37,143 nucleotides of DNA, taken from Spirochaetaceae bacterium. Lineage in GTDB: Bacteria; Spirochaetota; Spirochaetia; DSM-27196; PWMO01. The stretch spans positions 1 to 37,143 of the forward strand of contig REDW01000083.1 in NCBI GenBank assembly GCA_007693325.1. The letters run 5' to 3'. The notes beneath the pieces are model-generated. The model was not told the origin of the DNA, did not search any database, and worked only from the letters and a program-made list of their open reading frames with translations. The position numbers were made by a program, and so were the translations under genes. Positions 1-37,143 of the stretch are shown here, one piece after another (within the stretch, counting starts at the first letter, position 1; each line of letters opens with the position of its first letter).

Positions 1-43
1 CGCCCATGTTGCCAAATCCCAGAATGCCGACGTGCTCGATCAT
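1..43 (-). CDS. proC: NAD(P)-binding reductase, probably pyrroline-5-carboxylate reductase (partial, N-terminus only)
   Basis: Only the first 14 codons are in the window; the gene runs off the left edge. They read MIEHVGILGFGNMG, a beta strand followed by the GxGxxG dinucleotide-binding loop at the very N-terminus. ProC (last step of proline synthesis, cytosolic) starts in just this way, but other Rossmann reductases of the 6-phosphogluconate dehydrogenase type also do, so the gene name is a best guess. A GTGAGG stretch lies about 9 bases before the ATG. It is co-oriented with rel, 117 bases downstream of the rel stop, with no clear terminator between them, so it may be the last gene of that operon. 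Confidence 0.5.
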   Translation of the reverse strand, partial: MIEHVGILGFGNMG

Positions 44-160
44 GCTCAGCGCCTCACTTTCCTGCGCGGTTTTGCGGAACCTGTTTTGGTATAGACTACC
101 GTATCGCCGCTATTGAGCACAACCACCGCTCGCGACAGCGAGACCGCGTCCGGTAGCGAA

Positions 161-2188
161 CTACGAGCGCGCGGTGGTGCTCGAATTCACGGACGCGTCG
201 CTGATGCTCATCACCGACGGCACAGTACGGATACTCTTCATGACCGTTTTGAAGTCTTCACGCCGATCGATCTCCATGGTGAAGTACGCTTCCAGGTTGC
301 CGGCCTCGTTCTCTTCCAGCCGACCTTCGATCAGGTGTCCGTGGTACTTGCGCACGGCGCCCTCGATCTCGGAGAACAGGTCCGAGGTACGCCGTGCCAC
401 CACTCTGAAGCGACGCGTCTCGCGCGGCGAAACCGTTTCCCACTCCACGTCAATGGTTCGCTCGGGGAAGTCTGCGATGTGCTTGACGTTGGAACAATCG
501 CGCCGGTGCACAATGATGCCGCGGCCGCGAGAGATGTAGCCTACAATCGGATCGCCGATTGTAGGGTTGCAGCAGCCGGCAAAGCGTATCATCATGTTGC
601 GCTCGTTGCCGATGCGCACACCGACTTTGGTCGGGTCGAGGATGTGGGTTGCTCCCGGTTCAATCTCCCTCTCGTCTTCGGTTTGTGGTGTAACCGGCGC
701 TGGTGGCGCCTCTTTCCTGCGAGCAACGATGCTGCGGTCGATGATCAGGCTGTCATCGTGCCGGTTGAGCCAGTTGCGGATCTTGGAGCGAGCCCGTGTG
801 GTACGCACGTAGCGCAGCCAGTTTACGTGCGGATGGGCATTGGGCGAGGTGTGAATCTCGATCACCTGGGTGTTTTTCAGCGGTTCGCGCAGCGGTATGA
901 TGTTGCCGTCGGCCTTGGCGCCAACGGTGTGATGGCCGATCTCGGTGTGGATATGATAGGCAAAATCGATTGCGGTGGCGCCCTTGGGCAGCTGGATCGC
1001 CTCGCCCTTGGGCGTGAAGACGTAGATCGAGTCTTTGAGGATCTCGCGCTTGATCTCGTCGAGAAACTCGCCGGAGGTGATCTTCATTCCGTTGAGATCT
1101 CTCACGCGTGAGATGATCGCCAGGTCATGGCGCGGTATGCCGTCTGTGCTGCGTCCTTCCTTGTAGAGCCAGTGCGCTGCAATCCCGTACTCGGCGGTCT
1201 GGTGCATGTCGTGGGTGCGAATCTGGATCTCGAGCAGTTTGCCGTCAAAGCCCAGCACGGTGGTGTGCAGGCTCTGGTAGCGGTTGGCCTTGGGCATTGC
1301 GATGTAGTCCTTGAAGCGCCCCTCGATCGGCGGCCACAGTCGATGTACAATGCCAAGTACGGTGTAGCACTCGCTCTCTGTGGAGCACAGAATACGCAGA
1401 CCCAGCAGGTCGTAGATCTCGTCTATTGACTTGCTGCGCCGCCGCATCTTCTGGTATATCGAGTAGAAATGCTTGGCGCGCGCTTCAACCTCCAGTTTGA
1501 CCTGTTCACGTTCAGCGGCTTCCAGAATTGCTGCTTCCACCCGCTGCAGATAACCTGATCGCGCATCGCGTTTCTGCGACACAAACGCCTTGATCTGGTC
1601 GTAGCTCTGGCGGTGCAGGTTCTTGAGCGCCAGGTCTTCGAGCTCGTCCTTGATCCACGAAATACCGAGCCTTCCGGCAAGTGGGGCGTAAATGTCCAGG
1701 CACTCCTGCGCAATCTGGCGGCGTCGTACTTCCTCGCTCTTGAATTCCAGCGTGCGCATGTTGTGCAGCTTGTCTGCCAGCTTTATCAGTATCACGCGAA
1801 TGTCCTTGACCATTGCAAACAGCATCTTGCGAATGGTCTCGGTCTCCTGGACGTTCTTGTGCTTGGCTTTGACCGTTGAGATCTTGGTGACGCCAAAGAC
1901 CAGCTGTTCTACCTGGCGCCCGAACTCCTTGCGTAAGTCGGCGCGGCTCTTTGCGGTATCCTCGAGCACATCGTGCAGCAGCGCGGCGGTCACGGTGGCG
2001 GCGTCCATTTTGAGATCTATGAGGATGTCGGCTACCTGCAGCGGGTGGATGAAGTAGGGATCGCCTGAGTCGCGGAGCTGTCCCTGGTGCAGCTTTTCGG
2101 ACAGTTCGGTGGCGCGCAGCACCTGTTGCTGCTCCGACGGCGAATACATGAGGATCTTTCTTCTAAACTCCCCCAGTGTCTGAATCAT
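161..2188 (-). CDS. rel: Bifunctional (p)ppGpp synthetase/hydrolase, RelA/SpoT (Rel) family
   Basis: Makes and degrades the alarmone (p)ppGpp, the cytosolic signal of the stringent response. The 675-residue length fits long Rel proteins. An HD hydrolase domain comes first: YFIHP near residue 45, HD at 72-73 in LLHDVLEDT, and KLADKLHNMRT at 137-146. All three are intact, so hydrolase activity is expected. The synthetase domain follows, with GRFKDYIAMPK at 290-300 (the RxKD signature of bifunctional enzymes, not the ExDD of E. coli RelA) and an EIQIRT..MH..AE.GIAAHW block. A TGS domain (SIYVFTPKGEAIQLPKGATA) and a C-terminal ACT domain end the protein. The ATG at 2188 is preferred because the reading frame upstream lies inside prmC and has no Rel-like sequence. 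It overlaps the 3' end of prmC by 26 bases, suggesting translational coupling. Confidence 0.95.
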   Translation of the reverse strand: MIQTLGEFRRKILMYSPSEQQQVLRATELSEKLHQGQLRDSGDPYFIHPLQVADILIDLKMDAATVTAALLHDVLEDTAKSRADLRKEFGRQVEQLVFGVTKISTVKAKHKNVQETETIRKMLFAMVKDIRVILIKLADKLHNMRTLEFKSEEVRRRQIAQECLDIYAPLAGRLGISWIKDELEDLALKNLHRQSYDQIKAFVSQKRDARSGYLQRVEAAILEAAEREQVKLEVEARAKHFYSIYQKMRRRSKSIDEIYDLLGLRILCSTESECYTVLGIVHRLWPPIEGRFKDYIAMPKANRYQSLHTTVLGFDGKLLEIQIRTHDMHQTAEYGIAAHWLYKEGRSTDGIPRHDLAIISRVRDLNGMKITSGEFLDEIKREILKDSIYVFTPKGEAIQLPKGATAIDFAYHIHTEIGHHTVGAKADGNIIPLREPLKNTQVIEIHTSPNAHPHVNWLRYVRTTRARSKIRNWLNRHDDSLIIDRSIVARRKEAPPAPVTPQTEDEREIEPGATHILDPTKVGVRIGNERNMMIRFAGCCNPTIGDPIVGYISRGRGIIVHRRDCSNVKHIADFPERTIDVEWETVSPRETRRFRVVARRTSDLFSEIEGAVRKYHGHLIEGRLEENEAGNLEAYFTMEIDRREDFKTVMKSIRTVPSVMSISDASVNSSTTARS

Positions 2189-3053
2189 CTTCTTTCGCGA
2201 TCCTTCGGCCCAGGTACACTCGGTCGCGTCCGCCCAGATCCGCCCGGGAATCAACGTCGCGCAACCCGCTGTGGTGGAATACGTTGAACACCGACGCGCG
2301 TTGGTCGAACGCACCTTCAAGAACAAGATAACGATTCATACCCAGATGATCTATAGACTCGGCCGCCAGCCGCCGTATCAGCCTAAGACCATCGGGTCCG
2401 CCGGCCAGAGATACCTCCGGCTCCGGCCATCCGGACCGCAGCATGCTGTCTACTTCATCATCGGTCACGTAGGGCGGATTTGCAACTATCAGGTCAAAGC
2501 GCCCGGGAACGCTCTGCAGCAGATCACTGTGGTAGACCTCCACGCTCCCCGCTGCCAGATGGCGCACGTTTGCACTGCAGACCTCGAGCGCCGCCTGCGA
2601 GACATCGCTGGCGGAGAGCTGGAGCTGCGGGCGCTCCAGTGCCAGCGTCACCGCTACGCAGCCGCTTCCGCTACAGCAGTCGTGCACGCGGGTTATGGTC
2701 GGGTCGGCATCTATGAGCTCGAGAGCGGTTTCCACCAGTGTCTCGGTTTCCGGCCGCGGTACCATGACGCGCCTATCCACACTGAACTCGCGGCCGTAGA
2801 ACTCCTTGATGCCGCGAATGTAGGATACCGGTTCGCCGGCAAGGCGCCGGTTGACGGCGTCGGTGAGGCTGTGCAGCGGCGAGGCGTGCAGCGGGTCATC
2901 CAGGCGAGCGAACAGGCGCTCCTTGGAGATCTGCAGCGCGTGGCACAGCAGCACAACTGAATCGAGCCACGGCGTTTCGATCCCGTTGCGGTGGAGCGCC
3001 GCGCTCGCCGAACGCAGGGCGGCGCGGATCGTGCGGCCTTCCAGGCTAACCAT
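2163..3053 (-). CDS. prmC: Peptide chain release factor N5-glutamine methyltransferase
   Basis: Methylates the glutamine of the GGQ loop of release factors using S-adenosylmethionine, raising termination efficiency. The 296 residues show the PrmC N-terminal helical domain with [15 protein letters not shown] near residue 75. A class I methyltransferase domain follows, with the SAM loop around [16 protein letters not shown] (canonical DLCTGSG, here with C in place of T) and the NPPY substrate-binding motif in [14 protein letters not shown]. The start overlaps the end of prfA by 8 bases. The prfA-prmC pairing is common in bacteria and directly links the enzyme to its substrate. The C-terminus overlaps the start of rel. 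Confidence 0.95.
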
Positions 3054-4116
3054 TCTGCTCCTGGAGTTTCTCCTCGCGGTCGCTGAGCTTGAGCGCTTCT
3101 ACCGTTTCGTCTAGTTCGCCCTGCAGAACGGACTCCAGCTTATATAGCGTAAGGTTGATCCGATGGTCGGTCACACGATTCTGCGGGAAATTGTAGGTGC
3201 GAATGCGCTCGGAGCGGTCTCCGGAACCGATCTGGCTCTTGCGTGCGTTGGCGCGTTCGGCGTTCTTGCGCTGCTCTTCGGCTTCGTAGAGCCGCGCCTT
3301 GAGAACGCGCAGCGCTTTTGCCTTGTTCTTGTGCTGTGATTTTTCATCCTGACAGGTGACAACCAGGCCGCTGGGAATATGGGTTACGCGCACCGCGGAG
3401 TCGGTGGTATTGACGCTCTGGCCACCGGGGCCCGAGGAACGAAAGACATCGACCCGCAGCTCTTCGGCATTGATCTGGACATCGGTGTCTTCAGCCTCCG
3501 GCAGCACGGCTACGGTTACCGCCGAGGTGTGGATGCGGCCGCTGGACTCGGTTGTTGGGACGCGCTGTACCCGGTGCACGCCGCTTTCGTACTTCAGGCT
3601 GCCGAAGACCTGCTTGCCGTTGATAGAGAAGATCACTTCCTTGAAGCCGCCAACCTCGGTTTCGCTGGCAGCCATCAGTTCGGTCTTCCAGCCTTTCTGT
3701 TCGGCGTAGCGTTGATACATACGGTACAGGTCGGCGGCAAACAGCGAGGCTTCATCCCCACCGGTGCCGGCGCGGATCTCCATGATGCTGCTCTTCTCAT
3801 CCAATGGGTCCTTGGGCACCAGCAACAGCTTGAGTTCACGTTCGAGGCTGCGCTCCTGCTCTTCGAGGCGCTGGACCTCATCGCGCGCCATCTCGCGCAG
3901 CTCGGAATCTGCTTCAGCTTCCACCATCGCACGCGCGCCGCTCAGTTCGCTCTGCAGCGAGCTATATCTGCGATAGCAATCGATCAGCTCAGAGAGGTGC
4001 GAGTGCTCCTGCATCAAAGTCTTGTAGCGGTTAGGATCCTTGTGGATCTCGGGATCCGAGATCTTGCGTTCGAGATCCTGATACTGCTGCTCTATATGCT
4101 CCAGTCTCGAGAACAT
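3046..4116 (-). CDS. prfA: Peptide chain release factor 1
   Basis: Recognises UAA and UAG in the ribosomal A site and triggers peptide release. At 356 residues it is full length. The N-terminal coiled-coil region is followed by the domain with [13 protein letters not shown], the codon-recognition segment [17 protein letters not shown] near 180-196, and the universal GGQ in [18 protein letters not shown] near 230. The tripeptide anticodon reads PTT where E. coli RF1 has PAT. It keeps the P-x-T form of RF1 and not the SPF of RF2. It starts 33 bases after the rhomboid stop and overlaps prmC at its end, so it is the second gene of this operon. Confidence 0.97.
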
Positions 4117-4149
4117 GCGGGTTTCCTTCTCAGCGTGCAGCTGCTTCTT

Positions 4150-4707
4150 CTAGCGGGTTTTGCCGGGCCGCCAGAATCCGAACAGGCTGCCACAGATTCC
4201 GCCGATGATATGGGCAAACTGCGAGATATTCTCCTGCCGCACCGAAGTCACAACCTCCCGCGTCAGGTAGAGTACCACGACCAGGATGAAGGTCAACGGA
4301 ATCTCACCCTGGCGGATGTTGGTGAACGATATCAGCAGGATCATCATGAACACTACGCCGCTGGCGCCCAGCAGCCCGGTAGAAAGTAACAGCACGTTGA
4401 GCAGCCCGGTAATCAACGCAGTCAGCAGCATCATGAAGAAGATGCCGGCTGAACCGTACTTCTCTTCCAGAATTGGTCCCAGCAGCAGGATGAAGGCAAA
4501 GTTGCTTATCAGGTGTGTCCAGTCGGCGTGTCCTATGGCGTGCGTGATCAGCCGCAGCCACTGGATCGGATTGCCAAAATCGAGTGAAGGACCGATGGAA
4601 AAAAAGCCGGCCGTCAAAGCGCGTCCGCTGAGCATGTCGGCCACCAGAACAGCCACCGATAGCAAGGCGTAGGTGAGTGTAACCGGAGCGTTGTATCGAA
4701 TACGCAT
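4150..4707 (-). CDS. Rhomboid-family intramembrane serine protease
   Basis: A compact six-helix membrane protein of 185 residues, close to the minimal rhomboid core. The catalytic serine lies in LLGASGVVF (GxSG) and the catalytic histidine in QFAHIIGGICGSLFGF in the last helix. DWTHLISNFAFILLLGPILEE supplies the HxxxN and following segment typical of the family. It would cleave membrane proteins within the inner membrane; the substrate is unknown. It is the first gene of the rhomboid-prfA-prmC-rel operon. A well-placed promoter (TTGACA-17-TATTGT, minus strand) lies about 40 bases upstream, and an AAGGA stretch about 12 bases before the ATG. Confidence 0.85.
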   Translation of the reverse strand: MRIRYNAPVTLTYALLSVAVLVADMLSGRALTAGFFSIGPSLDFGNPIQWLRLITHAIGHADWTHLISNFAFILLLGPILEEKYGSAGIFFMMLLTALITGLLNVLLLSTGLLGASGVVFMMILLISFTNIRQGEIPLTFILVVVLYLTREVVTSVRQENISQFAHIIGGICGSLFGFWRPGKTR

Positions 4708-4744
4708 GCAGTATCGTTATCCTTCTGCTGAGATGATGGGCTAC

Positions 4745-4773
4745 ACAATACGGCGCACCCGCGCCGCTGTCAA
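4745..4773 (-). promoter_or_regulatory. Sigma-70-type promoter for the rhomboid-prfA-prmC-rel operon
   Basis: On the minus strand a perfect TTGACA (4768-4773) is followed after 17 bases by TATTGT (4745-4750). Transcription would start near 4738, about 30 bases before the rhomboid ATG. It lies back to back with the promoter of the response regulator gene. Confidence 0.7.
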
Positions 4774-4798
4774 GACGAGCCGATTTCGTTCAGGCTGC

Positions 4799-4826
4799 TT
4801 GACCAATTGGGTAATCGACCGATAAT
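4799..4826 (+). promoter_or_regulatory. Sigma-70-type promoter for the sigma-54 response regulator
   Basis: TTGACC (4799-4804) and GATAAT (4821-4826) are separated by 16 bases. The predicted start near 4833 leaves only about 6 bases of leader before the ATG at 4839, so the message may be nearly leaderless. Confidence 0.5.
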
Positions 4827-4838
4827 TATAGAGAGAAT

Positions 4839-6248
4839 ATGAGTGTAGCTACAGCCGTCGAAAGTCCGGCAATTCTGATCGTAGATGACGATATCGTTGC
4901 ATCCGAGCTCTACGCTACCATCCTGCGCGAGCACGATTTCGATAACCTTCTGCTGTGCGATGATTCTCGGCGGGTGATGGATACGCTGCAGTCCCACCGG
5001 GTTGCGGTAATCCTGCTCGATCTGAACATGCCGCATATCTCCGGGCAGGAGCTGCTGCCGGAGATCACATCCGGGTTTCCCGAAATCCCGGTAGTCATTC
5101 TCACCGGTGAAGACAAGGTCGACACCGCGGTGCAGTGCATGAAGATCGGAGCCTTCGATTTCATGGCCAAGCCGGTTGATCGCAACCGGCTGGTGACCGC
5201 GGTCAGACACGCACTGAAGATACGCGAGCTGCAGGACGAGGTGCACATTCTGTCCACCGCCGACGGTGGAAGCGGGCTTAAGCGCCCGGAGGCGTTTCGT
5301 GAGATTGTCACTGAAAGCCCACAGATGCAGAAACTGTTCCGCTATATGGAGGCGGTAGCCGGCAGCCCCAAGGCCGTGCTGATTACCGGTGAGAGCGGTA
5401 CCGGCAAGGAGCTGGTGGCGCGCGTGATCCACGATCTGTCGCAGAAGGGCGGCGAGTTTGTGCCGGTCAACGTCTCGGGGCTCGATGATACCATGTTCTC
5501 CGACACGCTTTTTGGTCATCGCAGAGGGGCGTTCACCGGGGCCGACAGTAATCGGCCCGGCTTGATCGAACAGGCATCGGGAGGAACACTCTTTCTGGAT
5601 GAAATCGGGGATCTTGAACTCGGCTCACAGGTCAAGTTACTGCGGCTGTTACAGGAGCGCGAGTACTATCCTCTCGGCGCCGACAAGCCGCAATCCAGTG
5701 ACGCCCGCGTTATTGCCGCTACCAACGCCGATCTGAATGCCGAGCAGAAGAGCGGCGCCTTTCGCAAGGATCTCTACTACCGCTTGATTGCGCATCACGT
5801 TCATCTGCCGCCACTACGCCATCGGCTGGAAGACATCCCGCTGCTGGTACAGCACTTTCTGGAGGAGAGCTCGCAGACGCTGGACAAGAAGAAACCGACC
5901 GTACCCAAAGAGCTCTATACACTGCTTGCCAACTACCAGTTTCCCGGCAACGTGCGCGAACTTCAGTCGATGATCTACGACGCGATGAGCCGCCACAGCA
6001 GCGGTATTCTGTCGCTATCGGTGTTTCGCTCCTACATCGAAGAGCAGAGCGGAGCACACTCGGAGGTCGCGGCTGCCGAGGGCGACCAGCCGCTGGCGTT
6101 TGGCGAGCGGCTCCCAACGCTGCGCGAAGCAGAGGATTTCCTGTTCAACGAGGCGATGGTCAGGGCACAGGGCAACCAGTCGATTGCGGCGCGCCTGCTC
6201 GGCGTCTCGCAATCAACGCTCAGCCGCAGATTCAAGCAGTCATCGTAG
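4839..6248 (+). CDS. Sigma-54-dependent response regulator (LuxO/NtrC type)
   Basis: A cytosolic two-component enhancer-binding protein of 469 residues that activates sigma-54 RNA polymerase. The receiver domain (about 10-125) has the acidic pair DDD at 16-18, the phosphorylation site D61 in LLDLNMP, LTGED and the AKP lysine. The AAA+ domain has Walker A GESGTGKE near 181, the sigma-54-contacting GAFTGA loop near 226, and Walker B GGTLFLDEIGDL near 245. A Fis-type helix-turn-helix ends the protein (NQSIAARLLGVSQSTLSRRF). The architecture equals LuxO or NtrC. No histidine kinase is adjacent, so the partner is encoded elsewhere. Its likely binding sites (three TATGC-N5-GCATA dyads) and a -24/-12 promoter lie immediately downstream, making the adjacent intergenic transcript its most probable local target. 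Confidence 0.95.
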   Translation: MSVATAVESPAILIVDDDIVASELYATILREHDFDNLLLCDDSRRVMDTLQSHRVAVILLDLNMPHISGQELLPEITSGFPEIPVVILTGEDKVDTAVQCMKIGAFDFMAKPVDRNRLVTAVRHALKIRELQDEVHILSTADGGSGLKRPEAFREIVTESPQMQKLFRYMEAVAGSPKAVLITGESGTGKELVARVIHDLSQKGGEFVPVNVSGLDDTMFSDTLFGHRRGAFTGADSNRPGLIEQASGGTLFLDEIGDLELGSQVKLLRLLQEREYYPLGADKPQSSDARVIAATNADLNAEQKSGAFRKDLYYRLIAHHVHLPPLRHRLEDIPLLVQHFLEESSQTLDKKKPTVPKELYTLLANYQFPGNVRELQSMIYDAMSRHSSGILSLSVFRSYIEEQSGAHSEVAAAEGDQPLAFGERLPTLREAEDFLFNEAMVRAQGNQSIAARLLGVSQSTLSRRFKQSS

Positions 6249-6264
6249 CAACCGCACCAGATCC

Positions 6265-6296
6265 TATGCGAAACGCATAGCTATGCGTTTCGCATT
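6265..6296. promoter_or_regulatory. Paired enhancer-like dyads (sites 1 and 2) within a 30-bp perfect palindrome
   Basis: Two adjacent 15-bp dyads, TATGC-GAAAC-GCATA (6265-6279) and TATGC-GTTTC-GCATT (6282-6296), have centres 17 bp apart. Together they make a perfect 30-bp palindrome at 6266-6295. They lie about 195 and 178 bp upstream of the predicted sigma-54 start, a usual distance for upstream activator sites. No T-tract follows, so a terminator role is less likely. Confidence 0.6.
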
Positions 6297-6346
6297 CAGC
6301 TCTAAATCTTTTGATTGCAGTAAGTTACACAAATAACGCGCTTTTG

Positions 6347-6363
6347 CTATGCAGCATGCATAG
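6347..6363. promoter_or_regulatory. Enhancer-like dyad (site 3)
   Basis: CTATGC-AGCAT-GCATAG repeats the TATGC-N5-GCATA pattern of sites 1 and 2. Its centre is about 112 bp upstream of the predicted sigma-54 start. Confidence 0.55.
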
Positions 6364-6440
6364 GCTTTCACGGTCGCTCAACCCGGTTTCTTATCGTCTA
6401 TCTTTATGTTTCGTATGAAATTAGAGTTCTCTGACTGTCT

Positions 6441-6456
6441 TGGCACGCATTGTGCT
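6441..6456 (+). promoter_or_regulatory. Sigma-54 (-24/-12) promoter
   Basis: The sequence TGGCACGCATTGTGCT matches TGGCACG-N4-TTGC with one mismatch. The GG (6442-6443) and GC (6454-6455) are exactly 12 bp apart. The expected start is near 6467. It sits just downstream of a gene for a sigma-54 activator and of three activator-like dyads. Confidence 0.75.
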
Positions 6457-6466
6457 ATACGATCTG

Positions 6467-6590
6467 TGCAATAGGTTCTGTGGAATAGTGGTAGCCGAAT
6501 AAGTAAAAATGTCATGTAAAAACGAAGGTAAAAACCTCAAGATCTGGCAGGTGCGAGTCTCGGGTTCGGCCCCGAGGCCGCACCGTTTTT
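6467..6590 (+). ncRNA. Predicted sigma-54-dependent small RNA (about 124 nt)
   Basis: The interval is bounded by the -24/-12 promoter on the left and by a strong intrinsic terminator on the right. It does not carry a convincing gene. The 5' part is A-rich and probably open, with a small AGGT-AAAA-ACCT hairpin at 6526-6537 and an ACCTCAA segment after it. The 3' end is the terminator hairpin with a U-run, as in many trans-acting small RNAs. The arrangement of a LuxO-like activator next to a sigma-54-driven short transcript is like luxO/qrr in Vibrio, but I see no sequence similarity to Qrr RNAs. Alternatively the region is a sigma-54 leader and attenuator for the downstream cheY-like gene. Confidence 0.55.
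6550..6590 (+). terminator. Strong intrinsic terminator
   Basis: GGTGCG (6550-6555) pairs with CGCACC (6579-6584), and inside it CTCGGG (6559-6564) pairs with CCCGAG (6571-6576) around a six-base loop. A run of five T follows at 6586-6590. It would end the predicted small RNA and shield the cheY-like gene. Confidence 0.8.
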
Positions 6591-6620
6591 CTGTAGCACG
6601 CCGGCCCCCACACACGATCC

Positions 6621-6649
6621 TTGAATTGTTCGACGTTTTCCGCTATAAG
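6621..6649 (+). promoter_or_regulatory. Sigma-70-type promoter for the cheY-like gene
   Basis: TTGAAT (6621-6626), a spacer of 17 bases, then TATAAG (6644-6649). The start would be near 6656, directly before the GGAGG ribosome binding site at 6657-6661. The gene thus has its own promoter downstream of the terminator. Confidence 0.65.
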
Positions 6650-6671
6650 TTGTAGCGGAGGCTCGCGGACG

Positions 6672-7106
6672 ATGAAGAGTAAGGGCGACTTTCCGGCCAT
6701 GAACGAGAAGGATCCCGAGGGACTCAAGCCCGACGGAACCGCCTATCGGGTTCTGATTGTAGACGATTCCATGTTCGTGGCAAAACAGCTGAGCCAGATT
6801 CTCACCTCAGCCGGCTTCGAGGTGGTTGGCACCGCCGCTGACGGCCAGGCCGGCGTGGAAAAGTTCAAGGAACTGCACCCCAAAGTCGACCTGGTAACCA
6901 TGGATATTACCATGCCCAGGATGGACGGCGTGACCGCGCTGCAGCAGATCATGGACTTCGACAAAGATGCACGGGTAGTGATGATCAGCGCGCTCGGCAA
7001 GAACGACCTGGTCAAGAACTCGCTGATGATCGGCGCAAAGAACTACATCGTTAAACCATTGGACCGCCAGAAGGTGCTGGAGCGGATCCTGCATTCGCTC
7101 AAGTAG
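6672..7106 (+). CDS. CheY-like single-domain response regulator
   Basis: A 144-residue receiver-only protein: about 24 extra N-terminal residues, then YRVLIVDDSMF with the acidic pair at 31-32, the phosphorylation site D78 in VTMDITMPRMDG, VVMISALGK and IVKPLD with the conserved lysine. There is no output domain, so it should signal by protein contact, as CheY does at the flagellar switch, or pass phosphate on. No other chemotaxis genes are nearby. The ATG at 6672 is chosen because GGAGG lies 10 bases upstream; a second ATG at 6699 would remove nine residues. The dppB-like gene begins 24 bases downstream with no visible terminator, so they are probably cotranscribed. Confidence 0.85.
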   Translation: MKSKGDFPAMNEKDPEGLKPDGTAYRVLIVDDSMFVAKQLSQILTSAGFEVVGTAADGQAGVEKFKELHPKVDLVTMDITMPRMDGVTALQQIMDFDKDARVVMISALGKNDLVKNSLMIGAKNYIVKPLDRQKVLERILHSLK

Positions 7107-7130
7107 CCGCTATCCGCCTGGAACTCTGCC

Positions 7131-8057
7131 ATGGCGATAATCGAGCTGGTCCTCAAACGGGCAGGGCGCCTGGCTCTTACCGTGTTTCTGATCTCAACTA
7201 TCGTTTTTGTTACGATCCGCGTCATTCCCGGTGATCCGGCGCGTACCGTCGCGGGCATGGAGGCCAGCGAACAGCAGGTCCGTGCCGTGCGCGCGCGGCT
7301 GGGAATCGATCAGCCGCTGGGTGCTCAGTACAGAAGCTGGCTGTGGGCCAGTCTGCGCCTGGATTTCGGCACCTCGTTCTTCTCCAACGACCGGGTGATC
7401 GACCTGATCCTGCAGCGATTTCCGTTGACCGCGATGCTTGCGTTGCTCTCGTTCGTTCTGGCACTGCTGCTGGCTATCCCGATCGGCGTGCTGGCGGCGG
7501 TCAAGCGCTGGACAATCTGGGATGGACTGGGACTTCTGTTTGCGCAGGTAGGCATGGCAATTCCCGGGTTCTGGCTGGCAATCATGCTACTGCTGCTGTT
7601 CTCGGTGCGGCTGGGCTGGTTTCCTCTGTTTGGCGCGGGCACGGCGGCTCACTGGGTGCTTCCGGTGATAGCCCTGGCTACCGAGCGCGCTGCGGTGCTG
7701 GTGCGCTTTGTTCGATCATCAGTGACCGAAGAGCTCGAGAAAGAGTACGTGCTGGCCGCCGAGTCCAAGGGGTTCTCGATGCAGCGCGTGGTTTTTGGCC
7801 ATGCGCTGCGTAACGCGCTGCTGCCGGTTATCACCATTGCCGGGATTCAGTTTGGCTATCTGCTCGGAGGGGCGGTCATCATCGAGCAGGTATTCTCGTT
7901 ACCCGGGCTCGGGCGCCTGTTCCTTTCGGCAATTCATGGGCGCGATTTCCCGGTCATTCAGGGGGGTGTGGTGTTTGTGGCCCTGGTTTTCTCGGTAACA
8001 AATTTCGCCGCTGACGTACTGTACGCGGTTATCAATCCGCGCATCCGGGTGGGTTGA
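7131..8057 (+). CDS. Oligopeptide/dipeptide-type ABC transporter permease (DppB/OppB family)
   Basis: Inner-membrane permease of 308 residues. The first helix (RAGRLALTVFLISTIVFVTIRVIPGDP), with the conserved PGDP, and the FGTSF segment are hallmarks of the DppB/OppB/GsiC family. The EAA loop that contacts the ATPases reads EYVLAAESKGFSMQRVVFGHALRNALLPVI around 205-234. It is the first gene of a five-gene importer, and its TGA overlaps the next ATG by one base. The substrate may be a peptide, nickel, a glycan or another small molecule; the sequence does not tell. Confidence 0.9.
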   Translation: MAIIELVLKRAGRLALTVFLISTIVFVTIRVIPGDPARTVAGMEASEQQVRAVRARLGIDQPLGAQYRSWLWASLRLDFGTSFFSNDRVIDLILQRFPLTAMLALLSFVLALLLAIPIGVLAAVKRWTIWDGLGLLFAQVGMAIPGFWLAIMLLLLFSVRLGWFPLFGAGTAAHWVLPVIALATERAAVLVRFVRSSVTEELEKEYVLAAESKGFSMQRVVFGHALRNALLPVITIAGIQFGYLLGGAVIIEQVFSLPGLGRLFLSAIHGRDFPVIQGGVVFVALVFSVTNFAADVLYAVINPRIRVG

Positions 8058-9079
8058 TGGAGTCAACTGCACGCGGTGACCCGGCGGCGGTACTGCGTCT
8101 TGAAGCGCTCACGGTCAGCTTTGGCGGAAGCGGCAGTCCGATTCGCGCAGTGCGCGGGGTTGACATCACGCTGCGGGCCGCATCGGTTCACGCGCTGGTG
8201 GGTGAGTCGGGCGCGGGCAAGAGCGTCAGCGCCAAGGCCGTGCTGGGCCTTCTGCCGCGCAGCGCGACCTGCGGCGGGCGGATTCTGTTTCACGATACGG
8301 ATCTACTCTCGCTGCCGGCACGCAGCCTGCGTGCGATTCGAGGTAAACGAATTGCGATGGTTTTTCAGCAACCCGACAAGCACCTGAATCCCACCATGCG
8401 CGTCGGCTCTCAGGTGGCCGAGGTTCTGCGCTACCACAACGGCCTCGAGCGCCGGGAGGCGCTGTTGCAGGCGCGTTCGCTGCTCGATATGGTGGAGCTC
8501 AACGGACGCGAAGTGCTGCGCTCGTTCCCGCATGAGCTTTCCGGCGGCATGAAGCAGCGCGTTGCAATTGCCTCGGCGATTGCCTGCCGTCCCGAGGTCC
8601 TGATTGCCGATGAACCGACAACCGCGCTGGATGTGACCATCCAGTCGCAGATTCTGGCGCTTCTCGACCGCGTGCGCCGAGAGCTGGGCACCGCAATCCT
8701 GTTCATATCGCACGATCTACCGCTGGTGCGCGGGTTTGCCGACGATGTCTCGGTTCTCTACGCCGGACGCATCGTCGAGCAGGCGACCAGCCGTGAGCTA
8801 TTCAGCTGTGCGCACCATCCCTATACCGACCGACTGATTGCAGCCACTCCGGACCCCGCACGCCGTGGCGAAAGGCTGGCGGCTATACGCGGAAGCGTAC
8901 CCGATCCACAGGACGTTCCCGCCGGTTGTGCGTTTGCGCCGCGCTGTCCTATGGCTGCCGATCGCTGCCGCGTCGAGGTGCCGCCGCTGCGTCTGAGTGA
9001 GGATGCAGATGGTTCGCAGCGGCGCAGCGCCTGCCACTTTGCCGAGCAGCTGATCTGCGGGAGTCTGCACGATGGATGA
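8057..9079 (+). CDS. Oligopeptide-type ABC transporter ATPase (DppD/OppD family)
   Basis: Cytosolic ATPase subunit of 340 residues. It has Walker A GESGAGKS near residue 51, a Q-loop ([11 protein letters not shown]), signature LSGGMKQR, Walker [13 protein letters not shown] and the H-loop ISHDLPLV. The C-terminal oligopeptide extension [17 protein letters not shown] with a later SACHF supplies four cysteines. These are typical of DppD/OppD and have been linked to an iron-sulfur cluster in some members. The start is the ATG at 8057 in a TGATGG overlap with the permease stop; the preceding TTG is in frame but less likely. Confidence 0.92.
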
Positions 9080-9875
9080 GCTGGTACGCGTCGAGGGACT
9101 GAGCAAAGTACACTACGCCGCCGGGTTGCTCAAGCGCCGTGCGCGCGTTGTGCGCGCGGTGGACGATGTATCGCTGGCCGTCCGGCACAACACCATTCTG
9201 GGCCTGGTGGGGGAGTCCGGCAGCGGCAAGAGCACCCTTGCGCGAGCGATGCTCTATCTCGATCCGCCGACTGCGGGCAGCGTAATGATCGACGGACTCG
9301 ATCCGGCGCTGCTTTCGCGTTCTCAAATGAGACAGTTCCGTCATCGAGCCCAGATTGTGGTGCAGGATCCCTACGCTGCGCTCAACCCACGTCTGAGCAT
9401 CGCCTCCAGCGTCGCCGAGGGCTTGCGTAATCGCGGGTTCCCGCGGCGCGCGCGCGAGCGACGGGTCGCCGAGCTGCTGGAGATGGTCGGCATTGCGTCA
9501 CGACGCGCACGCGACAATCCGCAGCAGTTCTCCGGTGGACAGCGTCAGCGCATCATCATCGCGCGTGCACTGGCGATGGATCCGCGGTTTCTGATACTCG
9601 ATGAACCGGTCTCGAGTCTGGATGTGTCAATTCAGGCGCAGATCATTAATCTGCTGCTGGACTTGAAACAACGGCTTGCTCTTACGTATCTTTTCATATC
9701 GCATGACCTCAATCTGGTTGCCTACGTGAGTGACGCGATTGCGGTGATGAAAGACGGTCGAATCGTCGAGATGGGTGATGCAGCCGAGGTGATTGCACAG
9801 CCGCGCGACCCCTACACCCAGATGCTTTTTGACAATGCACCCAGGCTGTTGGATGTCAGACCGGGGAGGATATAG
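9072..9875 (+). CDS. Oligopeptide-type ABC transporter ATPase (DppF/OppF family)
   Basis: Second ATPase subunit, 267 residues, overlapping the first by 8 bases. Walker A is GESGSGKS near residue 48, signature FSGGQRQR, Walker B FLILDEPVSSLD and H-loop ISHDLNLV. The family trait QDPYAALNPRLSI is present. It is shorter than typical DppF/OppF (about 320-330) because it stops soon after PRDPYTQMLFDNAP and lacks the cysteine-bearing C-terminal extension. Pairs with the 8057 gene product as the heterodimeric motor. Confidence 0.92.
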   Translation: MDELVRVEGLSKVHYAAGLLKRRARVVRAVDDVSLAVRHNTILGLVGESGSGKSTLARAMLYLDPPTAGSVMIDGLDPALLSRSQMRQFRHRAQIVVQDPYAALNPRLSIASSVAEGLRNRGFPRRARERRVAELLEMVGIASRRARDNPQQFSGGQRQRIIIARALAMDPRFLILDEPVSSLDVSIQAQIINLLLDLKQRLALTYLFISHDLNLVAYVSDAIAVMKDGRIVEMGDAAEVIAQPRDPYTQMLFDNAPRLLDVRPGRI

Positions 9876-11384
9876 ATGAAGAGATTACTGTTGGTGGTAT
9901 TGGTAGCCCTTGCGCCTGCGGCGATGTACGCCGGCGGTGGTTCAGAAGCCGCGGCGGAGCAGGCGGAGACGCTGCAGTTTGCGCTATCCGGCAACCCCAA
10001 CACGCTCGATCCGCAGGCAACCGAGGGAACGCTTACGTTCCAGGTGTTAAGGAGCGTTTACGATACGCTGGTAGAACCCGACCAGGACGGCCGCATTGTG
10101 CCGGCGCTTGCCGAGTCATGGCGGGTGTCCGAGGATAACCTGCGCTGGACCTTTCGTTTGCGCGACAACGTCGTGTTCCATAACGGTGATGCGCTGACGT
10201 CAGCCGACGTAGCGGCCAGCTTTGAGCGGCTGCTGGAGCCGGCCTTTGGATCGCCGCACGCCAAGGAGCTCGCGGCGTTGCGCGAAATCCGCACCCCGGA
10301 CCGTCGTACCGTGGAGTTTGTGCTCGATCAACCCTATTCACCGTTGCTGTCTGCCCTGGCCACCGGCTGGAGTGCCATTCTGCCGCAGAGACTGATTGAC
10401 GCACAGCACGATTTTGCCGCCCGGCCGGTGGGGACCGGACCATTCCGTTTCGAACAGTGGATTCGCGACAATCGGATAACACTGACACGCAACGAGGATT
10501 ACTGGATGCCGCAGGCGCCGCAGCTCAGCCGGGTTAACTTCAACATCATTACCGAAGTTGCGGTTCAGGTGCAGGGGCTGCTGACCGGCGATCTGGACAT
10601 TATCGACATGGTCGGTCCCACCGACATCGCGCGGATCGAACAGGATCCGCGAACCAAGCTCGATGTTGGACTCTCTTCGCTGGTGATGGTGCTGGCGATC
10701 AACACGCGACGCGAGCCGTTGTCGGAGTTGAGAATACGCCAGGCAATCAACCACGCGGTGGACAAGCAGGCCATTCTCGATGTTGCCTACGCCGGCGGTG
10801 AAGTGATCGGAACGTTCATGGACTACGGTGACCCCTACTACGTAGACTTCACCGACCGCTATCCACACCACCCCGACCGCGCGCGGCAGCTGATTGCCGA
10901 GGCCGCGCCGCAGAACCGCACCCTGGATCTCGTGCTGCCGCAGAACTACGAACCGCACGTACGTGCCGGAGAGATGTACCAGCAGATGCTGTCGCGGGTC
11001 GGGCTCGATGTGCAGATCCGGCTGGTCGACTGGTCAACCTGGCTGTCGGACGTCTACGCTGCGGGAAACTTCGACCTGACGGTGATAGGGCATACCGGTA
11101 AGCTCGACCCCGACAGCCGGCTTTCGATGTTTGAGAACGATGACAACTACGTTGGATGGACCCATCCGCAGGCGGCCGAGAACATCCGTGCCGCGCGTCA
11201 GGAGGCGGATTTTGATCAGCGCCGCGAGCTCTACCGCGACGTACTTGAGCTGCTGGCTGTGGAGGTTCCGTTTGTATTTGTCGGGTCGAATTACCGCCAT
11301 ATTGCGATGCGCGAAAACGTCACGGGGTTTCACATGGATGCCAAGCTTGATACCTACGATCTGCGCCGCGTGCGCCTGCGTTGA
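9876..11384 (+). CDS. Extracellular solute-binding protein, family 5 (DppA/OppA type)
   Basis: Secreted or periplasmic substrate-binding protein of 502 residues. A signal peptide (MKRLLLVVLVALAPAAMYA) precedes GGGSEAAAEQ, an export end style common in spirochaetes; no lipobox cysteine is visible. The family 5 core shows LDPQATEGTLTFQVLRSVYDTLV, PALAESWRVSEDNLRWTFRLRDNV-type text, FHNGDALTSADVAASFERL, the VGTGPFRF motif, and late KLDPDSRLSMF. GGGGAGGA just before the ATG is a strong ribosome binding site. It directly abuts the dppF stop and should give the importer its specificity; peptides are the default guess. Confidence 0.92.
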   Translation: MKRLLLVVLVALAPAAMYAGGGSEAAAEQAETLQFALSGNPNTLDPQATEGTLTFQVLRSVYDTLVEPDQDGRIVPALAESWRVSEDNLRWTFRLRDNVVFHNGDALTSADVAASFERLLEPAFGSPHAKELAALREIRTPDRRTVEFVLDQPYSPLLSALATGWSAILPQRLIDAQHDFAARPVGTGPFRFEQWIRDNRITLTRNEDYWMPQAPQLSRVNFNIITEVAVQVQGLLTGDLDIIDMVGPTDIARIEQDPRTKLDVGLSSLVMVLAINTRREPLSELRIRQAINHAVDKQAILDVAYAGGEVIGTFMDYGDPYYVDFTDRYPHHPDRARQLIAEAAPQNRTLDLVLPQNYEPHVRAGEMYQQMLSRVGLDVQIRLVDWSTWLSDVYAAGNFDLTVIGHTGKLDPDSRLSMFENDDNYVGWTHPQAAENIRAARQEADFDQRRELYRDVLELLAVEVPFVFVGSNYRHIAMRENVTGFHMDAKLDTYDLRRVRLR

Positions 11385-11408
11385 GCTTCATCGGTAAACG
11401 GTGGGCCA

Positions 11409-12239
11409 ATGCCGATGAAACCACAAACCGAGACAGCCGCTCGAATCCTGCTCTGGCTCACCGTGGGCTACATTGTGGTTCTATCCGCAGCGGCGGCCGC
11501 CGCGCCGCTACTCGCGCCGGCCGATCCGCTGCTGCAGGATCTCCCGGCGCGCTTTGCTCCTCCCGGCTCTCCGGCCTATCCGCTGGGGGCTGACGATTTT
11601 GGCCGTGATGTGCTGTCGCGCATCATCTACGGCGCGCGGGCGGCGCTGCTGGTCGGGCTGGTGTCGGTAGGCATCGCACTGGCGATAGGACTCGTTATCG
11701 GACTGACAGCGGGGCTGCTGGAGGGGCCGGTTGACAACGCTCTGATGCTGCTGATGGATGCGGTGCTGTCGTTTCCTACCGTTCTGCTGGCGATCACGGT
11801 TGTCAGTGTCTTTGGCTACGGTCTGGCGCAGGTCATGGCTGCCATTGGGGTGATCTTCAGTCCGCTCTTCGCGCGTATTATCCGCGCTGAAACGCTGACG
11901 CTCAAACACGAACCCTACGTCATGTCGGCTTACGCGTTGGGAACTCCGCTGCGGCGCATTGTTGCGGTGCACCTGTTACCCAATATGCTGCCCAAGATTG
12001 TGGTGCAGTGCACTGTAGCCTTTGCGCTGGCAATAGTCATTGAAGCTTCCCTGTCGTTCCTGGGACTCGGCGCTCAGCCGCCGCAGCCAAGCTGGGGGCT
12101 GATGTTGCGCAACGCGCGTAATTACCTCTTTGACGCACCGTGGCTGGCGTTCTATCCGGGGCTGGCGATCGGGCTTACTGTATTCAGCTTCAATCTTCTG
12201 GGCGATCTGCTGAACGAGTTACTGCAGATTCGACGCTGA
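11409..12239 (+). CDS. Oligopeptide-type ABC transporter permease (DppC/OppC family)
   Basis: Second permease, 276 residues, with the DppC hallmarks LGADDFGRDVLSRIIYGARAALLVG near residues 57-81, the EAA loop (EPYVMSAYALGTPLRRIVAVHLLPNMLP) and the final SFLGLGAQPPQPSWGLML segment. It follows the binding protein by 24 bases instead of sitting next to dppB, so the order is B-D-F-A-C. Its last 50 bases overlap the 3' end of the convergent phospholipase-like gene. Confidence 0.92.
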   Translation: MPMKPQTETAARILLWLTVGYIVVLSAAAAAAPLLAPADPLLQDLPARFAPPGSPAYPLGADDFGRDVLSRIIYGARAALLVGLVSVGIALAIGLVIGLTAGLLEGPVDNALMLLMDAVLSFPTVLLAITVVSVFGYGLAQVMAAIGVIFSPLFARIIRAETLTLKHEPYVMSAYALGTPLRRIVAVHLLPNMLPKIVVQCTVAFALAIVIEASLSFLGLGAQPPQPSWGLMLRNARNYLFDAPWLAFYPGLAIGLTVFSFNLLGDLLNELLQIRR

Positions 12240-13266
12240 GTAACCGCTGCGCGCGTTCGCCAACCAGCCGGGTCAGGTGGTCTGCCAGCGGCAGGGGATT
12301 GCATCTCCGCTTGCGGCATGGATGCCCCACGTGGCGGCCGTCGCTGAGATTCTGGTTGCCGACGATCTGGATGAGCGAATCCGGGTCAATGTTGCCGCTC
12401 CAGGCTGACGCAACCGCCTGCAGGACCGCCGGGGCGTGCTGCAGCGCAGCGCGCCACAAATCCCAGAAGGACTCGTGTCGCGGCTCGCCGTTGCCGCACG
12501 GGTGATACCAGCCGCCGTGCGCCTCGTTGGTCAGATCGATGTCCGCCGGGAGCTCCAGCGGATGGATCAGGCTCAGCCAGCGAGCCAGCCGCTGCGGATC
12601 GTTCACCTGCTGTATCATCGAACGCAGGCGCGCAGCGTCAACCATGTTGGTGGTCCGGTAGAATCCCAGCGAGTCGAGGTAGGCATTGCGCAAACGGTCA
12701 GCCAGCTGCGGATCGCGCGCTGCGCGTTCGGTAACCGCAGACAGTGCGGCGGTCAATCCGGCGGCAATCGGTGGCGGAAGATCGTCTCCGCAGTCAAAGG
12801 CAGCCGCAAAATCAAAGCCGGCTGCGTTACGGCTCCAGAAGCGCTCGAGCAGCAGACAGTCCAGTACGCGCTCGAAGTAGGCGTGCAGCTGGAACGGCAG
12901 CGCCTGCGGAGCGGTTGTGCGCCGGGCGCCCCAGCCGGCAAAGTAGTTAATGAACGGGTGTATGAAGCGGTCCAGCAGCGCGTGTGTGGCGAAGGAGAGC
13001 ACATAGGCGCCGTAGTCGGATTCCAGCCGCAGCTGGTTGTCACGCGCATAGCGTACCAGCGCGGCTACCGCGCTGCCGTAGCCGCGGCGATGCAGCAGCG
13101 CGCCGTATTCCAGCCCGGACGGTTTGCGGCGACGGTTGTGGTAGAATACATCGGGCCCCTGTGCGCCGAAGCCAACGTAGGGAGAGTCCAGTGCTACCGG
13201 GGCGTGGTCAAAAGCGGCGCCGATACTCTGGACGGAAAAAACCAGGTGCGCGAGCTGCGACGGCAT
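12190..13266 (-). CDS. Zinc-dependent phospholipase C-like protein
   Basis: A 358-residue protein with the fold signature of the Zn_dep_PLPC family. Near the N-terminus are PSQLAHLVFSVQSIG and YVGFGAQGPDVFYHN, followed by HRRGYGSAVAALVRYA and the His/Asp-rich YVLSFATHALLDRFIHPFINYFAGW. These histidines and aspartates are the likely metal ligands. No signal peptide is evident, so a cytosolic hydrolase is possible; the substrate is unknown. The start is uncertain: ATG at 13266 fits the family start, while a TTG at 13302 would add 12 residues, and neither has a good ribosome binding site. It converges on and overlaps the dppC-like gene by 50 bases and diverges from ackA. Confidence 0.75.
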   Translation of the reverse strand: MPSQLAHLVFSVQSIGAAFDHAPVALDSPYVGFGAQGPDVFYHNRRRKPSGLEYGALLHRRGYGSAVAALVRYARDNQLRLESDYGAYVLSFATHALLDRFIHPFINYFAGWGARRTTAPQALPFQLHAYFERVLDCLLLERFWSRNAAGFDFAAAFDCGDDLPPPIAAGLTAALSAVTERAARDPQLADRLRNAYLDSLGFYRTTNMVDAARLRSMIQQVNDPQRLARWLSLIHPLELPADIDLTNEAHGGWYHPCGNGEPRHESFWDLWRAALQHAPAVLQAVASAWSGNIDPDSLIQIVGNQNLSDGRHVGHPCRKRRCNPLPLADHLTRLVGERAQRLLSVESAVTRSADRPED

Positions 13267-13334
13267 GCTGTCGATGCTATCACAGCCGTCAGGCTGCCAC
13301 AAGTGAGACGCCGTTTACCTATTGTGCTATTGAT

Positions 13335-13340
13335 TATACA
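13335..13340 (+). promoter_or_regulatory. Possible -10 element of ackA
   Basis: TATACA is preceded by GAT, but no good -35 hexamer is seen. The expected start near 13347 is only 2 bases before the ackA ATG, and no ribosome binding site is visible. The message could be leaderless. Confidence 0.3.
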
Positions 13341-13348
13341 CTGTCGCT

Positions 13349-14578
13349 ATGGCCAAGAGTCGAGCCCAGTCAGACGATATCCTGGTGATCAACTGCGGTA
13401 GTTCCTCGCTCAAGTACGAGGTGTATGCGATGCCCCAACGGTCCAGCGTTGGCCGCGGACAGGTTGAGCGGATTGGCGGATCCAGTGGCGAGATAAACCA
13501 GGAGTCGATTAACGGGCACTATCGGCGTGAACAGCCGATGCCCGATCACCAGGCGGCGATAGCGGCAGTGATCGAAGCGCTGACGGACGACAAAGCCGGT
13601 GTAGTGGATAATCTCGACGGCATAGCAGGAGTGGGGCACCGCGTAGTACACGGTGGTGAGAACTACGCCGGATCGGTGGTTATTGATGATGCGGTGCTGG
13701 CTGCAATAGAAGAGAACATCGAATTGGCGCCGCTGCACAATCCGGCCAACCTGACCGGAATCCAGCAAGCGATGAAGGCCCTGCCGGGGATCCCGCAAGT
13801 GGCGGTCTTTGATACTGCGTTTCACCAGACGCTCAGTCCGGCGGCGTATCTCTACGGGCTGCCACGCGAGCTCTACGAGAAGCACAAGATCCGGCGCTAC
13901 GGTTTTCACGGGACCAGCCACCGCTACGTAGCGAACGAGGCGGTCAAGTTCATGAAGCGCTCGGCGGAAAACACCAACGTGATCTCGTGTCATCTCGGCA
14001 ATGGCGCCTCGATCACCGCGATCCGTAACGGTGTATCGGTGGATACTTCCATGGGATTCACCCCGCTCGAGGGGCTGATGATGGGGACGCGCAGCGGAGA
14101 TATCGATCCCGCGATCATCTTCTACCTGTTGGAGCGCGGCTACAGCGCGGCTGAGCTGAACAATATGCTCAACAAGCAGAGCGGGCTGCTGGGTCTCTCG
14201 GGCATATCGAATGATCTGCGTGATCTCGAAGACGCCGCCGAGCGCGGTGACCGCAATGCGCTCGACGCGCTGGAAGTTTTCGCGTACCGCATCCGCAAGT
14301 ACATCGGCGGTTATTCGGCCAATCTGGTCAAGGTCGATATCCTGGTATTTACCGGAGGAATTGGGCAGTACGGTACGCGTATGCGCGAGAGGATCTGTAA
14401 TCGGCTGGAGAACATCGGCATTGTGATGGACTACCGGCGCAACCTCGAGAACGGTCCGCGGCAGGGATTGATATCGCGCGACTACTCGCCGGTTGACATC
14501 GTTGTGGTTCCTACCAATGAAGAGCTGCAAATTGCAATCGATACACACCGCCTGGTGAGACCGAGGAGTGAACACTGA
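13349..14578 (+). CDS. ackA: Acetate kinase
   Basis: Converts acetyl phosphate and ADP to acetate and ATP, the energy-yielding end of mixed-acid fermentation. The 409 residues contain all signature blocks: ILVINCGSSSLKYEVY near 11-26, GHRVVHGGENY, AVFDTAFHQT, YGFHGTSHRYV, CHLGNGASITAI, GTRSGDIDPAI, FTGGIGQYG and TNEELQIAIDT. The catalytic Asn, Arg, Asp, Arg and Glu expected from the family are in place. About eight extra residues precede the usual start. No pta gene is adjacent. No ribosome binding site is visible at the ATG. GAGGAG near its 3' end probably serves the next gene, which overlaps the stop codon. Confidence 0.96.
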   Translation: MAKSRAQSDDILVINCGSSSLKYEVYAMPQRSSVGRGQVERIGGSSGEINQESINGHYRREQPMPDHQAAIAAVIEALTDDKAGVVDNLDGIAGVGHRVVHGGENYAGSVVIDDAVLAAIEENIELAPLHNPANLTGIQQAMKALPGIPQVAVFDTAFHQTLSPAAYLYGLPRELYEKHKIRRYGFHGTSHRYVANEAVKFMKRSAENTNVISCHLGNGASITAIRNGVSVDTSMGFTPLEGLMMGTRSGDIDPAIIFYLLERGYSAAELNNMLNKQSGLLGLSGISNDLRDLEDAAERGDRNALDALEVFAYRIRKYIGGYSANLVKVDILVFTGGIGQYGTRMRERICNRLENIGIVMDYRRNLENGPRQGLISRDYSPVDIVVVPTNEELQIAIDTHRLVRPRSEH

Positions 14579-16008
14579 CCAGGGCGGCAGGGCACGCGTG
14601 TGAGATCGACCTCCAACAGTTCAGCGCTTTTCTGAGCTGTCCGCGCGGCTTCCGCGAGCAGCGCCTCGGCAGAACAGCTACGCCGGCGGCTACTGCGGAC
14701 GGTTACCGCCGGCGCTGCCGCAACGCGCTGGCGCGGCATCTTCGCGCTGTGCAGCTGCCAAACCACCTCTCATACCGGACAGTGGAGCACGACGTCGAGT
14801 TTCGCGCCGACGGAATTCGGGCCAACGCTGATCTGGTTGCAACAACCGATGACGGGCAAGCGGTGGTTGCGCTGGTGCGCCTCGGCAGTTGGCGCAAACG
14901 TAACTACGTTCTGGATGCGTCCTTTGCACTCACCGCCGCCGAGGCGAGCGGTCGCCGTGTTCAGAGCCTGCTGCTCTATCACCCGCGCAAGGAGTACGTT
15001 CGAGGGTTACAGCTGTGCGCCGCTGAACTGCTGATCTGTGATGATATCACCGTGGCGGCACGGCGGCTGCTGCCCGAAGTTCAGTCGGCGCTGCAGCAGA
15101 TAGTGGCAATCAGCGCCGATGCAGCCCTTGTTGAAGCGGATGAACTGCAGGCGTGCGGGCAGTGCAGGTACTGCAGCGCTGAGGCCGCGGCAACGCTGGC
15201 TGTGGATGATCCGCGAACGCTGTTTCTTGCCAGACGTAAGGGCAGAGAGCTTGTACAGGCCGGGGTTGAGTCACTGCTTGGACTGCCGCAGAGCGTCACA
15301 TTGACACCCCGACAGCGTATTCAGATCGAGGCAATCCGCCAAACCCGGCCGCACGTGGACCGTCCTGCGCTGCGCGAGTTTGCCGCACAACTGCGTTACC
15401 CGCTGCGATTTCTGGACTTTGAAGCGTTCTCACTACCGGTACCGCCTTACCCGGATACGCGCGTATGGGAGCACATACCCTATCTCTATACGCTGCAGAC
15501 GGTAGCAGAGCCCGGCGCAGCGGCCGAGCAGACTTACTTCTGTGGCAGCGCCTCCGGTGACTACCGCGAACAGCTCGCCGGGCAGCTCATGCACGATCTT
15601 GGCGCTGTGGGTACCATTATTGTCTACGGGCGAGACTTTGAAGCGCGTATGCTGCGGCGTCTCGGCAACTGGGTGCCGGCTGCCGCGCAGGCGCTTGGAG
15701 ACTGCGTTGAACGGGTTATAGACCTTGCGCAGCCGTTTCGCGAGTTCTGGTACTACCACCATCTGCAGCGTGGCAGCCTGTCGATGAAAACCATCCTGCC
15801 GCTACTGGGCGGTATCGGCTACGAGGACCTGAAGATCCACAACGGACTCGAGGCCAACGCCGTTTTTTCGACGGCGCTCCTCGAGGGCCGGCCGCTGAAT
15901 CCTGCGGAACAGACAGCGGTGATTGACTACTGCGCCCGTGATACCGCGGGCATGGCCAGAATGACAGAGGCGCTGCTGCGCCTCTGTCAGGACGGGTCTG
16001 CCTGCTAG
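14575..16008 (+). CDS. DUF2779/RecB-like nuclease-family protein with probable CTG start
   Basis: A protein of about 477 residues. The N-terminal part reads DLQQFSAFLSCPRGFREQRL, like the start of Cas4/RecB-type PD-(D/E)XK nucleases. YVLDASFALTAAEASG and the LLLYHPRKEYVRGL segment fit the same family. The usual E-x-K stretch reads VVALVRLGSW, so this active site may be dead. A cysteine group (CGQCRYC) follows. The C-terminal DUF2779 half has RFLDFEAF, IIVYGRDFEARML and YCARDTAGM, resembling DnaQ-like exonuclease motifs. The open frame continues upstream of the GTG at 14749 back to a stop at 14569-14571. The only start with a ribosome binding site is CTG at 14575 (GAGGAG at 14563-14568), overlapping the ackA stop. 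Its role is unknown; DNA or RNA processing is inferred. Confidence 0.7.
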   Translation: MTRAAGHACEIDLQQFSAFLSCPRGFREQRLGRTATPAATADGYRRRCRNALARHLRAVQLPNHLSYRTVEHDVEFRADGIRANADLVATTDDGQAVVALVRLGSWRKRNYVLDASFALTAAEASGRRVQSLLLYHPRKEYVRGLQLCAAELLICDDITVAARRLLPEVQSALQQIVAISADAALVEADELQACGQCRYCSAEAAATLAVDDPRTLFLARRKGRELVQAGVESLLGLPQSVTLTPRQRIQIEAIRQTRPHVDRPALREFAAQLRYPLRFLDFEAFSLPVPPYPDTRVWEHIPYLYTLQTVAEPGAAAEQTYFCGSASGDYREQLAGQLMHDLGAVGTIIVYGRDFEARMLRRLGNWVPAAAQALGDCVERVIDLAQPFREFWYYHHLQRGSLSMKTILPLLGGIGYEDLKIHNGLEANAVFSTALLEGRPLNPAEQTAVIDYCARDTAGMARMTEALLRLCQDGSAC

Positions 16009-16787
16009 CGGCTGGTCAGCACAAAGTCGCTGAAATTGGCCGCCAGGCTGTTGGTCCTCAACGCGACGTAGTTGCCGCTCAGTACCGCAGGATCGACCGA
16101 GAAGAAGAAGCGCAGCGGCGCGGTGGGATCTTTGACCCCGATCTCCCCGGTACGCGTATTGACGCGGATGCTGATTGGAATATCGCGGTAGAGGAACGGC
16201 TCCAGGTCGGCCACGTTCATGCGATAGCCAAACTCGCGTTGCAGAGCCTCGGCGATGTCAACGCTCATCAGCTCAGACCCGAGCAGTGCGCGGGCTTCGG
16301 AACTGCGCAAGAGGCTCATGTCGATGTTCGACCTGCTTTCATAGACCTGCGCCCGGAATCCGAAGTGTTCAGGGGCGTTGCTTCGTGTCTCCGGGCGGGT
16401 GTCCAGATTGAGCCAAAGCAGATAGCTCTCTCCCAGACCCCAGGAACGGCCGCGCAGCGGAGGGTTGGAAACTCCGACTTGAACGCCAAACCCGGCGTGG
16501 AAGTGCTGGTTCTGCCAATCCTGATCACTGCGGTAGCCGCCGTCAGCGTAGCGGATATTGAAATCGATCTGGTAGATACCGTCCTGGGGCAGCCGCTTGT
16601 CAACGCGCGCGAGCGGAGCCCGGGGATCGTTCTGGTGTAATCGATTTCCGGACACCGACCAGTCGCCGGGACCCGGCACCCACTGACCCATTGACGAGAA
16701 ATTGTGGCTTTCAACTACCGTTTGCGTGAACGCTGGTGCTGCAATCAGGATTACCACCGCAATGGCAATAAACATGGTTTTGCGCAT
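16005..16787 (-). CDS. Secreted protein of unknown function
   Basis: A 260-residue protein with a clear signal peptide (MRKTMFIAIAVVILIAAPAFT) followed by a mature part rich in aromatic residues. I see no catalytic motif. SSMGQWVPGPGDWSVSGNRLHQ, IYQIDFNIRYADGG and VALRTNSLAANFSDF read like a lectin- or jelly-roll-type beta sandwich, but this is an impression. The ATG at 16787 is fixed by AGGAGG ending 7 bases upstream; an open frame continues further upstream but looks non-coding. Its stop codon shares the CTAG palindrome at 16005-16008 with the stop of the convergent nuclease-like gene. Confidence 0.8.
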   Translation of the reverse strand: MRKTMFIAIAVVILIAAPAFTQTVVESHNFSSMGQWVPGPGDWSVSGNRLHQNDPRAPLARVDKRLPQDGIYQIDFNIRYADGGYRSDQDWQNQHFHAGFGVQVGVSNPPLRGRSWGLGESYLLWLNLDTRPETRSNAPEHFGFRAQVYESRSNIDMSLLRSSEARALLGSELMSVDIAEALQREFGYRMNVADLEPFLYRDIPISIRVNTRTGEIGVKDPTAPLRFFFSVDPAVLSGNYVALRTNSLAANFSDFVLTSR

Positions 16788-16839
16788 CTTGTCGCCTCCT
16801 ACTGTGAGTTTTGTGTGCTTTGGTGTGCAAACCGCTTCC

Positions 16840-16868
16840 ATCATAGCCTGAGTTCGGCCACGGCACAA
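16840..16868 (-). promoter_or_regulatory. Possible promoter of the secreted-protein gene
   Basis: On the minus strand TTGTGC (16863-16868) and TATGAT (16840-16845) are 17 bases apart. The leader to the ATG at 16787 would be about 46 bases and contains the AGGAGG site. Confidence 0.4.
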
Positions 16869-16922
16869 CAATTATTTCCCGTGATTTCTGATTTGATCCG
16901 GTTCATGTGAAGTTCATGCCGG

Positions 16923-16951
16923 TTTACAGGTGAATCTTTTGCCCATACAAT
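16923..16951 (+). promoter_or_regulatory. Sigma-70-type promoter for the iron alcohol dehydrogenase
   Basis: TTTACA (16923-16928) and TACAAT (16946-16951) are separated by exactly 17 bases. The start would fall near 16958, 3 bases before the ATG at 16961, predicting a leaderless message. Confidence 0.65.
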
Positions 16952-16960
16952 GACACTGGC

Positions 16961-18157
16961 ATGAATCGAGATCATCCGGCTATCCATCCGTTTACTATCG
17001 GGCGCACTCCGCAGCTGATCCTGGGCCCCGCTGCACGCAACGGGCTGGCTGACATGCTGAAGGCGGCCGGGGTAGCACGGATCGGCGTGATAACCGGTTC
17101 ACGTTCGTTTCGCGGGTCGGCCGCGTGGCAGGAGCTGCAATCGCGGTTGGCCGAAGCGCGCGTGCAGTGGAAGGATTTTGCGATTTCCGGAGAACCGAGC
17201 CCGAGCTTTGTGGACCGGGTTAGCGCCGGACTGCGCGGGATCGAGGCGCAGGCGGTGGTAGCGATCGGCGGCGGCAGCGCCATCGACGCCGCCAAGGCCG
17301 CTGCGGCCGGGTATTATCTGGAAGGATCGATCAAAGATTACCTCGAAGGCGTCGGCACGCGCTCTCCCGACGGACGGTCGCTGCCGCTGTACGCGCTGCC
17401 GACTACCGCGGGCACCGGAACCGAAGCTACCAAGAACGCTGTCCTGAGCGAAATCGGCCCCGCCGGGTTCAAGAAGTCGCTGCGGCATGATAACTACATC
17501 CCGGTTGCCGCGATCATCGATCCGGAACTTGCGCTAGGCTGCCCGCCGTCGGTCACTGCAGCGTCGGGCATGGACGCGCTAACACAGCTGATAGAGCCCT
17601 ACGTCTCAACCGGCGCCACGCCGTTGACCGACGCGATGGCCGAATCCGGGCTGCTGTGGGCCGGGCGTTGCCTGGAGCGCGCCGTGCTGAACGGCAGCGA
17701 TATTAGCGCGCGTACCGGAATGGCCTACGCCGCCTATCTCTCGGGAATCTGCCTTGCAAACGCCGGGCTGGGTATTGTGCACGGCGCTGCATCGCCGGCC
17801 GGAGCGGCGCGCGAGATTCCGCACGGAGTCTTCTGCGGCACTCTGCTGGCAGTAGCGCTGCGCTACAGCCTTGAACAGCTCGATGCTGAGAACCCGCAGC
17901 ACGCAATCGCGCGGCGGAAGTACGCGCGTGCCGCGGTGCTGCTGACCGGCGAGGACCACGGAACCGTGGAGGGCAACTGCGCCGCACTGGTGGAGGAGCT
18001 GGAACGTCTGACCGAGGTAATCGGTGTGCCGCGCCTGGCAGCCTTCGGGTTTGATGCCGAGACCGTGCGCACTGTGGCCGCCGGCACCGCCGGCAAGTCG
18101 CACCCGGTGGAGATCGATGCCGCAGCGGTAGAGGCTATGCTGTTGGAGCGGCTGTAG
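16961..18157 (+). CDS. Iron-containing alcohol dehydrogenase family protein
   Basis: Cytosolic NAD(P)-dependent oxidoreductase of 398 residues. The nucleotide-binding GGGSAIDAAK lies near 106-115 and LPTTAGTGTEAT near 147. The metal site region has GMDALTQLIEPY and GIVHGAASPAGAAREIPHG. Two metal histidines and the aspartate are present, but the position that is histidine in FucO-type enzymes (DALTH) is glutamine here. Related Fe-ADH subgroups also have DALTQ, so this is a subfamily trait rather than damage. The substrate, an alcohol or aldehyde, is unknown. It precedes the DeoR regulator by 129 bases and may belong to the same catabolic locus. Confidence 0.88.
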   Translation: MNRDHPAIHPFTIGRTPQLILGPAARNGLADMLKAAGVARIGVITGSRSFRGSAAWQELQSRLAEARVQWKDFAISGEPSPSFVDRVSAGLRGIEAQAVVAIGGGSAIDAAKAAAAGYYLEGSIKDYLEGVGTRSPDGRSLPLYALPTTAGTGTEATKNAVLSEIGPAGFKKSLRHDNYIPVAAIIDPELALGCPPSVTAASGMDALTQLIEPYVSTGATPLTDAMAESGLLWAGRCLERAVLNGSDISARTGMAYAAYLSGICLANAGLGIVHGAASPAGAAREIPHGVFCGTLLAVALRYSLEQLDAENPQHAIARRKYARAAVLLTGEDHGTVEGNCAALVEELERLTEVIGVPRLAAFGFDAETVRTVAAGTAGKSHPVEIDAAAVEAMLLERL

Positions 18158-18201
18158 ACCGCAGGCGCGCACCGGAAGCGTACAAGCCGCTGCTGTTTTT
18201 T
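18147..18201 (+). terminator. Possible intrinsic terminator after the iron alcohol dehydrogenase
   Basis: AGCGGCT (18147-18153) can pair with AGCCGCT (18185-18191), and a run of six T follows at about 18196-18201. The loop is long (31 bases), so the case is weak. Confidence 0.3.
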
Positions 18202-18207
18202 CTTTTC

Positions 18208-18242
18208 TTGTGAAATCGCGTATCGTTTGTTATCATCTGTTA
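18208..18242 (+). promoter_or_regulatory. Promoter and probable operator of the DeoR-family gene
   Basis: TTGTGA (18208-18213), 17 bases, TATCAT (18231-18236). Overlapping the -10 are two direct repeats, TTTGTTA (18226-18232) and TCTGTTA (18236-18242), set 10 bp apart. The 9-mer TTGTTATCA here recurs at 28613-28621 in the promoter of the second sugar operon. Autorepression is the simplest reading. Confidence 0.5.
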
Positions 18243-18286
18243 GAGTGAATTCCGTTTACGGTATCCCTTGAGACAGGTGGCAGCCG

Positions 18287-19075
18287 ATGATTAGCGAGTC
18301 AGAACGTGGTGGCACAGTGTTTGCCGAAGAGCGCCAGGCCCAGGTAGTCGAGTACGTGCACAAGCACAAGAAGGCTACCGTGCACGATCTCACTGCAGTC
18401 TTCAGTGTTTCCAGCGCTACAATCCGCAACGATCTGCGGGCGCTCGAGCGGCGCGGTCTGCTGCTGCGGACACACGGCGGCGCTATGGTGACCACCAAGA
18501 CCCGCTACGAGGAAGCGCTGCAAGAACGCCACACCCACAACCTGCAGCAGAAGCAGATGATCGCCAATGCGGCGCTCTCTCTGATTGACGACGGCGACAC
18601 CATCATACTCGATACCGGCACAACGGTGCTGGAACTGGCGCGGCTGCTGTTTCACAAGCGCGACCTCACGGTAATAACCAACGACATCGAGATCGCTCGT
18701 GTGCTCGCGGACAGCCAGGACGGCACGCTGATACTGATCGGGGGCGTGGTGCGGAAACAGTTTCGCTGTGCGGTGGGATCGCTGTCGAGCGCCATCCTGG
18801 CGGGGCTGCTGGTGGACAAGGCGTTCATGGCAGCCAACAACTTCGATCTGCACAAGGGCGCCTCCACTCCTGATCTGGACCAGGCCGACACCAAGAAGGC
18901 CATGATTGCGGTGGCGTCCAAGCGCTTCCTGCTCTGCGATCACGAAAAGTTTGGCACCCAGTCTTTTGCGCAGTTTGCCGCGGTCAAGGATTTCGACGTG
19001 ATTGTGTCCGACCGGTTTGAGCCCAGGGAGCAGCGGTTGCTGGAACAGTTGGGCGTTGAGGCGCTCACGCCGTGA
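18287..19075 (+). CDS. DeoR-family transcriptional regulator
   Basis: A 262-residue sugar-phosphate-responsive repressor. The N-terminal winged helix covers about 14-70 with the family signature TVHDLTAVFSVSSATIRNDLRALERRG. The C-terminal ISOCOT-type effector domain has ILDTGTTVLELARLL, LTVITNDIEIA, LIGGVVRKQF, KAFMAANNFD (usually F-x-G) and a final LLCDHEKFG. AGGTGG lies 7 bases before the ATG. It directly precedes the nine-gene sugar operon by 58 bases, so it most likely controls that operon and itself. The inducer would be a phosphorylated intermediate of the pathway. Confidence 0.92.
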   Translation: MISESERGGTVFAEERQAQVVEYVHKHKKATVHDLTAVFSVSSATIRNDLRALERRGLLLRTHGGAMVTTKTRYEEALQERHTHNLQQKQMIANAALSLIDDGDTIILDTGTTVLELARLLFHKRDLTVITNDIEIARVLADSQDGTLILIGGVVRKQFRCAVGSLSSAILAGLLVDKAFMAANNFDLHKGASTPDLDQADTKKAMIAVASKRFLLCDHEKFGTQSFAQFAAVKDFDVIVSDRFEPREQRLLEQLGVEALTP

Positions 19076-19133
19076 TGCGTTGCGCAACCAGATGCGCCAG
19101 CGGAACAACATCGATAGATATGGAGAATGGAGC

Positions 19134-20453
19134 ATGAAAACCCGTGTAACACCGGTCTACTTCACAACTCGTGACGACGGATTCGACCGGCAGCTCAGCG
19201 CGCTTCAGCGGTTGTTTGAGGACGACGCCGAGTTCTTGCCGGCCGTACTGATCGGCTCAGCGCTGCCTGTAGAAACCGAGGCGGTGCTGTTTCCGCAACT
19301 GCTGGGCGAGGCATACAGCAGAATAGAAGAATTCTCGCGCATCAACGCGCCGATTCTGATCATAACCTCCGAGTTCGGCACGCTGTCTATGTGGGACTGG
19401 GAGATCATGGCCTTCCTGGAATCGCACGCTATTGCAACCCTGGCACCCTATAGTGTGGAGCAGGCGCGCATCATGTTGCGCGCGGCGCGGGTCAAGTCCG
19501 AGCTGGCGCACGGGGTGTTCCTGATGTATCAGGATAACCCCGGCGAGGGACAACAAGCGGATATCTTCAAGCGATTCTGGTGGTGGGAGCAGCAGTGCCG
19601 GCACGAATTAGGCGAGCGCTTCGGTGTCCGCGTTGAGTACCGCAGCTACAAGGAGCTGGGTGTGCGCATGTCCGCGATCGATGACGCTACGGCGCTTCAG
19701 GAGTGGAAACGCTGGGACTACCCTGCAGAAGGGCTCTCCCAACGAGCGATAGCCGCCGCGGTCAAGCTCTACCTGGCGGTCAAAGATGACGTCTCACGCA
19801 TTGAAGGAATCCTCGGTGTTGGCAGCAACTGTCTGAACGAGTCGCACTTCTGCAATACCACGCCGTGCGTCGCGTGGAACATGCTCTACGATGAAATGGG
19901 TCTGATGTGGGCCTGTGAGGCGGACATCGTCTCGCTGGTGACCAAGTACATACTGCATAAGTCGCTGGCAGTTCCAACGGTGATGACCAACATCTATCCG
20001 TTTCTGATGGGAATGGCGGCGCTCAAGCACGAGAAGATTCCAGCGTTCCCCGAGATTGTAGACAACCCTGAGGACCATCTGCTGGTGGCGCACTGCGGCT
20101 ATTTTGCGCTGGCCCCGCGATCATTCTGCGAAACGTGGTGTCTGCGACCCAGCGTTCTGGAAATAGTCGACGATAACAGCCACATGATGGATGCCCGACT
20201 GGCCGCGGGCCCGATTACACTTGCCAAACTTGATCCCTACCTGCGGCGGCTGCGGATCGTCGAAGGCAGACTCAAGGGCTATGCGCAGTACCCCGGCTCG
20301 GACTGTCTCAACGGTGGGGTGATCGAGGTCAACGACGGCCACCAGCTTATGCGATCGGTTACTTCGCATCACCAGTGCCTCATGACCGGCGCCCAGGCGC
20401 GCAACGCGCGCATCGTCAGCGATGTGTTCGGTCTGCAGTTTGATCAGCTGTGA
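19134..20453 (+). CDS. L-fucose/L-arabinose isomerase-family protein
   Basis: A 439-residue cytosolic protein of the fucose/arabinose isomerase superfamily, expected to interconvert an aldose and a ketose with a divalent metal. The conserved C-terminal half has GVGSNCLNESHF, TTPCVAWNMLYDE, WACEADIVSLVTKYIL, LLVAHCGYF, IVDDNSHMMDARL, GYAQYPGSDCLNGG and TSHHQCLMTG. The glutamate and aspartate of WACEAD and the late histidines are candidate metal ligands. It is shorter than FucI (about 590) and belongs to the uncharacterised sugar isomerase group. The ATG at 19134 has GGAG 6 bases upstream; the longer frame overlaps deoR. It is the first gene of the catabolic run. Confidence 0.82.
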   Translation: MKTRVTPVYFTTRDDGFDRQLSALQRLFEDDAEFLPAVLIGSALPVETEAVLFPQLLGEAYSRIEEFSRINAPILIITSEFGTLSMWDWEIMAFLESHAIATLAPYSVEQARIMLRAARVKSELAHGVFLMYQDNPGEGQQADIFKRFWWWEQQCRHELGERFGVRVEYRSYKELGVRMSAIDDATALQEWKRWDYPAEGLSQRAIAAAVKLYLAVKDDVSRIEGILGVGSNCLNESHFCNTTPCVAWNMLYDEMGLMWACEADIVSLVTKYILHKSLAVPTVMTNIYPFLMGMAALKHEKIPAFPEIVDNPEDHLLVAHCGYFALAPRSFCETWCLRPSVLEIVDDNSHMMDARLAAGPITLAKLDPYLRRLRIVEGRLKGYAQYPGSDCLNGGVIEVNDGHQLMRSVTSHHQCLMTGAQARNARIVSDVFGLQFDQL

Positions 20454-20491
20454 CGCCGGAAGCATGTGGCGCGCAGCGCTGCCGCCTGCTC

Positions 20492-20511
20492 TACATCTGA
20501 ACACATCTGAA
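20492..20511. repeat. Tandem 10-bp direct repeat next to a -35 element
   Basis: ACATCTGAAC occurs twice head to tail (20492-20501, 20502-20511), directly before TTGACA at 20512. One helical turn per unit suggests binding of a regulator to one face of the DNA. Confidence 0.7.
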
Positions 20512-20542
20512 CTTGACATATGCCAGCACTGCGCGGTAATAT
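20512..20542 (+). promoter_or_regulatory. Internal promoter upstream of the Gfo/Idh/MocA gene
   Basis: A perfect TTGACA (20512-20517) is followed after 19 bases by TAATAT (20537-20542). The spacing is long. The start would be near 20549, about 22 bases before the ATG. Confidence 0.45.
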
Positions 20543-20570
20543 GCTACCGAACAATATCAATGGAGAACAA

Positions 20571-21611
20571 ATGAAAGCTGCTATCGGAATAGGTCTCATA
20601 GGCTGTGGGCGCGCGGGCAGGATTCATGGGCGCTGTTTTGGCGGGCGGATCTCTGGAGCCCGACTTGTGGCAGCAGCCGATCCCGACGGTAACGCTGCGC
20701 AACGGGCAGCTCATGATTTTGGTGCCGACAACTGGTACACGGACTTTCGCCGGTTGATCAATGACCGCGCCGTTGACGCGGTAGTGGTTGTTACGCCAAC
20801 CAATTTTCACCGTGAGATTGTGGTAGCCGCTGCTGCCGCCGGCAAGCACGTGCTGTGCGAGAAGCCAATGGCGCTTGGGGTTGATGAGTGCAGAGAGATG
20901 ATAGAGGCTACCAATCGCGCACGGGTGAAGCTTCAGATTGGGTTCATGCGCCGCTTTGACGCAGGTTTTTGTGCCGCAAAGCAGGCTATTGAGAACGGCG
21001 AGATCGGCGAGGTTGTGCTGGTCAAGTCTTTGTCGCACGGTCCGAGCGTTCCGCAGCGATGGATGTACGATATAGCGGCCAGCAACGGCCCTCTGGCGGA
21101 GGTGAGCAGCCACGATATAGATACGCTACGCTGGTTCAGCGGCAGCGAAATCACTGAAGTCTACGCCCTGGCGGGCAACTACCGCTGTCCCGAAGCGCGC
21201 AGCGAGTTTCCCGACTTCTACGATAACGTGGTAGTCTCGGCCAGGCTGAAGAACGGCAGCCAGGGCGTGATCGAGGGTGCCGTGTCGGTGTCGTATGGCT
21301 ACGACGCGCGCGCGGAGGTCCTGGGCACCAAAGGGGTTCTCTTTGTTGGTGGCCTGGCCGAGCGGCCGCTGACCGTGTGCAGCGCATCGCTCCAGGTGCA
21401 GCAGCCGATAGTCAAGAGCTGGCGCACGCTTTTCAGCGACGCTTACGAGGCCGAGGACGCCAGTTTCATTGAGGCAATCCGTGAGGATCGCCCGCCGGAG
21501 GTCAGCGGGATCGATGGACTGCGCGCTGTAGAGGTGGTCAACGCCGGTAACCGTTCGATTCGTGAGGCGCGGCCGATCAGCCTTGCTGCAACCACGGAGG
21601 TGGACGTATGA
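20571..21611 (+). CDS. Gfo/Idh/MocA-family oxidoreductase (inositol dehydrogenase-like)
   Basis: NAD(P)-dependent dehydrogenase of 346 residues acting on a sugar or cyclitol. The Rossmann loop GLIGCGRAGRIHGRCF is at about 8-23, VVVVTPTNFHREI follows, and the CEKPMAL catalytic lysine motif lies near 103. GFMRRFDAGF and EVSSHDIDTLRWFSG (the HD catalytic dyad) fit the inositol 2-dehydrogenase branch. The ATG at 20571 has TGGAG 6 bases upstream; the frame starting at 20520 overlaps the promoter. It ends with an ATGA overlap with the next dehydrogenase, indicating coupling. Confidence 0.92.
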   Translation: MKAAIGIGLIGCGRAGRIHGRCFGGRISGARLVAAADPDGNAAQRAAHDFGADNWYTDFRRLINDRAVDAVVVVTPTNFHREIVVAAAAAGKHVLCEKPMALGVDECREMIEATNRARVKLQIGFMRRFDAGFCAAKQAIENGEIGEVVLVKSLSHGPSVPQRWMYDIAASNGPLAEVSSHDIDTLRWFSGSEITEVYALAGNYRCPEARSEFPDFYDNVVVSARLKNGSQGVIEGAVSVSYGYDARAEVLGTKGVLFVGGLAERPLTVCSASLQVQQPIVKSWRTLFSDAYEAEDASFIEAIREDRPPEVSGIDGLRAVEVVNAGNRSIREARPISLAATTEVDV

Positions 21612-22660
21612 TGACCGCGGTGCGGTTGATTGGCAAGCAGTCACTCGAGGTTCAAAGCGTTGCTGTGCCCCAGATTGAAGACGATGAATTGCTGTTGCGG
21701 GTTCGCTCGGGATTTATCTGCGGCACAGATCTGAGAATGTACAAGAACGGCCATGCGCACACGCAAGGCGCCGGAGGGCTTACCCTCGGCCACGAGGTGG
21801 CCGGCGAGATCGCCGCTGTAGGCCGTGCGGTCAGCCGCTACAGCGAGGGGATGCGGGTGACTATTGATCCCAATATCGGTTGTGGAGTGTGTGACGTCTG
21901 CGTCAGCGGCAACACCCAGATGTGCCCCGATCTGAGAGCGCTTGGAATCCACATCGACGGCGGTTTTGCGGAGTACGTACGCATACCGCGCCAGGCGGTT
22001 CAGCAAGGTAATGTTGCGGTCATTCCGGAAAACGTGTCGTTTGATGAGGCTGCTCTCGCTGAGCCGCTGTCGTGCGTGCTGAACGCTGCCGAGCGTTGCG
22101 CAACCCAACCGGGCGATATCGTATTAGTTGTTGGTGCGGGGCCGATTGGGCTGATGCACGGCAGAATACAGCGGATGTTCGGGGCGGGAATGATCCTGGT
22201 CCACGATATCAATGAGCAGCGCCTGCAAGCGTGCCGCGAACGCGAACCGCAGTTTGTTACTATCGGGCCCGATGAGCTGGATACGGCGGTTGCGCAGTAC
22301 AGCGGCGGCAAAGGGGTGGATGTCTGCATTACCGCCGCGCCTTCACCCGAAGCGCAGCAGCGCGGGCTTGAGCTGCTGGCGCTGAACGGCCGCCTGATGC
22401 TGTTCGGCGGTCTACCAAAGGATCGTCAGAACGTTCTGTTCAACAGCAACCTCATCCACTACAAGCAGCTGATCGTCAGTGGCACAACACGGCAGAATCT
22501 GCGTCAATACCGCGCCTGTATCGATTTCATTGCCAAGGGTATTGTAACGGTCAGCGATATCATCACGCACCGCTTTGCTCTCGAGGATGCCGAACGTGCG
22601 TTTGACGATGCAGCCGCCGGTACGGGACTGAAGCTGGGATTCAGCGTTGGTGGGCAGTGA
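21608..22660 (+). CDS. Zinc-dependent medium-chain alcohol dehydrogenase
   Basis: A 350-residue polyol or sugar dehydrogenase. Catalytic zinc residues are the Cys in FICGTDLRMY and the His-Glu in LGHEVAGE. Structural zinc cysteines are in GCGVCDVCVSGNTQMC. The coenzyme loop is VVGAGPIGLMHG. It is a clear paralogue of the minus-strand enzyme at 35002-36045: both share CGTDLR, a FxExxxIP block and an LFGGLP..SNLIHY stretch. The ATG at 21608 overlaps the preceding stop (ATGA). Another ATG follows immediately. Confidence 0.92.
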   Translation: MMTAVRLIGKQSLEVQSVAVPQIEDDELLLRVRSGFICGTDLRMYKNGHAHTQGAGGLTLGHEVAGEIAAVGRAVSRYSEGMRVTIDPNIGCGVCDVCVSGNTQMCPDLRALGIHIDGGFAEYVRIPRQAVQQGNVAVIPENVSFDEAALAEPLSCVLNAAERCATQPGDIVLVVGAGPIGLMHGRIQRMFGAGMILVHDINEQRLQACREREPQFVTIGPDELDTAVAQYSGGKGVDVCITAAPSPEAQQRGLELLALNGRLMLFGGLPKDRQNVLFNSNLIHYKQLIVSGTTRQNLRQYRACIDFIAKGIVTVSDIITHRFALEDAERAFDDAAAGTGLKLGFSVGGQ

Positions 22661-22689
22661 ACCTGGCTGATCTGCGAAGGGGTTAATCG

Positions 22690-24216
22690 ATGAGTGGGAG
22701 CTATGTAGTTGGAGTGGATGTTGGGACGCAGGGGACCAAAGCCGTCTTGTGTAACGAGGATGGCGCGTGCCTCGCCGAGGCGTTCCGGGAATCCAACATC
22801 ACCGAGCCGCAACCCGGTGCGCTGATCGAGGATCCTGAGGAACAGTACGCGGCAGTCTGCGCCACGGTGAAGCAGTGTATCGAGCAATCTGCAGTGTCTG
22901 CCGCAGAGATCGTCGCGATTGCTATTGACGGCCAGATGGCCGGAATAGTGGGGGTGGGTGCAGACGGGCGTAACGTGATTCCGTATGACTCGTGGCTCGA
23001 TACGCGCTGTGCGCCCTACATTACGCGCATGGCTGAACGCGCCGGAGATGCAATTCTGCAGAGCAGCGGCAACGTACCGAGCATCAACCACGGCCCCAAG
23101 ATACTGTGGTGGAAAGCTGAGCATCCCGAGGAGTACAATCGCATCAGCGCCTTCGTGCAGCCGGGATCATACGCGGCGATGCGTCTCTGCGGCCTCGACG
23201 GCACGCAGGCGTTCATCGACGTAACCTATCTTCACTTCTCGGGCTTTGCCGATAACGCCAACAGTCGCTGGAACGAGGATCTCTGCCGCGAGTTCGGGGT
23301 TGATCCGGTCAAACTGCCGCGCATCCTGCGGCCCAACGAGATCGTGGGAACGGTAACCGCCGAGGCATCACGGCTGTCGGGGCTCGCTGAAGGGACCCCG
23401 GTGGCCGCCGGCTGCGGAGACACCGCGGCCTCCTTCCTGGCGTGCGGCGCGGTCTCAGCGGGGATCTGCGTCGATGTTGCCGGGACCGCCAGTGTGTTTT
23501 CATTGACGTCGGATCAATTCCGACCGGACGTTGCCTCGCGCGTGCTGGGGTGCAGCCAGGCGGTTACGCCGGGGATGTGGCACCACTACGCCTATATTAA
23601 TGGCGGAGGGATGAACCTGGAGTGGTTTCGCAAGACGCTGGCGGCGGTTGAACCGCGCGCGCTCAACACGCAAAGCTTCGAGGAGCTCAATGCGCTGGCC
23701 GACAGCGTTAAACCGCAGCTGAGTGACCCCTACTTCATCCCGCACGTGGCAGGCAGAGTGATGCCGAGCGCGGCGCACCTTCGCGGCGCATGGCTGAACC
23801 TTTCCTGGTCTCATACCATCGGGCACCTCTATCGCAGCACGCTGGAAGCGGTGGCGCTCGAGTACGGCATCTATCTCAATGCAATACGGCGGCTCGACCC
23901 GGCGGTCGAGATTCGCGAGGTCCGCATCACCGGCGGCGGTGAGAAGAGCCGGCTCTGGAACCAGATCAAAGCCGACGTTTCCCAGGCACCGGTGGTTCAG
24001 TTGATCGGCTCACGCGGCGCACCGATGGGATCGGCCATGGTTGCCGCTTACGCTGCCGGAATGGCTGATACGGTCCAGGATCTGGCGTCCAGATGGACCA
24101 GACGCGGCGCAACCATCGAGCCCGACCCGCAGATGCGAGAGTACTATGAAACCAGAGGGGCGCGCTACGAGCGGTTTGTCGATGCTCTCACCGACGCCTC
24201 TCCAGCAATAGAGTGA
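22690..24216 (+). CDS. FGGY-family carbohydrate kinase (xylulokinase-like)
   Basis: ATP-dependent sugar kinase of 508 residues. The N-terminal phosphate-binding motif is GVDVGTQGTKAVL at about 8-20. DGQMAGIVGV parallels the substrate-binding SGQMHG of xylulokinase. The catalytic aspartate lies in AAGCGDTAASF, and the second ATP motif RITGGGEKSRLWNQIKADV near 415 matches the family. It would phosphorylate the ketose made by the isomerase or dehydrogenases of the same run. AAGGGG lies 7 bases before the ATG. The substrate is not deducible. Confidence 0.9.
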   Translation: MSGSYVVGVDVGTQGTKAVLCNEDGACLAEAFRESNITEPQPGALIEDPEEQYAAVCATVKQCIEQSAVSAAEIVAIAIDGQMAGIVGVGADGRNVIPYDSWLDTRCAPYITRMAERAGDAILQSSGNVPSINHGPKILWWKAEHPEEYNRISAFVQPGSYAAMRLCGLDGTQAFIDVTYLHFSGFADNANSRWNEDLCREFGVDPVKLPRILRPNEIVGTVTAEASRLSGLAEGTPVAAGCGDTAASFLACGAVSAGICVDVAGTASVFSLTSDQFRPDVASRVLGCSQAVTPGMWHHYAYINGGGMNLEWFRKTLAAVEPRALNTQSFEELNALADSVKPQLSDPYFIPHVAGRVMPSAAHLRGAWLNLSWSHTIGHLYRSTLEAVALEYGIYLNAIRRLDPAVEIREVRITGGGEKSRLWNQIKADVSQAPVVQLIGSRGAPMGSAMVAAYAAGMADTVQDLASRWTRRGATIEPDPQMREYYETRGARYERFVDALTDASPAIE

Positions 24217-24229
24217 CAGGGAGTAAGCG

Positions 24230-25183
24230 ATGACAGTAGACAATCTGAAAGCCGCAACAGTGCCCACGTTTTACTTCATTGGGGTTACTACGGGTAAGTC
24301 CTCGATCATGCGCGTATTTCCGCGTTGGGCCGAGCACCTTGGCCTCGGTGATGTGCCGATCGTCGGTATAGACTGCAAGCACCATGACAAACCGGAGGTC
24401 TATCGTCGGGTTGTTGCCTTCTTGAAACAGGACACGCATTCGCTTGGCGGTCTGGTAACAACGCACAAGATCGATCTATTGAGAGCAGCCCGTGACATGT
24501 TTGACGAGCTCGACGAGTACGCCGAGCTGCTCGGTGAGGTAAGCAGCATCTCCAAACGCAACGGCCGGCTGCGCGGTCACGCCAAAGACCCCATCACCAG
24601 CGGTCTGTCTATGGAGGCATTTCTGCCCGCAGACCACTGGCGCAGGACCGCCGGAGAGCTATGTCTGTTGGGTGCCGGCGGGTCCTCGCTGGCGCTGACT
24701 ATGTATATTATGAAGCAGAAACCGCGGTCCGAATGGCCGGCTCGGATTGTTGTGACAAATCGCAGCACACCGCGGCTGGAGGAAATGAAGCAGATTCACG
24801 CCGACATCAATCCCGGCATTGCAGTCGAGTATCACCACTGTCCGGATCCGCTACAGAATGACGAGGTGGTAGGCCGCCTTGCGCCCGGATCGATGGTAGT
24901 CAACGCAACCGGCCTCGGCAAAGACGCCCCAGGATCACCGCTGACCGACGCCGTGCGGTTTCCCGAGGACGGGCTGGTGTGGGAGTTTAACTACCGTGGT
25001 GAACTGGTATTTCTGGACCAGGCGCGTGCCCAGCAGGAGCAGCGGCGGCTTACCATTGAGGATGGCTGGGTCTACTTCATTCACGGCTGGACGCGGGTGA
25101 TCGCGGAGGTATTCGATATCGATATTCCTACCGCGGGCCCCGAGTTTGACAAACTGAGCGAAATTGCCGCCAACGCGCGGTGA
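24230..25183 (+). CDS. Shikimate dehydrogenase-like protein
   Basis: A 317-residue protein with the AroE layout. The N-terminal substrate domain has GKSSIMRVFPRWAEHLGL and GGLVTTHKIDLL. The NAD(P) domain has LCLLGAGGSSLALTMYIM, VTNRS and VVNATGLG. The catalytic lysine (here in TTHK) and an aspartate in HAKDPITSG are kept, but the usual VTxPxK has His for Pro and the usual NTD reads AKD. It lies within a sugar operon and not with other aromatic-pathway genes, so a role on a sugar- or cyclitol-derived substrate is more likely than shikimate. The frame ends overlapping the beginning of a longer but unlikely GTG start for the next gene. Confidence 0.82.
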   Translation: MTVDNLKAATVPTFYFIGVTTGKSSIMRVFPRWAEHLGLGDVPIVGIDCKHHDKPEVYRRVVAFLKQDTHSLGGLVTTHKIDLLRAARDMFDELDEYAELLGEVSSISKRNGRLRGHAKDPITSGLSMEAFLPADHWRRTAGELCLLGAGGSSLALTMYIMKQKPRSEWPARIVVTNRSTPRLEEMKQIHADINPGIAVEYHHCPDPLQNDEVVGRLAPGSMVVNATGLGKDAPGSPLTDAVRFPEDGLVWEFNYRGELVFLDQARAQQEQRRLTIEDGWVYFIHGWTRVIAEVFDIDIPTAGPEFDKLSEIAANAR

Positions 25184-25209
25184 ATGATTTCATATTAAGG
25201 AGTGCAGCA

Positions 25210-25785
25210 ATGCAGGCAGTAGCAGGGACGAGCTTTATCGAGCCGTTTACGGTGGAGATCGATGTCAATCGGGGTGAAATGCCCCAGGCCAAGCACCACA
25301 TCGTGCGCAGGGCGTCGGATATGCGCGGGCACTACGCCGATGAGGAGGCGCTGGAACGGCTGATTGCCGACGGCGGTGATCCGGTGCACTACGAAGTGTT
25401 TGAAATTCCAGTACCCGAAGAGTACGGGCACCTGATGTACTGCATCAGCACGCTGCAGCCGGGCACCGTTGGCCAGGAGTGCTTTATGACCAAAGGGCAC
25501 TATCACACCGTGGTAAACACCGGCGAGACCTACTTGTGCCTTCGCGGTGAAGGCTACATGATTATGAAAACCAGCGACGGACGCTTCAACGCGCAGCCGA
25601 TGGCTCGCAACAGAATGGTCTACGTTCCGCCGTACTGGGCACACCGGTCTGTGAATACCGGCAATGAGCCGCTGGTTTCGTACTGCGTCTACGGCGCTGA
25701 AGCCGGGCACAACTACGGTGACATAGAGCAAGAGGGTTTTATCAAGCGCGTCTACAATCGCAACGGTACAATCGAGATCGTCTGA
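25210..25785 (+). CDS. Cupin-type glucose-6-phosphate isomerase-like protein
   Basis: A 191-residue single-cupin protein of the archaeal-type phosphoglucose isomerase family. Metal ligands are visible in MTKGHYHTVVNTGETYLCLRGEG (His, His, Glu) and PPYWAHRSVN (His). The family acts on fructose/glucose 6-phosphate in archaea; in this operon it may isomerise or epimerise a related sugar phosphate. The ATG at 25210 is preferred over the GTG at 25180 because AAGGAG (25197-25202) lies 7 bases upstream. The next ATG follows after one base. Confidence 0.88.
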   Translation: MQAVAGTSFIEPFTVEIDVNRGEMPQAKHHIVRRASDMRGHYADEEALERLIADGGDPVHYEVFEIPVPEEYGHLMYCISTLQPGTVGQECFMTKGHYHTVVNTGETYLCLRGEGYMIMKTSDGRFNAQPMARNRMVYVPPYWAHRSVNTGNEPLVSYCVYGAEAGHNYGDIEQEGFIKRVYNRNGTIEIV

Positions 25786-25786
25786 A

Positions 25787-26713
25787 ATGGGGCAGGTTGT
25801 AGTAACGCCACGGTCGATGACCGCACCACCTCACCCCGCGCTGGAAAAGCTGCGTCAGGCCGGCTACGAAATTCTCATGCCCGCGCCGGGCGAACAACCA
25901 ACCGAAACTCAGCTGATTGGCGCTCTGGAGAATGCTGAGGGTTACCTCGCCGGCGTTGAAAAGGTTTCGCGGAGCGTTATAGAGGCGGCGCCGCGGCTGC
26001 GCGCCATCAGCCGCAACGGTGTCGGTATCGACAACGTCGACATGGCTGCAGCCGGCGATCGCGGGATCCAGGTGCTGCGCGCAGAAGGCGTCAACGCGCG
26101 CGGCGTAGCCGAGTTGACGCTGGGGCATATGCTGGCTGCCTGCCGCCGGATCGATTTTCACGCGCACGCGCTCAGAAATCACGCGTGGCAGCGCCGTAAA
26201 GGATTGGAACTCCACGGTCGGACGGCGGGAATTGTCGGCTGCGGCCGGATCGGCCGAATGGTAGCAGAGATGTGCCTGGCGTTCGGCATGACCGTTCGTG
26301 CGTATGACCCGTATGCGGACAGCGCCTACCGCCCCAGCGGTGATTTCGCCTTTGTTACACTCGCTGAGCTGCTTGGGGTATCCGATATAATCTCATTGCA
26401 CGCTCCGGTTCCCGGTGACGGCAGGCCGTTACTGGACCGGACGTCCTTTGAGAAGATGAAGCCGGGAGTAATCGTGGTCAACACGGCACGCTTCGAGTTG
26501 CTCGATCCGCAAGCGGTACGCACGTCGCTGGATAACGGTACGGTTGCGGTTCTGACGCTCGATGCCTTTCAGTCCGAGCCGCCGCCGGACTGGAGCCTGA
26601 TCGACCACCAGAACGTCATAGCAACGCCGCACATCGGCGGGTTCACGCAGGAAAGCGTTGATCGTGTTACCGAGGTGGCAATAGATAACCTGTTGCGGGC
26701 GCTGCACGGGTGA
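25787..26713 (+). CDS. D-2-hydroxyacid dehydrogenase (phosphoglycerate dehydrogenase-like)
   Basis: A 308-residue NAD-dependent dehydrogenase of the SerA/D-isomer family. It has RNGVGIDNVDM, GVAELTLGHMLA, the nucleotide loop GIVGCGRIGRMVAEM near 146-160, HAPVPGDGRPLLD, VNTAR and the TPHIGGFTQES histidine. It lacks the ACT domain of classic SerA. It would oxidise a 2-hydroxyacid or reduce a 2-ketoacid made in the pathway. The aldonate type is plausible given the lactonase-like neighbour. Only one base separates it from the upstream stop codon. Confidence 0.9.
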   Translation: MGQVVVTPRSMTAPPHPALEKLRQAGYEILMPAPGEQPTETQLIGALENAEGYLAGVEKVSRSVIEAAPRLRAISRNGVGIDNVDMAAAGDRGIQVLRAEGVNARGVAELTLGHMLAACRRIDFHAHALRNHAWQRRKGLELHGRTAGIVGCGRIGRMVAEMCLAFGMTVRAYDPYADSAYRPSGDFAFVTLAELLGVSDIISLHAPVPGDGRPLLDRTSFEKMKPGVIVVNTARFELLDPQAVRTSLDNGTVAVLTLDAFQSEPPPDWSLIDHQNVIATPHIGGFTQESVDRVTEVAIDNLLRALHG

Positions 26714-26720
26714 GGAGCCT

Positions 26721-27620
26721 ATGAAGCTTCGATTCTCGCCGCTGCCGTGTGCCGCTGTTCCTCTGCAGCGCGAGGAAATGCCGGCCGGTGTTGCACTGCG
26801 CATCCACTGGCTTGGGCAGGCCGGGTTCTTGATCGATAGCCGGGGCCTTCGGCTGGTAATCGACCCGTATCTCTCCGATAGCCTGGCCGAGAAGTACCGC
26901 GGTAAGCGCTTTGCGCATACACGCATGATGGCGCCGCCGATAGCTCCATCGCAGCTGTGCGACGTGGACTGGGTTCTCTCGACTCACAGCCACACCGATC
27001 ACCTCGACCCGGGAACGCTGCCGCTGTTGGCACAGTCCAATCCGGCGTGCCGCTTCCTGGTGCCGCGGTCGGCAGAGAGCGCGGCGCTGCAGCGCGGTGT
27101 TCCGGCCGACCGGCTGGTCTTGTGCAATACCGGTGACAGCATTACGCTGCCCGGTACGGCGGTATCGGCTGCCGCGGCACGCGTTGCGGTGACACCGGCG
27201 GCACACGAGCAGCGCCAACTGGATGACGCGGGCAACGATATCTTTCTGGGTTACGTGATCGATTTCAACGGGGTCACTGTCTATCACTCGGGCGACACGG
27301 TACCGTTTGCCGGGTTGAGAACTGCGTTAGCTGGATGTGCAGTGGACATTGCGCTCTTGCCGGTAAACGGCCGCGATGAGCAGCGCACGGCTAACGGGGT
27401 TCCGGGCAACATGACGCTGGATGAAGCAATCGACCTGGCCTGTGAGCTGGATGTTGTGGCATTGATCGGACATCATTTTGACATGTTTGATTTCAATACC
27501 CTTGATCGCGGGTGGGGCGAGGACCGCATTGCCGAGCGGCTACCGAACAAGCAGGACCGCTATCTCCTGGCCCGACCGGGATTGTGTTACGAGGTCGGCA
27601 ATGGTACAAGAAACGAGTGA
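26721..27620 (+). CDS. Metallo-beta-lactamase-fold hydrolase (UlaG/lactonase-like)
   Basis: A 299-residue cytosolic hydrolase. LRIHWLGQAGFLID opens the fold. THSHTDHLDPG is the metal-binding HxHxDH motif near 90-95, and further ligand candidates are in TPAAHEQ, YHSGDT (Asp) and ALIGHHFDMF (His). These fit the UlaG group, which includes L-ascorbate-6-phosphate lactonase, so opening a sugar lactone (possibly phosphorylated) is a reasonable guess. Its last 20 bases overlap the start of the phosphatase gene. Confidence 0.85.
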   Translation: MKLRFSPLPCAAVPLQREEMPAGVALRIHWLGQAGFLIDSRGLRLVIDPYLSDSLAEKYRGKRFAHTRMMAPPIAPSQLCDVDWVLSTHSHTDHLDPGTLPLLAQSNPACRFLVPRSAESAALQRGVPADRLVLCNTGDSITLPGTAVSAAAARVAVTPAAHEQRQLDDAGNDIFLGYVIDFNGVTVYHSGDTVPFAGLRTALAGCAVDIALLPVNGRDEQRTANGVPGNMTLDEAIDLACELDVVALIGHHFDMFDFNTLDRGWGEDRIAERLPNKQDRYLLARPGLCYEVGNGTRNE

Positions 27621-28368
27621 ACTGTTGAATGCAGCCACAGCTGCAGCCACCCAGGCCGGCGAGCTGATTGCCTCTCGGCTGACGCACGACAACGTTGTAA
27701 ACGAGATGTACGCTCACGATGTCAAGCTGGCGGTTGACGTGGAGAGCCAGGAGCTCATAAGCGGTGTGCTGCTGGGGGCTTTCCCCGATCACGGCATTGT
27801 GGGCGAAGAGGGCACCGCGGGCAACGCCGCATCGCCATATCAGTGGATTGTCGATCCAATCGATGGTACGGTGAACTTCTTCTACGGCATCCCGCATTTC
27901 TGTGTTTCGGTCGCACTGCAGTACAACCAGGCAACGGTCATAGGCGTCATATACGATCCAATGGTCAATGAGCTCTGGACGGTCAGCGAGTCAGGCGGAG
28001 CGTATCGAAACGGCAAAGCCGTAACCGTCAGCGGCCGGCGGCAGCTTTCCGAAGCGCTGGTCAGTGTGGGCTTTGCCAAGCGGCCCGAGGCTCTGGAACA
28101 CAGTATCGATCGTTACCGTGTACTTGCGCCGGCGGTCAGAAAGATCCGCATGCTCGGGAGCGCAGCGCTCGCAATGGCCTACGTGGCCAGCGGCAGACTG
28201 GACGCCTATATTGAGGAACAGGTCAGTATCTGGGATATTGCCGCCGGGCGCCTGCTGGTCGAACGCGCCGGAGGTACGGTTGCACTGACGCCGCACGCTG
28301 ACCACTCCGATTGGTTCTCGATTGTGTGCAGTAACGGCCTGGTCCCGATTGAGGCGCTGCTACGGTGA
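27601..28368 (+). CDS. Inositol monophosphatase-family phosphatase
   Basis: A 255-residue magnesium-dependent phosphatase. GIVGEEG (65-71), WIVDPIDGTVNF and WDIAAGRLLVERAGG carry the conserved Glu, Asp-Asp and Asp ligands, and DVKLAVDVESQ matches the first family block. Members dephosphorylate inositol phosphates, fructose bisphosphate, histidinol phosphate and others. It is the last gene of the run. The ATG at 27601 is chosen because it begins the family-like sequence and has a GAGG-like site; the longer frame lies inside the previous gene. Confidence 0.9.
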   Translation: MVQETSELLNAATAAATQAGELIASRLTHDNVVNEMYAHDVKLAVDVESQELISGVLLGAFPDHGIVGEEGTAGNAASPYQWIVDPIDGTVNFFYGIPHFCVSVALQYNQATVIGVIYDPMVNELWTVSESGGAYRNGKAVTVSGRRQLSEALVSVGFAKRPEALEHSIDRYRVLAPAVRKIRMLGSAALAMAYVASGRLDAYIEEQVSIWDIAAGRLLVERAGGTVALTPHADHSDWFSIVCSNGLVPIEALLR

Positions 28369-28547
28369 GTGGTCGGCGGGGCGGTTGGTCTCACCTCCTG
28401 CCTTTGCTGCCAATCAGGCGGCACGTGGCGCAAAAACCGGCGGGATACAACACAAAGCGTCTCCCGCTGCTGTAGAAATCCTCTGCAGGGTACGGCATTC
28501 TGCCAAATATACTAGCAAATCATCAGATACCTCAGGATAGAAACGGC

Positions 28548-28575
28548 TTGACAGGTGGCCGCGGTGGTGTATAAT
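28548..28575 (+). promoter_or_regulatory. Consensus sigma-70-type promoter of the second sugar operon
   Basis: Both hexamers are perfect: TTGACA (28548-28553) and TATAAT (28570-28575), with 16 bases between. The start would be near 28582. Such a strong promoter just ahead of an operator-like dyad suggests tight repression. Confidence 0.85.
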
Positions 28576-28585
28576 TAGATTATCG

Positions 28586-28618
28586 TAACAATTGTGTTAG
28601 CTGTAACGTGAATTGTTA
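28586..28618. promoter_or_regulatory. Operator-like dyad downstream of the promoter
   Basis: TAACAATT (28586-28593) and AATTGTTA (28611-28618) are exact inverted repeats. An inner pair, GTTA (28596-28599) and TAAC (28604-28607), is nearly concentric. The right arm continues into TTGTTATCA, shared with the deoR promoter. A repressor here would block the polymerase just after the start. Confidence 0.6.
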
Positions 28619-28741
28619 TCAATGAAACAGCGTGATGGTCCGCAGGATTTCACGCTGGACTTGGAGGCGCTGACGAAAGGAGAACTCAGACACGGATCGC
28701 GAAAGAAACCGAATTCGAGAAGCGTATCGGAGGTAACAAGT

Positions 28742-29494
28742 ATGAGATTGAAGGATAAGGTTGTCATTGTGACTGGCGCCGCGCAGGGGATTGGTAAGGC
28801 GTACGCTGTAGGCGTAGCCAGGGAAGGCGCCAAGGTTGTGGTGGCGGATGTGGACGACAGTGGTGGAGCAGCGGTTGCGGAGGAGATCACCAAAGCCGGG
28901 GGCAAAGCGGTATTCGTCCATACCGATGTGAGCAGCAAGACAGACGCCGAGAAGATGGTGAAAGCCGCTGTTGATACGTTTGGCAGGCTGGACGCGCTGG
29001 TGAACAACGCAGCGATTCTCGATGCTGAACCGGTGGATCAGATAACCGAGGCAGCGTGGGACCGGCAGATGGCGGTAAACGCCAAAGGAACGTTGTTCTG
29101 TTCGCAGGCCGCGGTAGCGGTAATGAAGAAGCAGAAATACGGAAAAATCGTGAATATCTCATCGATCGGCGCGATGGCGGCCCAGCCTGGGCTGTGTGCG
29201 TATCATTCAACCAAAGCGGTAATCTTTACCATCACGCGTTCGTTTGCGCTCGAATTGATCGATTCCAATATTCAGGTAAATGCAGTGGTGCCAGGCACGA
29301 CTAACACCGGTATGGCCGAGCGTGCGATGCAGGATCCGGCCTTCAAGGAGAGGGTGGTTGGGACTATCCCAATCGGCAGGTTAGGAAACCCCGAGGAGCT
29401 CCTTGGTGCGGTCGTCTATTTTGCATCTGACGATTCCAGCTATTGTACCGGGCAGACTCTGATAGTGGACGGTGGCGTGCTCATGGCGTGCTGA
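28742..29494 (+). CDS. Short-chain dehydrogenase/reductase
   Basis: A 250-residue NAD(P)-dependent SDR, probably a polyol or keto-sugar dehydrogenase. TGAAQGIG (residues 10-17) is the cofactor loop, LVNNAAI the NNAG-like motif, ISSIGAMAAQPGLCAYHSTKA the Ser-Tyr-Lys catalytic set, and a VDGG end is present. The ATG at 28742 has GGAGGT about 8 bases upstream. It is the first gene of the second operon. Confidence 0.92.
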   Translation: MRLKDKVVIVTGAAQGIGKAYAVGVAREGAKVVVADVDDSGGAAVAEEITKAGGKAVFVHTDVSSKTDAEKMVKAAVDTFGRLDALVNNAAILDAEPVDQITEAAWDRQMAVNAKGTLFCSQAAVAVMKKQKYGKIVNISSIGAMAAQPGLCAYHSTKAVIFTITRSFALELIDSNIQVNAVVPGTTNTGMAERAMQDPAFKERVVGTIPIGRLGNPEELLGAVVYFASDDSSYCTGQTLIVDGGVLMAC

Positions 29495-29550
29495 AACACC
29501 CGTGTGTAGCACTTGAGGAACAAGACAGAACACCAGTGGGGGATGGACGA

Positions 29551-31125
29551 ATGCCGGAACACGAGAACCTTGTAGAAATTGAAAAGATGACCAAACGATA
29601 TCCTGGTGTCATCGCGCTGGACAACGTTGACTTCACGATACGAAAGGGCGAAGCGCATGTTCTGGTCGGTGAGAATGGTGCCGGAAAAAGCACGCTGGTC
29701 AAGATACTCTGCGGAGCGACCGTGGCCGATGAGTGCCAAAGCTTTGTCATCGACGGACGGCCGGCTGCGATTCGCACTCCCAAAGACGCCATAGGGTACG
29801 GGATCGCTGCTATCCAGCAGCAATTCAGTCTGGTGGGAGAGATGAATGTAGCCGACAACCTGTTTCTCGGCCGGGAGTTCCGCGACTCGGTTGGCAAGGT
29901 TGACGAGAAGCGTACCCATGAGGAAGCACGCCGCGCGCTCGCAGATATGGGCGTCGACATAGACCCTTATGCCAAGGTCGGGCGGCTGAGTGCCAGTAAC
30001 CAGCAGGTGATCGAAATCTGCAAGGCGCTTTCACAGGATCCGAAACTACTGATAATGGATGAGCCAACGTCTGGATTGACACGAGATGAGATCAGGCGAC
30101 TGTTCGAAATCCTGGCGCGATTGCGCGAACGCGGCATTACAATGCTCTATATCAGCCATCGCCTCGAAGAAGTCTTCGAGGTTGGGCAGCGGGTCACCGT
30201 GCTTCGTAACGGACGCAACGTTCTCGAAGCCAATCTGAGTGAGATCGATCATGCGGGGCTGACCAAGGCAATTGTTGGACAGGATCTCGAGCGACGGTAT
30301 CCCAAAGAGGACGCCGAGATAGGAGCTGTTGCTCTTTCGGTAAGAGGTCTCAGCAACGACAAGACGAAACCGGTGCTGCGTGATGTATCGTTCGACGTTC
30401 GATCCGGCGAGATACTGGCAATTTACGGTATTCTGGGCTGCGGCAAGGACCAGCTCGCAGAAACGCTTTTCGGACGGACGCCTGCAAGCGCCGGAAGCAT
30501 GACGGTGGGCGGTAAAGAAGTGGAGGTCACAAGTCCTGAAGATGCCATAGGCTGCGGAATGGGGTACCTGACCGAGGATCGCCACCGCGACGGACTCGTG
30601 GAGTTGGCTTCGCTGATGGAGAATCTGAGTCTTCCTTCACTATCAAGGAAATTCAGCGGCTTCGCTCAACTGAAGCTGGAAGCTGAGCGCGCTGCAGCCG
30701 AGGAGTTCCGTCAGAGGCTGGACTTGCACGCACCGAATGTCGACGTGCTGGCCCGCAATCTGAGCGGTGGGAACCAACAGAAGGTGGTGTTCGGCAAATG
30801 GTTGCTAACGGATGCCAGCATCCTCATCCTCAACGAGCCAACCAAGGGTATCGACATTGGGTCCAAGGCGCATATCTTTCAGCTGATGGTTGAGCAAGCG
30901 CAGAAAGGTGCTGCGGTAGTGTTGCTGACCAATGAGCTCGAAGAGGCTGTAGAGATGGGAGATCGAGTGCTGGTGATGCTGAATGGGCGCGTGATGAAAG
31001 AAGTCAGTCGCGCCGAAATTCTGTCGGGCGATACCACCGCAGACGAAATACTGCGGATAGCAACACAGCGGATCGGAGAAGATGGGCAAATAGCGGTCAG
31101 CCAGACCAAACAACAGAATACGTAA
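29551..31125 (+). CDS. Sugar ABC transporter ATPase with two ATP-binding domains (RbsA/MglA type)
   Basis: A 524-residue fused ATPase of the simple-sugar import class. The first domain has Walker A GENGAGKST, a degenerate signature LSASNQQVIEICKAL and Walker B LLIMDEPTSGL. The second has a reduced Walker A (GILGCGKDQLAE), canonical LSGGNQQKVVFGKWL and Walker B ILILNEPTKGID with Asn in place of the usual Asp. RbsA-type proteins also have a degenerate second nucleotide site. It needs a permease and a binding protein, yet neither is adjacent. A 24-codon ORF follows where the permease gene would be expected, so the transporter may be broken or its partners may lie elsewhere. Confidence 0.92.
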   Translation: MPEHENLVEIEKMTKRYPGVIALDNVDFTIRKGEAHVLVGENGAGKSTLVKILCGATVADECQSFVIDGRPAAIRTPKDAIGYGIAAIQQQFSLVGEMNVADNLFLGREFRDSVGKVDEKRTHEEARRALADMGVDIDPYAKVGRLSASNQQVIEICKALSQDPKLLIMDEPTSGLTRDEIRRLFEILARLRERGITMLYISHRLEEVFEVGQRVTVLRNGRNVLEANLSEIDHAGLTKAIVGQDLERRYPKEDAEIGAVALSVRGLSNDKTKPVLRDVSFDVRSGEILAIYGILGCGKDQLAETLFGRTPASAGSMTVGGKEVEVTSPEDAIGCGMGYLTEDRHRDGLVELASLMENLSLPSLSRKFSGFAQLKLEAERAAAEEFRQRLDLHAPNVDVLARNLSGGNQQKVVFGKWLLTDASILILNEPTKGIDIGSKAHIFQLMVEQAQKGAAVVLLTNELEEAVEMGDRVLVMLNGRVMKEVSRAEILSGDTTADEILRIATQRIGEDGQIAVSQTKQQNT

Positions 31126-31138
31126 GAGGGGTTTTCAG

Positions 31139-31213
31139 ATGGGTGCAGTTCAGCAGGAAATGAACAAGAAGACGAGCGATCCCGCTCTGTCTTCAGGGGA
31201 ACGATACGCATGA
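31139..31213 (+). pseudogene. 24-codon ORF, possible remnant of a deleted permease gene
   Basis: After the ATPase stop, GAGGGG is followed by ATG at 31139 and a 24-residue frame (MGAVQQEMNKKTSDPALSSG, then ERYA) ending in TGA at 31211-31213, which overlaps the kinase ATG (ATGA). The polar N-terminus with good signals looks like the beginning of an RbsC-type permease whose body and the binding-protein gene were lost. It could instead be a small coupling peptide. The interpretation is tentative. Confidence 0.35.
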
Positions 31214-32721
31214 AAACCAAGTATATAATGGCGATTGACCAGGGGACCACCGGAACCCGGGTAATACTCTTTGACCGTAACGGGTCTCCGCTAACATCCA
31301 GCTACGAAGAGGTCGATCAGTTGTATCCGCACCCCGGATGGGTTGAACACGATCCGATGCAGTACTACGAGGGAGCCCTTCGTGGGATGAATCAGGTCCT
31401 GCAGCAGTCGGGGGCTTCAGCAGCCCAGATCGCGGCCATCGGCATAAGCTGCCAGAGAGAGACTACGGTGTTGTGGGACCGGGAAACCGGAGCGCCCCTG
31501 ACGAACGCCATCGTGTGGATGTGCCGCCGGTCCGCCAGGATATGCGAAAGCTTGAAGCAGGCCGGCCTCGAAACCACGGTGCGCGAACGAACGGGACTGG
31601 TAATCGATCCGTACTTCTCCGGTTCCAAGATCAAATGGATTCTGGATGAAATTCCCGGTGCCAGAGAACTATCGGAGCGCGGGCGGGTCTGTATGGGTAC
31701 CGTTGACTCGTGGCTGATGTGGAACCTCAGTGGGGGCCGCTATCACGTGACCGATTACTCGAACGCGTCGCGAACGATGCTGCTCGATATCCATACGCTG
31801 AAGTGGGATCAGGATTTGATGGCTGCCCTGAGCGTGCCCGAGTCGATTATGCCGGAATTGCATCCATCAAGCGGGATTATGGCCTATACCGACGAGTCAA
31901 TCTGTGGCGCCAGAATACCGATTGCCGGGGTTGCAGGCGATCAACACGCGGCGACCTTCGGACAAGCGTGTTTTGAACCCGGGATGGCGAAAAACTCCTA
32001 CGGTACCGGTTTGGCGCTTATGATGAACACTGGTTCCACGCCGGTGCCCTCCAAGCATGGCCTTACCACCAATCTGGGATGGCACGTCGACGGACGGGTG
32101 GACTACGCGTTGGAGGGGGTGATCTTTACCGGCGGTGCCGCGCCCCACTGGCTGCGGGACGGTATCAAGATTGTGAGTGACGTTGCGGATTCCGAGCGGC
32201 TGGCCTCGCAGGTTGCCGACACCGGTGGAGTCTACCTTGTGCCGGCGTTCACCGGATTGTGTGCACCGTATTGGGACATGTACGCGCGCGGTCTGATCAT
32301 AGGGATCACGCGTGGCACAAGCCAGGAGCACCTGGCGCGTGCGGCCCTCGAGTCAATCGCTTATCAGACGGTGGACGTGCTTGAAGCAATGGTGACGGAT
32401 TCTGGTCACAAGATGGAGTCTCTTCGTGTAGATGGCGGAGCAACCGTCAACAGCTTCCTGATGCAGTTTCAGGCTGATATGCTGGGTCTTCCGATCGAAG
32501 TTCCGGCAGTCACCGAGATGGCGGCCCTGGGGGCTGCCTACCTTGCAGGTCTGGGTGTAGGGTACTGGCAGAGCAAGAGCGAACTATCATCGAATTGGAA
32601 GAGAGCAAAGCTGTTTGAGCCCAGGATGAGCGCTGATCACCGCGATAGCTTGTACTCCGGTTGGAAGGAAGCGGTGAAACGCTCTTTGGGCTGGGCCCGG
32701 ATCACGGAAGGAATGGTTTAG
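31210..32721 (+). CDS. FGGY-family kinase, glycerol kinase-like
   Basis: A 503-residue kinase very close in length and motifs to GlpK. It has MAIDQGTTGTRVILFD, GISCQRETTVLWDRETG with the Arg-Glu that bind glycerol, NAIVWMCRRSA, DPYFSGSKIKWIL, and the catalytic Asp in VAGDQHAATFGQ. The usual GDQQAAL has His for the second Gln, and MAKNSYGTGLALMMNTG replaces the usual CFMLMNTG. Glycerol is possible, but the DeoC and dehydrogenase neighbours and these changes allow another small polyol such as erythritol. The start overlaps the 24-codon ORF. Confidence 0.85.
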   Translation: MKTKYIMAIDQGTTGTRVILFDRNGSPLTSSYEEVDQLYPHPGWVEHDPMQYYEGALRGMNQVLQQSGASAAQIAAIGISCQRETTVLWDRETGAPLTNAIVWMCRRSARICESLKQAGLETTVRERTGLVIDPYFSGSKIKWILDEIPGARELSERGRVCMGTVDSWLMWNLSGGRYHVTDYSNASRTMLLDIHTLKWDQDLMAALSVPESIMPELHPSSGIMAYTDESICGARIPIAGVAGDQHAATFGQACFEPGMAKNSYGTGLALMMNTGSTPVPSKHGLTTNLGWHVDGRVDYALEGVIFTGGAAPHWLRDGIKIVSDVADSERLASQVADTGGVYLVPAFTGLCAPYWDMYARGLIIGITRGTSQEHLARAALESIAYQTVDVLEAMVTDSGHKMESLRVDGGATVNSFLMQFQADMLGLPIEVPAVTEMAALGAAYLAGLGVGYWQSKSELSSNWKRAKLFEPRMSADHRDSLYSGWKEAVKRSLGWARITEGMV

Positions 32722-32722
32722 T

Positions 32723-33820
32723 GTGCAGAGCGGTACGATGAGAGCCGGCGCAATCTGTGGTATCCCGAACGATGTCCGGATCTTGAGTGTTGCAGCTCCG
32801 GATGTCGGACCTGACGATGTGATCGTGACCCCTAAGCGCGTGGGCCTGTGCATGACAAACGTGAAGATGGCTCGCTACGGCTACTACGCGATCGATCAGC
32901 GTGGGCTACCGTTTATCGAGGGGCACGAAGTCGCCGGGGAAGTGGTGGCGGTGGGGCGCAACGTCTCAGAATACCGTACGGGAGACCGTGTAGTGGTCTA
33001 TGTCTACGTCCCCTGTCACAACTGTCACTTCTGTCGTAAAGGGCATCCTACCATGTGCGAGAATTTCATCCTTGGCGGAATCTATCCCGGCGGTTGGGCA
33101 GAGCGTGTCAAAGTGTCGCGCGAGGATGACTTCTCGCGTCGGCTGCACAAGATCGCCGACGGGATAAGCTATGACGACGCAGCGATGCTGGAACCCTTGT
33201 CATGTGTGGTTCATTCGATCGATCGTGCTGGTCCACGCCTGGGAGAAAAGGTTATCGTAATCGGCGCCGGATTCATGGGGCTTCTGCACAGTGCTCTGCT
33301 GGCACGGTATCCGCTGGACCTCAACCTGAGTGTCGATCTGTCGGAGTTTCGGCTGAAATACGCTCGTCGAGCAGGGGCATCCCATGTCCTGCGCAATGAG
33401 GGCGAAGATCAAGTGATAGAGCAAGTGATGGAGATCACTGCAGGTTACGGAGCCGACCTGGTTTTTGAGGTTACCGGCAGCGTCCAGGCCTACAATCTCG
33501 CTGTGAAGCTGCTCGGCAAGGGCGGCCGAGCCCTGTTTTTCGGGGGTACCCCGTCTGCTGATCCTATGCACGTAAACCCGCGTGCGCTGCACTACGACAT
33601 GCTGCAGTTGATCGGCGTGCAGAGTGCCGAGGACCAGCACGTCGCTCGGGCTATGAACCTGATTAACACCGGAAGCGTAGGTTTCCAGGGCCTGATTACT
33701 CACAGATTCACAATGGAGCAGCTGCACGAGGCCATCCTGTTCCCGCAGGATGCCGATAAACGCGAACAGATGGTGAAGGCAATGGTTCACGGCTTTGACA
33801 GTGAAATAGTCGCGGGCTGA
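32723..33820 (+). CDS. Zinc-dependent medium-chain dehydrogenase
   Basis: A 365-residue dehydrogenase. The catalytic zinc region reads VGLCMTNVKMARYG, where the common CGTD is CMTN. GHEVAGE is intact. The structural cysteines are in CHNCHFCRKGHPTMC. The cofactor loop is VIGAGFMGLLHS, followed by VTGS. GTG at 32723, with an AAGGAA stretch about 11 bases upstream, is used as the start; an ATG at 32738 is an alternative. It lies one base after the kinase stop. It probably oxidises the polyol or a derived alcohol. Confidence 0.85.
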   Translation: MQSGTMRAGAICGIPNDVRILSVAAPDVGPDDVIVTPKRVGLCMTNVKMARYGYYAIDQRGLPFIEGHEVAGEVVAVGRNVSEYRTGDRVVVYVYVPCHNCHFCRKGHPTMCENFILGGIYPGGWAERVKVSREDDFSRRLHKIADGISYDDAAMLEPLSCVVHSIDRAGPRLGEKVIVIGAGFMGLLHSALLARYPLDLNLSVDLSEFRLKYARRAGASHVLRNEGEDQVIEQVMEITAGYGADLVFEVTGSVQAYNLAVKLLGKGGRALFFGGTPSADPMHVNPRALHYDMLQLIGVQSAEDQHVARAMNLINTGSVGFQGLITHRFTMEQLHEAILFPQDADKREQMVKAMVHGFDSEIVAG

Positions 33821-33823
33821 GAT

Positions 33824-34555
33824 ATGGGAGAACGCACGAGCAGCAGCCACGAGCCCTGTATTGAGGGGCTGGATCTGACTCGCGAATCACTGCTTGGTAT
33901 GATTGATAATACGTTCCTCGACACGTCGGTCAGCGTTGACGCGGTAGTAGCGTTCTGTCGCTCCAGCGCGCACAGCGGTTTCGGGGCCGTTGCTGTGAAC
34001 TCGGCGATGGTTGGTGTTGCCCGCGCTGCCGTTGCTACTACGGCGACAAAGATATGCTCTGCTATTGCGTTTCCGTTGGGCGCGGTATCGACATTCTGCA
34101 AGACCGCTGAGATACGGGATGCTATCGCAGCCGGCGCTGACGAACTCGATTTTGTTACCAACATCAATTTAGTCAAGTCGGAACATTGGAGGCAGGTGGC
34201 CGAGGAGGTTCGACAGCTGGTTATGGCCTGTGATGGAAGAACGTCCAAGATGATTCTGGAAACAAGCCTTCTGAACGAAGACGAGAAGCTGCGTCTGTGT
34301 GACATCGCAGTAGAGTGCGGGGTCTCTTTTGTCAAGACATCGACTGGATTCCGTGGCGGTACTACAACAGGCGAAGTGCGCACGCTGCGTCAACACCTGG
34401 GTAAGCGGTGCGGGGTAAAGGCCACAGGTGGCATAGGGAGTCTAACGGACGTGGTATCGATGATACGCGCGGGTGCTGATCGGATTGGAACCAGCAAAGG
34501 ATTCGCAATCCTGGAGGAGCTGGACCGGGAACCGCGTAGTGAGGAGGCCTTCTAA
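33824..34555 (+). CDS. deoC: Deoxyribose-phosphate aldolase family protein
   Basis: A 243-residue class I aldolase. It has GMIDNTFLD, AFPLGAVSTFCK, GADELDFVTNIN, SKMILETSLLNEDEK, FVKTSTGFRGG with the Schiff-base lysine, KATGGIGSLTDV with the second lysine and ADRIGTSKG. In the usual role it splits deoxyribose 5-phosphate into acetaldehyde and glyceraldehyde 3-phosphate. No deoxyribose kinase or phosphopentomutase is seen here, so a related sugar phosphate produced by the kinase upstream is also possible. Three bases separate it from the dehydrogenase. Confidence 0.9.
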   Translation: MGERTSSSHEPCIEGLDLTRESLLGMIDNTFLDTSVSVDAVVAFCRSSAHSGFGAVAVNSAMVGVARAAVATTATKICSAIAFPLGAVSTFCKTAEIRDAIAAGADELDFVTNINLVKSEHWRQVAEEVRQLVMACDGRTSKMILETSLLNEDEKLRLCDIAVECGVSFVKTSTGFRGGTTTGEVRTLRQHLGKRCGVKATGGIGSLTDVVSMIRAGADRIGTSKGFAILEELDREPRSEEAF

Positions 34556-34983
34556 TGGACACGGTGACAAAGAAAACAATTAGCGCGGCGGGAGCACGGC
34601 GCCTGCTGGATGGCGCTGTACAGACTGCAGAGAGGTTGGGTAAGCAGGTGAGTGTTGCGGTAGTCGACAATTCCGGTTATCTGGTCGCCTTTGGCCGCAT
34701 GGATGGTGCCGGTTTACAGACGATCGCTATTGCAATCAATAAAGCTCGATCAGCCGGGATGACCGGATTTGCCACCGGTACTACCCTGCCTGACGGTACA
34801 ACGCTGGACACCCATCTTGCAATTGCGATCCCGCTCAGCTGTGGAACCGATAGCTTCGTCACGGTTCAAGGTGGGGTTCCTCTTGTGAAGGACGGCGCAC
34901 ACGTTGGCGCGGTAGGTGTCAGCGGTGCCAGTGAGCTCGAAGACCGTGAGATTGCTGATCTGTCAGCGAACCTGCTCTACTAG
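34555..34983 (+). CDS. GlcG/HbpS-family protein (heme-binding/PduO C-terminal-like)
   Basis: A 142-residue single-domain protein. Typical text is GAVQTAERLGKQVSVAVVDNSGYLVAFGRMDGA, then AINKARSAGMTG, VPLVKDGAHVGAVGVSGAS and EDREIADL. Family members (GlcG, HbpS, the PduO C-terminal domain) occur next to glycolate, diol and polyol catabolic genes; some bind heme or cobalamin, but most have no proven function. TAATG joins its start to the deoC stop. No diol dehydratase is present in the window. Confidence 0.85.
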   Translation: MDTVTKKTISAAGARRLLDGAVQTAERLGKQVSVAVVDNSGYLVAFGRMDGAGLQTIAIAINKARSAGMTGFATGTTLPDGTTLDTHLAIAIPLSCGTDSFVTVQGGVPLVKDGAHVGAVGVSGASELEDREIADLSANLLY

Positions 34984-35001
34984 AGGGCGTGTGGGCAGAC
35001 A

Positions 35002-36045
35002 CTACTGTCCAGGACGCAGGAGCACCTTCAGGGCGGTTCCATCTTCCAGCGCTTCGAAGGCTTCCTCGATCCTGGCAAGAGGGAAGACGCTTTCCCGGTA
35101 GCGTTGCGTCCTGAGTGTGCCGGTCTGCAGCAGGGATAGTGCTTCCCGATTCTGTTCCGGCGTGGCAGCGTGTACACCGTGCACCGATATCTCCCGATAG
35201 TGAATCAGATTGCTGTCGATGTAACCGGTTGATTGCGCCGGAAGGCCGCCGAACAGGCTCACTCGACCCATCTTTGCCGTCATGTTCATGGCTTGAGTCT
35301 GGGCCGGCCCCGCGGAACAGGCTACTATTGCAACGTCGACACCGGCTGCGTTGGTTATGCTGGTGATCGATTCCTGGGTGGCTGGATCGTTTGGGTCCAT
35401 TATGACCGCCTCGGGGATGGTCTCGGCTGCGGATGATCGCCGTGCAGCGTCAATCTCGAGGATGAACACCGTCTTCACGCCTCGCTTGAGGGCAATTTCG
35501 GCGTGCATGCAGCCGATGAAACCTGAGCCGAATACCGCCAAGGACGCAGCATCTTCCAGGTTCAAAAACCTGTGGGAATTGAGTATGCACCCAATCGGCT
35601 CCGCCAATACCGCCAGGTCGTCGGGCAGCTCCTGATCCACCCTGGTGACGTTACCTGACTGCAAGGCGGCGGCCGGGATATGCATGTACTCAGCGAAGGA
35701 GCCATCAAACTGGAACCCGATAGTTTGCAGATTGTCGCAGAGGTTGGTGTGGCCCATGCTACACGGTCTGCAGCGGCCGCACCCGATTGCCGGTGCAACC
35801 TGTACCCTGTCTCCTACTGCGAAGTCTCTTAAACCGCTTCCCAGGTCTACGATTTCGCCGACAACTTCGTGGCCGATCACACGTGGGGCAGCAATACTCT
35901 TGCTCACGTGACGACGCGCCCGGAGGTCGGTACCACAGATTGCCGTTGTTTGTACCGCAATGACGGCGGAATCGGAGGTGGCTTTGGGCACAGGCCGCTC
36001 TTCGACACGCGCCGACCCATCGGGTTGATAGACGTAGGCTTTCAT
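35002..36045 (-). CDS. Zinc-dependent medium-chain alcohol dehydrogenase
   Basis: A 347-residue sorbitol/threonine-dehydrogenase-like enzyme. Catalytic zinc: AICGTDLRARR and VIGHEVVGE. Structural zinc: GCGRCRPCSMGHTNLC. Cofactor loop: AVFGSGFIGCMHAEIA. It is a paralogue of the plus-strand enzyme at 21608-22660. AAGGAG lies 9 bases upstream of the ATG. It follows the SDR gene after 11 bases on the minus strand and converges with the GlcG-like gene after 18 bases, without a recognisable terminator. Confidence 0.92.
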   Translation of the reverse strand: MKAYVYQPDGSARVEERPVPKATSDSAVIAVQTTAICGTDLRARRHVSKSIAAPRVIGHEVVGEIVDLGSGLRDFAVGDRVQVAPAIGCGRCRPCSMGHTNLCDNLQTIGFQFDGSFAEYMHIPAAALQSGNVTRVDQELPDDLAVLAEPIGCILNSHRFLNLEDAASLAVFGSGFIGCMHAEIALKRGVKTVFILEIDAARRSSAAETIPEAVIMDPNDPATQESITSITNAAGVDVAIVACSAGPAQTQAMNMTAKMGRVSLFGGLPAQSTGYIDSNLIHYREISVHGVHAATPEQNREALSLLQTGTLRTQRYRESVFPLARIEEAFEALEDGTALKVLLRPGQ

Positions 36046-36056
36046 TCCCGGGCTCC

Positions 36057-36818
36057 TTAATCCATGTAGTATCCGCCGTTTATGTTGATCGTCTCACCGG
36101 TAATGAAGGAGGATTCATCGGCCGCGAGAAACATCATCAGGCGAGAGATATCTTCTACGGTACCGAGGCGTTTCAGAGGTATGGCATCAGCGGCCCGTTG
36201 CTTGCGTTCTTCATCCCAGTAGCTCATCATGTCGGTCATAACCGCGTGCGGCGCTACGGCATTGCAGTTGACGTTGAACGGCCCGAGTTCACGTGCTATC
36301 GATCGAGTGAGCGTTATCACCGCACCTTTTGACGCGCCGTATACCGGAGACGAGCTATTGTCACCGTTCTTTCCGGTTATGGAGGCGACGTTGACAATCT
36401 TGCCGTACTGTCTGGACTTCATGATCGGGGCAACTTCGCGGATGCAATAGAGGACTGCCTTGACGTTGATTCCAAGAGTGCGAACCAAAGTAGCTTCATC
36501 CAGATCTTCGATTCCGCCCACCGGCAGGTAGCCGGCGTTATTGACCAGTATGTCAATTGTGCCGGCGGTGGCTACAGTTTCCCTGATCAGTTCACTTACC
36601 TGGTCAGGATCTGTCAAATCGCAGCGCCTCAGTGAACAGCGCCCACCATTGTTTTCAATTTCCGCTTGAGTGGTCTTCAGGGGAGCTTCGTCAATGTCGC
36701 TAAGAATCACATAAGCTCCCTCCGATGCCATGTCCAAGGCGTTACGCTGACCGATTCCTCGTGCAGCACCCGTTACAAGGGCAACCTTGCCCGTAAATCT
36801 ACCTTGAATCGCTGCCAT
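36057..36818 (-). CDS. Short-chain dehydrogenase/reductase
   Basis: A 253-residue SDR. TGAARGIGQ near 15-23 is the cofactor loop, LVNNAGY the NNAG motif, NVASITGKNG with SPVYGASKGAV the Ser, Tyr and Lys of the active site. An INGGYYMD end is typical. The ATG at 36818 is chosen because AGGAGG lies 10 bases upstream and the family sequence begins there; the longer frame adds 14 unlike residues. It and the following zinc dehydrogenase form a two-gene unit, transcribed away from the repeat-rich region at 36.9 kb. Confidence 0.92.
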   Translation of the reverse strand: MAAIQGRFTGKVALVTGAARGIGQRNALDMASEGAYVILSDIDEAPLKTTQAEIENNGGRCSLRRCDLTDPDQVSELIRETVATAGTIDILVNNAGYLPVGGIEDLDEATLVRTLGINVKAVLYCIREVAPIMKSRQYGKIVNVASITGKNGDNSSSPVYGASKGAVITLTRSIARELGPFNVNCNAVAPHAVMTDMMSYWDEERKQRAADAIPLKRLGTVEDISRLMMFLAADESSFITGETININGGYYMD

Positions 36819-36913
36819 AGTCCTGAATCCTCCTGCGTTGCGGTCCGGGTTCGACCCCATTCGTACCTGTGTCAGTTTGGTGTGCGTCCGTCCGACGGCA
36901 CCGTGAAGGATGC

Positions 36914-36939
36914 GTCATAATTATAAGTCATGATTATAA
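36914..36939. repeat. Tandem 13-bp direct repeats
   Basis: GTCATAATTATAA (36914-36926) and GTCATGATTATAA (36927-36939) differ at one base. On the minus strand each contains TATAAT, so they may also include the SDR -10 element. No good -35 was found for that direction. GTCATAA occurs again at 36972-36978. Confidence 0.75.
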
Positions 36940-36944
36940 CTAGT

Positions 36945-36973
36945 TTGACCAAAGCGACACATTATGTTATAGT
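36945..36973 (+). promoter_or_regulatory. Rightward sigma-70-type promoter
   Basis: TTGACC (36945-36950), 17 bases, TATAGT (36968-36973). The start would be near 36980. No gene begins in the remaining window, so the product must lie beyond the right edge; a regulator divergent from the SDR operon would be usual. Confidence 0.55.
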
Positions 36974-36982
36974 CATAACATA
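36963..36982. promoter_or_regulatory. Operator-like dyad
   Basis: TATGTTAT (36963-36970) and ATAACATA (36975-36982) are exact inverted repeats around AGTC. The dyad overlaps the -10 of the rightward promoter, a position suited to repression. The GTTA and TAAC half-sites are 10 bp apart, as at the two other sugar promoters. Confidence 0.6.
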
Positions 36983-37143
36983 GTGTTGCGAAACTGTCAA
37001 CTAGAGAGAGGCTTGCTTAGAGGGATCAGACAGACAAAAACAGATGAACGCAGAGAGTGACCCGCCGGAATGCTTGATCTTGATATTGGGGGACAGTTAG
37101 ATTATCCTCGTGACAACGCTATGAGAACGGAAACCTGATTAAC
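36983..37143. other. Right-end stretch without a recognised gene
   Basis: The last 161 bases hold only very short frames (for example 18 codons from 37044 and 22 codons from 37070) with no family likeness. It is probably the leader of a gene beyond the window. Confidence 0.5.

Follow-up and report, generated by a model that had tools for sequence, protein, structure and literature searches.

What lies between the gene for a sigma-54 activator and the cheY-like gene that follows it in this bacterium, and what controls it? The window, that is, the whole stretch of 37,143 nucleotides analyzed, is contig C1 of draft genome G000 (3.47 Mb), order Spirochaetales. A first-pass annotation had read the interval as a sigma-54-driven small RNA beside a LuxO-like activator, or alternatively as an attenuated leader of the cheY-like gene. 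Comparison with Spirochaetales and Spirochaetaceae MAGs indicates that it very probably holds an RNA gene controlled by sigma-54 and an enhancer. The transcript is predicted; judged by sequence comparison, it would be a small RNA that most members of a bacterial order retain as a separate transcription unit. No earlier description of it was found in the literature searched, which mostly excludes subscription journals; the RNA appears to be previously undescribed, and there is a fair chance that it represents a distinct class if its partner proves to be new.

Order-wide surveys (Hfq, RRM proteins, dyads, and triple arrays) covered 46 genomes. For the orthologue survey, the stop codons of 37 activator orthologues were located and the 330 bp downstream were scanned; a promoter was called where 11 or more of the 13 consensus positions matched with exact GG/GC spacing. 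The nearest relative to the window locus is L024, the activator of which is 98% identical.

Activator gene and sigma-54 promoter

4839-6248 (+): receiver-AAA+-Fis sigma-54 activator (enhancer-binding protein), the probable regulator; Pfam Response_reg, Sigma54_activat, and HTH_8
6440-6456 (+): sigma-54 -24/-12 promoter, TTGGCACGCATTGTGCT; kept in 31 of 37 orthologue loci, with rpoN in the genome

The upstream gene had been described as encoding a receiver-AAA+-Fis protein with a GAFTGA motif, and both the domains and the motif were found. Its orthologues are present throughout the order. It is not an equivalog of LuxO, since it scored 284.8 against model NF041946 (cut-off 800), nor of any other named activator, every cut-off being missed.

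The promoter likewise agrees with its first description: GG stands at 6442-6443 and GC at 6454-6455, with a single mismatch to TGGCACRNNNNTTGCW. This GG/GC spacing and the presence of rpoN in the genome are what is expected of a sigma-54 promoter. When the 330 bp following the activator gene were shuffled by dinucleotides, an equally good match arose in 0.06% of cases. Taken alone the match is weak evidence, because a loose scan of the window (two mismatches or fewer) returned 35 sites where 45 were expected, that is, no excess. It becomes remarkable through its conservation: the first-pass annotation had suggested looking for the element beside activator orthologues, and a near-perfect copy lies within 330 bp 3′ of the gene in 31 of the 37 (0.14 expected from shuffles). 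Several of the orthologues lacking it are explained. The unit has moved in G008 and G021, where about 3.5 kb separates the activator from a promoter-RNA-cheY unit, and in G030, where the promoter-RNA unit is on a different contig from the activator; in G014 (family f2) the array precedes an Ig-like lipoprotein gene. Neither a -24/-12 element nor dyads were found downstream of the activator in G007 and G037.

Elsewhere in the window, a perfect TGGCAC-N5-TTGC match at 18310-18324 falls within the start of the gene at 18287-19075. It has no enhancer dyad pair nearby and is probably due to chance.

Enhancer dyads and co-regulated genes

6266-6278 (no strand assigned): enhancer dyad 1, ATGCGAAACGCAT, 174 bp 5′ of the promoter; conserved position, dyad symmetry, and recurrence with -24/-12 elements elsewhere
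6283-6295 (no strand assigned): enhancer dyad 2, ATGCGTTTCGCAT, 157 bp 5′ of the promoter; same basis as dyad 1
6349-6361 (no strand assigned): enhancer dyad 3, ATGCAGCATGCAT, 91 bp 5′ of the promoter; conserved position

The stretch from the stop codon of the activator to the promoter contains two to three ATGC-N5-GCAT dyads. The three of the window (at -174, -157, and -91), which the first-pass annotation had overlooked together with the three GTAAAAA copies described below, occupy nearly identical places within its genus, and the other families carry similar dyad sites upstream of the promoter. Tandem dyads were detected in 33 of the 46 genomes, as against only two matches for a reversed-pattern control. 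At 30 of the 33 dyad pairs situated elsewhere than beside the activator, a -24/-12 element stands no more than 250 bp away on one side and one side only, the background for such an element near a random position being 0.5% per position. The genes 3′ of these combined sites encode mostly lipoproteins (with CxNPFGSS-like starts) and Ig-like surface proteins, in addition to an outer-membrane-like protein of 186 residues and other secreted proteins. The genome of the window itself has two such promoters besides that of the RNA, on contigs C141 (L089) and C4 (L145).

The dyads are thus probably the enhancer of the activator, their position and co-occurrence being the grounds on which we propose that this protein binds them. 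The pairs of enhancer and -24/-12 element likely define its regulon. A regulon of envelope genes fits the published view that sigma-54 governs the exterior of the cell (PMC3162934).

The predicted RNA and its downstream neighbor

6467-6590 (+): predicted small RNA of about 124 nt, from 12 nt past the -12 GC to the T-run
6503-6534 (+): tandem GTAAAAA array, with copies at 6503-6509, 6516-6522, and 6528-6534; recognized by copy number and 12-nt spacing against shuffles in 36 genomes
6550-6590 (+): terminator, hairpin 6550-6584 and T-run 6586-6590; -28.5 kcal/mol, z -3.7
6621-6649 (+): sigma-70-like promoter of the cheY-like gene, TTGAAT-17-TATAAG; conserved in the genus
6672-7106 (+): CheY-like response regulator, ATG at 6672 after GGAGG; Pfam Response_reg

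The start at 6467 is deduced from the class of promoter. That the interval lacks a gene, as had been claimed, is borne out by its sole reading frame (ATG at 6510), which meets a TGA in L024. The hairpin with its T-run is as strong as had been stated, and the separate sigma-70 promoter of the next gene is kept in the congeners. Among six congeners, two-sided changes occur at four of the ten consensus pairs of the hairpin. A terminator-like hairpin is clear in 19 of 32 loci (9 expected), and for this reason read-through into cheY is possible in some relatives.

The cheY-like gene is a frequent but inconstant neighbor, present in f1 g1, f3, f6, f8, and several f7 genomes. In G006, f4, f5, and f7 g12, where the nearest 1 kb or so contains no cheY, the array is kept. 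Since it persists both without cheY and where the activator lies elsewhere, the array forms a unit of its own. The alternative of an attenuated cheY leader is weakened by this persistence, though read-through leaves it some room in certain relatives.

The GUAAAAA array

The tandem GUAAAAA array is the only feature of the transcribed interval that is common to different families. The promoter unit was found in 36 genomes of eight families, a count that takes in G008, G014, G021, and G030, whose copies have moved or stand free; G040 is a further genome with the unit. The window has three copies of the motif, and its relatives from one (f4) to about nine (G012, degenerate copies counted). Across the 36 genomes 103 copies were observed, compared with 19 in shuffles, and 53 of 70 inter-motif intervals measure 11-13 nt where 0.18 were expected, the usual step being 12 nt; this comparison counts related species separately, and the pattern is present in each of several families. 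Triple arrays gave 20 matches in the 46 genomes, all but two at the RNA locus, and none in the control. In the genera that allowed both to be measured, the motif columns are better kept than the spacers (conservation 0.73 against 0.51, 0.92 against 0.66, and 0.70 against 0.53), most clearly in f1 g1, f7 g12, and f7 g8. The motif always has the orientation of the transcript, and because its steps vary (11-15 nt) no reading frame is kept. A DNA search of the relatives with the window sequence reached congeners only, a consequence of the fast divergence of spacers and hairpin. tRNA, tmRNA, and Rfam scans gave no match at the RNA and none at the locus in relatives. Conservation of this extent strongly supports the promoter, the enhancer, the array, the independence of the RNA unit, and the co-occurrence with envelope genes.

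The two triple arrays away from the locus are in the G014 leader and in a G003 intergenic stretch that follows an outer-membrane-like gene. The former (L254, G014:C35, about 200-270) is immediately 3′ of a -24/-12 element, in the apparent leader of the Ig-like lipoprotein gene, a placement from which it follows that the array may also act in cis. The latter (L154, G003:C55, 1329-1440) has about four to five GUAAAAA copies 12-13 nt apart, between the genes for an outer-membrane-like and a small membrane protein, and the 4 kb examined contained neither a sigma-54 element nor a dyad.

Several families show variations of their own. The f4 loci L045, L049, L052, L061, and L062 have a single motif, AUGUAA(A/U)AACAGG, by a strongly conserved GC-rich hairpin-like stretch, and three f4 genomes have GUAAUAA as their motif. 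The f7 g8 loci L046, L047, L051, L054, and L056 possess an additional GC-rich segment 5′ of the array, which is conserved in part and contains GGGGUG and UUCUGGG. In L151 (G021) and L152 (G008) the RNA contains CACCUCCUUU after the array, which is the sequence found at the anti-Shine-Dalgarno end of 16S rRNA; by virtue of this resemblance, these RNAs could pair with ribosome-binding sites. The idea of mini-hairpins presenting GUAAAA in their loops was rejected, the flanks pairing in six of 74 cases (3.3 by chance) and 22 of 300 shuffles scoring as high.

Mode of action

Protein-titrating RNAs such as CrcZ, RsmY/Z, and CsrB are marked by short identical motifs in repetition, unconstrained spacers, a copy number that varies, and a stable hairpin at the 3′ end, and an RNA of tandem motifs therefore points to titration of the CrcZ type. 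The reading toward which we lean, at somewhat better than even chances, is a decoy RNA under sigma-54 control that titrates a putative GUAAAAA-binding protein other than Hfq. We infer the following course of events. Sigma-54 RNA polymerase would transcribe the small regulatory RNA from the promoter at 6440-6456. The neighboring enhancer-binding protein, probably once its receiver domain has been phosphorylated, would switch this transcription on by way of the ATGC-N5-GCAT dyads about 90-175 bp 5′ of the promoter. The same activator would turn on the envelope lipoprotein genes elsewhere via the same sites. The RNA would display GUAAAAA every 12 nt or so in a largely unpaired region, followed by the 3′ hairpin. 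Several copies of the RNA-binding protein could then occupy the array, and their titration would free the mRNA targets of that protein during the envelope response. The single copy in f4 and the GUAAUAA of three genomes are poor for a sponge. A bolder formulation, in which this is a new class of RNA sponge for a sequence-specific RNA-binding protein in an order without detectable Hfq, its arrays made together with a lipoprotein regulon and the occasional arrays in or next to envelope mRNAs (G014 and G003) their cis counterpart, falls a little short of an even chance.

Pairing of GUAAAAA or the surrounding sequence with mRNAs, as Qrr or multi-seed sRNAs do, would suit a sigma-54-driven RNA beside its activator, the size and terminator of which are typical of such RNAs, and the envelope-stress sRNAs of other bacteria do pair with envelope mRNAs. 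It is nevertheless improbable here. The common part is seven bases long and all but one are A or U, which makes a weak seed; the rest of the RNA diverges quickly; and the complement UUUUUAC occurs exactly in 0 of 586 start regions sampled from the same genome (-60 to +40 windows of crudely predicted genes, in about 0.7 Mb or some 20% of the genome). Hfq-dependent pairing is further disfavored since Hfq was not found in any of the 46 genomes of the order, and for the same reason the partner of the array must be another protein. In Borrelia, the protein presumed to be Hfq belongs to the flagellum and has no RNA-binding activity (PMC11607428).

A cis-acting leader, in which the array and hairpin, perhaps protein-bound, attenuate a downstream cheY-like or lipoprotein gene, draws on the families where cheY follows the array, even after the activator has moved (L151 and L152), on the leader position of the G014 array, and on the 13 of 32 loci lacking a clear terminator. 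We consider it unlikely as the general function, given the arrays that remain without a cheY in reach and the fact that array and cheY are set apart in the window by a strong terminator and a further, conserved promoter. Much less probable still is that the array acts as DNA, as a protein-binding repeat below the promoter, or as the coding repeat of a small-peptide gene. Short direct repeats do stand immediately 3′ of the promoter, and part of the G012 array keeps frame by its 12-nt steps, but with steps of 11, 12, 13, and 15 no frame is maintained and the 10.5-bp helical repeat is not matched (nor is 12 bp a helical repeat of DNA), the window frame is stopped in L024, and the orientation is invariably that of the transcript. 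Finally, a chance combination of promoter-like match and terminator without a transcript, to which the lack of excess of loose -24/-12 matches in the window might lend itself, is scarcely credible when promoter, enhancer, and array are conserved in most genomes of the order.

Comparison with known systems

What stood of the first interpretation is a conserved, sigma-54-driven non-coding interval beside a receiver-AAA+-Fis activator, features shared with Vibrio LuxO-Qrr; the analogy itself did not hold. The activator is far below the LuxO cut-off, Hfq was not found, a tandem motif replaces the conserved pairing region, and Rfam returned no Qrr match at the gathering threshold or with E up to 5.

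CrcZ carries repeated A-rich motifs, and the decoy reading likewise places putative protein-binding sites in a short A-rich repeat, here tandem GUAAAAA. The Pseudomonas CbrB-CrcZ/CrcY system is also alike in having a response-regulator activator gene followed by a separate sigma-54 RNA gene with upstream sites. CrcZ lies downstream of cbrB, is dependent on sigma-54 and CbrB, and antagonizes Crc/Hfq by direct binding (PMC8871633); CrcZ/CrcY RNA titrates an RNA-binding complex (PMC8871633, PMC5501646). The Cbr system has been described only from Pseudomonadaceae (PMC8871633). The present RNA differs in its GUAAAAA spaced at 12 nt, its envelope lipoprotein regulon, and the lack of a detectable Hfq; no Rfam match to CrcZ was obtained at the RNA or at the locus in relatives. 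Lacking both a match to CrcZ and an Hfq to serve in an Hfq/Crc partner, it does not belong to that system, and by analogy it may work like CrcZ without being one.

We know of no repeat RNA or ATGC-N5-GCAT enhancer in Borrelia Rrp2-RpoN. The likeness there is that of a spirochaete enhancer-binding protein and sigma-54 controlling lipoproteins (PMC3162934). Enterobacterial GlmY/GlmZ-RapZ shares a sigma-54-dependent decoy RNA, GlmY, and the envelope theme, and GlmY relieves an RNA-binding protein other than Hfq (PMC7073468, PMC3162934); it has no tandem motif and its RNA is unrelated.

Post-transcriptional control in Hfq-less spirochaetes is little explored, and the locus supplies a well-conserved RNA, a probable regulator, an enhancer code, and co-regulated genes. 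Were the sponge model true, the combination of sigma-54 activator and adjacent decoy RNA would be of separate origin from Pseudomonas CrcZ, would involve a different protein as partner, and would serve envelope control.

Candidate partner and mRNA sites

The GUAAAAA array is a ready-made bait for the partner protein. RRM proteins are common in the order (38 of 46 genomes) and are a lead only; they were rejected as the partner, their distribution not tracking the RNA, and were not detected in several RNA-bearing genomes, e.g., G001 and G041.

Exact GUAAAAA was found in 0 of the 586 sampled start regions of the window's own genome, so that any sites in mRNAs must be degenerate, small in number, or located beyond the regions sampled. 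Genome-wide there are 40 motif sites, and most of the 27 read outside the RNA lie within long ORFs; as a group they were set aside as mRNA counterparts. There is a single candidate mRNA site, and chance could produce it: at L230 (G000:C73:841-847, minus strand) the start of a putative nucleotide-sugar dehydratase gene, presumably so from the look of its N-terminal residues, reads GGGAGGUAAAAACGUG, and the motif overlaps the ribosome-binding site.
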